From the NCBI GenBank assembly GCA_021325635.1, contig JAJPGV010000008.1:62001-126000 (forward strand): a DNA stretch of 64,000 nt. The letters run 5' to 3'. The notes under the pieces are model-generated. The model was not told the DNA's origin. It made no database searches and worked only from the letters and a program-made list of their open reading frames with translations. The position numbers and the translations under genes are program-made. This document shows positions 1 to 64,000 of this stretch, piece by piece. Each line of letters opens with the position of its first letter. Position 1 is the first letter of the stretch. The DNA comes from Chloroflexota bacterium (GTDB lineage: Bacteria; Chloroflexota; JAJPGV01).

Positions 1-1034
1 GGAGCAGCGCTCACCATCGCCACCAGGACCGGTACGCGCGCGAAGAACATCAGCCATACGCTGAACGGCAGATAGGCCAGCGTCAGCACCTGCAGCAGCG
101 AGAACGACAGTGTGTATAACGCCAGCAGGCGCTGGCCCAGGGTCGGCAGCCGCCGCCAATCACCCTTCATCAGCACCTGCAGGAAGCCCTGGTCCCAGCG
201 TGTGCGCTGGCGCACGAGATCGGGCACGGTTGGCGGCGTCTCCTCTCGGGTGACGTAGGCGTCGTCGTAGACCACCCGGATGGCGGCCCCCGCCGCGCTG
301 AGCCGCATGCCCAGATCCGCATCCTCGGTCAGGCACTCCTGGTCCCACCCTCCGTGCTGCTCGAGCAGCGGCCGCCGGATGAACACGGTGTTGCCGCCCA
401 GGGGAACCATGCCAATCGAGGCGTGATAGTGCAGCCGGCTCTTGAACCAGAAGAAGTACTCCAGCACGTTGAGCGCGCAATACCAGCGATCGGCGTAGTT
501 CATCAGCTGCACGCCGCTCTGGACGACCGCCGCACCCTCTCGCTGCATGATCGTGTTCACCACCCGCAAGATGTCGGGATGGGGCTCATCCTCCGCGTCG
601 AAGATGGTCACCACGTCGCCTCGGGCGTGGGCCAGGCCCACGTTCAGGGCGTGCGGCTTGTTGATCGGCGGCTCGGCGAAGCGCACCAGCGAGACGTTGT
701 CGACGCCGGCTTGCTCCAGCTCGGCAATCTTGCGGTTGACGGCTATCGCCGTGCCCTCGTCACCGGCCTCGACGATCACCACGATTTGCACCAGCTCACG
801 CGGATAGCGCAGATCGGCGATGCGCTGCAGCGTATCTTCGATGACCGCCTCCTCATGGCGGGCGGGCAGCAGCACCGTGAAGCTCCAGCCCGGCGGCAGC
901 AGCGACGCTGGTGCTCGGCCGTGGGCGCTGCGGATCTTGTCCTGCCAGGCGTACAGCATCAGCATGCTGGCATAGGCCGACTGCGCCGCCAACGCCAGCG
1001 AGAGGAAGGCAAGAAGAAAGGGCCCGGCGCTCAC
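1..1034 (-). CDS. Membrane-associated family 2 glycosyltransferase (partial, cut by left edge)
   Basis: A processive-type GT2 enzyme, probably making a cell-surface polysaccharide from nucleotide sugars at the membrane. Reading down from a GTG at 1034, the protein opens with a hydrophobic segment (FLLAFLSLALAAQ). The GT-A domain follows: LLPARHEE near the nucleotide site, the metal-binding Asp pair in IFDAEDEPHPD, the catalytic-base region CLTEDADLG, and the QRTRW signature of cellulose-synthase-like GT2 enzymes. After QRTRW come further hydrophobic segments (ALYTLSFSLLQVL, WLMFFARVPVLVAMV), and the frame is still open at base 1. An in-frame stop lies just upstream of the GTG, and no convincing Shine-Dalgarno is visible. 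The family is clear; the sugar and product are not. The neighbouring repeat-protein genes on the same strand suggest a surface role. Confidence 0.85.
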   Translation of the reverse strand, partial: MSAGPFLLAFLSLALAAQSAYASMLMLYAWQDKIRSAHGRAPASLLPPGWSFTVLLPARHEEAVIEDTLQRIADLRYPRELVQIVVIVEAGDEGTAIAVNRKIAELEQAGVDNVSLVRFAEPPINKPHALNVGLAHARGDVVTIFDAEDEPHPDILRVVNTIMQREGAAVVQSGVQLMNYADRWYCALNVLEYFFWFKSRLHYHASIGMVPLGGNTVFIRRPLLEQHGGWDQECLTEDADLGMRLSAAGAAIRVVYDDAYVTREETPPTVPDLVRQRTRWDQGFLQVLMKGDWRRLPTLGQRLLALYTLSFSLLQVLTLAYLPFSVWLMFFARVPVLVAMVSAA

Positions 1035-1225
1035 ATTCAGACGCTACAGGGAGGCGGCCCCGGCGACCAACGATCTTTATACCCGAGTTGGATTGCCTGT
1101 TTGTCCTACGTTCATCGGGTAGTGCTGCACGTGCCACGGCCGGCAAATTCCGCGGCGGACAAACGGGAGGCGGGGCCGGGAACATTCCCGACCCCGCCGT
1201 GCCCGTGGAACGGATCTGCGCTGCC

Positions 1226-4200
1226 CTAGGGCAACAGGCCCGATAGCATCGCGGCTATCCTGGCCAACAGACCGCTGGCTGGGTTAGTCGAGCTCGACGA
1301 GCTCACGCTCGCCGGCCGCGTCGTCGCGGTCGTCACTGTTCCGCCACCAGCCGCATCCACGCTGCCCACCGTAGTGGTATGCGTGTTGTCGCCGATGTGG
1401 CCGGTGCTCGACGTGCTGCCGCTGACGCCATTCGCGGTACCCAGATCGGTGATGGTGGCCGTCCCGGTGCTGGTCGACACCGCGGACGATATGCCACCCC
1501 TCTTCGCTCCACCGGTCGTGACGGTCGGTGCCCCGCCGCCCGTTACGTCAACCGAGGCATCGACACCGCCCACCGTGACGTCTCCGGACATTGCACTGGC
1601 CACGGCTGCATCGACAGCGTGCTCGACCTGATCGTTGAATGACTTGGTGTTCGAGCCAGGCCCTGTGCCGGCGTTGCCGCCGCCCGCGCCATCAACGAAA
1701 TCGATCTCGCCGGTCGTGGTGTTGTTGCCGTTCATACCCACGGCGGTAGCCGATCCGCTGGTGCCGCTGGCCGTGCCGGTATTGGAGACGTTGGTGGTGT
1801 TGGAAGTGTTGATGGTGGCCCCGGCATTAGCACCCGCGGTTGCCGAGCCGGTGGCGCCACCGGTCGTCGCGGAGGGAGCGCCCGGGTTCATCACGTTGGT
1901 GATGGCCAACCCGATTCCGTCACCCTTCACGTCGCCGCTCTGGGCCTCAGCCACGTCACCCTCGCGGCTGTCGATCTTCTGGCGGTTATGGACTTCCGTG
2001 TCTCCGCCACTGCCGGAAGCGTTCCCGCCGCCGGCCGCATCGACAGCCATCACGAGACCACTCGTGGTGTTGTTCCCGGTCTGGCCGGTCGCCGCGGCGT
2101 TACCCGAGACGTTGGTTGCCATGCCGGTGTTGGTCACGCTGTTCGTATTGGTCTCGTTGAACGTCGCGCTGGAGTTGCCGCCCGCCTTAGCGCCGCCAGT
2201 GGTGAACGAGGTGCTGGCCTTGGAGCCGTTATCGATCGTCGTCCCAGCGAAGCCGATGCCGTCGCCCCACACGTTCCCACTCTCGGCGTCACCGAAGTCA
2301 GAGACATGAGACCTCACGGACTGGTGGTTGGTGGCTTCGGTTTCCCCACCGCCGCCCGAGTTCGATGGAGTGGCGCTGCCGCCGTTCCCACCGCCAGAGG
2401 CGTCAACTGCGTCGACTTCGCCGGTAGTGGTATTGGAGCCCGTCTGGCCCGTAGCCGTCGCCGATCCGCTGGTGTTGCTGACCGTGCCGTTGTTGGATAC
2501 CGTGTTGCGGTTCGTGACGTTCACCGTGGCTGCGCTGCTCGAGCCGGTCCCGTCGGAAGCGCCGGTCGTGGCCGAGATATTGCCGCCATTGCTGAGGGAC
2601 GTGATAGCCGCGCCGATGCCATCGCCGTGGGCCTTGCCGCTGCCGGCTATCGCCGCGTCACCGTTCGAAGAGCTGACGTACTGATGATTCTCGGCCTCAG
2701 TGTCACCACTGGAAGCCGAGGCCTCACCCGGCTCGCCCTCACTGGCCGTGGCCGCGCCTGTGTCGGCCAGTACGACCGGTGAAGTGCCAGTCGCGCTGCC
2801 GCTGTTGCCTCCGCCCGCCGCATCGACGTCGCCCACCAGCCCGCTGGTGGTGTTGTTGCCAGTTTGGCCTGTGGCCGAAGCGTTGCCGCTGGTATTTGTG
2901 GCGGTGCCGGTGTTGGACACGTTGTTGGTGTTGCTCACCGTCACCGTGCCGCTGGCATTGCCGCCCACCTTGCTGGCGCCGGTCGTGATGGAGATCGCGC
3001 CGGTGTTGTTGATGGTCGTCCCGGCGAAGCCGATACCGTCGCCATAGGCATTGCCTGTCTGCGCGTCGGCCGCGATGTCGTTGTGCGACTTGACCGTCTG
3101 GTGATTACGAGCCTCGGTGTCACCACTCGATGCGGAAGCCAGGCCGCCCGTGGCCGAGCCGCTGTTGGCCCCATCAGCCGCGTCAACCGCCACCACCGTT
3201 CCGGTCGTGGTGTTGTCGCCAGCCTGGCCGGTAGCCGTCGCCGCTCCGCTCGTGTTGGTGGCTGTGCCGGTGTTGGTGACGTTGTTGGTGTTGGTGCGCC
3301 GGGACGAAGCCGATGAGCCACTCGGCGAGCTGCCGATCGCTCCGCCACCACCGCCACCCGTGGACGACCCGGGGCCGCCAATCGAGCCGCTGGTTGTCGT
3401 GCTGGAGCCAATCGAGTTGCTGATGTTGGTCGTGGCATCACCGATGCCGTCACCGCTGGCAGACCCGGTTTCCGCGCCGGCAAAGATGTCGTTGTCGGAC
3501 TCCACCTTCTGGTGGTTGGAAGCTGTGGTCTCCCCGCTGAACGACTTCCCGACGCTGCCGATACCTTGCCCGAGTCCGGTCGCCGCCGTGGCGCTGCCAC
3601 TGTTCGCGCCGCCCGCTGCATCCACGGTCCCGACGGTGCCGCTCGTCGAATTGTTGCCCGTCTGGCCCACGGACGTCGCCGCCCCGGTCGTATTGGTCAC
3701 CATGCCCGTGTTGGTGACGTTGTTGACGTTGGTCCCGGAGCTGTTCTTGATCGTGGTGGACGCGAGACCAATGCCATCTCCGGACGCATTCCCGCTCATG
3801 GCGTCGGCCGAGATGTTGTTTTCGGACTCCACCGTCTGGCTGTTGTGAGCCTTGGTGTCGCCGCTGAACGACTTGCCGACGGTGCCCAGAGCCGAGCCCA
3901 CGCCGGTGGCCGTTGCCGAACCGCTGTTGGAGCCGCCGGCGGCATCCACCGTATTGACGTTGCCGCTGGTGCTGTTGTTGCCGGTCTGGCCAGTGGCAGT
4001 GGCCGCGCCGCTCATATTGGTAGCGGTGCCGGTATTGGTCACCGTGTTGGTTCCGGAGCCGGTGATGGTCGTGATCGAGGCGCCGATGCCATCGCCATGC
4101 GCGTTGCCGCTCTTGGCCGTGGCTTCGATGTTGTTGCTCGACGCGACCTCTTGCTCGTTGGAAGCCGAGGTGTCACCCCCGAACGCCTTGCCGACGCTGC

Positions 4201-7200
4201 CCAGGCCTGAGCTCACGCCCGTGGCCATGGCGCTGGCGCTGCCGCTGTTCGCGCCGCCTGCCGCGTCCACCGTGCCGACCGTGCCGCTGGTGGAGTTGTT
4301 GCCGACCTGGCCGGTAGCGCTCGCCGCACCAGTGGTGTTGGTGGCTGTGCCGGTGTTGCTGATGGTGCTGGTGTTGGTGGTCGTCGAGCTGGTGCTGCTG
4401 TTGCCACCGTTCTTGGCACCGCCGGTTATCTTGCTGCCGAAGCCGCTGCTGCTGATGCCGTTGACCACAGAGCCGATGCCGTCGCCGTGAGCGTTGCCGC
4501 TCATTGCATCTGCCGAGATGCTGTTCTCGGACGCTACGACCTGCTCGTTGCTGGCCTTGGTATCGCCGCCGAACGCTTCAGCATCGGCGCTGGCCGTACC
4601 GGAGGTGCTGGCCGAAGCCGTGGCGCTGGCCGAGCCGCTGTTCGATCCACCGGCCGCGTCCACCGTGCCGACAGTCCCCACCGTGGTGTTGCTGCCGTTC
4701 TGGCCCACCGAGGTGGCGGCGCCGGTAGTGTTCGAAACCGTGCCATTGGCGGTGAGGCGGTTGGTGTTGGTGATGGTGCCGCGGATGCTGCTGTTGCCAC
4801 CGGTGTCCGCGGCGCCGGTGGTCATGCTGCCGCCGCCACCGTTGGTGATGCTGTTGGCCACCGAAGCAATGCCGTCGCCGCTGGCCGTGCCCGTCTCCGC
4901 GCCGGCGAAGATGCCGTTCTCGGAAGCGACGATCTGCTCGTTCTCCGCGGTGGTGTCGCCCCCGTTCCCAGACCCGTTGGCTTCGGCCGACGGATTGCTT
5001 CTCTCGCCCGCGGTAGCCGTTGCCGTGGCTGTGCCGCTGCCGGAGTTGGCGCCGCCGGCGGCGTCGACGTCCGTGACCACGCCTGAGGTGCTGTTGCTGC
5101 CGGTCTGGCCGGTTGCCGTAGCGTTGCCACTGGCATTCGTGGCCGACCCAGTGGCCGATACCGTGTTGTTATTGGTGAGCGTGGCCGTGCCCGAAGAGTT
5201 GCCGCCGTTCTTTGCGCCGCCGGTGGTGATGGACGGCAGGACACCGTTGCTGATGATCGTGTCGCTGCTGCCAATCCCATCGCCGTAGGCGTTGCCGCTG
5301 CTGGCGTCGGCGACGATCTTGTTCTCGGAGGCCACCGTCTGGCTGTTCTCCGCCGTCGTGGCGCCGCTGGAGCCGTTCCCCGACGCGGAAGCGTGTGGCG
5401 ACGAGGAGGGACCGGCGGAAGCCGTGGCGGTTGCTGTGCCGCTGCCGGAGTTAGACCCGCCGGCTGCGTCCACCGTGGTAACGACGCCCGAGGTGGTGTT
5501 GTTGCCCACCTGGCCCATCGCGGTGGCACTACCGCTGGTGTTGATCGCGGTGCCGCGATTGGTGATCGAGTTGGTGTTGCTCTCGGTTTCCGTGGCGCTG
5601 CTGTTTCCGCCGGTGTCCGCGCCGCCCGTGGTTACGTTCCCGGCCTTGCCTGTGGCGTTACTGATCTCGGCGCCGGCAAACGAGATGCCGTCGCCGTGGG
5701 CGGTGCCCGTATCGGCGATGGCGCCGTCGCCATTGAAGGACGCGACGACCTGCTCGTTGGCCGCCGTCGTGTCGCCACTGAAGGCCGCGGCCTCAGCCGA
5801 AGCGTTGGTGCCGGTTGAGGTCTGAGTAGCGCTGCCCGAGTTCGCGCCGCCCGCGGCGTCGATGTCGGTGACTGTGCCGGTGGTGCTGTTGCTGCCCACC
5901 TGGCCCGTAGCCGTGGCGTTGCCGCTGGTGTTGGTCGCGGTGCCCGTGTTGGTGATGGTGTTGGTGTTGGTCAGGCTGACCGTGGCCGACGAGTTGCCGC
6001 CGTGCTTTGCGCCGCCGGTGGTGATGGAGCCAAAGGCGCCGCTGCTGATGGCCGTATCGCTGCTGCCGATGCCATCCCCGTGGGCGTTGCCCGTCTCCAC
6101 GTCGCCGAAGTCACTGGTAACGCCGGCAACCGTCTGCGCATTCACCGCCGTCGTGTCACCGCTGGAGGCCGACGAGCCACTGCCGGAGTTGGACCCGCCG
6201 GCTGCGTCAACAGTGCCCACCGTGCCGCTGACGCTGTTGCTGCCCGTCTGACCCACGGCGGTGCCATTGCCGCTGCGATTGGTCACCGTGCCGGTGTTGC
6301 TGATGGTGTTGGTGTTGGTCTCGGTGATGGTGACACCGGAGTTCCCGCCGCTCTTGGCGCCGCCTGTCGTGACCTTACCCGAGGCGCCGGCCGCGGTGAT
6401 CTCGGTGTCGGCCGAGCTGATGCCGTCGCCCCAAACGTTGCCGGTGCGCGCTTCGGCCGAGTCTCCCACGACGCCCGCGACCTCCTGCTCGTTGACCGCC
6501 GTGGTGTCGCCGCTCGCGGCCTCCGAGTTCGTGCCGGTGGCGTTGCCCGAATTCGCTCCGCCCGCGGCGTCAACCGTGCCAACCGTGCCGCTGACGGTAT
6601 TGTCGCCGGTTTGGCCGGCCGCGCCGCCGGTTTGGCCGGTAGCGGAGGCATTGCCGCTGACGTTGGTCGCCCGGCCGGTGTTCGTGATCGTGGTGCCGTT
6701 CGTCTGGGTCAGCGTGACGGCCGAGGTTCCTCCGCTGTCCGCGCCACCCGTCGTGAACATGGCCGGAGCGCCGCTCATGATCATCGTGCCGGCAAATCCG
6801 ATGCCGTCGCCGTGGGCGTCACCGGACCGTGCCTGGGCCGTGTCCTGAACGACCTGGCTAACCAGCTGCTCGTTCACGGCGGTCGTATCGCCGCTTGTAG
6901 CCTCGGATCCGGAGCCGCTGGCGCTGCCCGAGTTCGAGCCGCCCGCGGCATCCACCGTGCCGACCGTTCCGGTGGTCGAGTTGCTGCCCACCTGGCCGGT
7001 GGCCGTGGCCGATCCGGAGGTGTTCGTCGCCGTCCCGCTGTTGGTGATGGTGTTGGTGTTGTTGATGGTCTCGCTGACGCCCGAATTTCCGCCGGTCTTG
7101 GCCCCGCCGGTCGTGGCATCTCCCGCGCCGCCGTTGGTGATCTCGGCGTCGGCGGTGAGGCCGCTGCCGCTGGCGTTACCGCTTCGGGCGGAGGCGTTGT

Positions 7201-8185
7201 TGCCGACGTCTAACACCACCTCCTGGCTGTTAGCCGCGGTGGTGTTACCCGACCCGGTATGGCTGCCGGAACCTGAAGCGGAGCCCGAATTCGCGCCACC
7301 CGCGGCATCCACCGTCGTCGTGCGACCCGTGGCCGAGTTGTTACCCACCTGCCCGGTGGCGGTGGCCGACCCGGTCGTAGACGTCGACGTGCCGGTGTTG
7401 CTGATCGTGTTCGCGTTCGTGACCGACTGCGTCACACCAGAGGTGCCGCCGGTCTTGGCTCCGCCCGACGTGCTCGAGCCCGCCCCACCGTTGCTGATGC
7501 TGGTGATGGCTGTCGTGCCGTTGGCGCTGGCATTGCCAGTCGTCGCCGAGGCCGAATTGTTCACCGAGCTGACGACGGATTGGTTATTGGTCGCCGTGGT
7601 GCTGCCGCTGGGGCTGGAGCCGCTGGCAGCGCCACCGGCCGCGTCGACCGAGCCAACGGTAGCGGTGGTGCTGTTATTGCCGGTCTGCCCCGTGGACGTG
7701 GCGTTGCCGCTGCTGGCGCTCGCCGTCCCGGTGTTCGTTACCGTGGTGGTGTTCGTCGTGGTCTTCGTAGCACCACTGTTGCCACCGCTCGTCGCGCCGC
7801 CCGTGGTCGTGCTGCCGCCGCTGCCGTTGCTGACGGTTGTGCTGCTCGTCGTGCCGGTGGACTTCACGCTCCCACTCGAGCTCGACGCCGTCGAGCTCGA
7901 GCTCGAGCTGGACGTGCTGGAATTCGAGGCCGTTGTTGAGCCGGTCGTGGCCGCCAGGGCCTGGCCGCCAACCAGCAGCGCCATGACGGTTGCCGAGGTG
8001 CCGGCGCGAAGCGGCAGATCGGCTTTCCGGCGGCGCTTGGCCGGATTCACGGTCGCCGGCTCTTGCGAACTTGGGTCCGTTTTCTTGGATCGAGCCACTT
8101 TTTGGTTCTCCTTCATCTGATCCGTTTGCTGCTTGTTCTTCTCTGGGCTGCTGGAAAACAGCTGGCTTGATGTGGTCACTAACAA
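1226..8185 (-). CDS. Giant secreted Gly/Ser/Thr/Asn repeat protein (about 2,300 aa)
   Basis: An exported low-complexity protein of unknown function. The reading frame is open from a TTG at 8185. The ATG at 8116 is the more likely start, giving MKENQKVARSKK, a basic stretch (KRRRK) and then a hydrophobic signal segment (ATVMALLVGGQALAA). A Ser/Thr/Gly linker follows, then about 18 imperfect units of roughly 95-130 aa, each marked by a VDAAGG core. Each unit contains several shorter rungs such as SGNATATGQTGNN, SGDTTAVNEQ, SGNAHGDGIG and TTGGAKxGGNSS. There are almost no Cys residues. The C-terminus (LLARIAAMLSGLLP) is hydrophobic, with no basic tail and no LPxTG. The gene lies directly downstream of a paralog (8204-11380) and is probably cotranscribed with it. 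The regular Gly/Asn turns and alternating small residues suggest a beta-solenoid or fibre; this is inference. Confidence 0.8.
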   Translation of the reverse strand: MLVTTSSQLFSSSPEKNKQQTDQMKENQKVARSKKTDPSSQEPATVNPAKRRRKADLPLRAGTSATVMALLVGGQALAATTGSTTASNSSTSSSSSSSTASSSSGSVKSTGTTSSTTVSNGSGGSTTTGGATSGGNSGATKTTTNTTTVTNTGTASASSGNATSTGQTGNNSTTATVGSVDAAGGAASGSSPSGSTTATNNQSVVSSVNNSASATTGNASANGTTAITSISNGGAGSSTSGGAKTGGTSGVTQSVTNANTISNTGTSTSTTGSATATGQVGNNSATGRTTTVDAAGGANSGSASGSGSHTGSGNTTAANSQEVVLDVGNNASARSGNASGSGLTADAEITNGGAGDATTGGAKTGGNSGVSETINNTNTITNSGTATNTSGSATATGQVGSNSTTGTVGTVDAAGGSNSGSASGSGSEATSGDTTAVNEQLVSQVVQDTAQARSGDAHGDGIGFAGTMIMSGAPAMFTTGGADSGGTSAVTLTQTNGTTITNTGRATNVSGNASATGQTGGAAGQTGDNTVSGTVGTVDAAGGANSGNATGTNSEAASGDTTAVNEQEVAGVVGDSAEARTGNVWGDGISSADTEITAAGASGKVTTGGAKSGGNSGVTITETNTNTISNTGTVTNRSGNGTAVGQTGSNSVSGTVGTVDAAGGSNSGSGSSASSGDTTAVNAQTVAGVTSDFGDVETGNAHGDGIGSSDTAISSGAFGSITTGGAKHGGNSSATVSLTNTNTITNTGTATNTSGNATATGQVGSNSTTGTVTDIDAAGGANSGSATQTSTGTNASAEAAAFSGDTTAANEQVVASFNGDGAIADTGTAHGDGISFAGAEISNATGKAGNVTTGGADTGGNSSATETESNTNSITNRGTAINTSGSATAMGQVGNNTTSGVVTTVDAAGGSNSGSGTATATASAGPSSSPHASASGNGSSGATTAENSQTVASENKIVADASSGNAYGDGIGSSDTIISNGVLPSITTGGAKNGGNSSGTATLTNNNTVSATGSATNASGNATATGQTGSNSTSGVVTDVDAAGGANSGSGTATATATAGERSNPSAEANGSGNGGDTTAENEQIVASENGIFAGAETGTASGDGIASVANSITNGGGGSMTTGAADTGGNSSIRGTITNTNRLTANGTVSNTTGAATSVGQNGSNTTVGTVGTVDAAGGSNSGSASATASASTSGTASADAEAFGGDTKASNEQVVASENSISADAMSGNAHGDGIGSVVNGISSSGFGSKITGGAKNGGNSSTSSTTTNTSTISNTGTATNTTGAASATGQVGNNSTSGTVGTVDAAGGANSGSASAMATGVSSGLGSVGKAFGGDTSASNEQEVASSNNIEATAKSGNAHGDGIGASITTITGSGTNTVTNTGTATNMSGAATATGQTGNNSTSGNVNTVDAAGGSNSGSATATGVGSALGTVGKSFSGDTKAHNSQTVESENNISADAMSGNASGDGIGLASTTIKNSSGTNVNNVTNTGMVTNTTGAATSVGQTGNNSTSGTVGTVDAAGGANSGSATAATGLGQGIGSVGKSFSGETTASNHQKVESDNDIFAGAETGSASGDGIGDATTNISNSIGSSTTTSGSIGGPGSSTGGGGGGAIGSSPSGSSASSRRTNTNNVTNTGTATNTSGAATATGQAGDNTTTGTVVAVDAADGANSGSATGGLASASSGDTEARNHQTVKSHNDIAADAQTGNAYGDGIGFAGTTINNTGAISITTGASKVGGNASGTVTVSNTNNVSNTGTATNTSGNASATGQTGNNTTSGLVGDVDAAGGGNSGSATGTSPVVLADTGAATASEGEPGEASASSGDTEAENHQYVSSSNGDAAIAGSGKAHGDGIGAAITSLSNGGNISATTGASDGTGSSSAATVNVTNRNTVSNNGTVSNTSGSATATGQTGSNTTTGEVDAVDASGGGNGGSATPSNSGGGGETEATNHQSVRSHVSDFGDAESGNVWGDGIGFAGTTIDNGSKASTSFTTGGAKAGGNSSATFNETNTNSVTNTGMATNVSGNAAATGQTGNNTTSGLVMAVDAAGGGNASGSGGDTEVHNRQKIDSREGDVAEAQSGDVKGDGIGLAITNVMNPGAPSATTGGATGSATAGANAGATINTSNTTNVSNTGTASGTSGSATAVGMNGNNTTTGEIDFVDGAGGGNAGTGPGSNTKSFNDQVEHAVDAAVASAMSGDVTVGGVDASVDVTGGGAPTVTTGGAKRGGISSAVSTSTGTATITDLGTANGVSGSTSSTGHIGDNTHTTTVGSVDAAGGGTVTTATTRPASVSSSSSTNPASGLLARIAAMLSGLLP
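1330..7960 (-). repeat. About 18 tandem protein-coding repeats within the giant gene
   Basis: The minus strand encodes about 18 diverged copies of a unit of roughly 290-400 bp, recognised by the VDAAGG core and the preceding (S/T)GQ(T/V)G(N/S)N motif. Spacing varies because Ser/Gly/Ala linkers between units differ in length. The copies have diverged by substitution rather than being identical, so the array looks old and selected, not recently amplified. The array leaves long open frames on the opposite strand, which are artefacts of its codon composition. Confidence 0.85.
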
Positions 8186-8203
8186 GAAGGCGGTGCAGTC
8201 ACA

Positions 8204-11200
8204 TCAGTACTCCTCCGCTTTCTTTTTTCGCCGGCGAACAGCCGACAGCAGACTGGCCAAACCTGCCGGTAAGAGCAGGCCACCGAGCGGCAGGGAAGCT
8301 CGCACACCGCCGCCACCAAGGCCCGGAATCAATGGCGCCCCGGCTCCCTGACCTCCCGGCGCGCTCGCTCCTGCTACCTCCTGGCTGGGAACCGCAGCGG
8401 GTGCGGCCGCCGGCGCACCAACCGCGGCCGGCAACGTCTGCGAGGAGGGCTGGCCGAAGGGAGCGCTTTGCGGGCTGTTGCCACCGCCGGGCCCACCGGG
8501 CGGTGTGACGCCTGGTGGGGGACTCGGAGGTGTGGGCGGCGGCGTAAGGCTGGGCCCTGGGCCGACGGAGCAGTTGGCCTCGTTCTTGCAGCCGCCCGTG
8601 GCAACGTTGCCGGCAGTCTCGTTGACCACCTGGTTCTCGGCGAAAACCAGGCCCGTGGCGAGCGCCGTGCCAGACTGGGCTTCGGCGCCGTTCTGCACCA
8701 TCGAGCTGGCCAGCTGCTGGTTGACCGCCACGGTTTGCCCGCTGTTCGCACCACCGGCAGCATCGACGTCGGCCACTGACATGGTCAGCGAGTTGCTGCC
8801 TATCTGCCCCGTCGCCGTCGCCTCGCCGGAAGTCGCGCTGGCCGAGCCGTTATTGCTGATGCTCACGATGTTGGTGAGCCCCACGCCAACGCCCAGGTTG
8901 AGAACGCTGGTGCCGGCGAAGCCAATGCCGGTGGCGGTCGAGTTGCCACTCCCGGCCGAGGCGCTGTCACCAACGTCCAGGTCCCCGCGCTGGAAGCTCG
9001 CTGCTTCAGTAGCGCCGCCATTCGCGCCACCGGCGGCGTCGATCGTTCCCGCCGTAACGGCCAGCGCATTGTCCCCCTGCTGACCAACGGCCGAAGCTCC
9101 GCCGGACACAGAAATCCCCTGTCCGGTGTTCGCCACGGAGGTGTTGTTCGTCTGGGTCATGGCCACGTTACTGCTGCCGGAGGTGTCGCCGCCGCCGGTA
9201 GCGACGTCGTGCGGAGCCGAATTGACCACATCCGTTTCGGCCGATCCGATGCCGGTTGCTTCGGCCAGTCCGGAGCGCGCCTGCCCGCGGTCCTCGACGC
9301 CGAGACTGCCGCTCTGTTCGTTCCTGGAAGTGGTGTCGCCACCATTGGCGCCGCCAGCCGCATCCACGTCCGTGCCGCCAACGGTGACGCTGTTGCCACC
9401 CAGCTGGCCGACAGCCGTGGCCGTGCCTGACGTTGCCGTGGCGCCACCGGTATTGGTGACGCTGTTGGTGTTCGCTTCCGTAAGACTTATGGAGCTGCTG
9501 GCGCCGTGCTTGGCGCCGCCGGTAGCGAAGTTGCCCGTGCTGGTGTTGCTGATGCTGGTGTTGGCCACCACGCCCATCGCCGTGGCAGAGCCCGTTTCCG
9601 CTGAGGCGAAGTCGTTCACCCTGCTCGAGCCCTGCTGGCTGTTGGCTGCGTCGGTAGCGGGGCCGCTGCCACTGGCGCTCGCGCCGCCGGCGGCATCGAC
9701 CGCGTCGACCTGAACAGTGAGGCTGTTGCTGCCGGCCTGACCGGTCGCAGTGGCGCTGCCCGACGTCGCCGTGGCCTGCCCGTTGTTGCTCACCGTGGTC
9801 GTTTCGCTGTTCGTCAGGCTCAATGAGCTGTTACCGCCCATGTCTGCGCCCCCAGTTGCGAAGTTGCCGGAAATGCTGTTGCTGACTGTGGTGCTGGCCA
9901 CCACGCCGGTTGACGCGGCCGATCCGGACTTGGCGATCGCGCTGTCGGACACGTTGTTGGAGGCGGACTGCTCGTTGGCGGCAGCGGTGGGGCCACTGGA
10001 TCCCGCCGAATTCCCGCCGCCCGCCGCATCCACGGCTCCGGCCGAGTTCGTAACGCTGTTGTCGCCTGCCTGCCCCACGGCGTTGGCGTTGCCGGTGGCC
10101 GCATTCGCCACCCCGGTGTTGCTCACGCTGTTCGTGCTGGTGTTGGTGATGGAGATGCCGCTGCTGCTGCCATTCCCTATGGAGGCGCCGGTCGCACCAC
10201 TGCCGGCAAAGGTGTTGGAGATGCTGGTATTGGCCACCACGCCTGTTGAAGTCGCCGATCCCGTCACCGCTTCGGCGGAGTTATTCACGTTCTGGTTCGC
10301 GGCCGTGTTGCTGACCGCCGTGGTGGCGCCCGCGCCTGAGCCGGATCCCGCGCCGCCGGCGGCATCGACCGTTCCCGTGCTGGCCGAGGTCGTGTTCGAT
10401 CCCGTCTGGCCGACGGCCGTAGCGCTGCCGCTCGAGGACGACGCCGTACCGTTATTAGAGACGGTGTTGGTGTTGTCCAGCGTGAGGCTGATGGACGAAT
10501 TGCCACCACCGATTGAGCCGCCAGTCGCCAGGTTCCCGCTGTAGGTGTTATTGACGGTCGTCTCGGCCGCCAGGCCGGTGCTGGACGCATCTCCGCTGTG
10601 GGCCGAGCCGGAATTCGACACGTTGTTGGAAGCCTGCGTGCTGGCTGAGGCCGTTGTGGCTCCCGCGCCAGCCCCACTCCCGGCGCCACCGGCCGCATTC
10701 ACGGCGCCTGTGCTGGCCGAGACGCTGTTGTTGCCGACCTGTCCGCTGCCGCTGGCAGCGCCCGTGGTCGCCTGCCCAGCACCTTGGTTGGAGACAGTAG
10801 TGCTGTTGCGTATGGTCACGCTGACAGCACTGTTCGCCCCGTGTCCGATGGAGCCGCCAGTGGCGATATTCCCGCCGCTGTCGTTGTTCACCGCCACGTT
10901 GCTGGTCGTCCCTGTTGCCGCGGCGTTACCCGTCGTCCCGGCGCCGCTGGCGGAGGCGCTGTTCGAGGCATTGGTTGAGCTGGAGGCGGACGTCCCGGCC
11001 CCTGCGGGGGAGCCACCTCCCGCGCTGGACGTGCTGGGCGACGAAGCCGTGTTGGACGTGCTGCCCGCTTGGCCGGTAGCGGACCCAGTTCCGCTGGTCG
11101 AGCCGGCCTGTCCGGTCGCGCCAGCGGAAGTCTTGTTGGCCGTGCTGCTGCTGGCACCCGCGGTGCTGGTCGAGCCGGAGTGCGAAGGCACCTGACCACT

Positions 11201-11380
11201 CGTGCCGGCGCTGGAACCACCGGTGGGGCCACCGGCAATCGATCCTCCCGTAGCAGAACCGGCTGCATCGGCCAGTCCGGCAGTGCCCGCCAGAGCGAGC
11301 GCCAGACACACAGAGCTGCTTGTCACCAATCGCTTGCCGGCCACACCGCGTCGACCGGTGCGTGGCGCTTTCCGCTTCAT
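8204..11380 (-). CDS. Secreted repeat protein, paralog of the giant protein (1,058 aa)
   Basis: A second exported repeat protein of unknown function. The ATG at 11380 is preceded by GGAGG eight bases upstream and is preferred over an upstream in-frame start at 11428. The N-terminus is basic (MKRKAPRTGRRGVAGKR), followed by a signal peptide (SSVCLALALAGTAGLADAA). After a Ser/Gly/Thr linker come about seven units with the AAGG core and the same rungs as the giant protein: SGSATATGQ, SGxAxSTGVVA and NxATGGxxGGNSS. Near the C-terminus there is a short Cys-containing segment (ATGGCKNEANCSVGP), a Pro-rich stretch, then LPLGGLLLPAGLASLL and a charged tail RRRKKKAEEY. That is the layout of a surface-anchored protein, although no canonical LPxTG is present. 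It ends 18 bases before the longest reading frame of the giant gene, suggesting one transcript. Confidence 0.82.
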   Translation of the reverse strand: MKRKAPRTGRRGVAGKRLVTSSSVCLALALAGTAGLADAAGSATGGSIAGGPTGGSSAGTSGQVPSHSGSTSTAGASSSTANKTSAGATGQAGSTSGTGSATGQAGSTSNTASSPSTSSAGGGSPAGAGTSASSSTNASNSASASGAGTTGNAAATGTTSNVAVNNDSGGNIATGGSIGHGANSAVSVTIRNSTTVSNQGAGQATTGAASGSGQVGNNSVSASTGAVNAAGGAGSGAGAGATTASASTQASNNVSNSGSAHSGDASSTGLAAETTVNNTYSGNLATGGSIGGGNSSISLTLDNTNTVSNNGTASSSSGSATAVGQTGSNTTSASTGTVDAAGGAGSGSGAGATTAVSNTAANQNVNNSAEAVTGSATSTGVVANTSISNTFAGSGATGASIGNGSSSGISITNTSTNSVSNTGVANAATGNANAVGQAGDNSVTNSAGAVDAAGGGNSAGSSGPTAAANEQSASNNVSDSAIAKSGSAASTGVVASTTVSNSISGNFATGGADMGGNSSLSLTNSETTTVSNNGQATATSGSATATGQAGSNSLTVQVDAVDAAGGASASGSGPATDAANSQQGSSRVNDFASAETGSATAMGVVANTSISNTSTGNFATGGAKHGASSSISLTEANTNSVTNTGGATATSGTATAVGQLGGNSVTVGGTDVDAAGGANGGDTTSRNEQSGSLGVEDRGQARSGLAEATGIGSAETDVVNSAPHDVATGGGDTSGSSNVAMTQTNNTSVANTGQGISVSGGASAVGQQGDNALAVTAGTIDAAGGANGGATEAASFQRGDLDVGDSASAGSGNSTATGIGFAGTSVLNLGVGVGLTNIVSISNNGSASATSGEATATGQIGSNSLTMSVADVDAAGGANSGQTVAVNQQLASSMVQNGAEAQSGTALATGLVFAENQVVNETAGNVATGGCKNEANCSVGPGPSLTPPPTPPSPPPGVTPPGGPGGGNSPQSAPFGQPSSQTLPAAVGAPAAAPAAVPSQEVAGASAPGGQGAGAPLIPGLGGGGVRASLPLGGLLLPAGLASLLSAVRRRKKKAEEY
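8740..10920 (-). repeat. About seven tandem repeats within the 1,058-aa repeat protein
   Basis: Seven diverged copies carry the (V/I)(D/N)AAGG core, each preceded by a G-x-G-x-N-S/T motif and followed by an SG-x-A-x-STG rung. Units are roughly 100 aa. The pattern matches the array at 1330-7960, so the two genes come from one ancestral repeat. Confidence 0.8.
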
Positions 11381-11689
11381 ACCCAAAACCTCCGAGACGA
11401 GGGCCTGTGCACCGTCGCCCAGGTCCAAACCGAGAACTCGGCTCTCAGACTAGGTTTTGGGGGTCCGGGAAATAACGCCTTTCCGTGCAAACCTGGCCGG
11501 GATCGACGGCAAAAGGCGGTGGGTATGTTCGGTAAGAGCCTAAGTAGGACCGCCCTGTGAGAAAGAGCGCTACGGGAGGGCTACCGCGGCTGAGCAGATG
11601 GCTCCCGGCAGGGTAGCGCGAAGGCTAGCCCTTCCACCCCGCATGCTTCCTCGCTGAGAGCGCTCGGCCGCATGAAAGCTGTTCGCCGG
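11381..11689. other. Leader region upstream of the repeat-protein operon, with an inverted repeat
   Basis: I see no gene here. The stretch is the 5' leader and promoter region of the repeat-protein operon, read on the minus strand. It contains a perfect 7-bp inverted repeat (GCGCTAC at 11567-11573 with GTAGCGC at 11613-11619) that encloses a second possible pairing, GGGAG with CTCCC. This could be a structured leader or a regulator site. I could not match it to a known riboswitch. Confidence 0.35.
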
Positions 11690-11720
11690 CAGGGCCGGAT
11701 CTCAGCTGAATCCGGCCCTG
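11690..11720 (-). terminator. Hairpin terminator of the S53 protease gene
   Basis: A perfect 11-bp stem (CAGGGCCGGAT paired with ATCCGGCCCTG) with a 9-base loop lies just beyond the stop of the protease gene at 11744. No clear T-run follows in that direction, so it may act as an RNA-stabilising or factor-assisted terminator. Confidence 0.6.
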
Positions 11721-11743
11721 CTCCTGGGTGCTGACTCGGAGCG

Positions 11744-14158
11744 CTAGAAGATGGTCAGGCTCACGCTCGTCTTCTGGATTGTTCCGTCACTGCCAGTCCC
11801 GACGATGGTCAGCGTGAAGGTTCCACGCGGGGCGGTAGACAGCGGACGCACCGTCAACGTGGAGCCGCCGCTGGGGGTGACAGTGGCAGGAGAAAACGTG
11901 CCACTCACGTTGCTCGGCAGTCCGCTTATGGTCAACTTGACAGGGAAGTTATAGCCGTTGCTGGCCGTCAGCGTCACCGTATAGTTCGCATTCAGCGCGC
12001 CCCGCACGCTCACCGCACTGCTGGGCGATGCCGACATAGTGAAACTTGGTGGCGGAGCGGGAACGGTGTAGGTAAATCGATCTGCGCTGACTGCCGCGGA
12101 GCCGCCGGCCGGCGTCGTAACCGTTACGTCGACTGTGCCGGCGGCCCCCGCCGGCGAGACGGCCGTGATCTGGCTATCACTGTTGACCGCGAAGCTCTTG
12201 GCTGCTGAAGATCCGAACGCCACGGCGGTCGCGCCAGTGAAGCCGCTGCCGCTGATCGTCACGCTCGTGCCACCGCTGGTTGGGCCTTGCGTCGGGTTCA
12301 AGCCGCTCACACTGGGCGCCGAAGGCGACGCCGCTGCAAACGTGAAGCGGTCCGAAGCCGACGTGGCCGAGGTGCCTGCCGGCGTCGTTACCGTCACGTC
12401 GACCGTGCCGGCCGCTTCCGCCGCCGAGGTCGCCGTGATCTGGCTGTCGTTGTTGACAGTGAAGGAGCTCGCGGCGGTCGTGCCGAACGTCACCGCGGTC
12501 GCGCCCGAGAAGCCGCTGCCGCTGATGGTCACGCTGGTGCCGCCAGAGGTCGAGCCCTGAGTGGGATTGAGGCCGCTAACCACCGGCCCGGGAGCAGCGA
12601 ACGTAAACGTGTCGGCGGAGCTCGTGCCTGAGGTGCCCCCCGGAGTCGTAACTGTGACGTCGACCGCGCCCGCTGCGTGGGCCGGCGAGACGGCTGTGAT
12701 CTGACTGGCGGAGCTCACGCTGAAGCTCGCCGCGGCAACCGAGCCAAATGACACCGCCGTGGCTCCGGAGAAATTGGCGCCGCTGATCGTCACGCTGGTC
12801 CCACCGCTGGTGCTGCCTGAAGCAGGCGCCAGGCTGCTGACCGAAGGCTGCAACGTCGGGCTTCCCGCGGTGAAGGCCGCGGTGCCGTTGGGCGTCCCAA
12901 GGCCGGTTGGGCCATCGTAGCCCGCTTGGCCAGTGCACAGGTAGGAGCCGCAGGAGCCATTGCTGCCGCTGACGATGTCGAACAGCGATGCGGGGTGGCT
13001 GTAGGGGAACGAATCGTCGAAGCTCGAGCCGCCCGTGCCACCAGCCAGGGCATAGACCGAGGCGACGATAGGTGAAGCCACACTCGTGCCGCCGAACACC
13101 AGCCAGCCGCTTTGACCAAAGGAGCCGAAGCTGTCGTACGCCCAGACGCCGGTATTGGGATCGGCCACAGCCGCGACGTCGGCTACGGTTCGCCGGCTGC
13201 AGCCACGGTCGGATTGCCAGCTTGGCTTCGTCTCAAAGCTGCTGCAGCCACTGCCGGCGCCACTCCAGACCGTCTCCGTGGCATTGCGCGTGCCGCCATT
13301 GGACAGCTGAGTGAGCGTCGTGCCGCCGACGGCGGTGACGAACTGCGAAGCGGCCGGATATTCCACGCCGTAGCCGCTATCGCCGGAGCTGGCGGTGATA
13401 GCGACACCCGCGTGCCGGTAATAGCTGGTGTCGTAGCTGGTCTCGTCGCTGAATTCTGAGCCGCCATAGCTGTTGGAAATCGCGTTGGCGCCCAGCGCGA
13501 CCGCGGTATTCACCGCCTGCCCCAGATTGTTGAAGCCGTTGGAATTCGCTTCCACCAGCAGGATGTGGCAGTTGGGACAGATGGCGCTGACCATGTCTAC
13601 GTCGAGCGAGATCTCCTGCGCCCAGCCGCTGTCCGCAATCGGATATGGTCCGGCTGCGCCGGCCTGGTTCACCTTCCGGAAACAGCCGTTGGCGGTGGTG
13701 CAGGCCGGCAATCCGAACTGGCTGCGATACACGGCCAGATCGCTTTCCGCACTGGGCGCGTCGTAGGCATCGACGATGGCCACGGTCTGCCCGGAGCCCC
13801 CGCTGGCAGAAAGAGACCCGAGGTTGTAGGCCGAGCGCAAATACGCGGGATCGTAGGCGCCGCTGTTGCCGAGAACGTTGGGGTTGGCCGATGCCTGCAC
13901 GGGGCCGCTGGCCGGTGAGGGGATGGGCACTTTCCCGCGGACGCCGGCGTCTGTTCTCAACCGCGCGTGACAGCGGGCGCCACCAACCGGGATCGACAGG
14001 CCGCATACGTGGATGTCCGACTCCACCTCCTGCACGATCTGTCCGGCGAGCGACCGTCCGTCGGGGGCCGCTAGAGCCTGCGCGGGCGAAAGCCCCGCCA
14101 GCGCGAGTGATCCGAGGGCAAGTCCAACCCCCAGGCGGCGAAATGTGGTGAGACGCAC
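11744..14158 (-). CDS. Secreted sedolisin-type serine protease (S53) with three IPT/TIG domains
   Basis: An extracellular serine-carboxyl peptidase. The GTG start at 14158 has AAGGGA about 8 bases upstream. The signal peptide is residues 1-31 (LALGSLALAGLSPAQALA). The catalytic domain covers about 100-455, with the Glu/Asp pair at E182 and D186 (WAQEISLDVD), oxyanion Asp D260 (SSGDSGYG) and nucleophile Ser at S359 in FGGTSVASP. The C-terminal calcium-site pattern (LFDIVSGSNG, GYDGPTGLGTPNG) is present. Three IPT/TIG immunoglobulin-like domains follow (about 460-545, 547-630, 634-715), each with GGTSVTISG and VDVTVTTP. A last beta-sandwich (about 720-804) is Ser/Thr rich. Typical sedolisins carry a propeptide of 150 residues or more; only about 70 residues separate the signal peptide from the catalytic domain here, so the activation domain appears missing. 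It may process surface proteins or external protein substrates. Confidence 0.9.
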   Translation of the reverse strand: MRLTTFRRLGVGLALGSLALAGLSPAQALAAPDGRSLAGQIVQEVESDIHVCGLSIPVGGARCHARLRTDAGVRGKVPIPSPASGPVQASANPNVLGNSGAYDPAYLRSAYNLGSLSASGGSGQTVAIVDAYDAPSAESDLAVYRSQFGLPACTTANGCFRKVNQAGAAGPYPIADSGWAQEISLDVDMVSAICPNCHILLVEANSNGFNNLGQAVNTAVALGANAISNSYGGSEFSDETSYDTSYYRHAGVAITASSGDSGYGVEYPAASQFVTAVGGTTLTQLSNGGTRNATETVWSGAGSGCSSFETKPSWQSDRGCSRRTVADVAAVADPNTGVWAYDSFGSFGQSGWLVFGGTSVASPIVASVYALAGGTGGSSFDDSFPYSHPASLFDIVSGSNGSCGSYLCTGQAGYDGPTGLGTPNGTAAFTAGSPTLQPSVSSLAPASGSTSGGTSVTISGANFSGATAVSFGSVAAASFSVSSASQITAVSPAHAAGAVDVTVTTPGGTSGTSSADTFTFAAPGPVVSGLNPTQGSTSGGTSVTISGSGFSGATAVTFGTTAASSFTVNNDSQITATSAAEAAGTVDVTVTTPAGTSATSASDRFTFAAASPSAPSVSGLNPTQGPTSGGTSVTISGSGFTGATAVAFGSSAAKSFAVNSDSQITAVSPAGAAGTVDVTVTTPAGGSAAVSADRFTYTVPAPPPSFTMSASPSSAVSVRGALNANYTVTLTASNGYNFPVKLTISGLPSNVSGTFSPATVTPSGGSTLTVRPLSTAPRGTFTLTIVGTGSDGTIQKTSVSLTIF

Positions 14159-14250
14159 GGCTTGTTCCCTTCTTTCGGTTGGTAAGGGGATATTGGAGGC
14201 ATTCTGGTCGCCGCTCCAACTTCCGGGCGGGTAGTGGGACTCCTAGGCTG

Positions 14251-14304
14251 GAGCGATCGCTCTAGGTAAGCGGACCGGTCGAACGACCGCACGGTGACGT
14301 GCGG
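14251..14304. promoter_or_regulatory. Inverted repeats upstream of the S53 protease gene
   Basis: Three short inverted repeats lie in the leader of the protease gene: a perfect palindrome GAGCGATCGCTC (14251-14262), GGTCG-AA-CGACC (14277-14288), and CCGCAC-GGTGAC-GTGCGG (14287-14304). The first could be a dimeric operator; the other two would form RNA hairpins on either strand. No regulator can be assigned. Confidence 0.4.
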
Positions 14305-14323
14305 CCAATCCCCGGACAAGAAC

Positions 14324-14361
14324 GAGCCGCGGGAGGCGGAAAGATCCGCCGCCCGCGGCTC
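14324..14361 (-). terminator. Hairpin terminator of the PDZ-TPR lipoprotein gene
   Basis: A long GC-rich inverted repeat (outer arms GAGCCGCGGG / CCCGCGGCTC, inner arms GGCGGA / TCCGCC, 4-base loop) starts about 25 bases past the stop at 14387. It is the strongest hairpin in this intergenic region. It separates the lipoprotein gene from the protease gene downstream on the same strand. Confidence 0.65.
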
Positions 14362-14386
14362 CGCAGAGAGGGAAGGTTACGCCAAA

Positions 14387-15445
14387 TTAACCCATCTTGC
14401 TCAGCGCATCGGTGGCCAGAGAGCGCAGTTTCTCGTCCCGGACCAGCTGCGCGGCGTTCTGGAGATCGCTCTTGCTGGCGTCGCGATACATCAGCCCGCG
14501 ATAGAGCAATGCGGGGCCGAACTGGGGATCGATCTGCAGGGCTTTGTCTTCTGCCGACATCGCATCCTGGCTCTTGCCCTGGTTCACCAAACCAATGCCC
14601 AGGTTGGTGTAGGCAGCCGGATCTGAGCCGTCGAGCTCAACCGCCTTTTGGTCGTCCTGCAGGGCCTTATCGTAGGCCTTTTGCGACGAGAAGAGCACGC
14701 TGCGGTTGACGTACGTGGGCTCGTAGTTGCCGTCGAGCGAAATCGCCTTGTCGAAATCCTTCATGGCATTGCCCGGATCGGTCCCCTGCATCAGCGTGCC
14801 GCGCTGGACGTAGGCCGAGACGAATTCCGGCTTGAGGGTGATCGCCTTGCTGTAGTCGGCCTGGGCGGCTTTGCCATCCTCCCCGCCATAGGCCGCGCGC
14901 AGGAAGTAGGCTGCCGCGTTGTTAGGATCCTTCTTGACGGCGTCGTCCAGCATGGCCGAAAGGTTGAGCTGCTGCGCCGGCTCGACCGTTAGGTCCACCT
15001 TTGCCGGGCCATTCTTGCGCTGAACGTCCAGGCTCACCTTGTCGCCCACTTTGAGCTTGCGGATCTCGCGGTTGGCCACGTTGGCGTTGGTGACGTTCGT
15101 CCCGTTCATGGCTGCGACGACGTCGCCCACCGCAAGCCCAGCTTTTGCCGCGGGCTGGTTCGGCATGACCAGCACGGCCACCATACCTGGCTTCGCAGCG
15201 CTGCCGATGACTTTCTGCCAGCCGCTGTTGTTGACCTCGAGGACCATGCCCAGCTGGCCCCCTCCTTGGCTGGCAGCCGATGCGCTGGCCGATGGAGACG
15301 ACGACTGGCTGGGTGCCGCCGCCGCGCTGCCACCAGCGCCGGACGGAGGCGCGCTGGCCGTGCCCCCGCAAGCCGCGACGCCGGCTGCCAGAGCGAGGGT
15401 GAGACCGCTGAGACGCAAGAACCTGGGATGAACGTTGATGGTCAT
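14387..15445 (-). CDS. PDZ-TPR lipoprotein
   Basis: A membrane-anchored lipoprotein of 352 aa, probably an extracytoplasmic scaffold. ATG 15445 follows AGGAG by 8 bases. The signal sequence ends in a lipobox (LAAGVAAC). A Ser/Ala/Pro linker leads to a PDZ domain at about 65-165, recognisable from GMVLEV, the ligand groove region, and AGLAVGDVVAAMNGTNV. From about 175 to 340 there are tetratricopeptide repeats (for example AYFLRAAYGGEDGKAAQADY, PTYVNRSVLFSSQKAYDKAL, AYTNLGIGLVNQGKSQDA). There is no protease domain. PDZ plus TPR implies binding of protein C-termini or assembly of other surface components, which fits its place upstream of the protease and repeat-protein genes. The specific partner is unknown. 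Confidence 0.85.
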   Translation of the reverse strand: MTINVHPRFLRLSGLTLALAAGVAACGGTASAPPSGAGGSAAAAPSQSSSPSASASAASQGGGQLGMVLEVNNSGWQKVIGSAAKPGMVAVLVMPNQPAAKAGLAVGDVVAAMNGTNVTNANVANREIRKLKVGDKVSLDVQRKNGPAKVDLTVEPAQQLNLSAMLDDAVKKDPNNAAAYFLRAAYGGEDGKAAQADYSKAITLKPEFVSAYVQRGTLMQGTDPGNAMKDFDKAISLDGNYEPTYVNRSVLFSSQKAYDKALQDDQKAVELDGSDPAAYTNLGIGLVNQGKSQDAMSAEDKALQIDPQFGPALLYRGLMYRDASKSDLQNAAQLVRDEKLRSLATDALSKMG

Positions 15446-15615
15446 GTCTGCTGCTCCTAGTTCGACTGCCCGATGGTTCGGGTTGGGTCGCTGATCTGTT
15501 CCACGCGATGCACCATACGCCTGCAGGCGGGCCCATCAGAACGTGCGGACCGGCACACCTGAACGTGCATTGTCAGCAGGTGGAGTGAGTGGAACGTGCA
15601 ACCGGCGATGCCGCG

Positions 15616-15876
15616 TCAGATAGCGCGCAGCTTAGGCTCTTCCTGAGCGCGCTCGGCCGGCACGATGCGCACCGCCACAGCCTCATCGGGCATGTAGGCG
15701 ATGTCGCCAACCACAATCCAGGGCAGATCCTGGACCGTAGTCGTATCCGTCGAATAGCCTAAGTAGAACCTGGTGGACGGCTGCTGATTATCCTCCAACA
15801 GCTGCCGGAAGTTGGTCTGCAGCCTGGCGCCATTGTGCAGGATGACCTCCAGGTGAAATTCTTTCAGCGTTGCCAT
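15616..15876 (-). CDS. Small hypothetical protein (86 aa)
   Basis: A short acidic protein starting MATLKEFHLEVILHNGARL. The ATG at 15876 is chosen because AAGGAG sits 8 bases upstream; a longer frame to 15984 lacks such a site. There are no signal peptide, membrane segments or recognisable motif. The alternating hydrophobic pattern (FYLGYS, PWIVVGDIAYM, AVAVRIV) suggests a small beta-rich fold. Its first 89 bases overlap, in another frame, the 3' end of the upstream GT4 gene, so it is probably translationally coupled to it. Function unknown. Confidence 0.7.
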   Translation of the reverse strand: MATLKEFHLEVILHNGARLQTNFRQLLEDNQQPSTRFYLGYSTDTTTVQDLPWIVVGDIAYMPDEAVAVRIVPAERAQEEPKLRAI

Positions 15877-17074
15877 GCGTGATCTCCTTGTCGTGACTGC
15901 TCTGCCCCGCTTTCGAGCGGGGATGGGAATACGCGGCCAGCAGCTTGGCCACGACCGCCTCCTCCGAATATCCCCGGGCTGCATCTACGGCGCCTGCGCG
16001 CAGATGCTCCTTGACACTTGCGCGGCTCAGAACCTCGATGGCCCGAGCCGCCATCTCACCGTCGCTATGGCAGACGAAGCCGTTAACGCCGTCTTCGATG
16101 AGCTCCACTGAGCCGTTCGCTTCCCCAGCCCTCAACAAGACAGGAACGCCCTGAGCGTTCGCTTCCAGGACGGTGAGTCCAAACCCTTCACGTTCGGAAC
16201 ACAGAATCAGGAGCTCCATCGTTCCGATCAGGGACAGAACGTCCTGGTGGCGCTCGATCTTGCCCGTAAACTCGACCCTGTCAGCACATCCGAGCTGCTC
16301 CGCGAGACGGCGAGCATATGGCAAATCCTCGCCCTCACCGACGACCACCGCCTTAATCTCAGGCATCACCCGGCCAACCTCCGCTACGAGGGTCAGGAAC
16401 CGGTCTACCCGTTTGTGAGGGAGCAGCCGACCGGCAAATCCGAGCTGATACTGTTTCACCGGCCGCGCCGCAAGCAGGGCTGTATTGGCGAAGCCAGGCG
16501 GCACAACGGAGATCGGCTTCTCCGGCCTGCCGTGAATCTGTCTCAATCTTCGAGCCGTGAACTCGCTAATGGCCATAGCATCGCCGCAGCGAAACGAGAG
16601 CGATTCGCCCGCGAATGCCAGAGTCCCCAGGATCGGACCCAAATAACCACGCCAATCCTCAATTGACCACGCTTCGATCCAGTGCACGACAGCGCGCTTC
16701 TTCGACAGCCTGCAAGCGGCCAGTGCTAGCGGGAGCGCAGCATGCGGGATTTGATCGAGCTCGACGACATCTGCGCTGTTGCCCAGGAGCCACGCGGCCG
16801 TATGCCCTGCCAAACGGAGGCCATTGAGCCAGGACCGTTTGCGCTGCTCGTCGGACCTCGCCGCACGCGCCACCGTGCGCACTTCGAAGGCTCCGGCGAC
16901 CGGCTTGGACTGCCAAGCTCGTTCCAGAGTTATCAGACGAAGGCTCACACCAGCGGCCTTGAGCACCGGACCCAGCTGCAGCAGGCGCGATTCCCGACCG
17001 CCGATCGTTAATCCCGGCAGCATATCGGAGCAGATGGCCACATCCAGCCCCGCCCGCGGATTGGCGGACGTCAC
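15788..17074 (-). CDS. Family 4 glycosyltransferase (GT-B fold)
   Basis: A retaining GT4 enzyme, likely transferring a sugar from a nucleotide or lipid donor to a surface glycan or glycolipid. The N-terminal domain begins at LDVAICSDMLPGLTIGGRE, with the glycine-rich GGRE loop near the acceptor/donor cleft. The C-terminal domain (about 190-390) has LGFAGRLLPHKRVDRF and the donor-site ExxGLTVLEANAQGVPV signature with its E-x7-E spacing. GTG 17074 overlaps the stop of the preceding gene in a GTGA. The last 29 residues are read through the start of the 86-aa gene in a different frame, so the C-terminal tail is not conserved-looking. Specificity is unknown. Confidence 0.85.
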   Translation of the reverse strand: MTSANPRAGLDVAICSDMLPGLTIGGRESRLLQLGPVLKAAGVSLRLITLERAWQSKPVAGAFEVRTVARAARSDEQRKRSWLNGLRLAGHTAAWLLGNSADVVELDQIPHAALPLALAACRLSKKRAVVHWIEAWSIEDWRGYLGPILGTLAFAGESLSFRCGDAMAISEFTARRLRQIHGRPEKPISVVPPGFANTALLAARPVKQYQLGFAGRLLPHKRVDRFLTLVAEVGRVMPEIKAVVVGEGEDLPYARRLAEQLGCADRVEFTGKIERHQDVLSLIGTMELLILCSEREGFGLTVLEANAQGVPVLLRAGEANGSVELIEDGVNGFVCHSDGEMAARAIEVLSRASVKEHLRAGAVDAARGYSEEAVVAKLLAAYSHPRSKAGQSSHDKEITHGNAERISPGGHPAQWRQAADQLPAAVGG

Positions 17075-18279
17075 GGCGCGACTCCGTCGTTAGCCGGCCG
17101 AAGGTCCATTCTCACCTGATGGCGAGGGAGCCAGCCTGCCTCGCGCAGAGCCGCGGCGAAGATGAGCCACAGCAGGATCTGCGCTCCGCTGATTACCAGC
17201 AGCTGTGCCACGGCGCCCCGGAACAGTCCCTCTACCGGGATAAGCCTCGCAAGCGCGCCGCACAGCGTGAGGCAGATGGCCACGAATGCCGAGCGCGATC
17301 CGTGAAAAATCGCGACGAACAGCCCATCGATTCGGCGCAGGACCGCTTGGCCGTGCATGGCGAGATGCAGACGCAGTGACGAGCCGAAGGCCATGGCCTG
17401 CAGGCCCAGGAAGACGCAGAGTCCGCTGCTGAAGCTAGGCGCCCACGGCAGGTGGCCCAGAACGCTCAGGTCGCTAGCCAGAGTGAGCAGCAGCAGGCAG
17501 ATGCCGGCCAACGTTGCCGCTACCCCAGGGTAGAGCAGTAGAAAATCTGGGCTGGAAAGGAGCAGGAAGCGCAGGCTCCTCCAGCCATCCCTCCACGTTT
17601 GCAGCTTGGATGTCCCCAGCCGTGAGTAATAAGGAATGCTCACCTCCCTGACTGTGACCGACTGGCGGGCCGCCAGAACGAGCATCTGGAGCGCGAACTC
17701 CATTCCGTCGGCGGTCATGAGCGCGGGACGCAGCAGACAAGTGCGAAAGACCCGCATTCCCGAATACACATCGGACAGGCGGAGGCCGATCCACCACGAA
17801 AAGAGCAGCGACAGCACGGGGTTCCCAAGATAACGATGCAGGAGCGGCATCGAGCCCCGCTGGACTGCAGACAAGCGACTGCCAATCGCTAAGCCGGCGC
17901 CATCATCCAACGCTTCGAGGAAGCTGGGCAAGAGCGCGAAGTCGTAGGTGCCATCGCCGTCACCCATGGCGATGACTTCTCCGCGCGCTTCAGCAAACCC
18001 TCGCTGGTAGGCGCAACCGTAGCCGCGCCGGGGCTCATAGATGACGCGGGCGCCATGCGCAGCCGCCACCTCAGCGCTGCGGTCCTCAGAGCCATTGTCT
18101 ACGACCAGCACTTCGCCGCGCTTGCAAGCCCGTGCGAGACCTTCAAAGGCCCTGTCTACCGCCCAGCCGATCCCCTCTTCCTCAGAAAGACAGGGGATAA
18201 CCACGCTGACCTCGATGCTCGCCGGACTTACTGCCTCACGCATAGCGATGTCAGCGGCCTCCGCTTCCACCCGGCTCAC
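17071..18279 (-). CDS. Family 2 glycosyltransferase with C-terminal membrane domain (polyprenyl-phosphate type)
   Basis: Resembles dolichol/undecaprenyl-phosphate sugar synthases that load a sugar on a lipid carrier at the inner membrane face. The GT-A domain (about 20-235) has SVVIPCLSEEEGI, EVLVVDNGSEDRS, the metal-binding AMGDGDGTYDF and SDVYSGMRVFR. Four or more hydrophobic segments follow (LLLYPGVAATLAGICLLLL, LCVFLGLQAMAF, AFVAICLTLCGALARL, LVISGAQILLWLIFAAAL). GTG 18279 shares a GTGA with the stop of the polytopic gene upstream, and its own stop overlaps the GT4 start in the same way. The three genes are therefore translationally coupled, consistent with one glycan pathway. Confidence 0.88.
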   Translation of the reverse strand: MSRVEAEAADIAMREAVSPASIEVSVVIPCLSEEEGIGWAVDRAFEGLARACKRGEVLVVDNGSEDRSAEVAAAHGARVIYEPRRGYGCAYQRGFAEARGEVIAMGDGDGTYDFALLPSFLEALDDGAGLAIGSRLSAVQRGSMPLLHRYLGNPVLSLLFSWWIGLRLSDVYSGMRVFRTCLLRPALMTADGMEFALQMLVLAARQSVTVREVSIPYYSRLGTSKLQTWRDGWRSLRFLLLSSPDFLLLYPGVAATLAGICLLLLTLASDLSVLGHLPWAPSFSSGLCVFLGLQAMAFGSSLRLHLAMHGQAVLRRIDGLFVAIFHGSRSAFVAICLTLCGALARLIPVEGLFRGAVAQLLVISGAQILLWLIFAAALREAGWLPRHQVRMDLRPANDGVAP

Positions 18280-20591
18280 CGCTCGAGCACCAGCATCTCG
18301 CCGTTGTCGAACACTGGCCGGAAAGGCTCCGGCAGGCCTTCGAGATGGCTCAACTGCGACTCCGACTGGACCGACCCCTCGACCTTGCAGCCCCTATCCA
18401 GGAGCACGGTCCGAACGTTGTATTTCCGGAGGTCCTGCTCGAAGCCAGGAGAGGCGTTGAAGATGCGCAGCGCGGCCTGGGTGGCGGGATATTCGCTGCT
18501 CGAGGACAGCATCGTGGGCAGCATGGCCGGCAGTGTCGGACGACGCGCAAAATAGGTTGCAGCCGAGAACTGACATGATTGCACCATCAGGACCGCATCC
18601 GGCGGCGTGTTCTGGCCGATCCATTGCAGCGCTTGCACTGACGCGCCGTTCGGATAGCGGAAGAAGTCCCGGTCACCTACGATCATGCGCCCGGCATGGG
18701 GAGCAAGGAGCAGCGCGGTTCCGAACAATGCCGAATCCAGACGCCGCCCACCCCAGCGCCACAGCGCGACGCTTGCGAAAGGTGCGAGTCCCGCGGCCAG
18801 GAAGATCGGCACGCGGCCATAGGGGAACCGCACCCCGAACAGCCAGCCAAAGAGCAGCAGCGCGCTTACGACGGCCAACCCAAAGGCAGGCCGCAAGCCA
18901 CGCCCCAGAGCTCGTTGTCGCGAGGTGAGGACGATCAGCACACCAGCCAGGCCAAGCAGCGCCAACGGCAGCCCTATGACCCATCCGAGGTACGCGGCAT
19001 CCGGCCGGCTGGCCAGATAGCTCTGCCAGCTCGCTGAGATCAGCTCTCCGCGGGAGAGATAGCGGAAATACAGGTCGGGGCTCGCCACAGCGAGGGCGAG
19101 GCCCGAGCAGGCTACGAGCCTTACGAGCTTGCCGGCAATCGGTTTTCCCGAGCGCAGATCCGCCACGATCAGCAGGACGACTAGCAACCCACCGCCGGCC
19201 GTAGCAAAGACCGCGGTCAAAGGATGGGCCAGCAGCAAGCTGCAAGAAAGCACCCCTGTGGCCAGCAGCCATCTCCAGCGGCCTTCGATCCAGAAGCGTC
19301 GCACCGCCTGCAGCAGCAACAGCAGCAGCGCCAGGCCGAACGCGTTGGCCAGTCCGAACCACGTCTGCATGTCCAATCCGACCGGGACCAGTGCCCAGAC
19401 GAAGCCGGCGATCGCGGTCAGTCGAAGAGAGCGCGTTGCGTCGTGGACCAGCGCAACGAGCGCCAGCCATTGGAGTACGCCGGCGAAGACGATGGCCACA
19501 GCTGCCGAAGGAAAGAGCGGAACTCCGCTCAGCTGCTGGACGAACGAGAGATACACACCGCTCAGAGGCGCTACGCCAAACGCCGTAGCTCCCAGCATGT
19601 ACAGCGGCCGAGGAGCAGTCGTTACTCCGGTCGAGCTGATGGATTGCGCAAATTCGTAGTACTGGAACTGGTCCGATCCGACCGGCATGGCCGTGCTGTA
19701 GAGGGCAGCAAGCCGTACGCCGGCAGCCAGCAGGAGACCGGGCAGCAATGCGGCCAATGCGGCCCGCTGGGCGCGCCCACTCGTTCCAGCTAGATCCACT
19801 GAACCGGTCTGGGAGACGCCTCTATGGGAGAGCGTTGCGAGCGCCGCGCAGACGTCGGCCACGAGCACCAGACCCAGCAGGGTGTAGAAGCCGAGAGCAA
19901 TGCCACGGCCAGCCGTGACAGATCCGGGCAGGGCAGGGATGAGCAGCAGCAGCAACCCCGCCGTTGCCCACCGGGCCGGAGCGGCAGCTGGAACGAGCCA
20001 GCGGCTCAATGCGACCGCGCACGGCAGGGGAAGCAGTCCGACCGCCACCATAGTGATGACAGGCGGGGGCTGTACCACCAGACACCATAGGTAGATTCCC
20101 CAGACCGCGAAGGTGAGTCGGGCGGCGGAAATCCAAGCGGTTAGGCCGGACAGCCTCTGAAGGATTCTCGGATGGAAGCTCCAGCCGCTGCAGGCTGCCA
20201 CCAGCACGGAGGCGAGCAGCACTCCCAGCGCCCATCGATCCAGGGGCCAGTAGCAAGCCACAGCTGCCATGACTAGCGGCACCCAGGCCGTGGGTGCAAT
20301 GGCGGCAAGCGGCGCTCTTCGGAACAGCAGGGGAATGGAAAGCACGGCGATTGCAGGCAACGCGACCGCCGCTTGCAGCCAGGGCTCGGCGCCCGTGAAG
20401 CGCCGAGATTGGTCGACGATCAGCGCGAGCTGGACGACCCGCACGCCGCTCAGGTACCTGGGCAGCGCCGCAACTGCCCTCCGGACCGACGCCAATGCAT
20501 GCAGCTGCGCCTGTTTACCGCCCCATGGAAAGGCCGACCGCCGGGTGCCGGGAGCAGGTACGGGACCCGAAAGGCTACCGGCGGATTGCAT
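18276..20591 (-). CDS. Large polytopic membrane protein, GT-C-like glycosyltransferase candidate
   Basis: About 771 aa with more than a dozen hydrophobic segments. ATG 20591 is favoured because GGAAG lies upstream and it overlaps the preceding gene by only 17 bases; the frame is open further, to 20717. A loop after several membrane spans carries an acidic-aromatic motif (VGSDQFQYYEF), comparable to the first-loop Asp of GT-C enzymes that use polyprenyl-phosphate sugars. The soluble C-terminal part has ALQWIGQNTPPDAVLMVQS, a pattern common in uncharacterised PMT-like membrane proteins. Its position beside a lipid-sugar synthase (17071-18279) suggests it uses that lipid-linked sugar outside the membrane. 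The catalytic assignment is inference. Confidence 0.75.
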   Translation of the reverse strand: MQSAGSLSGPVPAPGTRRSAFPWGGKQAQLHALASVRRAVAALPRYLSGVRVVQLALIVDQSRRFTGAEPWLQAAVALPAIAVLSIPLLFRRAPLAAIAPTAWVPLVMAAVACYWPLDRWALGVLLASVLVAACSGWSFHPRILQRLSGLTAWISAARLTFAVWGIYLWCLVVQPPPVITMVAVGLLPLPCAVALSRWLVPAAAPARWATAGLLLLLIPALPGSVTAGRGIALGFYTLLGLVLVADVCAALATLSHRGVSQTGSVDLAGTSGRAQRAALAALLPGLLLAAGVRLAALYSTAMPVGSDQFQYYEFAQSISSTGVTTAPRPLYMLGATAFGVAPLSGVYLSFVQQLSGVPLFPSAAVAIVFAGVLQWLALVALVHDATRSLRLTAIAGFVWALVPVGLDMQTWFGLANAFGLALLLLLLQAVRRFWIEGRWRWLLATGVLSCSLLLAHPLTAVFATAGGGLLVVLLIVADLRSGKPIAGKLVRLVACSGLALAVASPDLYFRYLSRGELISASWQSYLASRPDAAYLGWVIGLPLALLGLAGVLIVLTSRQRALGRGLRPAFGLAVVSALLLFGWLFGVRFPYGRVPIFLAAGLAPFASVALWRWGGRRLDSALFGTALLLAPHAGRMIVGDRDFFRYPNGASVQALQWIGQNTPPDAVLMVQSCQFSAATYFARRPTLPAMLPTMLSSSSEYPATQAALRIFNASPGFEQDLRKYNVRTVLLDRGCKVEGSVQSESQLSHLEGLPEPFRPVFDNGEMLVLER

Positions 20592-21651
20592 CGACGGCTG
20601 CTTCCGGCGCCCGGATGATCTCCTGCAGCGGCTGAGATGCGTCGCTGACCTGCTGGCCCTGAGACGGCGTTGGGCCGCCATACGCTCCCGCCGGTCCGGC
20701 GGCGTCAGGATTACCACTCGACTGAGCAGTCACGGCCTGAAGCAAGCTCGCGGGGAGCACCGGCACAGGAGGCAACGGGATGGGCGGTTTTGGAAGCGGG
20801 CGCGGACGAACCACGAGGGGAGCAGGCAAAGGGGTGGGCGCCGGCTGCGGGCTGCTGGCGGGAGTGCTCGGCTCCGGGCTGGCCTCGGCGGTGACGCTCA
20901 CTCCAGCGACCTGCTGCTCCGGCACCTTGCCAGCCACCAATACCTGGGCAGGCGAAACGTCGAGCTTGGGGCTGCCATCGTCGGCGTTGGTGCCCACGCC
21001 GACGTCGGACTGCAGCAGCGTGTCCTCGAACACCTCGCCCTTGCCGGCGTACTGGACGGCATGGTCCACGTCGTCATTAGCGAACAGTCGGACCAGCACC
21101 TGGAACGTGCCGGTTGTCGTGCCGAGGAGCTCGATGTGATAGCGCCCCGCGGCGTGCGGGATAGAGACGAGCTGGGGATCGGTTCCCCTGCCAGAATAGG
21201 AGGCTTCCGGGATCTGCAGCCGAACCAGTCCTGTTTCCGGATTGGTGCCAATCTCGCCGCCCGAATCGTCAGTGATCCACAGATCGACGGGCGGCGCGGT
21301 TTGAACTTCGAGTGTCAATGACGAATCGCCGCCGGCCGCACCTGGTGCGACTTGCGACCCTGCCAGCGCCTGGCGGCGCGCATCGAGCTGCGCGGCGTCA
21401 GGCTCGCCCGGCCGCAGCTCGGCCCCGCTGCGGCTGAGAATCACCGAGTCGGCGACCGGCACCGGCAGCCACCGCCCAACCACGCCGTTGTGCTGCAGCA
21501 GAGCCGCTACCCAAAGCCCTCCGTACATGACAGCGCAGGTGGTGGACACGACTACCACGAACCGCGAGGTCACCAGAGCCAGCAGCCGCTCGCCGATGAC
21601 GGCGGCCAGCTGCAGCAGAGATACGGGCCGAACCGGAATCTGCATACTCAT
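20575..21651 (-). CDS. Membrane-anchored extracytoplasmic protein with Pro-rich region
   Basis: A 358-aa protein of unknown function, first in the glycosylation operon. A single transmembrane segment lies at about 27-55 (LVTSRFVVVVSTTCAVMYGGLWVAALL). The following extracellular domain (about 65-245) is beta-rich: DLWITDDSGGEIGTNPETG, YHIELLGTTTGTFQVLVRLF. It resembles the beta-sandwich domains that cap secreted proteins. From about 255 a Pro-rich spacer (PLPAPLVVRPRPLPKPP) leads to a low-complexity tail. No catalytic motif is visible. The Shine-Dalgarno is weak. Confidence 0.72.
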   Translation of the reverse strand: MSMQIPVRPVSLLQLAAVIGERLLALVTSRFVVVVSTTCAVMYGGLWVAALLQHNGVVGRWLPVPVADSVILSRSGAELRPGEPDAAQLDARRQALAGSQVAPGAAGGDSSLTLEVQTAPPVDLWITDDSGGEIGTNPETGLVRLQIPEASYSGRGTDPQLVSIPHAAGRYHIELLGTTTGTFQVLVRLFANDDVDHAVQYAGKGEVFEDTLLQSDVGVGTNADDGSPKLDVSPAQVLVAGKVPEQQVAGVSVTAEASPEPSTPASSPQPAPTPLPAPLVVRPRPLPKPPIPLPPVPVLPASLLQAVTAQSSGNPDAAGPAGAYGGPTPSQGQQVSDASQPLQEIIRAPEAAVDAIRR

Positions 21652-22023
21652 CGAAGGCTAGGGTTCGCGGTAACGAACCGTAAGAGCGCTAACCCCTAAT
21701 CCGGGGTGCGCAAATACCATGGGCCGCTAGGCCTCCTCGGCAAGCCTGACGCTGGCGGCACTGAAGAAACGGGCGGGCCGGCCGAACACATCCTCGTCGG
21801 CGCAACGCCGGTCGATGGCACCACCTAACCAGGACCCGGCGGAATCAGGAGTCCAGCGATCGCGCAGCCACAGTGCTTGAAATCCCTAGCCCCATCTCGC
21901 CGATCGCTGCCGGAGAAATAGAGCAACAAGCAGAGCCCTTTTCGGCCCTACGCCTCTATCGTGGGCGTTGATCGGCGCGCCGAGCCGCGGCTGCGTCAGC
22001 CCCGAATGTCGGGAGGCCCTCGC
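21652..22023. other. Divergent intergenic region between the glycosylation operon and the third repeat-protein gene
   Basis: I see no gene. It must hold the promoters of both divergent units. A small hairpin is visible (GGTTCG at 21662-21667 with CGAACC at 21674-21679), next to the glycosylation operon start. No confident promoter boxes were found. The frame of the right-hand gene is open back to a GTG at 21961, but the preferred start is at 22024. Confidence 0.35.
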
Positions 22024-24621
22024 TTGAATACCGCACGCACCATCGGGAGGGCGGTCACGATCGCCGCGCTCCTGTCGCTCATAAGCTCCCCCGCCCTGGC
22101 TGACGGTTCCGCCAGCCCTGCTGCTTCGGCGCCCAGCTCCGGCTCGTCGATGGCAAGCTCGCCGCCGGCAGCCAGCTCTGCCGGCCCATCTTCCAGCGCT
22201 TCCGGCACATCCACCTCCACCGGCACTGCTGGCTCTTCGAGCTCGACCAACCCAGCATCCTCCACCGGCGCTAGCAGCGCGTCGAGCAGCTCGCCGGCGC
22301 CGTCGGGCCCGACCTCATCCTCGCCCGCTCAACCCGCGGCGACAACGGCGGAACCCGTCGTATCGGTCAGCTCGATGCCTCCACCGCCGCCATCACCGGG
22401 CCCCTCGGCCGCCGCGAGCGCGAGCCCGTCTGGTTCGTCCACGGTCGCTCCCTCAAGCGCTGCGCCTGCCGCCAGCGCAACGGCGATGGCCACTGCCGCT
22501 GGGAGCCCGGCGCCGTCGGGCAGCCCGGTGGCCAGTGCCTCGGCCTCGCCGGCGCCCACTATGAGCCCGTCCGCGGCAGGCGGGGCTAACGCGTCGGCAA
22601 CGCCGATCTCGAGCGCCAGTCCAGCCGTCTCGGCCAGCCCCTCACCCGTGCCGACCGTGTCCGTGCAGAGCTCTTCGAGCGCGCAGACAGGCAGCGCGAG
22701 CGCGGTCGGCGTCATCTCCACCTCGGCCGTGGCGTCGCAGCAAAGCGTGACCATCACCCAGGGAACGGGATCCAGCGGCAACAGCGTAAATGTGGCCCTC
22801 GCCGTAAACGTCAACAATCAGGGCTCGGCCACGGCAGGCTCCGGCACCGCCGCGGCGGCCGGCCAGACGGGCAGCAACACCTTTACCGCCATCGTCAGCT
22901 CCAGCGCCACCGCGGTGTCCTCGACCAGCGCTTCACCAGCCGGCAGTGGCACCCCCGCCACGTCCGGCGCCATCCCATCGACCTCGCCTGCTGCCAGCTC
23001 GACGGTGCTGGCCAGCCCGACGGCAGCAGCAAGCCCCAGCGCCGCGCCCTCGCCCGCGGCCACGCCCCCTGCCGGCGTCCTCATCAGCGCGTCCAACAAC
23101 GCCACGGCGGCCTCAGGCTCAGCGCAGGCAATCGGCGTCATCGCGGATACGCACGTCATCGGGGATCAGGCGGTGGTTATCCACATCCCCGCCAACACCT
23201 CCAATCAAAGCGCACAGATCACGCTGAGCGCCACGCTCACCAACACCGGCATCGCTCTGAGCCAGACGGGCAACGTCGCGGCGACCGGCCTGCAGGGCAG
23301 CATCTCGCTGGCCGCGGGCGCAGCACCCAACGGGCCCGCGGCGGCGACAGCCGCGGCCTCGATGCCGTCTGGCACCAGCGTCGATCTGCGCGATACGAAC
23401 TACGCGCTGGCTTCCTCCGGTGACGCTATGGCCATCGGGGTGAAGTCCACGACCGTGGTGCAGGGCCTCCAGCGCGTCACAGTGATCATTGACGACAACA
23501 GCTCCGGCAACCGTATCCAGGTGGTCTTCCTGGTTACCGTGGACAATGAGGGCAGCGCGTCGGCGCTCTCCGGCGGCGCGAGCGCCACTGGCCAGAAGGG
23601 CAACCTGCAGATCGGACTCCCCGGCGCGGGCGGCGCCGGAGTGAGCGGATCCGTTCTGAGCAGCGGCACAAGTGTTTCGGGCGCCGCGTCCGCCATCGGC
23701 GTCGATGCCACCACTTTTGTGAACGCCGTTCAGCTCATCGACGTCGAAGTGGGCAACGGCAGCTCGAACAACCAGGTGGACGCCCAATTCCTCGTCAACG
23801 TCACGAACCACGGAACAGCGCAGGCTTACTCCGGCGCTGCCAACGCCGCCGGGCTGGCGGGCAACGTTTCGGCCGGGGCGCCGGCGGGTCCTTCGCTGAC
23901 CTGGAGCGCTGCCCAGGGCTCGGTGCGCATCACCAACACCGCCAACGGTAAGTCCGGCAACGCGGACAGTCGCGGGCTGCAGGCCACCTCCAACCTCGAT
24001 GAGAACCAGAATGTCGACACCAAGCTGCTCGCTGGGCCCAGTCTCAGCATCAGCCAGTCCGACCGCGTCGTGAACTTGGGATTGGCCAGAAGCGTTACCG
24101 GGGACGTCGTGGTGGTGGCCCAGCTCATCCCCCCGCCACAGCCCCCCGCCGACCAGCCGTCCGGCGAAGGCAGTTCCCCCGCTCCCGCCTCACACGCCGC
24201 ACAGACCTATGCCAGCCTGCCCATCATCGCGGTGCCCACAGGCACAGCGAGCAGCAGCGCTGGCGATTCGCCTTCGTCCGGGGCAGTAGCTGGAGCCAGC
24301 GTAGCTGACCCCGAACCGGCAGCTGATGGCCAGGCCCAAACGGGCAGGGAGCCCCCGGCGCGAGCAGTGAGATCGGCCGGCCCCCAGGTCCCTACGCCTG
24401 CCTCCGGACAGACAGGGAACAGCGCGCCAGCCCCGGCCCAGGCCGCGCAACCTTGGCTGGACTGGTTCTTGCTAGCGCCAACGCACACCAGTGCAGGTGA
24501 CGCCCCGGGCTCGGTGGCCGCACAACAGCCCCAGCAGCCCGGGGGCCGGATGGGGTGGTTGGCAGGAGCACTGCCGGCAATAGCCGGCCTGCTCTGGTGG
24601 GGCGCCCGACGGCGGGCGTGA
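22024..24621 (+). CDS. Third secreted repeat protein, Ser/Ala/Pro-rich (865 aa)
   Basis: An exported protein sharing the rung motif of the two repeat proteins at 1.2-11.4 kb. The TTG at 22024 is chosen because GGAGG sits 7 bases upstream, although the frame is open to 21961. The signal peptide follows directly (AVTIAALLSLISSPALA). Residues about 30-230 are a Ser/Ala/Pro/Thr stalk. From about 250 come rungs such as GSATAGSGTAAAAGQTGSN, SGSAQAIGV, QTGNVAATGLQGS, SGDAMAIGV, SGGASATGQKGN and SGAANAAGLAGN, alternating with V/I-rich strands (VTVIIDDNSSGN, IQVVFLVTVDN). The C-terminus has a hydrophobic segment (LAGALPAIAGLLWWG) and an ARRRA tail, the arrangement of a wall- or membrane-anchored protein. 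No LPxTG is present. A kinase gene follows after 38 bases. Confidence 0.8.
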   Translation: MNTARTIGRAVTIAALLSLISSPALADGSASPAASAPSSGSSMASSPPAASSAGPSSSASGTSTSTGTAGSSSSTNPASSTGASSASSSSPAPSGPTSSSPAQPAATTAEPVVSVSSMPPPPPSPGPSAAASASPSGSSTVAPSSAAPAASATAMATAAGSPAPSGSPVASASASPAPTMSPSAAGGANASATPISSASPAVSASPSPVPTVSVQSSSSAQTGSASAVGVISTSAVASQQSVTITQGTGSSGNSVNVALAVNVNNQGSATAGSGTAAAAGQTGSNTFTAIVSSSATAVSSTSASPAGSGTPATSGAIPSTSPAASSTVLASPTAAASPSAAPSPAATPPAGVLISASNNATAASGSAQAIGVIADTHVIGDQAVVIHIPANTSNQSAQITLSATLTNTGIALSQTGNVAATGLQGSISLAAGAAPNGPAAATAAASMPSGTSVDLRDTNYALASSGDAMAIGVKSTTVVQGLQRVTVIIDDNSSGNRIQVVFLVTVDNEGSASALSGGASATGQKGNLQIGLPGAGGAGVSGSVLSSGTSVSGAASAIGVDATTFVNAVQLIDVEVGNGSSNNQVDAQFLVNVTNHGTAQAYSGAANAAGLAGNVSAGAPAGPSLTWSAAQGSVRITNTANGKSGNADSRGLQATSNLDENQNVDTKLLAGPSLSISQSDRVVNLGLARSVTGDVVVVAQLIPPPQPPADQPSGEGSSPAPASHAAQTYASLPIIAVPTGTASSSAGDSPSSGAVAGASVADPEPAADGQAQTGREPPARAVRSAGPQVPTPASGQTGNSAPAPAQAAQPWLDWFLLAPTHTSAGDAPGSVAAQQPQQPGGRMGWLAGALPAIAGLLWWGARRRA

Positions 24622-24659
24622 TTGGGGCTAGGGGGAGATGATGGAGCCGAGAGGCGGAA

Positions 24660-25853
24660 TTGGCGGCAACGATGTCTTGGGAGACCCGCGCTAGCGGACG
24701 AGCCACGGCGGCGCGTGCCATCAACCAATTGCGGGCTTCGCGCGCCCGCTTCGTCAGCGCCCTCGAAGCGCGCGAGCAAGGCCTAGCGCCGCATTTCGGC
24801 GGCGACCGGACGCTGAGACAGGTCATCGCGGCGCTGCAGGAGGCAGCGCCTGCCCAGCTAGCGGTCATCCTCTCCGAGGAAGCCGAGGGCTACGTCCGGG
24901 CCCTGGCCCAGGACGACCACGGCCGTACAACGAGCACGACGGTGCACAGCCCGGATCTCGTCGCCGAAGCGCACGTTGGGCTGCCGTTCAAACGCACCCG
25001 GTTTCTGGCCGGCGCCATGGCCGAGAAGCTGTCGCAGGAGCTTGGGTTATCCCCCTGCAACCTGTTCTGCTTCCGCCCCATCAGCGTCGAGGATCACTTC
25101 AGTGGCCTGCTGGGTCTGGGCGTGAACCAGGGGCCGGATAGTAACCGCGCTTTTCCGCTCCACGTCTCGGCGCTGGTCATGCTGCGCCTCATAGAGGGCG
25201 AGGTCACACGTTTTCTGCGCCACACGCGATCGCTGGAGCAAACCTACAGAGCAGGAGCGCGCCAGGAGCGCATCCACCTGGGCATGGATCTGCATGACAC
25301 CGTGCTCCAGGACCTCTCATACCTGCGCTTGCAGGCCGAAAGCATACGCCGTGGTCTGGAACCGGGCAGCGCCGTGGAGGGCCGCCTGCACAAAATGTCC
25401 GACGACCTCGGTCGCGTTGGCCGAGAGCTTCGTCAGTTAGCCGTCGCGCTCACTGAAACCGAGCGAACGGGTGACCTCGTCGTGGATGTCAACGAGATGA
25501 TCGAACGGTACCGTGGGCGCATCCAGGCGGAGATCCAGATCCGCATTGCAGGACGTCCCAGGCGGCTCGGCACGCCCATCGAAGCCAACCTGCTGCGGAT
25601 GCTGCAAGAGGCGCTGAACAACGTCTGGAAACACGCGGAAGCGCGCAAGGTGCTCGTCAGCCTGGAATACTTCGATGACCGGGTCATGCTGATGGTCAAG
25701 GATGACGGCCTGGGCTTCGACATCAACGCGCCGCGACCCACCGGCATAGGCCTCACCAGCATGCAGCACCGGGCTGTCGAGCTAGGCGGCGCCATGAACA
25801 TCACCAGCGCTCCCGGCAAAGGCACGTGCGTGTCAATAGAGGTACCGACCTAA
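24660..25853 (+). CDS. Cytoplasmic NarL-class sensor histidine kinase
   Basis: A 397-aa two-component kinase with no membrane segment. Residues about 45-185 look like a GAF-type sensor domain. The HisKA_3 dimerisation domain has the H-box GMDLHDTVLQDLSYL with phospho-accepting H212. The ATPase domain (about 300-397) has the N-box EALNNVWKHA, the G1-box KDDGLGFD and the G2 region TGIGLTSMQHRA. TTG 24660 has GAGAGG upstream; ATG 24672 in the same frame is the alternative. The likely partners are the two convergent NarL/FixJ regulators downstream (25884-26537 and 26852-27532). Its close position after the repeat-protein gene suggests it controls surface-protein expression. Confidence 0.88.
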   Translation: MAATMSWETRASGRATAARAINQLRASRARFVSALEAREQGLAPHFGGDRTLRQVIAALQEAAPAQLAVILSEEAEGYVRALAQDDHGRTTSTTVHSPDLVAEAHVGLPFKRTRFLAGAMAEKLSQELGLSPCNLFCFRPISVEDHFSGLLGLGVNQGPDSNRAFPLHVSALVMLRLIEGEVTRFLRHTRSLEQTYRAGARQERIHLGMDLHDTVLQDLSYLRLQAESIRRGLEPGSAVEGRLHKMSDDLGRVGRELRQLAVALTETERTGDLVVDVNEMIERYRGRIQAEIQIRIAGRPRRLGTPIEANLLRMLQEALNNVWKHAEARKVLVSLEYFDDRVMLMVKDDGLGFDINAPRPTGIGLTSMQHRAVELGGAMNITSAPGKGTCVSIEVPT

Positions 25854-25883
25854 CAAGCCAGCCAACCATATCTCGCACTTGGT

Positions 25884-26537
25884 TTAAACGCGAATTATGC
25901 CCTTCTTTATGGCATACACAATCGCTTGTGCACGGTCATAAATGCACAGCTTGTTATAAATGCTAGTAATGTGATTTCCCACAGTTCGCTCACTGATGCA
26001 CAGCTCATTGGCAATCTCGCGATTGCGTTTGCCTAGAGCCATGAGGCGCAGCACGGCTAGCTCGCGGCTGCTCAGCGGCGTGGAGCCATTTCCGTGCAGC
26101 TCCTTCTTCCCGTTCATGGATCCCGCCACGCGGTCCATGACCCGCTTGGCAATCAACGGAGGCAGGTAGGCCTTTCCCTCGGCAGCGTGCTGGATGGCCT
26201 CGACCATGCTCTGCGAGCTGTCATCTTTGACGATGTAGCCGCTCACGCCAGCCTCAATCGCGTCGAAAATATTCTGCTCGTCGTCGGTTGCCGAGATGAT
26301 GACCACACCGGTTTTCGGAAGCTTGGCTTTGATTTCCCGGGCGGCTTCGATGCCGTTCATCCCCGGCATGCTAATGTCGATCACCACCACGTCAGGTTTC
26401 TGGCTCAAGGCCTTGTCCACGGCTTCGCCGCCCTCACGGGCTTCGCCTACTACTTCGAAATCCTTAGTCAGGACCTCGCGTAATCCTCGGCGGAACAGTT
26501 CGTGATCGTCTGCAATTAACACCCTGTTTGCAATCAT
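25884..26537 (-). CDS. NarL/FixJ response regulator (receiver plus LuxR HTH)
   Basis: A 217-aa DNA-binding regulator. The receiver domain (1-120) has the acidic pocket ADDHE, phospho-acceptor D54 (VVVIDISMPGMNG), a Ser in VVIISATDD and the Lys in YIVKDD. The LuxR-type helix-turn-helix (about 150-215) has SSRELAVLRLMALGKRNREI and SERTVGNHITSIYNKL. It is a close paralog of 26852-27532, and both probably receive phosphate from the kinase at 24660, which is convergent with this gene. The start at 26537 gives the canonical N-terminus MIANRVLIADD. Confidence 0.92.
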   Translation of the reverse strand: MIANRVLIADDHELFRRGLREVLTKDFEVVGEAREGGEAVDKALSQKPDVVVIDISMPGMNGIEAAREIKAKLPKTGVVIISATDDEQNIFDAIEAGVSGYIVKDDSSQSMVEAIQHAAEGKAYLPPLIAKRVMDRVAGSMNGKKELHGNGSTPLSSRELAVLRLMALGKRNREIANELCISERTVGNHITSIYNKLCIYDRAQAIVYAIKKGIIRV

Positions 26538-26851
26538 AGAAAACCTGCACTTACTTTCCTACTCGAAGTTGCTGATTCATCGCACTTCTGGCAGTTTAAA
26601 CGGAAACGCCTCGGTCTGCACTTCACTAAGGGCCCCAATTGTTGGGACCTTTTGGCAACATTTAATTGCCTCTTTTACCTACTCGCGGACCCCTCGCAAG
26701 CCTTGAGCCAGAGTATGTGAAAATGCCTGCCGCGCCAAGCGGCCAGCTCACCGACCAGCCCACGACCTCATAGGGTGGATGTGCGCGGCACCTTACCCCG
26801 CCTGTCTGGCGTGGGCTCCTGAGAGGAGGCTGCTGTCAGGCAGGGCGCGGG
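26538..26851. other. Intergenic region between the two NarL-type regulators
   Basis: I see no gene. The part at 26560-26700 is AT-richer than the surrounding sequence and should contain the promoter of the regulator at 25884. A short inverted repeat CCCAA-TTG-TTGGG (26634-26646) could be a regulator site, but is too short to assert. Confidence 0.3.
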
Positions 26852-27532
26852 CTAAACGTTGATGATGCCGTTGCGGACCGCGTACATGATTGCCTGTGCG
26901 CGGTCCTTGATACGCAGCTTCTGGTAAATGTTCACGATGTGATTGCCGACCGTGCGCTCGCTGATGCCGAGTGCGGTCGCGATCTCGCGGTTCCGCTTGC
27001 CGAGGGCCAGCAGTCGTAAGACGCTGATCTCGCGCTCGGTCAGCGGCGACTCTCCGGGATGCCCCGCACGGCCCGACCGGCCCGCACCCATGGGATTGGC
27101 TACCCGCTCCATCAACCGCTTGGTGATGCTCGGCGGAAGGTACGCTCGTCCCTCGGACGCATTCCTCACCGCGGCCACGAGGGCCTCGGGCTCATCGTCC
27201 TTCACCAGAAAGCCATTCGCGCCGGCTTCGATCGAATCAAAGATCTCAGGATCGTTGTCCAAGGCGCTGATCATCACGATGCCCGTATCGGGCAATTGCT
27301 GCTTGATCTTGCGCGTAGCCTGGATGCCGCTCATGTGCGGCATCCGCACATCCATCACGATGACGTCAGGGCGTACTTCGAGCGCCTTTTCGACAGCCTC
27401 ATCTCCAGCAGACGCCTCGCTGACGACCTGCATCTCTTCCTCGCTGTCAAGGAGCTCTCGCAAGCCCATGCGGTACACCGAGTGGTCATCAGCGACCAAG
27501 ACTCTCACGCGCCGGCCTGGTTTCACGCCCAC
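26852..27532 (-). CDS. NarL/FixJ response regulator, paralog of 25884
   Basis: A 226-aa regulator starting at a GTG (27532). The receiver has VADDHSVYR, phospho-acceptor D61 (VIVMDVRMPHMSG) and the conserved Lys in FLVKDDEP. A Gly/Arg-rich linker (MGAGRSGRAGHPG) leads to the LuxR HTH (LTEREISVLRLLALGKRNRE, SERTVGNHIVNIYQKL), which is nearly the same as in the neighbouring regulator. A tandem duplication is the simplest explanation. Two regulators with near-identical recognition helices should bind similar sites. It lies divergent from the sortase gene. Confidence 0.92.
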   Translation of the reverse strand: MGVKPGRRVRVLVADDHSVYRMGLRELLDSEEEMQVVSEASAGDEAVEKALEVRPDVIVMDVRMPHMSGIQATRKIKQQLPDTGIVMISALDNDPEIFDSIEAGANGFLVKDDEPEALVAAVRNASEGRAYLPPSITKRLMERVANPMGAGRSGRAGHPGESPLTEREISVLRLLALGKRNREIATALGISERTVGNHIVNIYQKLRIKDRAQAIMYAVRNGIINV

Positions 27533-27724
27533 ATGCTAGTTGTCTTTTCTCGCGCCTGGAATGTGCATATCCCTTATCTTCCCGTTCACAAATGTCACTC
27601 CTTCGCTGCGTGGTTCGGCGCTTCCACCACTATTTCTAACGGCGTAGAGTGACGGCTGGGATCATGACGCGGCTGCCTACGTTGCCCAGAGCAGCGGGCC
27701 TTAACGCCCGGTTACTTTACTAGG

Positions 27725-28327
27725 ATGCGCACTCCCCTCTTAGCCGCACTGGGCGTTTTGAGCCTGGCCGGCTTTGTCTTCGGCCTGCTGTGGGATGGCG
27801 GTCGCGTCACGGTCCACTTCTACCTGCCGAACTGGGGACCGGTGGTGGCCATAGACCAGGCTTTGTCCCACCAGGACACTCGATCGCCCGTGGCCACCGG
27901 CATGCGCCTGACGATCCCCACGATCGCCGTCGACGCCGTCCTCGAAGACCTACCCGTGGACGCCGACGGCCAATTGCAGACACCCAGCCGCTGGGAAGAC
28001 GCCGGCTGGTATGACAGTGGCCCACGGCCGGGACAGGGGGGAATCGCAGTGGTGGTCGGGCACGTCGACTCCCATACCGGGCCAGCCATATTCTTTCGGC
28101 TTCACGAGCTCAAGGCCGGCGACCCCATCACCGTGAATGAGCCGGATGGGACCTTCGACTTCCGTGTGGCCAGCCTGGCCTCCTACTCGGAGAGCGCTAT
28201 CCCAATGGACCAGATATTCGTCTCCCGCGGACCCAGCAAGCTGGCCCTGCTCACCTGCGCCGGCGACTTCAACCCCTTGACTGGGCGCTACAACGATCGC
28301 CTGGTCGTCATGGCCTCCCGCGCATAA
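27725..28327 (+). CDS. Sortase (class E/F-like transpeptidase)
   Basis: A 200-aa membrane-bound cysteine transpeptidase that links surface proteins to the cell wall or to each other. The N-terminal signal anchor is residues 4-23 (PLLAALGVLSLAGFVFGLLW). The catalytic core has H113 (VVGHVDSHTGPA), C178 (ALLTCAGDF) and R188/R192 (GRYNDRLVV). The TLxTC-type motif and C-terminal RYxxR fit single-anchor sortases of Actinobacteria and Chloroflexi. No canonical LPxTG substrate is in the window, but three repeat proteins with hydrophobic or basic C-termini lie nearby and are the obvious candidates. ATG 27725 is preceded only by a weak AGG. Confidence 0.9.
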   Translation: MRTPLLAALGVLSLAGFVFGLLWDGGRVTVHFYLPNWGPVVAIDQALSHQDTRSPVATGMRLTIPTIAVDAVLEDLPVDADGQLQTPSRWEDAGWYDSGPRPGQGGIAVVVGHVDSHTGPAIFFRLHELKAGDPITVNEPDGTFDFRVASLASYSESAIPMDQIFVSRGPSKLALLTCAGDFNPLTGRYNDRLVVMASRA

Positions 28328-28368
28328 GTCGCGGGCCGCTCAGCCTGACGGCCGCCGCCTCGTCCGCC

Positions 28369-28911
28369 CTAGCAGCCGCTGGTCGCGACGCCGGGACTGC
28401 TGCTCGAGGCGCTGTTCTCGGTAATCACCGTGGTTCCGCCGTCCGAGCTGACGATCGTGGTGGAGCTGTTGAGCCCCGTGGCTGAGACGCTGCCACTGGA
28501 GGCATAGGCCGAGCAGTTGACGGTCGAGCTGACGGACGTGCTCGATGACGATGACGCCGAGCCACCGTCGGCCTCCCAAGAAAAGCGATCTACGTTAAGC
28601 CGCTGCTGGATGCCGAACGGACCGTTGATCCAGGTCTGATATCCGTCGGTGAAGGCAGTCCAATTGTCGGCCTTACGCCAGACCAGCAGACCTCCGGTGG
28701 TGTGCTGATTGGAATCACCCCGGGCGTTGTAGAACTCATCGTCGAGGCATGAGCCCACCCGGCCGGGCAGCGCATCATGCAGCAGCTTGAAGCCAAGCTG
28801 GAAGCCGCATTGTGAAGCCGCGGCCTGAGTCGATGCCGCGCTCGGCGCGAGCAGCATCGCAGCCAGGGCCAGCGGCCCAACCAAGCGCCGGCCAAATCGA
28901 GACGTGTGCAT
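28369..28911 (-). CDS. Small secreted protein with repeat-family C-terminal rung
   Basis: A 180-aa exported protein. ATG 28911 gives a signal peptide (LVGPLALAAMLLAPSAASTQA); the frame is open far upstream, but that part has no coding character. The mature N-terminal domain (about 34-115: GFKLLHDALPGRVGSCLDDE, TTGGLLVWRKADNWTAFTDG, INGPFGIQQRLN) matches, from memory, an uncharacterised domain recurring in secreted Chloroflexi and actinobacterial proteins. The Ser-rich C-terminus contains one rung of the repeat-protein type (ASSGSVSATGLNSSTTIV) and ends in Cys. The gene converges on the sortase with a 41-base gap. Function unknown. Confidence 0.72.
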   Translation of the reverse strand: MHTSRFGRRLVGPLALAAMLLAPSAASTQAAASQCGFQLGFKLLHDALPGRVGSCLDDEFYNARGDSNQHTTGGLLVWRKADNWTAFTDGYQTWINGPFGIQQRLNVDRFSWEADGGSASSSSSTSVSSTVNCSAYASSGSVSATGLNSSTTIVSSDGGTTVITENSASSSSPGVATSGC

Positions 28912-29188
28912 GCCACACAGCGTAGATGCAGAGCTTGGGATGTGACATCGTCCGAAATACCCTATTCCACCTGCCGGCAATACCCGGCGCACGATGGAGC
29001 GGCGATTCGAACCCTGCTCACTGCGGCCGATTTTTACCCTTCGCCGGCCAGCGGCTAACGACGGCCGACGGGCTGGGCACCGATTTTGCGCAAGAGATGC
29101 ACAAACATGAGGCAAACGCATGCGAGCTATTCCAAACGACATAGAGGTTCTTGCGTGGGTCTGGCCTTCGAGCTGAGGCGAAGCTGCC

Positions 29189-29596
29189 GTGCCCACCAAC
29201 GAACGTGATACTCCCAAGGCGCCTATAGCCGGCCACCTCGTCCTGGTCGTCGACGACGACGAGGCCATCGGCGAGCTCATTGCCATGGCCCTGGTCCAAA
29301 CCGGGATATGGGTATCCGTGGCCCACAGCGGACGCGACGCTCTGGAGCGAGCGCGCCAGCACAGGCCCGATCTCGTGGTCCTCGATCTGTCTTTGCCCGA
29401 CGCTACCGGTGAGGCCATTGCCAACAGCCTGCGACGCCGCTGCGGCCCAATGCCGATCGTGCTGGTCTCGGCCCAAGATCGCCCTTCAGTCGCCCGGGCT
29501 GCCGACGCCGTCCACGCCGAACGTTTCTTCACCAAGCCGTTCGACGTCGACGCCCTGGAAAACGCCGTGTCGCAGGTTCTCGCTACCTGCTCTTGA
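29189..29596 (+). CDS. Single-domain CheY-like receiver protein
   Basis: A 135-aa stand-alone receiver. It has the acidic cluster VVDDDEAIGE, phospho-acceptor D66 (LVVLDLSLPDATG), the Ser switch residue in IVLVSAQD and the Lys in FFTKPFD. There is no output domain, so it acts by phosphotransfer or by binding a partner. GTG 29189 has GAGG upstream. No chemotaxis genes are nearby; the adjacent MotB-like gene is on the other strand. Confidence 0.88.
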   Translation: MPTNERDTPKAPIAGHLVLVVDDDEAIGELIAMALVQTGIWVSVAHSGRDALERARQHRPDLVVLDLSLPDATGEAIANSLRRRCGPMPIVLVSAQDRPSVARAADAVHAERFFTKPFDVDALENAVSQVLATCS

Positions 29597-29630
29597 CGGA
29601 AGCGCCTCGCGGCGCCAACGAGCGCGGCGC

Positions 29631-30434
29631 CTACCCGACAGCGGGGTTAGCGGGAGGTTGCGGCGAGTTGCCGCTAAGTGGGAGCGTGAACGGCACGAAG
29701 GGCACGTCCTCGAGCTGCTGGAACACAACCAGCAGGTCAACGCGCCGGTTGAGGGCACGGTTCTCAGCAGAAGTATTCGGCACTACCGGGTCGTATTGGC
29801 CTTTGCTCCACAGCGACAGTCTGTTCTCGGGCAGCTTGTCTCGATCCACCAACACCCGCAGCACCGAGTACGCCCGAGCCTGGCCCATTTGCCAGTTGCT
29901 GGTGAACGCCGAGTTGGTCGCAGCTGGGGGCAGGTCATCGGTATTGCCAATGATCTGGATCTGGTTGGGAAGGCTGTTCAGCGTATCACCCAGCCGCACC
30001 AGCAGGTCGACGCCGGCGGGTTTCAGCGCCGCGGTTCCCGATTGGAACAGGACGTCCGCCTTCAACCGGATGGTCACACCTTGCGCGGCCTGCACCACGG
30101 TGGCCGCGTCTCCTGCGCCGGACGCATTGATCGCACGCTGGAGCTGACTCGCCGCGGACACCTTTGCAGTCTCTACGGACGACAGCACGCGCTGCTGCGC
30201 GTTGCCGTAGGCGACCGACTCACTCAGCGAGGTGGCGTTGAGACCGGCCATGACGTTTTGACTGAACGCCTGATCCAGTGACCCTCGCAGATCCTGGAAG
30301 CGTTTGACGTCGATGATCGAAAAGGAGTACAGGATCACGAAGAAGACCATCAACAGCGTGATGAGGTCGGCATAGGTCAGCAGCCAGCGCTCGCTGCGGT
30401 CCTTTTCCGGGCGCGAGGTTGCCTTGACGGCCAT
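29631..30434 (-). CDS. MotB/OmpA-like peptidoglycan-binding membrane protein (orphan)
   Basis: A 267-aa protein with an N-terminal MotB plug and transmembrane segment (RWLLTYADLITLLMVFFVIL). The Asp in TYADL corresponds to the proton-carrying Asp of flagellar stators. The C-terminal OmpA domain (about 120-245) has the peptidoglycan-contact pattern IQIIGNTDD, ARAYSVLRVLVD and NRALNRRVDLLVV. Flagellar stators need MotA, and none is visible next to this gene or elsewhere in the window, nor is any other flagellar gene. It may serve another energised process or only tether to peptidoglycan. ATG 30434 is preceded by GAGG. Confidence 0.85.
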   Translation of the reverse strand: MAVKATSRPEKDRSERWLLTYADLITLLMVFFVILYSFSIIDVKRFQDLRGSLDQAFSQNVMAGLNATSLSESVAYGNAQQRVLSSVETAKVSAASQLQRAINASGAGDAATVVQAAQGVTIRLKADVLFQSGTAALKPAGVDLLVRLGDTLNSLPNQIQIIGNTDDLPPAATNSAFTSNWQMGQARAYSVLRVLVDRDKLPENRLSLWSKGQYDPVVPNTSAENRALNRRVDLLVVFQQLEDVPFVPFTLPLSGNSPQPPANPAVG

Positions 30435-30597
30435 CCGTCAATGCCTCATTGCTTGTAGCGAGGCCATTTCAGCATCCACTGTAACCCCTTGCACGACTGG
30501 GACCGTCAGGGAACTCACCTAATTGTCGGCGAAAGTCCCTTACCATAATAGAGAAGCAAGCAGCAGTGAAACTGCTTAGCTGGCGGGGGAGCGATCG

Positions 30598-31251
30598 ATG
30601 ACTACCAGTACCTGGGATAGCAGCAGCCGGACCGACCGAAAACGCCAGGCTATTACGGAAGCAGCGCTGACGGCCTTTTCCAGTCGCGGGTTCGTCGCCA
30701 CGACCATGGATGAGGTGGCGGCCGCGGCGAGGGTGTCGAAGCCGACGATCTACAAGCACTTCGGCAACAAGGAGCAGCTGTTCGCCTGGCTCATCCGGCA
30801 TATGGTCGAGTCGTTGGGGGAGCGGCTTCAGCCCGCCTTGGAGGCCTTGCGTCACTGCGATCAGGTCCGTCCAGCTCTGGTCGCACTTGGCCGCACCTGG
30901 ATGGATTTCACCGTGCAAAGGGAGTTCATCGCCATACGAAGGCTCATCATTGGTGAGGCAGCCCGCTTTCCGGACCTCGGAGCGGAATGGTTCGTGCACG
31001 GCCCGGACATCCGCATCAAGCAGCTGGCGGACATCCTCGAAGAGCTGAGTCGGCAGGGCAAGGTGCACGTCAGCCAGCCTCTCCTGGCCGCTCAGCAGTT
31101 CCATGCGCTGGCTGTCGCCGCGGCCAGGAACTTCACCGCCTTCAATCCCGTGGAGCATTTCGACCGCTCGGCGGCCGATCGAGCCATCGTCGCCGGGGTA
31201 GACGTCTTCCTGAACTATTACGGCTTGCCCGGCTCGAATCCCGCACAATAG
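30598..31251 (+). CDS. TetR family transcriptional regulator
   Basis: A 217-aa one-component repressor-type protein. The N-terminal helix-turn-helix (about 18-65) reads ALTAFSSRGFVATTMDEVA and VSKPTIYKHFGNKEQLFAWL. The C-terminal ligand domain resembles TetR proteins of the AefR type (FTVQREFIAIRRLIIGEAAR, FPDLGAEWF). ATG 30598 is preceded by GGGGGAG. A perfect odd palindrome sits 60 bases after its stop (31312-31326), in front of the next gene, and is a likely binding site for this or a related regulator. The ligand is unknown. Confidence 0.9.
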   Translation: MTTSTWDSSSRTDRKRQAITEAALTAFSSRGFVATTMDEVAAAARVSKPTIYKHFGNKEQLFAWLIRHMVESLGERLQPALEALRHCDQVRPALVALGRTWMDFTVQREFIAIRRLIIGEAARFPDLGAEWFVHGPDIRIKQLADILEELSRQGKVHVSQPLLAAQQFHALAVAAARNFTAFNPVEHFDRSAADRAIVAGVDVFLNYYGLPGSNPAQ

Positions 31252-31311
31252 GAGATATTCGCCGGACAATTCCCTCCGGACGGCAGCCAAATGCAGGGGC
31301 TCACCAGATAC

Positions 31312-31326
31312 ACTACACCGTGTAGT
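31312..31326. promoter_or_regulatory. Palindromic operator, TetR type
   Basis: ACTACAC-C-GTGTAGT is a 15-base palindrome with two perfect 7-base arms around one central base. It lies between the TetR gene and the regulator at 31402, about 75 bases before that start codon. Its TACAC/GTGTA core is typical of TetR-family operators. TACACT at its left edge could serve as a -10 box, which would put the operator over the promoter. Confidence 0.65.
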
Positions 31327-31401
31327 AGTCTGGCGCGCCGCTAGCCGGCAGCGCGCCTACAGCCACTGCCCCGTCCGGGGCACACAGAGGGGGCAGGCAG
31401 C

Positions 31402-32031
31402 ATGGTCCGCATCCTGATCGCCGATGATCAGGCAGTACTTAGGATTGGGCTTCGAACGGTATTCGAGCAGACTCCCGAGTTCTCGGTAGTGGGACAGGCT
31501 GCTAACGCGGCCGAGACGCTGGAGCTGGCGGCCGAGCTGCTGCCGGACATCGTGCTGATGGAGGCCTTCCTACCGGACAGAACAGGCGCGGAGACCTGCC
31601 GATCCATCCTCTCGGCGCATCCCCAGATGCGGGTCATCATCTTGACCGCCCATCCCGACGACCGGGCCATGGCCGCTGCAGTCGAAGCCGGCGCCGCCGC
31701 CTACCTGTTGAAGCAGTTGGATCCCGCATTGCTCATCCAGGCTGTACGCACCGTCGTTGACGGTGGGTCCGTGTTCGAAACCCCGGCCGAAGGGGCTGCT
31801 GCAAGTCCCCCCGCGGAATCCGAGCTCGATCCTTTGAGCGTGCTGTCCGACCAGGAGCAGAAGATTCTGATGCTCATCGCCTCCGGAAAGACCAACCGTG
31901 AGATCGCGGCCGGCACCGGGCTCAGCGTGCACACGGTGAAGACCTACGTGAGTCAGATCTTCCGCAAGCTGCACCTGGCTCGCCGCGCCGAGGCTGCCGC
32001 TCTCGTCGCCCGTGTGCGAGGCAGCCGCTAG
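31402..32031 (+). CDS. LuxR-type response regulator with Glu in place of the phospho-acceptor Asp
   Basis: A 209-aa NarL/FixJ-like protein. The receiver has the acidic pair in IADDQAVLRIG and the Lys in YLLKQLDP, but the phospho-acceptor position is E54 (DIVLMEAFLPDRTG) where the family has Asp. The HTH (about 140-205) reads LSDQEQKILMLIASGKTNRE and LSVHTVKTYVSQIFRKL. Glu at this site often mimics phosphorylation, so the protein may be constitutively active or controlled only by its amount. Its promoter lies next to the TetR-type palindrome, which would fit transcriptional control. No kinase is adjacent. ATG 31402 has a G-rich Shine-Dalgarno upstream. Confidence 0.9.
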   Translation: MVRILIADDQAVLRIGLRTVFEQTPEFSVVGQAANAAETLELAAELLPDIVLMEAFLPDRTGAETCRSILSAHPQMRVIILTAHPDDRAMAAAVEAGAAAYLLKQLDPALLIQAVRTVVDGGSVFETPAEGAAASPPAESELDPLSVLSDQEQKILMLIASGKTNREIAAGTGLSVHTVKTYVSQIFRKLHLARRAEAAALVARVRGSR

Positions 32032-33298
32032 CGCACAGTCCGCTCCAGCCACACGTTTCCGGGAGGCGACAATAGCGTCCGACGTGGCGCGCTCTGCAGG
32101 AACTTCGGAACTAACGACCGAGCAACAATTCGAGACCGTCCTGCATGGTGGCCGCGTGCTGACCGCCGCGGGCTGGCGGCGGACCGACGTCGGCATTGCC
32201 GGCGGTAGGATCGCCGCCCTCGGCAGGGACCTGGCGGCCCACTCCGAGCAGGACGTCCGAGGAGCGCGTCTGCTTCCCGGGTTCATCGACGTGCACGTTC
32301 ATGGAGCCGGAGGCTTCGACGTGGGAGCCGGGACTGAAGCCATCCGCGCGTTGGCCGCGGTTCTTCCACAGATGGGCGTTACGTCGTTCTTACCCACCCT
32401 GGCGGCGAGCAGCAGCGAGCAGACGCGCGAATTCCTCGACACCGTGCGGCAAGCAGCCACTGCCCCGGCGGTAGGACAGGCCGAGGTGCTGGGCGCCCAT
32501 CTCGAGGGGCCTTTCGTCAACCCCGCATACTGTGGCGCGCTGCCGGCCGAGCACATACGCCCGCCATCCGTTCGCGAGATCGAGGATTGGCTGGCCGGCG
32601 ACGCGAGCTGCCTGCGCCGCGTAACGCTCGCGCCCGAGCTCCACGGAGCCGAGCCGGCCATCCGCCGGCTGGTCCGGGAGGGGGTCCAGGTATCGCTGGG
32701 CCACAGCGAAGCCAGCTTCGAGCAAGCGCAGGACGCCGCGCGCTGGGGGGCGTCCTCGGTGACCCACATGTTCAACGCCATGCGTCCCTTTCATCACCGC
32801 CAGCCCGGGCTGGCAGGAGCCGGCCTGGCCGGGCCAACGGTGACGTGCGAGCTGATTGCCGACGGTCGGCACGTTCATCCCGCCGCGGCTATGGCGCTGA
32901 TAAAGGCTCGGGGTCCCGAGCGCGTGGCCATTGTCTCCGACGGCCTGCCTGCCATGGGCTTACCCGCCGGACGTTATGACTGGCTCGGCCGCGAGGTCAC
33001 CTCCGACGGCTCCTGCGTGCGGCTGATGGACGGCACGCTGGCCGGCAGTGCAACGAGCCTAGCCGGCGCCCTCACGAACCTCCTGAGCTGGGGCTGCAGT
33101 CTACACCCCGCCGCGACAATGCTGTCCGACAGCGGCGCCCGACTGGCGGGGGTAAGTCCCCGCAAAGGGACGCTGGCGCCGGGCGCCGATGCTGACATCC
33201 TTGTCCTGGATGACGATCTCCAACTCGTCGCTACCTACTGCCGCGGACGGCTCGCCTACCACCGTCTTCACCATCGGACACAGCACCCGTCCCGCTGA
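32012..33298 (+). CDS. nagA: N-acetylglucosamine-6-phosphate deacetylase
   Basis: Removes acetate from GlcNAc-6-P in amino-sugar recycling. The amidohydrolase barrel has HVHGAGGFD after the entry strand, the metal-ligand Glu in GAHLEGPFVNP, the His ligands in VSLGHSEAS and THMFNAMRP, and the catalytic Asp in AIVSDGLPAMG. The C-terminal sandwich has GTLAPGADADILVLDDD. The frame opens at GTG 32012, overlapping the previous gene by 20 bases; the conserved domain begins near residue 40, so a start around GTG 32084 is also possible. A GGGAGG lies between the two. No GlcN-6-P deaminase is in view. It could recycle cell-wall sugars. Confidence 0.9.
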   Translation: MCEAAASAQSAPATRFREATIASDVARSAGTSELTTEQQFETVLHGGRVLTAAGWRRTDVGIAGGRIAALGRDLAAHSEQDVRGARLLPGFIDVHVHGAGGFDVGAGTEAIRALAAVLPQMGVTSFLPTLAASSSEQTREFLDTVRQAATAPAVGQAEVLGAHLEGPFVNPAYCGALPAEHIRPPSVREIEDWLAGDASCLRRVTLAPELHGAEPAIRRLVREGVQVSLGHSEASFEQAQDAARWGASSVTHMFNAMRPFHHRQPGLAGAGLAGPTVTCELIADGRHVHPAAAMALIKARGPERVAIVSDGLPAMGLPAGRYDWLGREVTSDGSCVRLMDGTLAGSATSLAGALTNLLSWGCSLHPAATMLSDSGARLAGVSPRKGTLAPGADADILVLDDDLQLVATYCRGRLAYHRLHHRTQHPSR

Positions 33299-33803
33299 CG
33301 AGCTCGTAGAGCTGCTCCAACGCCATGGCGTCGAGGTACTCGTCGATACTCGCGGCGTTCCCCTGTCCCGGCACAATCCGCAGTTCAATGCCGCGACGCT
33401 GGCACCCTTCTTAGCCGAACGCGGACTGGAGTACCTGCACCAGCCTCTGCTCTCCGGACGGCGCAAGCCTCGACCGGACTCCCCCAATAGCGCATGGGAG
33501 CACCCCAGCTTTCGCGGCTATGCCGATTACATGCTGACCCCGGACTTCGAACGCGGCATCCAGGCGCTCGAGCAGCTCGCTAGGCTGCGAGCCTGCGCGG
33601 TCATGTGCGCTGAGCTGGCCTGGTGGCGCTGCCATAGGCGCCTCATCGCCGACCGCTTGGCGGTAGATGGCTTTACCGTGCTCCACATCTTCGGGCCGCG
33701 CCAGCAACCCTATCCGCACCGAACCTCCCCGGGCCTCATGGTCACAAACGGCCGGATCAGCTATCCCACCGTGCAGCCCAGCCTGTTCCCCAACAGCCCG
33801 TAG
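33210..33803 (+). CDS. DUF488 family protein
   Basis: A protein of about 197 aa and unknown biochemical role. It has the family signatures FTIGHSTRPADELVELL near the start, VLVDTRGVPLSRHNPQF, and the Cys-Glu...Cys-His-Arg motif CAELAWWRCHRRLIADRL. The frame opens at ATG 33189; ATG 33210 is closer to the conserved domain. Either way the start lies inside the end of nagA in another frame, so translation is probably coupled. The conserved Cys, Glu and His suggest an enzymatic or metal/nucleic-acid function, but none is established. Confidence 0.82.
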   Translation: MTISNSSLPTAADGSPTTVFTIGHSTRPADELVELLQRHGVEVLVDTRGVPLSRHNPQFNAATLAPFLAERGLEYLHQPLLSGRRKPRPDSPNSAWEHPSFRGYADYMLTPDFERGIQALEQLARLRACAVMCAELAWWRCHRRLIADRLAVDGFTVLHIFGPRQQPYPHRTSPGLMVTNGRISYPTVQPSLFPNSP

Positions 33804-33862
33804 CCAACGGCTCAGGCTCATCCCCGTCTGTCATTCTCATTTTCCCCAATACACTTCGGGTC

Positions 33863-34231
33863 ATGCCCCCCGCACAATCAACCCGCCGCACGCCACCGCC
33901 GCGCAGGAAGATCCTGTGGCTGCGCGCCGGCCCAATCTTCATCGCCATGATGGCCGGACTGCTGTTGACCCAGCTCTACGTATCGCCACAGTTTGTGGGC
34001 AACCCCATCATCGGCCCCGGATCGATCGGTCCCAGTATCATCACCGGTCTGCTCGGCGCGCTGCTCATCGCCCGTTTCGCGACCCTTCAGCCGCCACCTC
34101 CGCCGAGCAAGACGCAGCAGCGCAAGCAGGCAGCCGCGGCGGCCAGGGCGAAGCGTCCCAAAGACGATGCGGAGGAAACCGCCGAACCGCTCCCAACGCC
34201 TGCCTCACGACGGCGGACACGCCGCCGTTAG
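33863..34231 (+). CDS. Small two-span membrane protein
   Basis: A 122-aa protein of unknown function. A basic N-terminus (RRTPPPRRK) precedes two hydrophobic segments (AGPIFIAMMAGLLLTQLYV and IGPSIITGLLGALLIARF) joined by a short Gly/Pro/Asn loop (GNPIIGPGSIGPS). The C-terminal half is cytoplasmic-looking, Ala/Lys/Pro-rich and ends in RRRTRRR. No family is recognised. Codon use matches neighbouring genes and the gene has its own ATG in a 60-base gap. Confidence 0.65.
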   Translation: MPPAQSTRRTPPPRRKILWLRAGPIFIAMMAGLLLTQLYVSPQFVGNPIIGPGSIGPSIITGLLGALLIARFATLQPPPPPSKTQQRKQAAAAARAKRPKDDAEETAEPLPTPASRRRTRRR

Positions 34232-34344
34232 CCGAGACGTCTGACCGTCCGCCCTTGCGCCGGGACCTTGCTGAGCTAGACTTCAAAAAGTGAAGCAATG
34301 AAGGCGCGGCCTTCCCTATCCGTCCGCTCCCAGCCCGAAGTGGC

Positions 34345-34992
34345 ATGAAAGGCTACGGGCAGTACTGCCCAATAGCGCGCACGCTGGACCTGCTTGGCGA
34401 CAAGTGGACCTTGCTGATTGTGCGCGAGCTGCTGCGCGGCAAGCAGCGTTTCCGCGACATCGAAGCCGGCCTGCCCGGCATTCCGCCCAACCTGCTGTCG
34501 GACCGGCTCAAGGTCCTGGAACAATCCAGCGTCATTACGCGGGAGTACTTCCGTGAGCTGCCCCCACGCGTGGAGTACTCGCTCACGGAGCGCGGTCGGG
34601 ACCTGGAGCCGCTGCTCGAGGCCATCGCCGGCTGGGGCATGCGCTACATGATGGACAGCGACGTGCCGTGCGCCCACGTAGACCTGGAACTGTTCTTCTT
34701 CCATCTGCCCCGGTTCTTCTGCGCCGACAAAGCCAAGGGCATAACGGGCGTGGTGGAGGTGGCCCTCGAAGGTGAAGGTGGCGGCACATGGTGGGTGAGC
34801 CTGGAAGACGGCTGCTGCTCTGTCCACAAGGAGCCCGCGACCTTCCCGGCCGCCAGGATCGCGTGCGACGTCGACACGTGGGTGGAATTGATGGCCGTCC
34901 ATCGCGATCCGGTGAAGCTGGCCGCATCCGTCCGGATCGAAGGCGATGCCAGTCTGGCCCGGAGCTTCGGCTCGTTCTTCTGCCGGCAGTAA
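34345..34992 (+). CDS. HxlR family regulator fused to an SCP2-like domain
   Basis: A 215-aa regulator. The N-terminal winged helix (about 1-105) is HxlR-type: YCPIARTLDLLGDKWTLLI, LLRGKQRFRDIEAGLPGIPP, LLSDRLKVLEQ, with the wing at RVEYSLTERGRDLEPLL. C8 in QYCP is the position used for redox or electrophile sensing in this family. Residues about 130-210 resemble a sterol-carrier (SCP2) ligand pocket (WWVSLEDGCCSVHKEP, ARIACDVDTWVELMA). The fusion suggests a hydrophobic small-molecule sensor. It converges on the lipoprotein gene at 35015 with a 22-base gap. Confidence 0.85.
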   Translation: MKGYGQYCPIARTLDLLGDKWTLLIVRELLRGKQRFRDIEAGLPGIPPNLLSDRLKVLEQSSVITREYFRELPPRVEYSLTERGRDLEPLLEAIAGWGMRYMMDSDVPCAHVDLELFFFHLPRFFCADKAKGITGVVEVALEGEGGGTWWVSLEDGCCSVHKEPATFPAARIACDVDTWVELMAVHRDPVKLAASVRIEGDASLARSFGSFFCRQ

Positions 34993-35014
34993 GCTAACGC
35001 CCCTCGGGCCGGCG

Positions 35015-36226
35015 CTACTTCAGCTCCTGCTTAGCGATGTCAATCGCCTTCTTGTAGTAGGTGTTGTAGGACTGCTCGTCGTCCGTATCCAGGTACTTCC
35101 TCTTCAGATCCAGCGCTGATTCGGCGTTAGCCACCGGCACGTCGAGGCGACGCACGTTGTATCCCGTGCGCTGCGCAAAGTCGGCCGCCCCCTCACGGCT
35201 GAGCAGCCAGTTGAGCAGCAGCTTCGCAGCGTTCGGATGGGGAGCTTTGTTGAACAGCGCCACCGACCCCGGCCCGTGGCTCAGCTTCACCGTCAAGGGA
35301 TCGTCTCCTACCAGCGGCTTGACCGCCGACGTATCGAGCCCCTGGCCGGCGAAGTCGAGCATGGTGGGGCCATCAACCGCGAGAGCGATGGGATACTGCC
35401 CCCGAAGAATCCACTGCGCAAGCTGGCGGCGGTCCTGCGTGAGGACAGGTTGCTGATCCCTGAGGAGGGCTCGTACTCGGTCTTCGCCCTTGAGCGCCAG
35501 CCACTCCACAATGGTGGTCGTCGCATTGCCTCCCGTGCGGATGTCCTGGGTGGCCCACTTGCCCTTCCACTGCGGATCCCACAGCTGATCCACGCTGTTG
35601 AATTGCGCTTCGCTGAGGACGTTGCGATTGACCCATACGGTGTGGTCCTGGTAGGCCACGAAGGTGTAGGCCAGTGACTTCTCCGAATCCGCCCATCCGC
35701 CGTCGAAGCCGCCGATCCATTTGCTGTCGTCGAGCACTTCGGGCAGGACGAGGGCCGGACGGATGGGGTCGAGATCACCCAGCGGCTTGAAGCCTCCGTA
35801 CATCTGGGTAGCGTTGCGCATGAGCACGTCCCAGTTGAACTGTCCGGCCTGCCGCTCGGTGACGACTTTGGAAATGATCTCGTCCTGGGTATTGCCGGCG
35901 TACACCTCGACCGTGATGCCGTACTTGTTCTGGAAATCGTCCATCAGCTGCCGGTAGGGATTACCGGGCTGCGTGATCACCGCGAGCTTGCCCTCCTTCT
36001 TGGCAGCCGCGACGATGCGGTCGAACTCTGTTTGGCCGCTAGCGGCGCTGGCAGCGCCGGCCGGCGATACGGCCGGCTGAGCAGCTGGCGCCGCCGCCTG
36101 GCCGCATGCCGCCAAGATCAGCAGCAAACCCCCAAGCGCGGAACCGCAACGCCGAGCGAATGGAGCCCGAGATCGAGCCGCTGCAGGCTGCGATAGGGAC
36201 GGTTGAGCCTTGGCCAATCGACGCAT
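35015..36226 (-). CDS. ABC transporter solute-binding lipoprotein (extracellular family 1, Fe3+/spermidine-like)
   Basis: A 403-aa periplasm/exterior-facing binding protein. ATG 36226 has GGAGGGG 6 bases upstream, better than the longer frame to 36310. A basic N-terminus and lipobox (GGLLLILAACG) precede an Ala/Pro/Ser linker. The mature part has FDRIVAAAKKEGKLAVITQP, VYAGNTQDEIISKV and LWDPQWKGKWATQD, the hallmarks of iron(III)/thiamine/putrescine-type binding proteins. The region KLLLNWLLSREGAADFAQRT is the typical late hinge. No permease or ATPase gene is adjacent. The ligand is unknown. Confidence 0.87.
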   Translation of the reverse strand: MRRLAKAQPSLSQPAAARSRAPFARRCGSALGGLLLILAACGQAAAPAAQPAVSPAGAASAASGQTEFDRIVAAAKKEGKLAVITQPGNPYRQLMDDFQNKYGITVEVYAGNTQDEIISKVVTERQAGQFNWDVLMRNATQMYGGFKPLGDLDPIRPALVLPEVLDDSKWIGGFDGGWADSEKSLAYTFVAYQDHTVWVNRNVLSEAQFNSVDQLWDPQWKGKWATQDIRTGGNATTTIVEWLALKGEDRVRALLRDQQPVLTQDRRQLAQWILRGQYPIALAVDGPTMLDFAGQGLDTSAVKPLVGDDPLTVKLSHGPGSVALFNKAPHPNAAKLLLNWLLSREGAADFAQRTGYNVRRLDVPVANAESALDLKRKYLDTDDEQSYNTYYKKAIDIAKQELK

Positions 36227-36368
36227 GATTCCCCTCCGACAAGACGTCCGCTGGGTTAGAGCAAGTGCGTGATGATACCAGTTCGACGAAGGAGAAGCTG
36301 GCGGCGTCACCCCGCCGTGGCCATGTGCCTATGTGAGCGGCAGGCCGTTTGTGAGCCTGGCCGAGGAT

Positions 36369-37076
36369 CTAGCCCAGGGCCTCCAAGCACTCCACCAGCG
36401 ACATTTGCATACAGGTGAAGATGGGCGTGTCGCGCAGCGTGTAGAGGCTGATCTCCGACTCACGCAGGGCCATCACCAGGTCCAGGAAGTCTTGCGGCTG
36501 ATCGGTCTCGAAGGCCACCACGAACTCCTGGTCGTCGAGCCCGAAGGAGTAGGTCGTATTGAGCTTGACGCTCGGATACTTGTGCCCAACCTGGATGTGC
36601 ACGTTCATCAGCTCCTGACGCTTCTCGAACGACAGCAGGTACCAGGGGCGGGTCTTGACGAAGGGATAGACGAAGAAGTAGCGCCGGTCGGTTGGGCGGA
36701 CGCGCATGCGCCGCCCTTCCTGGTCCTCGTGCTCGTGCTTGTCGATGTAGGTCGAGCGCTTGGTCATGGCCAGGTAGGAATAGGGCATGCTGAGGTAGCG
36801 GCCCAGGCAGCAGCGATTGATCGCGGCTGCCAGGTCCTGGACGTCATTCATGTCGTAGCTCACCTGCCACAGCAGGAAGTCGCAATCGCCGCGCGTGCCT
36901 ACCGTGCTGTAGCTCCGCAGGACCTCCATGCGCTCACCGGCCTTCCGCACCACCTCGTCGAACTCCTGCCGGCCGGCCTGCTTGTCGCGCTCGGATAGCG
37001 ACCTCCAGGCGAAATCGACCTTATAAAAGGCAAAGCGAACGAACTGCTGGGGCGGCGGTGTGCCTTCGTTTTCCAT
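36369..37076 (-). CDS. hemQ: Chlorite dismutase-fold coproheme decarboxylase (HemQ-like)
   Basis: A 235-aa protein that in Gram-positive-type haem synthesis converts coproheme to haem b. ATG 37076 is preferred over a TTG at 37088. The family core is clear: RYFFVYPFVKTRPWYLL, ELMNVHIQVGHKYPSVKLNT and TYSFGLDDQEFVVAFETD, ending in TLRDTPIFTC. The His in the MNVHIQVGHKYP stretch lies where the family's proximal haem ligand falls. Its presence points to the coproporphyrin-dependent haem route, as in Actinobacteria, Firmicutes and some Chloroflexi. HemW (58135) is elsewhere in the window, but other haem genes are absent. It is divergent from the AAA gene. Confidence 0.92.
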   Translation of the reverse strand: MENEGTPPPQQFVRFAFYKVDFAWRSLSERDKQAGRQEFDEVVRKAGERMEVLRSYSTVGTRGDCDFLLWQVSYDMNDVQDLAAAINRCCLGRYLSMPYSYLAMTKRSTYIDKHEHEDQEGRRMRVRPTDRRYFFVYPFVKTRPWYLLSFEKRQELMNVHIQVGHKYPSVKLNTTYSFGLDDQEFVVAFETDQPQDFLDLVMALRESEISLYTLRDTPIFTCMQMSLVECLEALG

Positions 37077-37169
37077 GGCCAACACCAATTATGAACCGCC
37101 CCGCGCAGCGCCGCGCCGGACCGTCGACCCGCGGCCCTTCAGCCTCAGCCTGACTGATATCCTTGCCCA

Positions 37170-38564
37170 ATGACGCTAGCCAAGACCCTGGGCGAACTGC
37201 GCGAATCGGGCTACCGGAGCCGTCCGGTCAAAGCCGAGATGCGCCGCAACTTGATTGAGAAGATCCGTGCCGGAGAGAACCTCTTTCCAGGCATCGTCGG
37301 GTACGAAGATACCGTCATCCCACAGGTGGAGAACGCCATCCTGTCCGGCCAGGACATCATCTTCCTGGGAGAGCGCGGACAGGCCAAGAGCCGCATCGCG
37401 CGCTCGCTGGTGAACCTGCTGGACGAGTGGATGCCCGTCGTGGCGGGCTCCGAAATCAATGACGATCCGTTCGATCCAATCTCCATGTTCGCCCGCCAGA
37501 CCATCGAAGAGCGTGGCGACAATACGCCCATCGATTGGGTGCATCGCGATCAGCGCTACGGTGAGAAGCTGGCCACGCCTGACATCACCATCGCCGACCT
37601 CATCGGCGAGATCGATCCCATCAAGGTAGCCGAGGGGCGTTATCTGTCGGACGAGCTGACGATCCACTATGGCCTGGTGCCGCGCACCAATCGCGGCGTG
37701 TTCTGCATTAATGAGCTCCCCGACCTGGCCGAGCGGATCCAGGTGGGCCTGCTGAACATCCTGGAGGAGCGTGACGTGCAGATCCGCGGCTACCGCGTGC
37801 GTCTGCCGCTCGACATCTACATCGTCGCCAGCGCCAATCCCGAGGATTACACCAACCGCGGCCGCATCATCACCCCCCTCAAGGACCGCTGCGGGTCGGA
37901 GATCCGGACCCACTATCCGCTGACCCACGAGCATGAGATCAGCATCATGGAGCAGGAGTCCAGCGCCTACGAGGACGGCGACCTGGAGATCACCGTTCCC
38001 TCCTACATCAAAGAGATCCTGGCCGAGCTCACTCACCTGGCCCGCAAGAACCCCGACGTGTCACAGCGCTCGGGCGTGAGCGTTCGTGTCTCCATCTGCA
38101 ATTACGAAAACGTCATCAGCAACGCTGTTCGCCGGTCCATACGGCTGCGCGAGAAGCAGGTTGTGCCCCGCGTGAGCGATATGCCGGCTGTCATCGCCTC
38201 GACCGCCGGCAAGATCGAGCTGGAGACGGTGGGCGACACCAAGGAAGAGCGCATCATCGAGAAGATGATCCAGGGGGCAGTCCTGGCCACCTTCAACCGC
38301 TATTTCGACGTGACCGACTTCGAGGATCTGTTCGAGGGCTTCGAGAGCGGCCTCCACGTCGAAGCCGGCGAAAGCGTGCCAAGCATGAAGTACGTGTCTC
38401 AGGTGGCCAAGTTCGACGGCATCAAGGCGGCCGTCGCCAAGCTCCAGGCGCACGGCAGCCCGGCCTCCGTCGCATCGGCCGTGGAGTTCGTGCTGGAAGG
38501 CCTGCACCTGAACAAGAAGCTCAACAAGGACCGCACGCACGGAGTCGCGCGCTACGCTCGTTAG
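37170..38564 (+). CDS. AAA+ ATPase of the MoxR / magnesium-chelatase I type
   Basis: A 464-aa ATPase probably working with the VWA protein encoded next. Walker A is G67-S74 (GERGQAKS), Walker B lies in GVFCINELPDLAERIQVGLL, and sensor-1 is in IYIVASANPEDYTNRGR. The C-terminal part has a lid-like helical region (VRVSICNYENVISNAVRRS). MoxR/ChlI-type ATPases pair with MIDAS-containing VWA proteins to insert cofactors or remodel proteins. The gap to the VWA gene is 165 bases. The chelatase H/D subunit genes are not in view, so the chaperone role is preferred. Confidence 0.88.
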   Translation: MTLAKTLGELRESGYRSRPVKAEMRRNLIEKIRAGENLFPGIVGYEDTVIPQVENAILSGQDIIFLGERGQAKSRIARSLVNLLDEWMPVVAGSEINDDPFDPISMFARQTIEERGDNTPIDWVHRDQRYGEKLATPDITIADLIGEIDPIKVAEGRYLSDELTIHYGLVPRTNRGVFCINELPDLAERIQVGLLNILEERDVQIRGYRVRLPLDIYIVASANPEDYTNRGRIITPLKDRCGSEIRTHYPLTHEHEISIMEQESSAYEDGDLEITVPSYIKEILAELTHLARKNPDVSQRSGVSVRVSICNYENVISNAVRRSIRLREKQVVPRVSDMPAVIASTAGKIELETVGDTKEERIIEKMIQGAVLATFNRYFDVTDFEDLFEGFESGLHVEAGESVPSMKYVSQVAKFDGIKAAVAKLQAHGSPASVASAVEFVLEGLHLNKKLNKDRTHGVARYAR

Positions 38565-38729
38565 ACGGTAGGAACTACCGAACAGCCGCAGACTGGCCGC
38601 ACAGGAAAGTCACCGCATGCTCGTTCTGCCACAGTCCCAGCAAGGAACAGCCCCCCTGGGTCACGCCATGCGCGCGCTCCCATCGGCCGCCGGCGGGCCG
38701 GAACATCCACCCTCCACTAGCCGCCGGCC

Positions 38730-40895
38730 ATGAACCTGTTCCAGTATTCGCGTTGGGACGGCACTCAGGAGATCTCCCTCTTCACCGCCGACGACATCAT
38801 GGAGGCGCTGTCTGACGATCTGCTGGCCGACGGCGACCTGTGGAATGCGCTGGAGCGCATCATGCAGTGGGGACTGGACGGGCAGGACGGCCAGCGCATG
38901 GAGGGCCTGCAGAAGCTGCTCGAACAGCTGCGCGAGCGCCGCCAGCAGGAGCTCAATCGCTACGACATGGGCTCCATCTTCGACGAAATCAAGGAAAAGC
39001 TGGAAGAGGTCAAGCGCCTAGAGCGCGAAGGTATTCAGCGCAGGTTGGATGAAGCCCGCGGGGCCATGCCCTCGTCGCCCACGGAGCGCTCAGACGACCG
39101 AGGCCAGCAGCCCGCCGCCAGCCAGGATGCAGGCCCGCAGGAGTCGTCCGCGGCGCCCTCGGCCGGGCAGCCGAACGAATCCTCGGGCCCAATGGGAGAC
39201 TCGGCGCCGGGCGCTCAGCACTCCGCGCCCTCCGCTTCGCCCGACCTGCTCGACATGCTGGAGAAGATGGCTGCCCGCAAGCAGCACCAGCTCGAGATGC
39301 TGCCCGAGGATCCCGCCGGGCAGATCAAGGAGCTGTCCGAGTACGAGTTCATGGACCAGGAAGCGCGCCAGATGTTCCAGGAACTGCTGGACACGCTCAA
39401 GCAGCAGGTCATGCAGCAGTACTTCCAGGGCATGAAGGACGCCATCCAGAACCTTGACCCCGAAGAGCTGCAGCGCATGAAGGACATGCTGGGCGAGCTC
39501 AACCAGATGCTCCGGGACCGCATGGCCGGCAAAGAGCCGAAGTTCTCCGAGTTCATGCAGAAGTACGGTGACTACTTCGAGCCAGGCCTGGAGAACCTCG
39601 ACCAGCTGCTGGAAAGCCTGCAGCGCCGCATGGCCCAAATGCAGTCACTCATGGACAGCATGCCGGGCGAGATGCGCCAGAGCCTGGAAACCATGCTGCA
39701 GCAGCTCATGGCCGACCAGGGCATGATGGACCAGATGGCCCAGCTCATGGCCAACCTGGAGGCCTTGCTGCCCATGCGTCAGTTCCGCGGCCGCTATCCC
39801 TTCCGTGGCGACGACCCAATGAGCCTGCAGGAAGCCATGCAGATGATGGAGCGCCTGCAGCACATGGACGAGCTGGAGCGGCAGCTGAAGCGGGCGCACG
39901 ATGGCGAATCCCTGGACCAGATCGACCCTGAGCAGCTGGGAGAGCTGCTCGGTCCAGAGGCCCGGTCGCAGCTCGAGCAGCTGCGGCAGGTGACCCGGGC
40001 CCTCGAGGAGGCCGGCTACATTCAGAAGACCGGCAAGGGCTACGAGCTGACACCACGTGGAACCCGCAAGATCGGCCAGAAGGCACTGCAGGACATCTTT
40101 GCCCACCTCAAACGCGACAGCTTTGGCAAGCACGCCATCGCCAGTCACGGGCACGGCGGGGACCGCACCGACGACACCAAGGACTACGACTTCGGCGATC
40201 CCTTCCTGATAGACATCCAGCGCACGCTGATGAACTCGGTGCAGCGCGAGGGCCGAGGCATGCCGCTCCAGCTCAAACCGAATGACTTCGAGGTCTACCG
40301 CTCCGAGCTGATCACGTCCTCATCCACCGTGCTGATGCTGGATATGAGCCGATCGATGCTGCTGCGCGGCTGCTTTCTCGCGGCCAAGAAGGTGGCGGTG
40401 GCACTCAACAGCCTTATCCGCTCGCAGTACCCCCGTGACAACCTGTACATCATCGGCTTCTCCGACTCCGCCCGAGAGCTGAAGCCGGAGCGCCTGCCGC
40501 AGATCAACTGGAACGAGTACGTCTACGGCACGAACATGCAGCACGGCTTCATGATGGCTCGCCAGATGCTCGCCCGGCACAAGAGCACCAACAAGCAGAT
40601 CATCATGATCACCGATGGTGAGCCCACGGCCTACTTCGATCACGGGCGCGTGCAGTTCTCCTACCCGCCCACCTATCGCACCTTCCAAGAAACGCTGCGC
40701 GAGGTGCATCGCTGCACCCGCGAGCACATCGTCATCAATACCTTCATGCTGGAACGCAGCCACTACCTGACTGCCTTCGTTAACGAGATGACCAAGATCA
40801 ACAGGGGTCGCGCGTTCTTCGCCACGCCCGACCGTCTGGGCGAATACATCCTCGTCGACTACGTCGCCAGCAAGAAGACCAAAATGGCGTCCTAG
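38730..40895 (+). CDS. Large VWA-domain protein, partner of the AAA+ ATPase
   Basis: A 721-aa cytoplasmic protein with no signal peptide. The first half is Gln/Met/Glu-rich and predicted helical/coiled (QKLLEQLRERRQQELNRYD, MLGELNQMLRDRMAGKEPKF). It is interrupted by a Pro/Ser-rich linker at about 110-170. A winged or helical segment follows (LEEAGYIQKTGKGYELTPRG). The VWA domain fills about 525-715, with the MIDAS motif DMSRSM near residue 538, the Thr in MITDGEPTAYFD and the later Asp-containing loop. Families of this layout act with MoxR-type ATPases. The substrate is unknown. The neighbour downstream is pyrE with a 37-base gap. Confidence 0.85.
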   Translation: MNLFQYSRWDGTQEISLFTADDIMEALSDDLLADGDLWNALERIMQWGLDGQDGQRMEGLQKLLEQLRERRQQELNRYDMGSIFDEIKEKLEEVKRLEREGIQRRLDEARGAMPSSPTERSDDRGQQPAASQDAGPQESSAAPSAGQPNESSGPMGDSAPGAQHSAPSASPDLLDMLEKMAARKQHQLEMLPEDPAGQIKELSEYEFMDQEARQMFQELLDTLKQQVMQQYFQGMKDAIQNLDPEELQRMKDMLGELNQMLRDRMAGKEPKFSEFMQKYGDYFEPGLENLDQLLESLQRRMAQMQSLMDSMPGEMRQSLETMLQQLMADQGMMDQMAQLMANLEALLPMRQFRGRYPFRGDDPMSLQEAMQMMERLQHMDELERQLKRAHDGESLDQIDPEQLGELLGPEARSQLEQLRQVTRALEEAGYIQKTGKGYELTPRGTRKIGQKALQDIFAHLKRDSFGKHAIASHGHGGDRTDDTKDYDFGDPFLIDIQRTLMNSVQREGRGMPLQLKPNDFEVYRSELITSSSTVLMLDMSRSMLLRGCFLAAKKVAVALNSLIRSQYPRDNLYIIGFSDSARELKPERLPQINWNEYVYGTNMQHGFMMARQMLARHKSTNKQIIMITDGEPTAYFDHGRVQFSYPPTYRTFQETLREVHRCTREHIVINTFMLERSHYLTAFVNEMTKINRGRAFFATPDRLGEYILVDYVASKKTKMAS

Positions 40896-40932
40896 CGGCC
40901 CGTTCAGCCTTCCTCCCTTACCATTGACGCCA

Positions 40933-41475
40933 ATGTCTCACTCGAATGACGCTGAGCTGCGCCAGCTCGGCCAGGATATCGTCGCCACCGCCTACCTCAA
41001 GGGTGACTTCCTGCTGAGCTCCGGCCGGCGCTCCAACTACTACTTCGACAAATACTTATTCGAGACCGAGCCTTCGATCCTGCGCCGCCTCGGCCGCTAC
41101 CTGGCGCAGCTGGTGGCCCCCGGCACGCAGCGCATTGGCGCTCCAGAGCTGGGCGCGGTCATGCTCGGGGCGGCGGTGTCCATGGAGCTGGGCCTGCCCA
41201 TGGTCATCGTGCGCAAGGACTCGAAAGAATACGGCACCTCCAAGCTGATCGAGGGCCGGCTGGAGCCTGGTGAGCGCGTCACCGTGGTCGAGGACATCGT
41301 GACCAGCGGCGGGCAGGCGTTAGGCGCCGCTGAGAAGCTGCAGCAATCCGGTGCCGACGTCCTCGGCCTGGTGGCGGTCGTCGATCGTGAAGAGGGTGGC
41401 GCCGAAGCCTTTGCACGAGCCGGCATTCCCTACACTCCCCTCTTCCGCAGGTCCGACCTGACCCTGCCCGAGTAG
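40933..41475 (+). CDS. pyrE: Orotate phosphoribosyltransferase
   Basis: Converts orotate and PRPP to OMP in pyrimidine synthesis. ATG 40933 gives MSHSNDAELRQLG; a TTG at 40924 is also in frame. Family motifs are LLSSGRRSNYYFDKYLFET near the N-terminus, GAPELGAVMLGAAVSMELG, VRKDSKEYGTSKLIEG, and the PRPP-binding signature VTVVEDIVTSGGQAL. Length (180 aa) is normal. No other pyrimidine genes are adjacent, so it may be transcribed with the upstream AAA/VWA genes by position only. Confidence 0.92.
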   Translation: MSHSNDAELRQLGQDIVATAYLKGDFLLSSGRRSNYYFDKYLFETEPSILRRLGRYLAQLVAPGTQRIGAPELGAVMLGAAVSMELGLPMVIVRKDSKEYGTSKLIEGRLEPGERVTVVEDIVTSGGQALGAAEKLQQSGADVLGLVAVVDREEGGAEAFARAGIPYTPLFRRSDLTLPE

Positions 41476-41576
41476 CTCGGGCTGCATCCCAACAGCGCTC
41501 GTCGTTGATCTGAGCGCCCGCTCGCACGCGCGTCGGGTGGTATCATCGCGCAACTCAACGAGGAGGCTGCAGGCCA

Positions 41577-42833
41577 ATGACCTTTTTTGGACGAAGCAAG
41601 GCGACAGGGCGGCGCGCCGCTGGGCTCATGCTCACGGTCCTGGCCCTGGCCGGGTGCGGCGGAGCAGGAGCCTCCCCCAGCGGCTCAGCGGCGGCCGCCG
41701 CGGCATCAGTCGCGGCCAAGCCTTCAACGACGGCCAGCGCCGCGGCGGCGGCGAAGACGTCGGACAGCGCGCCGGCTGCCGCTTCGGCGAAGCCGGCCGC
41801 AAGCGCATCGGCGGCAGGATCCGCCCAACCAGCGGCATCCGTAAGCTACACGCCACCCGCGTTCAATCCGTATCTGGCCAAGCCAGGCGAGGCTCCAGTC
41901 AACCTGAAGGCTGCTTGGTGCGCGATCTCCGCCGGCTTCGTCCAGTGGTACGTAGCGCGAGATTACGGTTTGTTCGCCAAGTACGGACTGAACGTGCAGA
42001 TGAGCGGCTTCACCAGCGGATCGAAAGAAGCCCTGGCAGCCCTGCAGTCCGGGGGCCTCGATTTCATGTACTGCGCCGCGGCCTCCACCATTCCGGGCAT
42101 GGCCAGTGGCGTCGACGCCACCCTGATTGCCGCGCCGCTGGTCGGTCTGCCCTACGTGATGGTCGCCCGCAAGGACATCCATTCCATTCAGGATCTCAAG
42201 GGCAAGAAGATCGGCATCAATCTCGCCGGCGATATCGACGACCAGCTCTCACACCTGGTCATGAAGGCCGCCAACCTCCCGCCCGACTCGGCGCAATACG
42301 TTCCCGCCGGCGGCCAAACGCAGCGCTACCAGGCAGTGCTGAGCGGCATCATCGACGCCGTCAACGTGACGCCTCCGCTGGACGTTCAGGCCAAGAATGA
42401 TGGGCTGAATCTCATCTACGAGCTCAAGAACCTGAACATCCCGTTCATCTACTCGGCGGTGCACACCAGTCCGAAGCTCATCAAGGAACATCCGGAGACC
42501 GTGCAGCGCTTCGTTGCCGCGATGGCGGAGGCGGTGTGGTTCATCGACGGCCACAAGGACGCAACCGAGCAGTCTATTGCCAAGCAGCTCAACATCCCCG
42601 ACAAAGCGTCGCTGGACTCTGCCTACAACGCCTATGCCGAGGACTACGTCAACCGCAGCGTGGACGTTCCGCTCAAGGCGGTCCAGGACAGCATCGAGTA
42701 CTACCGCGCGCAGGGCACTGACATCAAGCGCGGAAAAGCCGACCAGCTGGTGGATTCCCGCTTTGCCAACGACCTCCAGACCTCGGGCTTCCTCGAAAAG
42801 ATGTGGGGCAGGAGGATCCCGGCCAGCAATTGA
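41577..42833 (+). CDS. ABC transporter solute-binding lipoprotein, NMT1/SsuA-like
   Basis: A 418-aa lipoprotein. ATG 41577 has GAGGAGG upstream, and an extended -10-like TGGTATCAT lies near 41538-41546. The lipobox (LTVLALAGCGG) is followed by a 70-residue Ala/Ser/Lys stalk. The binding domain has QWYVARDYGLFAKYGLNV, TSGSKEALAALQSGGLDFMY and VARKDIHSIQDLKGKKIGIN, the pattern of NMT1/SsuA-type proteins that bind thiamine precursors, sulfonates or aromatics. No permease or ATPase is adjacent, and a strong hairpin follows, so it is monocistronic. The ligand cannot be named. Confidence 0.87.
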   Translation: MTFFGRSKATGRRAAGLMLTVLALAGCGGAGASPSGSAAAAAASVAAKPSTTASAAAAAKTSDSAPAAASAKPAASASAAGSAQPAASVSYTPPAFNPYLAKPGEAPVNLKAAWCAISAGFVQWYVARDYGLFAKYGLNVQMSGFTSGSKEALAALQSGGLDFMYCAAASTIPGMASGVDATLIAAPLVGLPYVMVARKDIHSIQDLKGKKIGINLAGDIDDQLSHLVMKAANLPPDSAQYVPAGGQTQRYQAVLSGIIDAVNVTPPLDVQAKNDGLNLIYELKNLNIPFIYSAVHTSPKLIKEHPETVQRFVAAMAEAVWFIDGHKDATEQSIAKQLNIPDKASLDSAYNAYAEDYVNRSVDVPLKAVQDSIEYYRAQGTDIKRGKADQLVDSRFANDLQTSGFLEKMWGRRIPASN

Positions 42834-42838
42834 CCGTA

Positions 42839-42881
42839 GGCGAGGAGCATCACGGCCCTGAGGGGCCGCGATGCTCCCGCC
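42839..42881 (+). terminator. Hairpin terminator after the NMT1-like lipoprotein gene
   Basis: A long inverted repeat (about 18 pairs, one bulge and one mismatch; arms include GGAGCATC and GATGCTCC) with a TGAG loop begins 5 bases past the stop. It separates the lipoprotein gene from the antiporter gene. Confidence 0.75.
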
Positions 42882-42928
42882 TTCGCCCGCACGACCGGCA
42901 GCTAACGACTCCCCATTAAGCTTGCCCC

Positions 42929-44116
42929 GTGGACGGGACACTCCTTCAGCAGCTGATGTGGCTGCTGCTGGTCGCCTTCGCCGTGGGGATGGCGGTGAGC
43001 CGCTGGTTCGTGCCATACAGCGTGGCACTGCTGGCCGTGGGCATCGCCCTCGGCTTCACCGGCTGGCTGTCGAGCCTGACGCTCACCTCCGAGACCATCC
43101 TGCTGGTCTTCCTGCCCGCGCTGCTGTTCCAGGCTTCCATCAACCTGGACCTGCGCGAGCTGCGTGCCGCCACAGCGTCGATCGTGCTGCTGGCGGTGGT
43201 CGGCGTGGGCGTGAGCATCGCCATCATCGGGGGGCTGTTTGCCGCCGTCACCGGTGTGCCGGCGATCGTGGCGGTGGTGCTGGCCTGCATGGTTTCGGCC
43301 ACCGACCCGGTGGCGGTGCTGGCCACGTTCCACAAGCTGGGCGTGCCGAAGCGCCTGGAGATGATCGTCGAAGGCGAAAGCCTGTTCAATGACGGGACTG
43401 CCCTGGTCGCGTTCCAAATCGCCCTGGGCACGCTCGCCTCAGCGGGCACGAGCATTCCCGCGACTGCGATCCAATTCCTGCTTACGGTGTTCGGGGGTCT
43501 GGCCCTGGGAGCCGCGGCCGGATACGTCACGTCCTGGCTGCTGGCGTTCACCGACGATCACCTCTTCGAGATCGGCTTCTCGACGGTCCTGGCCTATGGC
43601 GTTTATCTGCTGGCCCGGCTGGCTGAGGTATCGCCCGTCATCGCCGTCGTAACCGCCGGGCTGGTGCTGGCCAACTACGGTCCCCGAGCCGGTCTGTCGG
43701 CCCGGGCTCATACCGCCATGGGTGACATCTGGGAGTACCTGGCGTTCGTCGCCAATTCGCTGCTGTTCCTGCTGATCGGCCAGCAGGTGCATCAGACGCA
43801 CTTTGGCAGCTATCTGCCACAGGCTGGCGCAGCCATTGGGCTGGTGCTGCTGTCGAGAGCCATCATCGTGTACGGCCTTGCTCCCCTCATCTCTCGGATC
43901 GAGCGGCACCTGCCGGCCAGCTGGCGCCACGTCGCCTTTTGGGGCGGCCTCCGCGGAGCGCTGACCGTGGCCATGGTCCTGAGCCTGCCGCCGGATTTCC
44001 CGCGGCGCGACATGCTGGTCTCCGTAACCTTCGCCGTGGTCCTGTTCACGATCGTCGTGCAAGGAACGTCGATCGATCAGCTGGTCAAACGTCTGAACGT
44101 GAGACAGACCGCCTGA
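42929..44116 (+). CDS. Na+/H+ antiporter, CPA1 (NhaP) type
   Basis: A 395-aa polytopic membrane protein with about 12 hydrophobic segments, starting at GTG 42929. The CPA1 ion-site motifs are present: SATDPVAVLATFHKLGVP, with the conserved Asp, and EGESLFNDGTALVAF, with the Asn-Asp pair. LRGALTVAMVLSLP near the C-terminus is also characteristic. There is almost no C-terminal cytoplasmic domain, so the regulatory tail seen in longer CPA1 proteins is absent. It probably handles Na+/pH homeostasis; K+ is the alternative ion. Confidence 0.9.
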   Translation: MDGTLLQQLMWLLLVAFAVGMAVSRWFVPYSVALLAVGIALGFTGWLSSLTLTSETILLVFLPALLFQASINLDLRELRAATASIVLLAVVGVGVSIAIIGGLFAAVTGVPAIVAVVLACMVSATDPVAVLATFHKLGVPKRLEMIVEGESLFNDGTALVAFQIALGTLASAGTSIPATAIQFLLTVFGGLALGAAAGYVTSWLLAFTDDHLFEIGFSTVLAYGVYLLARLAEVSPVIAVVTAGLVLANYGPRAGLSARAHTAMGDIWEYLAFVANSLLFLLIGQQVHQTHFGSYLPQAGAAIGLVLLSRAIIVYGLAPLISRIERHLPASWRHVAFWGGLRGALTVAMVLSLPPDFPRRDMLVSVTFAVVLFTIVVQGTSIDQLVKRLNVRQTA

Positions 44117-44161
44117 TCGAATTCTTACTCAGCAGATGCAGTTATACTCCATCCAGAGAGT

Positions 44162-44437
44162 ATGACTGCAGCGAGCACGGTGGGCCCAAAGGGCCAGGTC
44201 GTTATCCGCAAGGACATCCGCGATGACTTCGGCATACAGCCCGGCTGGCTGGCCATCCAGCGGCCGGTCGGAGATCACGTCGAGATACATTTCGTCCCGC
44301 CCAAGCACAATCGGTCACTCCGAGGGACGCTGGCCGCACTGGTGAAGACGCACGTTGCCCCGGACGACTTTGATCGAGCTCGAGAGCAGGCCTGGATCGA
44401 AAGCGTCTCCGAAGAAGAACGGACTGGCGGCTCATAG
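44162..44437 (+). CDS. AbrB/MazE-type antitoxin
   Basis: A 91-aa antitoxin. The N-terminal swapped-hairpin AbrB domain reads VGPKGQVVIRKDIRDDFGI, then PGWLAIQRPVGDHVEIHFV. The C-terminal region (TLAALVKTHVAPDDFDRARE) should bind and block the toxin encoded next. GAGAG precedes ATG 44162. Its TAG stop overlaps an ATA codon in the toxin frame (ATAG at 44434-44437). Confidence 0.88.
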   Translation: MTAASTVGPKGQVVIRKDIRDDFGIQPGWLAIQRPVGDHVEIHFVPPKHNRSLRGTLAALVKTHVAPDDFDRAREQAWIESVSEEERTGGS

Positions 44438-44841
44438 TCGCTGCGCCTGGATTCATTGACACCTCGGTCATCGTTCGGTACCTCACCGACGACCCACCTG
44501 ACCTGGCAAAAAGGGCCGCGGACCTTCTGGACGGAAAGGGCCGCTTCCTCCTTACCGATGCGACCTTAGCGGAGGTGGGCTACGTGTTGACCAGCACCTA
44601 CGGGGTGTCGCGACGCGATGCCGTCGATAGTCTCGTGGAGCTGATACGCAAGGAAACTATTGAGCTTTGGCACATGGACGAGGCAGCGGTGCTGCAAGCG
44701 CTGTTCCTCTGCCGCGAGTCAAATCGGACGTCGTTCGCCGATGCCCTTTTGTGGGCAAACGCTCGAGCTTCCGCGCACCCAGTGGTCTATACGTTCGACC
44801 AGCGCTTCCCAGTCGACGGCGTCACGCTTCGCGACAGTTAG
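44434..44841 (+). CDS. PIN-domain toxin (VapC-like) with no canonical start codon
   Basis: A PIN-fold RNase of about 135 aa paired with the upstream AbrB-type antitoxin. All four acidic positions are visible: FIDTSVIVRYL, LAEVGYVLTS, SFADALLWANARA and VYTFDQRF. The conserved N-terminus begins before any ATG, GTG or TTG; the first such codon in frame is GTG 44575, which would delete the first catalytic Asp. The best explanation is initiation at ATA 44434, which overlaps the antitoxin stop where an ATG/TGA overlap would be usual, or loss of function by mutation of an ATG. Coordinates assume the ATA. Confidence 0.7.
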   Translation: MVAAPGFIDTSVIVRYLTDDPPDLAKRAADLLDGKGRFLLTDATLAEVGYVLTSTYGVSRRDAVDSLVELIRKETIELWHMDEAAVLQALFLCRESNRTSFADALLWANARASAHPVVYTFDQRFPVDGVTLRDS

Positions 44842-44854
44842 GCCGACGCTCTTC

Positions 44855-45640
44855 TCAACTCGGCGCCGATCCATCCAAATCGAAGGAGCGCAGCTCCTGC
44901 TCGCTGAGCGGATAGCCATAGATCTCGTTCCGGACACGCAGGTGCTGCGCCATCACAGCCGTCAGCGCGCGCACGGACATATCGAGGTCGGCTTCGGTAC
45001 GCACCTGATCCTTGACGAAGCCAGCTACCTGCTCCGGGCCATGCTGCATCTCATCGCTGGCAATGTCGCCCATGATCGCGGCGAAGCGGCGCTGGAACTC
45101 ATCCGCCTGAGCCCTGGTAGCCTCCAGGAAGGCTCCCCCGCCGCCACCTTCTGAGATCTTGACCACGCCCCTGCGGATCGGCTCCGGCGTACCCTCTATC
45201 AATTCCCGCGTCACGTCCACCATGCGGCCGGCTTCCGGCAGATGGGGGTTGTGCAGGTAGCGGTCGTCGACCTCCTCGTCCCAGAAGGCATTCACCTCAT
45301 ACTTACGCAGCTCTTCCGCGCTGAGCTTGCGCTCCGCCAGCCATTCGGCCAGATCGGCGAGAAGGGCGTAGTGTTTGATTTCGTCGGCGCACTGCTCCAG
45401 AAAGCGCTGCAGATCCCAGCGGCCTGCGCCCCGCTCGAGCTCCTCGCCCATGCGGGCAGCTTTGGGCAGCCAGTGGGCGATCTGCACCTCGCGGCCAATC
45501 TGCCGCAGGACCATCTCCAGATACTCCTGGCTGCTGCGCGGCTGCGCGAAGAAGCGGTTCACCACAGCCGCTTCGCCCGCCGTGTAGCGCGCCAACACGT
45601 CTCGTAGGGCCTGTTCGGCTCGTTCCTGGAGCATCGTCAT
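44855..45640 (-). CDS. Ferritin-like helical protein
   Basis: A 261-aa all-helical protein. Two carboxylate-histidine pairs, ADEIKHYALLADLAEWLAE and SDEMQHGPEQVAGF, sit about 100 residues apart, the arrangement of a ferritin-like di-iron site. Additional Glu residues lie in SSQEYLEMVLRQIGREVQI. The linker between them has a Gly run (SEGGGGGAFLE). No signal peptide or membrane segment is present. Iron binding is inference; substrate and pathway are unknown. It converges on the PIN toxin gene with a 13-base gap. Confidence 0.7.
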   Translation of the reverse strand: MTMLQERAEQALRDVLARYTAGEAAVVNRFFAQPRSSQEYLEMVLRQIGREVQIAHWLPKAARMGEELERGAGRWDLQRFLEQCADEIKHYALLADLAEWLAERKLSAEELRKYEVNAFWDEEVDDRYLHNPHLPEAGRMVDVTRELIEGTPEPIRRGVVKISEGGGGGAFLEATRAQADEFQRRFAAIMGDIASDEMQHGPEQVAGFVKDQVRTEADLDMSVRALTAVMAQHLRVRNEIYGYPLSEQELRSFDLDGSAPS

Positions 45641-45667
45641 ACACAGCAGCTTACGACGATCGTTCGA

Positions 45668-46090
45668 TCACCCCTCGTCGGAAGGGAGGATGCGAAATGG
45701 CCGCCCCCTGGGCCCGCGAAGCGTACGGAAATGACGCTCGTCCAGCGTGAGAACGTCGCGCGCCGAATGGCGCTCGGCCAGGACCACGATGGAAGCCTCA
45801 GCCAGGCCAATGCGCAGGTCCGCGTAACGATGCAGCACCTTCAATGCTTCGGCAACGTCTTCGCCTGTGAACGGCTCCAGCTTGTAGGCGCCGTGCGACA
45901 CATCTTGCAAGAAGACCGTCTCGGCTTGCATGCCGATGTGTCTAAGCAGCAGGTAGTCCACTTCTGCCAGCACGAACGGACTCAGCAAGAACGGAGGACG
46001 AGCAGCCAGCAAACAACGCGCGGCAACTTCATGCTGCGGCTCGGCGCTGTCGAACGCCGCGAGGATACCGCTTGTATCCAGGAGAATCAT
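45668..46090 (-). CDS. vapC: PIN-domain toxin (VapC type)
   Basis: A 140-aa RNase toxin starting MILLDTSGILAAFD, with the first catalytic Asp in LLDTSG and the Glu in LAEVDYLLLRH. The third acidic position is Glu in GLAEASIVVLAE where Asp is commoner, and the fourth is Asp in LTLDERHF. Its ATG at 46090 overlaps the stop of the ribbon-helix-helix antitoxin gene by 4 bases, the usual arrangement. It should cleave tRNA or rRNA when free. Confidence 0.9.
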   Translation of the reverse strand: MILLDTSGILAAFDSAEPQHEVAARCLLAARPPFLLSPFVLAEVDYLLLRHIGMQAETVFLQDVSHGAYKLEPFTGEDVAEALKVLHRYADLRIGLAEASIVVLAERHSARDVLTLDERHFRTLRGPRGRPFRILPSDEG

Positions 46091-46311
46091 TCTTGCCCAA
46101 AGCCACGGGCCAGCAACTCGTCCACATGACCCGCCAGGTTCCCGGGTCCATGGAACAATCCCAGCCTTGGCGTTGGTGGCGCATGATACGCGGAGGTGAC
46201 TGCCACAAGCGCATCTCGGATAATGTCGGCCTCGCTTCGGCGCTCTGCTCTGGCCTTTTGCTCCAGCGCATGCTTGATGTCGTCCGGCACGTACACCGTG
46301 GTCTTCCTCAT
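46087..46311 (-). CDS. vapB: Ribbon-helix-helix antitoxin (VapB type)
   Basis: A 74-aa antitoxin. The N-terminal strand and two helices (KTTVYVPDDIKHALEQKARA, SEADIIRDALVAV) form the DNA-binding ribbon-helix-helix. The C-terminal tail (GNLAGHVDELLARGF) should occupy the toxin site. It is first in the operon, and an AT-rich inverted sequence lies directly upstream (46315-46334), fitting autoregulation. Confidence 0.9.
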   Translation of the reverse strand: MRKTTVYVPDDIKHALEQKARAERRSEADIIRDALVAVTSAYHAPPTPRLGLFHGPGNLAGHVDELLARGFGQE

Positions 46312-46314
46312 GCC

Positions 46315-46334
46315 ATATATGGTACCTTATATAG
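46315..46334 (-). promoter_or_regulatory. AT-rich promoter/operator of the RHH-PIN locus
   Basis: A near-palindrome of TATAT and TATATA arms around GGTACC stands out in GC-rich DNA immediately upstream of the antitoxin ATG. Read on the minus strand it offers TATAAG or TATATA as a -10 box. Very short leaders and operators overlapping the promoter are typical of autoregulated toxin-antitoxin loci. Confidence 0.55.
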
Positions 46335-46671
46335 CACTACGCGCGGCTATCAGGCCCACGCTGCCGGCGAACCCGTCGTCGATGACGCAGCACCGCTCTT
46401 CAATGCAGCGACCGGCGACTCAGCCTCTTTGATGCACTTGTGGCTGTCGCCGGCAGCCGACCTCGCAGCCGGGCGTCAGACTTACGATCACCATTGCGAC
46501 GTAACGAACGGGGCCGTCCGGCGTCCGTAGACCGGCCTTCACCACCGCACAAGCAAGCGTCCGCGACGGGCTTGTGCCGTGCTACACTATCCCGGTTTCA
46601 GAAGGGAACCCAAGGAGCGATTGGAGACCCGCCAGGCGTCATCTCCCATCACTCATTTCTCGTCCCAGCCC
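46335..46671. other. Intergenic region before tRNA-Ala
   Basis: I see no convincing gene. Short reading frames here have no recognisable domain. The stretch should contain the tRNA promoter. Confidence 0.35.
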
Positions 46672-46744
46672 GGGCCTGTGGCGCAGTTGGGAGCGCGTCT
46701 CAATGGCATTGAGAAGGTCAGGGGTTCGAATCCCCTCAGGTCCA
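46672..46744 (+). tRNA. tRNA-Ala (GGC anticodon)
   Basis: A 73-base cloverleaf. The acceptor arm is GGGCCTG with CAGGTCC plus discriminator A (one G-T pair). The D-arm region reads GCGCAGTTGGGAGCGC, the anticodon stem is TCTCA/TGAGA with loop ATGGCAT, and the T-arm is AGGGG-TTCGAAT-CCCCT. The anticodon GGC reads alanine GCC codons. The CCA end is not encoded. Confidence 0.95.
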
Positions 46745-46838
46745 CTCTCGCCCCGCCGGCAAGCGGGGCGAAGTTGCATCACAGCCCAAATTCACAGCCC
46801 GTCAAGTAAGTAGAGAAAGCGCCTCGACAGACTGAGAT

Positions 46839-48131
46839 ATGCCCAAGTACTTTGAGTGGACCGTTGGCTGCCAGATGAACAAGGCCGACTCCGAGGAGCT
46901 GGCCAACATTCTGGAAGCGCGCGGCTATGAGCGCACCCTCAGCCTCGAAGCAGCCGACCTGATCTTCCTGAACTCCTGCAGCGTGCGGCAGAACGCCGAG
47001 AATCGCATCATCGGCAAGCTGGGCGAGATGGTCAACGTCAAGCGCAAGCGTCCCGATGCTCGCCTCATTCTGACCGGCTGCATGGTGGGCGACGACACCG
47101 TGGCGGCCTTGCCCAAGCGCTTTCCGTTCGTCGACCTGTTCCTGAAGCCAGCCGACGTCGAGGGCTTCCAGGACTTCCTCGACGAGGGGGACGCGCTGGA
47201 GGTTGCGGCGAAGCCGCGCTCCATGGGCGTCTCTTCGTTCGTCAACGTCATCCGCGGCTGCGATAAGTTCTGCACCTACTGCATCGTTCCCTATCGCCGC
47301 GGAGCGGAGAAAAGTCGCCCTGTGCAGGAGATCGTGGCCGAGGTTCGGGAGCTGGTCGCCCAGGGAACGACGGAGGTCAACCTGCTGGGTCAGACGGTGG
47401 ACTCGTATGGCAAGGATTTCCCCGGGGGCAGGCCGGACCTGGCCGACGTCTTCGAGGCCATCCACGATATCGACGGCCTCAAGCGCATCCGTTTCATGAC
47501 CTCCTATCCGGCGGACATAACGCCGCGCATCATCCAGTCAATCGCCGACCTCCCCAAGGTGTGCGAGCACGTGCACGTGCCCTGCCAGGCCGGCGACGAC
47601 GAGGTCTTGCGGGCCATGCACCGCACCTACACGTCGGGCTATTACCGCGATCTGATCGCCCGCATCCGGGATACGGTGCCAGAGGTATCCATCTCGACCG
47701 ACGTCATCGTCGGCTTTCCGGGGGAGACCGACGATCAGTTCCGCAACACCTACCGCATGCTCGAGGATCTGCGGTTGGACACCGTGCACGTGGCCTGCTA
47801 TTCTGTCCGGCCAGGCACGGAAGCGGCCCGGACAATGGCCGACGACGTTATGCCCGAAGTCAAGAAAGCCCGCCTGAAAGAAATCGAGGCCCTTCAGGAG
47901 CGGGTGTTGTCCGAGATCAACGAAGGGCTGATGGGGCGAGAGGTCGAAGTGCTGGTGGAAGATGACGCTTCCAAAGTCAATCGCACCGGGGCGCCGCAGT
48001 GGCGCGGCCGGACACGGCAAAACAAGCTGATGTATTTCCCGACCGCGGGCCGGGACTTGCGTGGAGAAGAAGTGAAGGTACGAGTTGAGCGTGTAACCCC
48101 ATGGGCGCTGCAGGGCGCCCTCATGGCGTAG
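46839..48131 (+). CDS. miaB: tRNA-2-methylthio-N6-isopentenyladenosine synthase (radical SAM methylthiotransferase)
   Basis: Adds a methylthio group to the hypermodified A37 of certain tRNAs. A 430-aa protein with the three expected domains: UPF0004 with cluster Cys in GCQMNKADSE, LNSCSVRQNAENR and LTGCMVG; radical SAM with the CxxxCxxC motif CDKFCTYC near residue 147 followed by IVPYRRGAEKSRP; and a C-terminal TRAM domain (GREVEVLVEDD, GEEVKVRVERV). MiaB usually has RGRE in the loop after the cluster; here it is RGAEKSR. RimO or MtaB paralogs are less likely given the GCQMNKADSE start. Confidence 0.88.
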   Translation: MPKYFEWTVGCQMNKADSEELANILEARGYERTLSLEAADLIFLNSCSVRQNAENRIIGKLGEMVNVKRKRPDARLILTGCMVGDDTVAALPKRFPFVDLFLKPADVEGFQDFLDEGDALEVAAKPRSMGVSSFVNVIRGCDKFCTYCIVPYRRGAEKSRPVQEIVAEVRELVAQGTTEVNLLGQTVDSYGKDFPGGRPDLADVFEAIHDIDGLKRIRFMTSYPADITPRIIQSIADLPKVCEHVHVPCQAGDDEVLRAMHRTYTSGYYRDLIARIRDTVPEVSISTDVIVGFPGETDDQFRNTYRMLEDLRLDTVHVACYSVRPGTEAARTMADDVMPEVKKARLKEIEALQERVLSEINEGLMGREVEVLVEDDASKVNRTGAPQWRGRTRQNKLMYFPTAGRDLRGEEVKVRVERVTPWALQGALMA

Positions 48132-48135
48132 GGGC

Positions 48136-48969
48136 GTGGCCATGCAGGATCCTTCCGCCCTTTCGCTTGCTCCTGAGGAACGTGCAAAGTTTCGACGGCT
48201 GAACACCGAACAGGCGATCAACCTGGCCCGCCAGAGCCGCTGGGAGGAAGCCGCCGAGGTGAACGAGCGGCTGATCGGCGTGTTTCCCAACGACGCGGAA
48301 GCGCTGAACCGGCTGGGTAAAGCGTTGACCGAGCTCGGCCGCTACCCGGACGCGCTCAACGCCTATGAGCGCGCCCTGGCAGCCGATCCCACCAACACGA
48401 TCGCCCAGAAGAACGTGGCTCGCCTGCAAACCCTCAAGGAGGAGGGAGCTACCCCCCCGGTGCAGCAGAAGTACGACCCCGCGCTGTTCATCGAGGAACC
48501 GGGCAAGACGACGGTCACGACCTTGGTGACTACGGCCTCGGCGGAGACGCTGGCGCCAATGGCCGCCGGGGATCAGCTCTCCTTGCACGTCAATGGCAGC
48601 ATCATCGAAATGCGCGACCTGCGCGATCAGGTCATCGGCCAGCTCGAGCCCAAGCTGACCCTGCGCCTGCTCCCGCTGATTACCAGCGGCAATGAGTACG
48701 CCGCGGCGGTCACGTCTATCGATGACCACCAGGTGAAGGCCATCATTCGGGAGACCTACCAGCATCCCGACAACGCCTCGAAAGTGTCGTTCCCAACTGC
48801 CGGCGGCGGCGAGGGCGTTCGGCCCTACACCCGCGACTCCGTTCTGCGCTACGAGCTGGAGGACGAGGACGAGGAGTACGGCGAAGAGGGCGAGTACGGT
48901 GAGATGGAAGGCATGTCAGAGGAGGGCGAAGGCGCCGATACGTTCGAAGACGACGCGGCCGAGTCCTAG
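48136..48969 (+). CDS. TPR protein with acidic C-terminus
   Basis: A 277-aa protein beginning at GTG 48136 (ATG 48142 is also in frame), 5 bases after the miaB stop, so likely in the same operon. Residues about 20-115 form tetratricopeptide repeats (INLARQSRWEEAAEVNERLI, ALNRLGKALTELGRYPDALN, AYERALAADPTNTIAQKN). The middle domain (about 145-235) is beta-rich and ends in VKAIIRETYQHPDN. The last 40 residues are Glu/Asp-rich (ELEDEDEEYGEEGEYGEM). No signal peptide. Association with MiaB suggests an RNA- or ribosome-related role, but this is only context. Confidence 0.75.
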   Translation: MAMQDPSALSLAPEERAKFRRLNTEQAINLARQSRWEEAAEVNERLIGVFPNDAEALNRLGKALTELGRYPDALNAYERALAADPTNTIAQKNVARLQTLKEEGATPPVQQKYDPALFIEEPGKTTVTTLVTTASAETLAPMAAGDQLSLHVNGSIIEMRDLRDQVIGQLEPKLTLRLLPLITSGNEYAAAVTSIDDHQVKAIIRETYQHPDNASKVSFPTAGGGEGVRPYTRDSVLRYELEDEDEEYGEEGEYGEMEGMSEEGEGADTFEDDAAES

Positions 48970-49093
48970 AAACCACCCGTCCTTCGCCGCCCGCGCACTT
49001 GCGGCAAAGACGTTCACGCCCCATACTAGGCGGAGTTGCATATTGTGCTACGACGAAAGGCCTCCACTGTGAGCCCGGATCGAGGCAACTGAT

Positions 49094-50899
49094 TTGGTGA
49101 CCCCGAAATCCGCCGCAGCCGGCTCAGCGCTTTCGCTGCCGGTCATACAGACCCGCGAGCTGAACGAAAAGCCCTGCGTCGACAACATCCTGCTCATCGT
49201 GCCCCAGAACGGCTATTACACGGGCTTCCAGGGCCTGGTCCAAACCGAGCCGCTGGGGATCGAGTACGTCGCCGGGGCCGTGTCGCACCTGGCCAAGAAC
49301 GTGCAGATCCACGACGATCGCGTCAGGCCCGGCGGTTGGCGTGACAAAGCAGCGAAGCACCCGCCCGACATCGTAGGAATCGGCTGCCAGTACACGGCCG
49401 ATGTGCCCGTCGTCAAGCGGCTTGTTCGCGAGGTGCGTGAGCTGGTCGGACCAGACGTGCCGATCATCATCGGCGGGCACCACATCGGCCTCCGTCCCTC
49501 CGACGTGTACGCGCCCGAGGTAACGGCCATTGTTCGTGGCCCCGGCGAGATTCCCTTCCAGAACATCGTGCGCGCCTGGGGCACGAAGCGTTCGCTGGCG
49601 GGTGTTCGCGACATCTGGTACCGCGACGCCGACGGCGGGTACGTGGCCAACGTCGATCCGATCAAGATTTCGCCACACTTCCAGTACAAGTCGGCGCGGA
49701 TGGACGAACGTCCGGCGCCGCGGCGCGACCTGGTCGAAGAGTTCCGCGACGACTACTTCTTCCTCTTCTACCCCAAGGTCTACAGCATCGAGACTGCGCG
49801 GGGCTGCCGTTTCCGCTGCAGCTTCTGCTCGGTCTGGAACCACCACCAGGGCGAATACCTGGTCGAATCCCCCAACCGCACCGTGGCGGAAGTGGCGTCC
49901 CTGCCATCCGGTTACGTCAACTTCGTGGACGACCTGGCCTTCTCGGACATCGAAGGCGCGGACGAGCTGGCCAGCGAGCTGCTCCGTCTGGGAGTCAAGA
50001 AGCGCTACTGGGCGCAGATCCGCGCCGACAACGTGTGGCCGAAGAGCGCTGAAAAGCGGAAGCGCCACCAGGCGGTGTTCGAGAAGCTCGCCGAGGCCGG
50101 CCTGGACATGGTGCTCATGGGTCTGGAGTCATTCGATCCGGCCGAGCTCAAGCGCGTCAACAAAGGCAGCACCGTCGAGCAGAACGTGCGGGCCATCGAG
50201 TTCCTGCGCAGTATCGGCGTCAAGATCTGGGGTGCCCAGATCGTCTTCCCGGAATGGGACGTGGCCGACTTCGACAAGACCATCGAGGTCAACCGCAGGC
50301 TGGGCATCGAGGTGCCGCAGTTCACCATCCTCACCCCGCTCCCAGGTACGCCTGACTACGAGCGCGCGCTGGAGCAGGGCACACTGCTCACGCTCGAGCC
50401 CGGCATGTACGACTTCTTCCACTCCGTGTTCAAGACCAAGCTGCCGCTGCCGCGCTTCTACACCGAGATCTCCCGGCTGTACAAGGAGACCGGCACATGG
50501 GCGGTCAACGCTGACGGCAGCGTGGCTCATGAGGAGCTGGCCACCCGCGCCGCCCGCAGCATCTTCCGGGACATCAAGGAGGGCCGCACCGTCCCAGCCG
50601 CCGTTCGCGCCTTCAAGGACCGCTTCGAGGTGCTGCGCAACGAGCAGGTGCACCTGGCCCGCCTGGCCCAGACGGCGCTGAACCAGGTCGGCGCGCAGGC
50701 GCTGGATCAGCTCAACGAGCTGGGTGCGGTCAAGGAGCTGGCCGCGCTCAAAGAGCAGGTCGGTGGAAAGGTGGCGGAGATCGCCGCGCTCAAGGAGCAG
50801 GTCGGCGGACGCGTTGCCGAGAAGGTCGACGAGCTCACCTCGCGGGCCCGCCGAGCCGGCAAGGCGCTGCAGCCCGATAAGCGGCCTATTCCGGGCTAA
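49094..50899 (+). CDS. Cobalamin-binding radical SAM enzyme
   Basis: A 601-aa enzyme. An N-terminal B12-binding-type Rossmann domain (about 30-185: ILLIVPQNGYYTGFQ, DIVGIGCQYTADVPVVKRLV, PIIIGGHHIGLRPSDVY) is followed by a radical SAM barrel with the cluster motif CRFRCSFC near residue 240 and DMVLMGLESFDPAELKRVNK. The DxHxxG B12 motif is not obvious, so cobalamin may bind base-off. After about 500 a heptad-like helical tail repeats ELAALKEQVGGKVAE and EIAALKEQVGGRVAE. Such class B-type enzymes methylate or rearrange unactivated carbons in lipids or natural products. The substrate is unknown. The start is TTG 49094 or the adjacent GTG. Confidence 0.82.
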   Translation: MVTPKSAAAGSALSLPVIQTRELNEKPCVDNILLIVPQNGYYTGFQGLVQTEPLGIEYVAGAVSHLAKNVQIHDDRVRPGGWRDKAAKHPPDIVGIGCQYTADVPVVKRLVREVRELVGPDVPIIIGGHHIGLRPSDVYAPEVTAIVRGPGEIPFQNIVRAWGTKRSLAGVRDIWYRDADGGYVANVDPIKISPHFQYKSARMDERPAPRRDLVEEFRDDYFFLFYPKVYSIETARGCRFRCSFCSVWNHHQGEYLVESPNRTVAEVASLPSGYVNFVDDLAFSDIEGADELASELLRLGVKKRYWAQIRADNVWPKSAEKRKRHQAVFEKLAEAGLDMVLMGLESFDPAELKRVNKGSTVEQNVRAIEFLRSIGVKIWGAQIVFPEWDVADFDKTIEVNRRLGIEVPQFTILTPLPGTPDYERALEQGTLLTLEPGMYDFFHSVFKTKLPLPRFYTEISRLYKETGTWAVNADGSVAHEELATRAARSIFRDIKEGRTVPAAVRAFKDRFEVLRNEQVHLARLAQTALNQVGAQALDQLNELGAVKELAALKEQVGGKVAEIAALKEQVGGRVAEKVDELTSRARRAGKALQPDKRPIPG

Positions 50900-50960
50900 G
50901 CCTCGCCGCACGGCCACCCCACGCTATGCGCGGGAGCCCGTCGCTACACTTCCTTAGCCC

Positions 50961-53087
<2,127 letters not shown>

Positions 53088-53221
53088 GCCGCCGGCCTTG
53101 GGCCTAACGCGGGACCCTTGCGGCCCGCCCGGCACCCTTCGCCGGCCATCCTCGCCGCAGGACCTCGAATCCGTTACCCTGCCTTAGGCAAGAGTCCGAA
53201 GATCCGAAACGGAGGAACGTC

Positions 53222-54448
53222 GTGGGCGAACACGCCATGGGCAGCATCCCGGTCTTCTCAACCGCGGAGCGAGATCAGCGCTGGAGCCGGCTGCGCGAGA
53301 CTATGCGCCGGCAGCGGCTCGATGCCATCATTGCCCTGCCCAACAGCAGCCACTGGGACCAGTTCCAGGCAGACGTGCGCTACATCACCCAGGTTGGCGG
53401 CAACTCCACTGAGGCAGCGGCCGTCTTCCCGCTCGAAGGTGAGGTCACGACGGTGCTCCGCGGCGAGATGGACATCGCCTGGTGGGAGGTGCAGCAGGAT
53501 TGGGTGAGGGACCTGCGGCCTTCGCGCCGCGCCTTTTCAGGGCCGGTGGCGGAGCGCCTGCAGGAGCTGGGCCTGCAGCGCGGCCGCATAGGCGTCAGCG
53601 GCCTGGAGGGCCTGGTCAGGTCGCCGGAAGGCGTGGTCGTGTGGGGCATGTTCGAGGCGCTGCGCCGCCAGCTGCCGGATGCCACCTTCGTCGACGCCAC
53701 GCAGACCATGCAGGAGGCGCGCGCCGTCAAGAGCCAGGAGGAGATCGACTTCGTCCGGCGCGCGGCCGCGCTGGCCGAATCCGCTGTCGATCGCATGCTG
53801 AGCATGGCTCGACCAGGCGTTTCAGAGCGCCAGATTTACGGCGCCATGGTGGAGACCATGATTGCGGGCGGCGGTGAGATTCCCAGCATGATCCTGTGGG
53901 GCGTGGGTCAGCAGCCACCCTGGCCGCACCGCATGCTCACGGACCGCGTCCTCAAGGCCGGCGACATCATCAACAATGAGATCGAGGCCAAGTGGGCCGG
54001 CTACATCGCCCAAGTGGTGGCGCCCTGCAGCATCGGGCCGTTCGATGCCACGAGCCGGCAGGTATTCGAAACGTCGGTCAAGCTGTTCGAGGACCTGTGC
54101 GCCTTCATGCGGCCCGGCGTGAGCTTCATGGACATCCAGCAGCGCTACATCGCCAACGTGCTGGACGCGGGTTTCGACGGCGGAGCGGCGCTGCTTCACG
54201 GCCGCGGCCTGGGCGAGGACCGTCCGTTGATGTGGGGCCACCGCCCGGTGGAGGACGAATCGCTCCGGCTGGAAGCCGGCATGGTCTTCATCCTCAAGCC
54301 GGCCGTCTTCCCCAAAGGTACGCGCGATCTGGTGTTCCAGCATGGGGAGACGGTGGAGTACGCCATCCGCGCCGGCGATACCGTGGCCATTACGGCCACC
54401 GGCGCCGAGCGCCTTGGCCGGCGGGCATTGCGGCTGCACGAGCTGTAA
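53222..54448 (+). CDS. M24 (creatinase/prolidase) fold protein lacking canonical metal ligands
   Basis: A 408-aa protein with the two-domain pita-bread layout: an N-terminal creatinase-type domain (about 15-160: RLRETMRRQRLDAIIALPNS) and a C-terminal pita-bread domain. GTG 53222 has GGAGG 6 bases upstream. The usual metal-binding residues look substituted: the first Asp region reads AGDIINNEIEAKWAGY, the second reads YIAQVVAPCS, and the Glu of the ILEPG-like loop is Lys in MVFILKPAVF. One His (LLHGRGLGEDRP) remains. It may be a metal-independent creatinase-like hydrolase. Substrate unknown. Confidence 0.85.
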   Translation: MGEHAMGSIPVFSTAERDQRWSRLRETMRRQRLDAIIALPNSSHWDQFQADVRYITQVGGNSTEAAAVFPLEGEVTTVLRGEMDIAWWEVQQDWVRDLRPSRRAFSGPVAERLQELGLQRGRIGVSGLEGLVRSPEGVVVWGMFEALRRQLPDATFVDATQTMQEARAVKSQEEIDFVRRAAALAESAVDRMLSMARPGVSERQIYGAMVETMIAGGGEIPSMILWGVGQQPPWPHRMLTDRVLKAGDIINNEIEAKWAGYIAQVVAPCSIGPFDATSRQVFETSVKLFEDLCAFMRPGVSFMDIQQRYIANVLDAGFDGGAALLHGRGLGEDRPLMWGHRPVEDESLRLEAGMVFILKPAVFPKGTRDLVFQHGETVEYAIRAGDTVAITATGAERLGRRALRLHEL

Positions 54449-54467
54449 GCAGCCGCGCTCATAAGCA

Positions 54468-54496
54468 AGAAGGGCGACCCTGAGGGCCGCCCTTCT
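54468..54496. terminator. Bidirectional hairpin between convergent genes
   Basis: A 13-base stem with one mismatch (arms AGAAGGGCGACCC and GGGCCGCCCTTCT) lies between the M24-fold gene and the lipoprotein gene, which end 63 bases apart. It should terminate both. Confidence 0.7.
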
Positions 54497-54511
54497 GCTA
54501 ATCGACCTCGC

Positions 54512-55678
54512 TCAGCCCAGCATCTGCTTGACGAACCCGCTGTCTACCAGCTCCTGGACCAGGCTGGTGTCCATGCACTGCTCCGCCGTCACGCTCTTGG
54601 CGGCAGGAGTCTGCTCCGCAACCTCTGAGATAACGGTCGTAAAGCCATCCTTGGAAGGGAACGGCGGATTGGGCCACAGCGGCCCGTAGGCGCTGTAACC
54701 GTCGTCGATGTACTCCTGGTCCTCGGTCTTCAAGTACTTTCCGATGACCGCCTTGGCCTTCGCCGGGTCCTTCTTCCACAGCGCCATGGCCTCGATCGAA
54801 GCCTTGGATACGTTGAGTGCGGTCGCTCGGTTCTGCGCCAGATAGGCTGGCGAAATCGCCATGCCCACCTGCTGCTCCGGGATCTTGTAGGTGGCCTCAT
54901 CCAGCAGCAGGTGGGCGCCAGCCTGCTTCTGGGCCTGGATCTCGTTGGGCGGGGAAAGCGCGATCGCATCGGCGTTGCCCGTCTTCAGCATCGTCACCTG
55001 CCCGGGCGCGTCGTTGGCATTCAGGAACTTGAAGTCCTCCACCTTCCAGCCCTGCTTGGCGGCCAGCTGCGACCACGCAAAGTAGTCGGCGTTGCCGACC
55101 CTGGTCACCGCGATGTTCTTGCCCTTGAGCTGGTCCACACTGGTGATCTCCGGCTTGGCCATGATGCGCCACACCGTCTGGTTGAGGAAGCCCATGGTCA
55201 TGACCAGGCTCTGTTTGGCGGCTTGCGCGGCTACGACCGCGCTTCCGGCCACCTCAACCATCTGCAGGTCGCCGGCCAGGAGGGCCTGGACCGCCGTCGC
55301 GCTGCCCTGCACGTATTGCAGGTTGAAGTTCACGCCGTACTTATCGAACAATCCGGCATCTGCCGCCAGCGGCCACAGCATCTGATTGGCGGTGATCGCT
55401 ACCCAGGCTCCCTTGATCGCATTGGCGGTCCCTGGTGCCGAGGGCTTGGGCGAAGCTGCCGCCGAAGCCGCCGCGCTGCCGCTTGGCTTGGCCGACGCAG
55501 CGGTGCCGGCGCTCGGCTTGGCTTCAGCCGACGTCGACGCGGCAGTCGAAGGCTTAGGGGCCGCGCTCGATGGACTCGCCGGTGCGGAAGCCTGTCCGCA
55601 GCCCGCGAGCACGAGCGTGGTCCAGGCGATAGTCCCAGTGACGAATGAGCGTCTGGATATATTCATGCGGCACAGCAT
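54512..55678 (-). CDS. Tat-exported NMT1/SsuA-like solute-binding lipoprotein
   Basis: A 388-aa binding protein with a twin-arginine signal (NISRRSFVTG) and a lipobox (TLVLAGCG), so it is probably exported folded and then lipidated. A 60-residue Ala/Ser/Lys/Pro stalk follows. The binding domain has KGAWVAITANQMLWPLAADA, KYGVNFNLQYVQGSATAVQA, LKGKNIAVTRVGNADYFAWS and QKQAGAHLLLDEATYKIPEQ, typical of NMT1/SsuA-type proteins. The start is ATG 55678, or ATG 55666 within the same frame. It resembles the protein at 41577 in layout. No transporter partners are adjacent. Confidence 0.87.
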   Translation of the reverse strand: MLCRMNISRRSFVTGTIAWTTLVLAGCGQASAPASPSSAAPKPSTAASTSAEAKPSAGTAASAKPSGSAAASAAASPKPSAPGTANAIKGAWVAITANQMLWPLAADAGLFDKYGVNFNLQYVQGSATAVQALLAGDLQMVEVAGSAVVAAQAAKQSLVMTMGFLNQTVWRIMAKPEITSVDQLKGKNIAVTRVGNADYFAWSQLAAKQGWKVEDFKFLNANDAPGQVTMLKTGNADAIALSPPNEIQAQKQAGAHLLLDEATYKIPEQQVGMAISPAYLAQNRATALNVSKASIEAMALWKKDPAKAKAVIGKYLKTEDQEYIDDGYSAYGPLWPNPPFPSKDGFTTVISEVAEQTPAAKSVTAEQCMDTSLVQELVDSGFVKQMLG

Positions 55679-55752
55679 ACAGAATTTGAGCGAATGAAGG
55701 AAGCGCGCTCCGATTCAGGGCGGGAACCGGGCCAGATCGAGGCCCCGCAAGC

Positions 55753-56682
55753 TCATGCTCCCAAGCGACCGGATGGCGCCAGCTGCTCGGCCACCAGCGC
55801 CCACTCCCGCAGCGTGAGGGTCTCCGCCCGCCGAGCGGGATCGATGCCCACGGACTGCAGCGTTTCGACCACCGCGGCAGGATCGAGCGCGGCCCGTGTG
55901 TGCGCTCCCGCCGGCTTCCAGTTCCGCTGCAGCGCGTTGTGGAGCTGCTTGCGCCGCTCGGCAAAGCCGGCGCGCGCCACGGCGAAGAAATGCTCCGGGT
56001 TCGCCATCGGAATGAGCGGCTCGGGATACACCTCGATTCGCACCACGGCCGAATCGACCTTCGGCGCCGGGCGGAAGGCCTTCGCCGGCACCCGCAGCAC
56101 GATCTCCGGCCGCCCATAGAGCTGCACGCTGACGGATAGCAGGCTCATCGAGCCTGGCTTAGCCACCACCCGCTCGGCCAGCTCTTCCTGGAGCATCAGC
56201 ACCACCGACTCCGGCCGCGGCTGCGCCTCGAGCACATGCCTCAGCAGTGGCGAGCTGATGTAGTACGGAATGTTGCCAATGACCTTATACGGCTGCCGAG
56301 CGCTGAGTGCCGGGTGGGTAAGGTTGGGGGCCGGTCGCCGGGGCTGACCCCGGCCACCCAGCCCCTGACCCCTTTCCCCAAATACCGCTCCCACGTCCAC
56401 CTTCAAGATGTCCCCGTGAATCACCTGGATGGGCAGCGTCTCCAGCTCCGAGATCAGGTCCAGGTCCAGCTCCACCGCCACGACTTCTGCGCCCTCTTGC
56501 ACCAGCCGGCGCGTCAGCACGCCGTGGCCGGGCCCGATTTCCAGCACTCGATCGCCGGGCCGCACGTCCAGGGCCTCCATGATGCCGTCCACCACCTGTT
56601 GATCGACCAGGAAGTTTTGCCCCAGCGACTTCTTGGCCCTCGGACCTCGCCCCGCCGCAGCGCGCCCCCGCTCTCTCCGCAT
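55753..56682 (-). CDS. ksgA: 16S rRNA A1518/A1519 dimethyltransferase, with a Pro/Gly-rich insert
   Basis: Dimethylates two adjacent adenines near the 3' end of 16S rRNA. The 309-aa protein has KKSLGQNFLVDQQVV, the SAM-binding LEIGPGHGVLTRRL, ELDLDLISELE, the catalytic VIGNIPYYISSPLL, and AFRPAPKVDSAVVRIE in the C-terminal domain. Residues about 102-130 (GERGQGLGGRGQPRRP onward), between the HGDILKVDV strand and NIPYY, are absent from typical KsgA and are low-complexity. The matching DNA has four closely spaced G-runs on the coding strand. The gene is divergent from the 56708 gene, with 25 bases between start codons. Confidence 0.93.
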   Translation of the reverse strand: MRRERGRAAAGRGPRAKKSLGQNFLVDQQVVDGIMEALDVRPGDRVLEIGPGHGVLTRRLVQEGAEVVAVELDLDLISELETLPIQVIHGDILKVDVGAVFGERGQGLGGRGQPRRPAPNLTHPALSARQPYKVIGNIPYYISSPLLRHVLEAQPRPESVVLMLQEELAERVVAKPGSMSLLSVSVQLYGRPEIVLRVPAKAFRPAPKVDSAVVRIEVYPEPLIPMANPEHFFAVARAGFAERRKQLHNALQRNWKPAGAHTRAALDPAAVVETLQSVGIDPARRAETLTLREWALVAEQLAPSGRLGA

Positions 56683-56707
56683 CCCTATACCCTATCCCCT
56701 GGCCCCC

Positions 56708-57406
56708 ATGTCCTCCGGCTATCATCCCCCCGTGCTATCCGACCTGGCAGAGCGCATCCTGGCCGATTGTCGCGGCGCCGTGGGAGAGGTTCGCTTCGGC
56801 TTCGGCTCCAAGCGCCAGGTGTGGGCGTTCGAGCAGCGGCACAAGCTCGACGTGGCGGAGCTGATTGACCAGCTCGCGGAGGCAAGCTCGGCGGAGCTCC
56901 TGGCCTTCGCCCTGGTCTTCCACCACGAGTTCCGGGCGGTAACCAACGCCTGGCTGGCCCGCGACCGGCTCCAGCAAGCCGCCGCCGGGTTATGCGCCCG
57001 CGGCGATCCCGAATTCATGCAGCTCGCCGGCGATGCCCTGATCGATGCCGATTTGGCCCTTCGCCACTGGCTGCTGGCCGCGTACGCGGCCGGGCCTGCG
57101 GAGGTCGTGTTCGATCGTCTCCAGCAGGCACTCGTCCGCGCCTATCCCTCAGCCGACCAGTGGGCCCTGCTTGCCCGCTTGCGCGCCATTGCCGAGCCGC
57201 GCGGTTGGACCTTCAATCCGGAGACTTCGCGCCTGCTGGCCAGTCTCGCGCAAATCTCAGCGCGGCCCGAAGATCGCGTCCAGGCGTTGGAGCTGCTGGC
57301 GGTCTGCGGGGGCTCGGCGGCAGCCGGCGGCCTTGCCCGTGCCGTCAAGGGCGATACCGACCCTGCCGTGCGCACGCACGCCGCCAAGCTCCTCGACCGT
57401 CTCTGA
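56708..57406 (+). CDS. Hypothetical helical protein (232 aa)
   Basis: A soluble alpha-helical protein of unknown function, starting MSSGYHPPVLSDLAERILAD. ATG 56708 is preferred; an earlier in-frame ATG would overlap ksgA. The sequence is rich in Leu/Ala helices (LAEASSAELLAFALVFHHEF, LRHWLLAAYAAGPAEVVFDR), with a C-terminal segment resembling a HEAT-like repeat (AGGLARAVKGDTDPAVRTHA). No catalytic motif is visible. Confidence 0.68.
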   Translation: MSSGYHPPVLSDLAERILADCRGAVGEVRFGFGSKRQVWAFEQRHKLDVAELIDQLAEASSAELLAFALVFHHEFRAVTNAWLARDRLQQAAAGLCARGDPEFMQLAGDALIDADLALRHWLLAAYAAGPAEVVFDRLQQALVRAYPSADQWALLARLRAIAEPRGWTFNPETSRLLASLAQISARPEDRVQALELLAVCGGSAAAGGLARAVKGDTDPAVRTHAAKLLDRL

Positions 57407-57506
57407 GTCCCCACCACGAGGACCATCTTCGGTCGCAACCCGGTCCGCGTGGGGCCAGGCCACAGCCGTGGGCAACAGCCTTCGCGCGAAGGGGCGCGCT
57501 GCCGGC

Positions 57507-58106
57507 CTAAGGTCGGCCTTCCAGCAGCAGCTCGCGAGCGGCTGCCGCGGCTCGCGAGCGATGGCTCAGCCGGTTCTTCACCTCCGGCGGTGCATCTCCC
57601 AGTGTGGCGCCAAGCTCGGGAACGAAGAACACCGGGTCGTAGCCGAAGCCGTGGCGGCCGCTGGGCGCCCACGCGACCTCGCCCTCCACGCTGCCTTGAA
57701 CCGTCTCGGTGGGTCTGCCCGGAGCAGCCAGCGCGATGACGCAGCGGAAGCGCGCCCCTCTGCGGCCATCCGGCACGCCCAACAGCCGCGCCAGCAGCCT
57801 CGCGTTCCGCTCCGCGTCGGATACGTCGCCCGCCCAGCGCTTCGAATGCACCCCTGGCTCGCCGCCCAAGGCATCCACCTCCAAGCCCGAGTCGTCGGCC
57901 AAGGTCAGCGCACCTGTGAGGTCCCGGTAGCGCTCCGCTTTGAGCCGAGCGTTCTCCTCGAACGTCCGGCCGTGCTCCTCCACGTCCTCATCGACGCCGA
58001 AATCCTTCAGCGAGCGGAGCTCATAAGGCACGCCTGCGAGGAGAGCGCGATACTCTTCCAGCTTGTGCTCGTTCTGCGTCGCAATGAGCAGGATGCCTCG
58101 ACCCAT
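57507..58106 (-). CDS. rdgB: Non-canonical purine NTP pyrophosphatase (HAM1/RdgB)
   Basis: Hydrolyses ITP, XTP and dITP to the monophosphates, keeping deaminated purines out of nucleic acids. The 199-aa protein has the nucleotide-binding ATQNEHKLEEYRALL, DDSGLEVDALGGEPG and GFGYDPVFFVPE, then LSHRSRAAAAAREL at the end. Length is typical. It is divergent from hemW, with only 28 bases between the start codons. Confidence 0.95.
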   Translation of the reverse strand: MGRGILLIATQNEHKLEEYRALLAGVPYELRSLKDFGVDEDVEEHGRTFEENARLKAERYRDLTGALTLADDSGLEVDALGGEPGVHSKRWAGDVSDAERNARLLARLLGVPDGRRGARFRCVIALAAPGRPTETVQGSVEGEVAWAPSGRHGFGYDPVFFVPELGATLGDAPPEVKNRLSHRSRAAAAARELLLEGRP

Positions 58107-58134
58107 CTACGTCCACCAACAACGAAAGTGATAG

Positions 58135-59298
58135 ATGAAGCCTAGTCCGCCCGCGCAACCCGATGCCGGCCGCTTCACTCCTCACTCTTCGCTCTGCACT
58201 CCGCCCCTGGGGCTGTACATCCACATCCCCTTCTGCACAACGAAGTGCTCGTACTGTGATTTCAACACGTACGCCGGTATCGAGCCGCTGCTGCCGCGCT
58301 ACATCGACGCCCTGATCGCCGAGATGCAGCGCTACCCGGCCGGCCTGCCGGTGCAGACCATCAACTTCGGCGGCGGCACCCCATCCCTGCTCTCAGCGCA
58401 GCAGCTCGCACTCGTCATCGAGGCTGCGCGCGCCCGCTTCGCCGTGGACCAGAGCGCCGAGATCAGCATCGAGGCCAACCCGGGGGCGCTGGACCAGGCC
58501 TACTTCGGCGCCGCGCGTCAGGTCGGCGTCAACCGCGTCAGTTTCGGCGTCCAAAGCTTCCACGCGTCCGAGCTGGCCGTGCTCACACGCCGCCACAGCG
58601 CACGCGAGGCCGAGGAGGCGCTGCACGGTGCCCGCCGCGCCGGCTTCGACAACCTGAGCCTGGACTTCATGTACGGCCTGCCTGGCCAGACCCTCGCCAC
58701 CTGGCGACGGACGCTCCAGCGGGCGCTCGACCTGGCGCCGGACCACCTGTCCCTCTACGGCCTTACCATCTACGATCACCTGCCGCTGGGACGCCAGGTG
58801 GCGCGCGGCGAGCTGCCTCACCAGGACGAGGACCTCATGGCGGCTATGTACGAGCTGGCCGAAGACCTCCTCGCCGGCGCGGGCTACGAACAGTACGAGA
58901 TCTCCAACTGGTCCCGCGGCGAGCGCTTTCGCTGCCGCCATAACCTGGCCTACTGGCGCAACACCGGCTACCTCGGAATTGGCGCTGGCGCTCATTCCTA
59001 CTTCGAGGCCCGGCGCTACGCCAACGAAAAGCGGCCCAACGTGTACTGCGACGCCGTGCTGGCGGGATCATCTCCCGTCGTCGACAGCGAGCCCATCGAG
59101 AGCGAGCTCGCCGCGGCCGAGACCACCATCCTGGCGCTGCGTCTGAACGAAGGCGCCGAACTCACTCCCGGTCAGGTCGCCACGCTCGCCCCCTGCCTCG
59201 ACGCCGGCCTCATTGACCTCGAACGATCCCACGCCCGCCTCACCCGCAAAGGCCGCCTCCTCTCCAACGAAGTCTTCTGGCGCCTCCTGCCCGACTGA
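58135..59298 (+). CDS. hemW: HemW-type radical SAM haem chaperone
   Basis: A 387-aa radical SAM protein related to coproporphyrinogen dehydrogenase but thought to deliver haem. It has GLYIHIPFCTTKCSYCDFNT with the CxxxCxxC cluster, NFGGGTPSLLSAQQLALVIE, NRVSFGVQSFHASEL, SLDFMYGLPGQTLATWR and the late GAGAHSYF. The CDF after the cluster, lacking the extra Cys of HemN, supports HemW. The first 20 residues are a Pro/Ser-rich extension before the conserved core. Together with HemQ it points to the coproporphyrin-dependent haem route. Confidence 0.92.
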   Translation: MKPSPPAQPDAGRFTPHSSLCTPPLGLYIHIPFCTTKCSYCDFNTYAGIEPLLPRYIDALIAEMQRYPAGLPVQTINFGGGTPSLLSAQQLALVIEAARARFAVDQSAEISIEANPGALDQAYFGAARQVGVNRVSFGVQSFHASELAVLTRRHSAREAEEALHGARRAGFDNLSLDFMYGLPGQTLATWRRTLQRALDLAPDHLSLYGLTIYDHLPLGRQVARGELPHQDEDLMAAMYELAEDLLAGAGYEQYEISNWSRGERFRCRHNLAYWRNTGYLGIGAGAHSYFEARRYANEKRPNVYCDAVLAGSSPVVDSEPIESELAAAETTILALRLNEGAELTPGQVATLAPCLDAGLIDLERSHARLTRKGRLLSNEVFWRLLPD

Positions 59299-59322
59299 CC
59301 CCCGCGAGCTGCCCTTGCCCGC

Positions 59323-59362
59323 GGCCGCGGCGCTGGCGAACAGGAACGCCAGCGCCGCGGCC
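59323..59362. terminator. Perfect 16-bp hairpin between convergent hemW and the acyl-CoA dehydrogenase gene
   Basis: Arms GGCCGCGGCGCTGGCG and CGCCAGCGCCGCGGCC pair perfectly around an 8-base loop (AACAGGAA). It sits 25 bases after hemW and about 20 bases after the opposing gene, so it should terminate both. Confidence 0.8.
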
Positions 59363-59383
59363 AGCACCGTCGGCGCCCGCCGC

Positions 59384-60556
59384 TTACTCGAAGGCTGATA
59401 TCCCCGTGATCTCGCGGCCCAGCGTGAGCAGGTGGATCTCGTTCGTGCCCTCGTAGGTGTACACCGTCTCGAGGTTCAGCAGGTGCCGGATGACCGGGTA
59501 GTCCAGGGTGATGCCGTTGGCCCCCAGGATGCTCCGAGCCGTGCGCGCCACCTCCAGAGCCTGCCGCACGTTATTCATCTTGCCCATGCTGATCTGCGCC
59601 GGCGTGCACCTGCCGGCCTCCTTGAGCTGCGCCAGCCGGTAGGCCAGGAGCTGTCCCTTGCTGATTTCTGTCAGCATCTGCACCAGCTTCTCCTGCGTGA
59701 GCTGGTAGCCGGCGATTGGTCGCGAAAACTGCACCCGGTTGGTGGCGTAGTCGAGCGCCGCTTCGTAACACGCGGCTGCCGCGCCCAGCGCGCCCCACAA
59801 GATGCCGAACCGCGCCTCGTTCAGGCTGCCCAGCGGGCCGCGCAAACCCTCCACGTCCGGCAGCATGCTGTCCTCCGGCACACGGCAATCTTCGAAGATC
59901 AGCTCCGCCGTAATCGACGCCCGCAGCGACATCTTGTGCTCGATCTCGTAGGACGTGAAGCCGGGCGCCCCCTTCTCCACCAGGAAACCGCGGATCTTGC
60001 CATCGAGCTTGGCCCATACCAGCGCCACGTCGGCGATCGTCCCGTTCGTAATCCAGCGCTTGCGCCCGTTGATGACGTACGAGCCGCCGTCCTTGCGGGC
60101 GGTGGTAAGCATCCCCGCCGGGTTCGATCCGAAGTCCGGCTCGGTCAGCCCGAAGCAGCCGATGACCTCGCCGGCAGCCATCTTCGGCAGCCAGCGCAGC
60201 TTCTGCTCCTCGGATCCGAACGCCCGGATGGGGAACATCACCAGGCTGCCCTGCACCGAGCAGAAGCTGCGGACGCCGCTGTCGCCGCGCTCCAGCTCCT
60301 GGCACACCAGCCCGTAGGCGGTGCTGCTCATGCCCGCGCAGCCGTAGCCCTGCAGGTGCATCCCGAACAGGCCCATGCCGGCCATCTCGGGAACCACCTC
60401 CAGCAGAGAGGTGCCGCGCTCGAAGTGCTGGCCTATGACCGGAATCACCCGCTCGTCGACCAGGCGGCGGACGGCGTCGGCGACCATCCGCTCCTCAGGC
60501 GAGAGCAGATCCCGCAGTCCCAGGAAGTCGAGCGGCGGTGGTGAGGATACGCTCAT
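59384..60556 (-). CDS. gcdH: Glutaryl-CoA dehydrogenase-type acyl-CoA dehydrogenase
   Basis: An FAD enzyme of about 390 aa that oxidises and decarboxylates glutaryl-CoA in lysine/tryptophan or benzoate catabolism. It has the GCDH-like HLQGYGCAGMSSTAYGLVCQ, SVQGSLVMFPIRAFGSEEQK, GCFGLTEPDFGSNPAG, LGANGITLDYPVIRHLLNLE and the catalytic Glu in VYTYEGTNEIHLLTLGREIT, ending in GISAFE. The start is ATG 60556 (MSVSSPPPLDFL); the frame continues upstream to 60625 without coding character. No electron-transfer flavoprotein or benzoyl-CoA genes are adjacent. Confidence 0.87.
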   Translation of the reverse strand: MSVSSPPPLDFLGLRDLLSPEERMVADAVRRLVDERVIPVIGQHFERGTSLLEVVPEMAGMGLFGMHLQGYGCAGMSSTAYGLVCQELERGDSGVRSFCSVQGSLVMFPIRAFGSEEQKLRWLPKMAAGEVIGCFGLTEPDFGSNPAGMLTTARKDGGSYVINGRKRWITNGTIADVALVWAKLDGKIRGFLVEKGAPGFTSYEIEHKMSLRASITAELIFEDCRVPEDSMLPDVEGLRGPLGSLNEARFGILWGALGAAAACYEAALDYATNRVQFSRPIAGYQLTQEKLVQMLTEISKGQLLAYRLAQLKEAGRCTPAQISMGKMNNVRQALEVARTARSILGANGITLDYPVIRHLLNLETVYTYEGTNEIHLLTLGREITGISAFE

Positions 60557-60599
60557 ACGGCCGCCGGCTGGTGCGCTGCTACCATCCCCTTCGCACCTC

Positions 60600-61226
60600 A
60601 TGATACTGCTGGTCGCACCAAGCAACCAGGCTTTGCCGGGCGTCCCGGTGAGCCATGGCTATCGGCGCCTGGTGCTGGGGTCGCGGCGGGATCGAGCGGA
60701 GACGAGGCTCCGCCAAGCCCTGGGCACTGCCCGCTACCGTATGGTCATTTCGGCCGGTTTCGCCGCGGCGGCCGATCGCCGCCTGCAAACGGCCGACCTG
60801 CTGCTGGCCAACCGCGTGTTTGGCTCACCCGACGTCTACCTGGACCTCCCGCCCTACCAAGCGCCGGGAGTAGTCCACGGCGGCCTGTACACCCTTGCTC
60901 AATCCGAAGGCTCGGCCCTCAACGGACAGCGCCTGCCGGTAGTCCACGCATTCGACGATCACGGCTTCTGGCTGGCCCGCGCGGCGGAATCGTGCGGCGT
61001 CCCATGCCTCCTGCTGCGGGCCATCCTCGCCCCAGCGGGGCAGGCGGCCGAAGGCTCTCGCCAGGCATTTGCGTCAGGCGCTCGAGCCGTTCTGGGCAGC
61101 CTACGCCTGCCAAGCCGTCCGTCCGCCTGGCGAGCCCTGCCCGAGGTGCTTCGCGACGTGTCCGCCTGCCGGGCCCGGCTTGCCTCGACCCTCTCGGTGC
61201 TGCTCGTCCTGAACGAACGCAAGTAA
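60600..61226 (+). CDS. Nucleoside phosphorylase-superfamily-like protein
   Basis: A 208-aa protein beginning MILLVAPSNQALPG at ATG 60600; the frame is open upstream but lies antisense to gcdH there. It has VVHGGLY and MVISAGFAAAADRRLQTADL, where AGFAAA followed by a GD-like turn recalls the AGGL...GD motif of purine nucleoside phosphorylases and the HpnG hopanoid phosphorylase. Conservation looks weak and the catalytic Asp/Glu are not certain. No hopanoid genes are present nearby. Call based on fold similarity from memory only. Confidence 0.55.
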   Translation: MILLVAPSNQALPGVPVSHGYRRLVLGSRRDRAETRLRQALGTARYRMVISAGFAAAADRRLQTADLLLANRVFGSPDVYLDLPPYQAPGVVHGGLYTLAQSEGSALNGQRLPVVHAFDDHGFWLARAAESCGVPCLLLRAILAPAGQAAEGSRQAFASGARAVLGSLRLPSRPSAWRALPEVLRDVSACRARLASTLSVLLVLNERK

Positions 61227-61246
61227 GTGCCGCGCGCCCTTAGAAT

Positions 61247-62227
61247 TTGGCCATCGGGCCGGCGGCTGGCCGGCAGGAGTGTCACGTTATAGATCTCACA
61301 TCCACCATCGCGAACACGAGCCCCCTCAAGGTGGGCGTCGCCGGCCTCGCCTCGCGCGGCCGCGCAGTGGGCCAGCGGCTCCGCGCGGCCGGCATCCGCG
61401 TGTTGGGTTTCGACGACGACGTGCGCACCGCCGCGACCTCCGGCCTGCGCACCGTCGGCACGGCCGAACGGCTGGCGCAGGAGTGCGAGGTAGAGATTGT
61501 GGCCCCCGACGGCGAGGAGGCGGCCGCGCTCCTGGAAGAGCTGCTGACCTTCGAAGGACTGGCCGCGCTGCGCACCATCATCCTGATAGGCGCGCTGGAG
61601 CCGCGGCGCGTGCAGCGGCTGGCGGACGCTGCCTCGCAGAAAGGCATTGCCCTGCTCGACGCGCCGCTCGACGGGGGCGACGACGCCATCCTGGCCGGAC
61701 GAGCGGTGGTGTTCGCGGCCGGCAGCCAGGCCGCCATTGGGAGCTGCCGCCCGCTGTTCGAAGCGCTGGGCCGCCTGGTCGTCGTGGGCGAAGCGGGCTC
61801 CGGCCAGATTGCCCGCACCGTCAACGATCTGCTGCGCTGGGCCAACGTGCTGGCCATCCACGACGCATTCAGCCTGGCCCGCGCCTGCGGCGCCGATCCG
61901 TCGCCCATCCGCGATGCCGTGCTGCACGCCAGCGGATCCAATCGCGCGCTGGAGGAATGGGGCCGTGTTGGCATCGCCGCCGCCCGCGAGGACATCCAAG
62001 CCGCGCTGCTGCTGGCTCATGAAAGCGGAGCGAGCATGCCCTTTCTGAACCGGCTCGACAGCTTGCTGGCCAGCCTGGACCCGGATCAGATGGCCGGGCT
62101 GTTCAACCTCGGCGTGGTGGACCTGTCGAGACCGGCCGAGCCGGCGATTTTGCCGGAGAGCGACAATATGACCGACATCAACGAATCCCAAGAAGCAGTC
62201 GTCAACTCAGGAGGAAACATTGGCTGA
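61247..62227 (+). CDS. 6-phosphogluconate dehydrogenase-superfamily oxidoreductase-like protein
   Basis: A protein of up to 326 aa with a Rossmann domain from about residue 27 (LKVGVAGLASRGRAVGQRLR, atypical because the GxGxMG motif is GLASRG) and a helical domain (GSGQIARTVNDLLRWANVLA). In 3-hydroxyisobutyrate dehydrogenases a catalytic Lys sits shortly before the conserved Asn; here that position is Arg (ARTVND), so activity is uncertain. The frame opens at TTG 61247, but the real start is unclear because no good ATG/GTG lies closer. It overlaps the next gene by 8 bases. Confidence 0.65.
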   Translation: MAIGPAAGRQECHVIDLTSTIANTSPLKVGVAGLASRGRAVGQRLRAAGIRVLGFDDDVRTAATSGLRTVGTAERLAQECEVEIVAPDGEEAAALLEELLTFEGLAALRTIILIGALEPRRVQRLADAASQKGIALLDAPLDGGDDAILAGRAVVFAAGSQAAIGSCRPLFEALGRLVVVGEAGSGQIARTVNDLLRWANVLAIHDAFSLARACGADPSPIRDAVLHASGSNRALEEWGRVGIAAAREDIQAALLLAHESGASMPFLNRLDSLLASLDPDQMAGLFNLGVVDLSRPAEPAILPESDNMTDINESQEAVVNSGGNIG

Positions 62228-62660
62228 AGCCGCCGTCGAAAACGCGATCGACCTAACCAAGTACACCGAGCAGCTGCACGAAGCGCTCGCCCAGCATACG
62301 CCCTGCGTCGTCGCCACCGCCGACGCCAAGGGCAACGTGGACATCGGCCTCAAGGGCAGCGTCATGGTCTGGGACCGCGACCACCTGGCCTACCTGGAGC
62401 GCACCCACGGGGTGCACCTGCAGCATCTGCAAGAGAACAAGCACATCGCCATCCAGTACTACAACCGCCAGAACACCCCGGCCATGATCCGCTTCTTCGG
62501 TGAAGCCGAGCTGCTCGAGAGCGGCCCCCTGCGCGATGAGATCCGCAGCAAGACCATCGCCCCCGAGCTGGCCAAAGACCCCGACAACCGCGGCATCATC
62601 GTCCTCATCCGCATCGACAAGGTCATCGAGCCCGGCGGCAAAACCTTCCTGCGCAGCTAG
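62220..62660 (+). CDS. Pyridoxamine 5'-phosphate oxidase-fold protein
   Basis: A 146-aa split-barrel flavin or F420-binding family protein. The start is TTG 62220 with AGGAGG 5 bases upstream. It has PCVVATADAKGNVDIGLKGS, VMVWDRDHLAYLERTHG, and HIAIQYYNRQNTPAMIRFFG, the usual beta-barrel pattern. Its cofactor and substrate cannot be assigned. It overlaps the upstream oxidoreductase gene by 8 bases, so the two are translationally coupled. Confidence 0.82.
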   Translation: MAEAAVENAIDLTKYTEQLHEALAQHTPCVVATADAKGNVDIGLKGSVMVWDRDHLAYLERTHGVHLQHLQENKHIAIQYYNRQNTPAMIRFFGEAELLESGPLRDEIRSKTIAPELAKDPDNRGIIVLIRIDKVIEPGGKTFLRS

Positions 62661-62663
62661 CCA

Positions 62664-62694
62664 GCACGGTGGGGCAGCCTCTGCCCCACCGTGC
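62664..62694. terminator. Perfect 14-bp hairpin after the PNPOx-fold gene
   Basis: GCACGGTGGGGCAG and CTGCCCCACCGTGC pair perfectly around a 3-base loop, 4 bases after the stop. No T-run follows. Between the hairpin and the first CRISPR remnant at 62796 I see no gene. Confidence 0.75.
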
Positions 62695-62795
62695 AGTCGT
62701 GCCCTCATTCGGCTCTAATCGCGCATTCGCCGGGCCGCCGTCGGGCCGCCTCGTTGCAGCTGACGACCTTCTACCGGCCGTCATGCTCTGCCAGG

Positions 62796-64000
62796 GATTC
62801 AGGCCCTCATCGCGGGGATGGTAAGTACGGGTTGGCCATGGCGGCCTTTTTTCGAGCTCTCGCAGATGCTCCCGCTATTTCAGTCCCCTCGTCGCGGGGA
62901 CGGAGAGTGCGGTATACAGCAGATCGTCGGCTTTTACGACTCGATCCCCGACAGTTTCAGTCCCCTCATGGCGGGGACGGTGAGTGCGGGCCATGACTAC
63001 TACATCCGCGTAACCAAGCCCAAGCGCGGTTTCAGTCCCCTCATGGCGGGGACGGTGAGTGCGGGCGGCGGCGTACCAGGCGGCGGCCCTGGCGGCGTCC
63101 CTGGGTTTCAGTCCCCTCATGGCGGGGACGGTGAGTGCGGGTCCAGAGCAGGTTCCCATTCACAAGCACATTCCGATTGCCGTTTCAGTCCCCTTATGGC
63201 GGGGACGGTGAGTGCGGGATAGGATTAGAAATCCCTGCCGTCTTCATCGTGCTTCCGTCAGTTTCAGTCCCCTCATGGCGGGGACGGTGAGTGCGGGTCG
63301 AGCTCATGATGAGCGGGCTCACGAAGACTTCGTTGTAGTTTCAGTCCCCTCATGGCGGGGACGGTGAGTGCGGGTAGAGCCTCGCTCGGCGCAGGACGGC
63401 GACGGCCATATCTGTTTCAGTCCCCTCATGGCGGGGACGGTGAGTGCGGGAGCTGCGTATCAAGCTCTGCCGCCAGCAGCCCTTGGGTCGTTTCAGTCCC
63501 CTCATGGCGGGGACGGTGAGTGCGGGCAGTGATCGCCTGCTGCACGACGCCCATGCCGAGCAATTGTTTCAGTCCCCTCATGGCGGGGACGGTGAGTGCG
63601 GGAGGGCAGGCGCTCTGAGGGCATTCGCGGTTGACGCTGAGGGTTTCAGTCCCCTCATGGCGGGGACGGTGAGTGCGGGAGGCGGTGATCGCTGTCCGCG
63701 GTGTTCTTCAGGATCGTGTTTCAGTCCCCTCATGGCGGGGACGGTGAGTGCGGGCCGGGCTTGACCTGCCGACTCTGGCCCTGTCGTTCCGGCGCTGTTT
63801 CAGTCCCCTCATGGCGGGGACGGTGAGTGCGGGGCAAGCCTGACGCGGTAGCGCAATACGTGATGGACATGTGTTTCAGTCCCCTCATGGCGGGGACGGT
63901 GAGTGCGGGGGCATACAGCGCGCTCGGCGCACCATACCCGAAGGAGTTGTTTCAGTCCCCTCATGGCGGGGACGGTGAGTGCGGGCAGCGTGTTCGGGGC
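62796..64000 (-). CRISPR. CRISPR array: 15 repeats plus one decayed copy, continuing past the right edge
   Basis: The repeat is 37 bases; on the plus strand it begins GTTTCAGTCCCCTCATGG and ends GGGGACGGTGAGTGCGGG. Full copies start at 62954, 63029, 63105, 63182, 63261, 63338, 63414, 63490, 63566, 63643, 63718, 63797, 63873 and 63949, with 38-42-base spacers. The copy at 63182 has one change. A variant copy lies at 62877 and a strongly decayed one at 62796-62831. Decay on the left implies the leader and newest spacers lie to the right, outside the window, so transcription should be on the minus strand. There the repeat ends in ACTGAAAC, a typical 8-base crRNA handle, and contains a GTCCCC/GGGGAC stem. 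No cas genes are in the window. Confidence 0.97.

Follow-up and report, generated by a model that had tools for sequence, protein, structure and literature searches.

The gene block and the question it raises

Does the sortase encoded between positions 22024 and 28911 of the window (the whole stretch of 64,000 nucleotides analysed here) serve the large repeat protein P0001 encoded in the same block? An earlier note on this DNA had answered in the affirmative, proposing a matrix which is assembled or anchored by the sortase under two-component control. The gene order given there for the block is borne out by the coordinates of all genes. The same applies to the identities of the kinase, the two NarL-type regulators and the sortase, for which Pfam returns HisKA_3 plus HATPase, REC plus GerE (twice) and Sortase, respectively. 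Together with two further repeat proteins of the window, the genes are:

22024–24621, + strand: repeat protein P0001, 865 aa, TTG start
24660–25853, + strand: histidine kinase, NarL type, HisKA_3 and HATPase_c (Pfam)
25884–26537, − strand: NarL-type response regulator 1, REC and GerE (Pfam), canonical receiver
26852–27532, − strand: NarL-type response regulator 2, REC and GerE (Pfam), canonical receiver
27725–28327, + strand: class-F-like sortase, Sortase domain (Pfam), His, Cys and Arg motifs present
28372–28911, − strand: small secreted protein, N-terminal domain and C-terminal tail with one rung
1226–8185, − strand: repeat protein P0006, 2319 aa, repeat spacing about 110–130 residues
8204–11428, − strand: repeat protein P0007, 1074 aa, two-half unit as in P0006

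The kinase gene starts 38 bp past the end of the P0001 gene, both being located on the + strand, and the sortase gene is divergent from the regulator genes. A Pfam scan yields no match for the repeat proteins of the window or for the small secreted protein.

Repeat unit and architecture of P0001

The sequence rung reported to be common to P0001 and the proteins encoded at 1–11 kb recurs above chance when profile scores are compared with those of shuffled sequences. What can be aligned is not one short rung but a unit of about 80–100 residues composed of two rung-bearing halves. P0006 and P0007 are built of such units, and four units of P0001 align with eleven of P0006 and P0007, seven columns being invariant. 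Scored with a profile derived from the 1–11 kb proteins only, the best domain of P0001 reaches 21.4 bits compared to a maximum of 6.9 bits among 100 composition-preserving shuffles. Since P0001 outscores all 100 shuffles with its own units left out of the profile, the sharing of the unit with P0006 and P0007 is real, the relationship being a distant one. Within this genome, searches with the unit match only these three proteins and the tail of the small secreted protein.

P0001 consists of a predicted signal peptide, a Pro/Ser/Ala-rich stalk, the repeat core, a second stalk, a C-terminal hydrophobic segment and an RRR tail, two of these parts being positioned as follows:

22636–24168, + strand: repeat core of P0001, residues 205–715
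24541–24618, + strand: C-terminal anchor of P0001, GGRMGWLAGALPAIAGLLWWGARRRA, without LPxTG

The hydrophobic C-terminus with basic tail that had been ascribed to two of the repeat proteins is present in both P0001 and P0007; the stretch in P0001 is weak (mean Kyte-Doolittle value 1.30), that in P0007 is clearer (1.79) and is likewise followed by a basic tail. P0006 has no C-terminal membrane segment. As already pointed out in the earlier note, LPxTG is absent: no strict match occurs anywhere in P0001, P0006 or P0007, and within their last 150 residues there is neither a strict nor a loose match. According to the general definition (PMC13251363), what marks a sortase substrate is its pentapeptide. 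P0001 (weakly) and P0007 display the hydrophobic segment and the basic residues of such a substrate but not the pentapeptide.

A rare family of predicted Chloroflexota surface proteins

The survey set comprised 400 Chloroflexota genomes including the present one, none of the 399 others belonging to its class. Searching all 400 with the unit gave seven further positive genomes; the core profile detects eight others strongly (8 of 399) and one weakly. The strong members are encoded by open frames of about 1150–1380 residues, and seven relatives align with P0001 from end to end, i.e. over signal peptide, stalk, core, stalk and anchor. A core profile built from relatives only gives P0001 45.1 bits for its best domain, the maximum of 100 shuffles being 1.9 bits. 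P0001 is thus a member of a rare family, not named before, of large, beta-rich proteins which are predicted to be membrane-anchored at the cell surface and whose hosts include soil, groundwater and other Chloroflexota MAGs (among them Centralia_MAG_593 and NC_groundwater_1084). A scan of genome contigs recovered six family loci, all of them in genomes already in this group. Neither Pfam nor NCBIfam provides a family for the few members scanned, which were the repeat proteins of the window and two relatives. The aligned members possess a C-terminal membrane segment and no sorting signal. Strict LPxT[GA], which P0001, P0006 and P0007 lack, occurs in just one of seven relatives checked, as LPDTA at residue 181 of the L085 protein, inside its N-terminal stalk. 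The signal peptide, the Pro/Ser/Ala stalks, the repeat core, the membrane segment and the co-linear homologues support the prediction that P0001 is a surface repeat protein.

Gene neighbourhood of the family

Eight family loci (L081–L087 and L137) were compared, and parts of one gene set recur in all of them. The set comprises a Gly/Asn-rich secreted protein, a small secreted protein and an Ig-like/TPR protein, the TPR part of the latter being a Pfam call and the Ig-like part a reading from the sequence. The TPR protein gene adjoins the repeat gene, directly after it, in seven of the eight loci; the Gly/Asn-rich protein, in which a profile test reveals no repeat unit of the P0001 family, is present in most of the eight, and the small secreted protein of the set, with its conserved C-terminal part (FRLCG..., DGCADL...), in at least four.

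At P0001 itself, adjacent Gly/Asn-rich, small secreted and Ig/TPR partners are missing, and its 128 kb contig contains no profile match to the Gly/Asn-rich or the small secreted partner. The lack of close versions of the partners on this contig suggests that the P0001 gene represents a divergent branch which has its own neighbours. The TPR protein encoded at 14387–15445 was considered as the TPR partner and rejected, its similarity being only generic.

As in NarL-type two-component systems, a HisKA_3/HATPase kinase and REC/GerE regulators are present, here beside the P0001 gene. Among the five family loci whose upstream side is visible, three carry an atypical NarL regulator just upstream of the gene set. 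Counted by length, this amounts to three NarL regulators per 133 kb of repeat-protein loci versus none per 249 kb of sortase loci used as comparison. The receivers of these regulators have lost both the acidic pair and the phospho-acceptor (GG for DD, N for D), in contrast to the two canonical receivers of the window, to which they are not orthologous. The degenerate-receiver regulators are located at L081:2085–3071, L086:2157–2993 and L087:13810–14595. The two-component control postulated earlier is plausible for P0001 in view of the NarL regulators upstream in relatives, and the repeat protein and its NarL-type control may plausibly be seen as one functional unit.

The sortase and its likely substrates

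The window sortase clearly passes the Pfam Sortase cut-off (72.3 bits versus 26.6), and the catalytic motifs VGHVDS, TCAG and RYNDR can be read in its sequence. The class F model NF033748 of NCBIfam is by far the best model, the score of 135.3 bits staying below the cut-off of 166, so that the enzyme is referred to as class-F-like. Sortases were sought in every family genome except G160. The seven genomes searched in full (G240, G104, G328, G088, G144, G228 and G152) encode two to six sortases each, none of which shares a contig with the repeat gene; the contigs bearing that gene include two of 624 kb and 182 kb. No sortase was seen at any of the eight family loci. Conversely, 20 sortase neighbourhoods harbour no protein with the repeat core or the unit and none of the gene set.

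Part of these neighbourhoods hints at a different task. Flagellar genes occur in the flanks of five of the 20 sortase loci in relatives versus none of 12 comparison loci (213 kb). In the present genome, the sortase on contig C23 is also found near flagellar genes, the window sortase lies 1.3 kb from a MotB gene with a CheY-like protein nearby, and in G088 an LPNTG-containing beta-propeller protein is encoded between hook genes and sortase. A functional affiliation of the window sortase with motility genes, which would concern the sortase only and be compatible with the role for P0001 proposed below, is a possibility on which we would nonetheless not rely: three of the five flagellar-flanked loci come from a single family, support in the tree is poor and the window MotB gene is not adjoined by any other flagellar gene.

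Considerably less probable is the assumption that the repeat proteins carry a non-canonical signal through which the sortase anchors them covalently or polymerises them, with the kinase and the regulators controlling the entire block. It draws on the adjacency of the genes in this genome, on the resemblance of hydrophobic segment and basic tail to a sorting signal devoid of its pentapeptide, and on the rung-bearing small protein which adjoins the sortase 3.7 kb from P0001 and leaves some room for a common block. With a class-F-like sortase nearby and hydrophobic C-termini with a basic tail, the locus is reminiscent of the LPxTG proteins and class E–F sortases of Actinobacteria (PMC13251363), from which it differs in that the repeat proteins are devoid of a C-terminal pentapeptide and in that the gene set elsewhere comes without a sortase. 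No pentapeptide is found near the C-terminus of any of the repeat proteins, the repeat family is absent from the 20 sortase neighbourhoods, and the conserved synteny expected from the earlier proposal is not seen in the eight homologous loci, none of which shows a sortase. Moreover, proteins with canonical LPxTG are available as partners both in this genome and near the sortases of relatives. Two such proteins (LPATG..., LPNTG...) are encoded less than 1 kb from sortases in two relatives, and one of them passes the LPXTG anchor model of NCBIfam. In this genome, a cupredoxin (L192:9395–10507, contig C53 of G000) combines LPKTG with a hydrophobic segment and RRLRRR and is likely a real sortase substrate. 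With the recurrent gene set lacking a sortase and the repeat proteins lacking LPxTG, the postulated sortase-dependent assembly or anchoring of a matrix is not supported, and the window sortase is probably a bystander to the repeat-protein system.

The small secreted protein

The single terminal rung attributed to the small secreted protein is indeed present as one weak copy at its C-terminus. The tail scores 14.0 bits with the profile of the 1–11 kb proteins (shuffle maximum 5.9) and 10.7 bits with an independent profile (shuffle maximum 3.3), and with both the protein ranks highest among the 14 scorable copies of its N-terminal domain; the profile of the relatives gives 11.8 versus 3.1 for the next copy. 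This secreted domain of 80 residues (LGF..LHD..VG.CLD...GDA.QHTTGGLLVWRKADNWTAFTDGY.TWINGP.G...RLNT.RF.WE) is encoded in 18 copies across the genome (L025–L042), the one in the window being without a Pfam match, and looks to be fused to a glycosidase, a PQQ-type dehydrogenase, peptidases, a CAP domain and a cupredoxin. A rung tail is prominent solely in the window copy, and this small protein may accompany the repeat protein. The idea that it is a dedicated sortase partner was rejected, since its main domain recurs 18 times and several copies are fused to unrelated enzymes.

Proposed role of P0001

Taken as a whole, P0001 is in our opinion quite probably a membrane-anchored beta-repeat surface fibre to which the sortase is unrelated and whose expression is plausibly under NarL-type control. 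After export via Sec, P0001 would be fixed in the cell membrane through the hydrophobic segment and basic tail at its own C-terminus, and the Pro/Ser/Ala-rich stalk would carry the beta-rich units outward to form a rigid fibre or an adhesive layer. P0006 and P0007, which have the unit in common with P0001, would probably add to the same surface layer. Expression of P0001 could plausibly be set by the adjacent NarL-type kinase and regulators, and the window sortase would serve other substrates which bear LPxTG. The shared unit, the family, its recurrent gene set free of a sortase and the lack of LPxTG are direct results, whereas the location at the surface, the fibre shape, the adhesive role, the regulation and the independence from the sortase are inferred.

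A structure model of the P0001 core, of low overall confidence (pTM 0.46), shows the last three units as pairs of antiparallel strands of about 20 residues, with pLDDT values of about 55–79 in these units and mostly below 50 elsewhere; the model of the P0006 units (pLDDT 45) is too poor for use. Fold searches with the core model gave no significant match, the nearest being FapC with an E value of 0.39, and searches of the PDB by sequence with P0001, P0006, the sortase and the core profile gave no match.

FapC subunits are soluble and are secreted through a dedicated exporter to form fibres. An amyloid-like functional matrix built from the repeats, comparable to FapC or curli, appears improbable to us: repeated beta units rich in Gly, Ala, Ser and Asn, and the non-significant FapC match, would fit in so far as the FapC amyloid of Pseudomonas also consists of imperfect beta repeats with small residues, but the core has no significant fold match, the scanned members have no Pfam match to, for instance, the curlin repeat and no PDB sequence match that would place them in the curlin or Fap families, no sequence relation of FapC to the repeat proteins was found, and the integral anchor sets the repeat protein apart from soluble secreted subunits.

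The membrane-anchored fibre favoured here has its closest likeness in the fibrillar adhesins and giant surface repeat proteins of monoderms, which share signal peptide, low-complexity stalk, beta-rich repeats and a C-terminal membrane or wall anchor. It differs from them in that the scanned members of the P0001 family match no Pfam, NCBIfam or PDB sequence, in that the anchor of the family is free of LPxTG and in that secreted and TPR partners of its own accompany the family. Going further, we tentatively suggest, though with somewhat less than even confidence, that the family marks an undescribed surface-fibre system of Chloroflexota in which a giant membrane-anchored beta-repeat protein is combined with dedicated secreted and Ig/TPR partners and a NarL switch, whose phosphorylation residues are lost in relatives, and which operates free of sortase. 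A literature search turned up no paper on the P0001 repeat family and none on Chloroflexota flagellar sortases. The unclassified repeat protein and its recurrent gene set offer a handle on how uncultured members of the phylum may attach or form a matrix; at the same time, a probably wrong link between repeat protein and sortase is removed.

Further observations

Class-F-like sortases beside flagellar or motor genes were noted in the window (27725–28327 with 29189–30434) and at L089, L143 and L157–L160. One of the two other sortases of this genome is encoded between FliJ/SLT and FlgC/FliK, and the LPNTG beta-propeller protein, flanked by flagellar hook genes and sortase, is found at L160:4760–5902. 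The recurrence of sortases in flagellar clusters of Chloroflexota raises a testable question concerning wall anchoring and motility. At the end of the window, a CRISPR-like array extends from 63338 to 63988 with a period of 76 bases beginning GTTTCAGTCCCCTCATGGCGGGGACGGTGAGTGCGGG.
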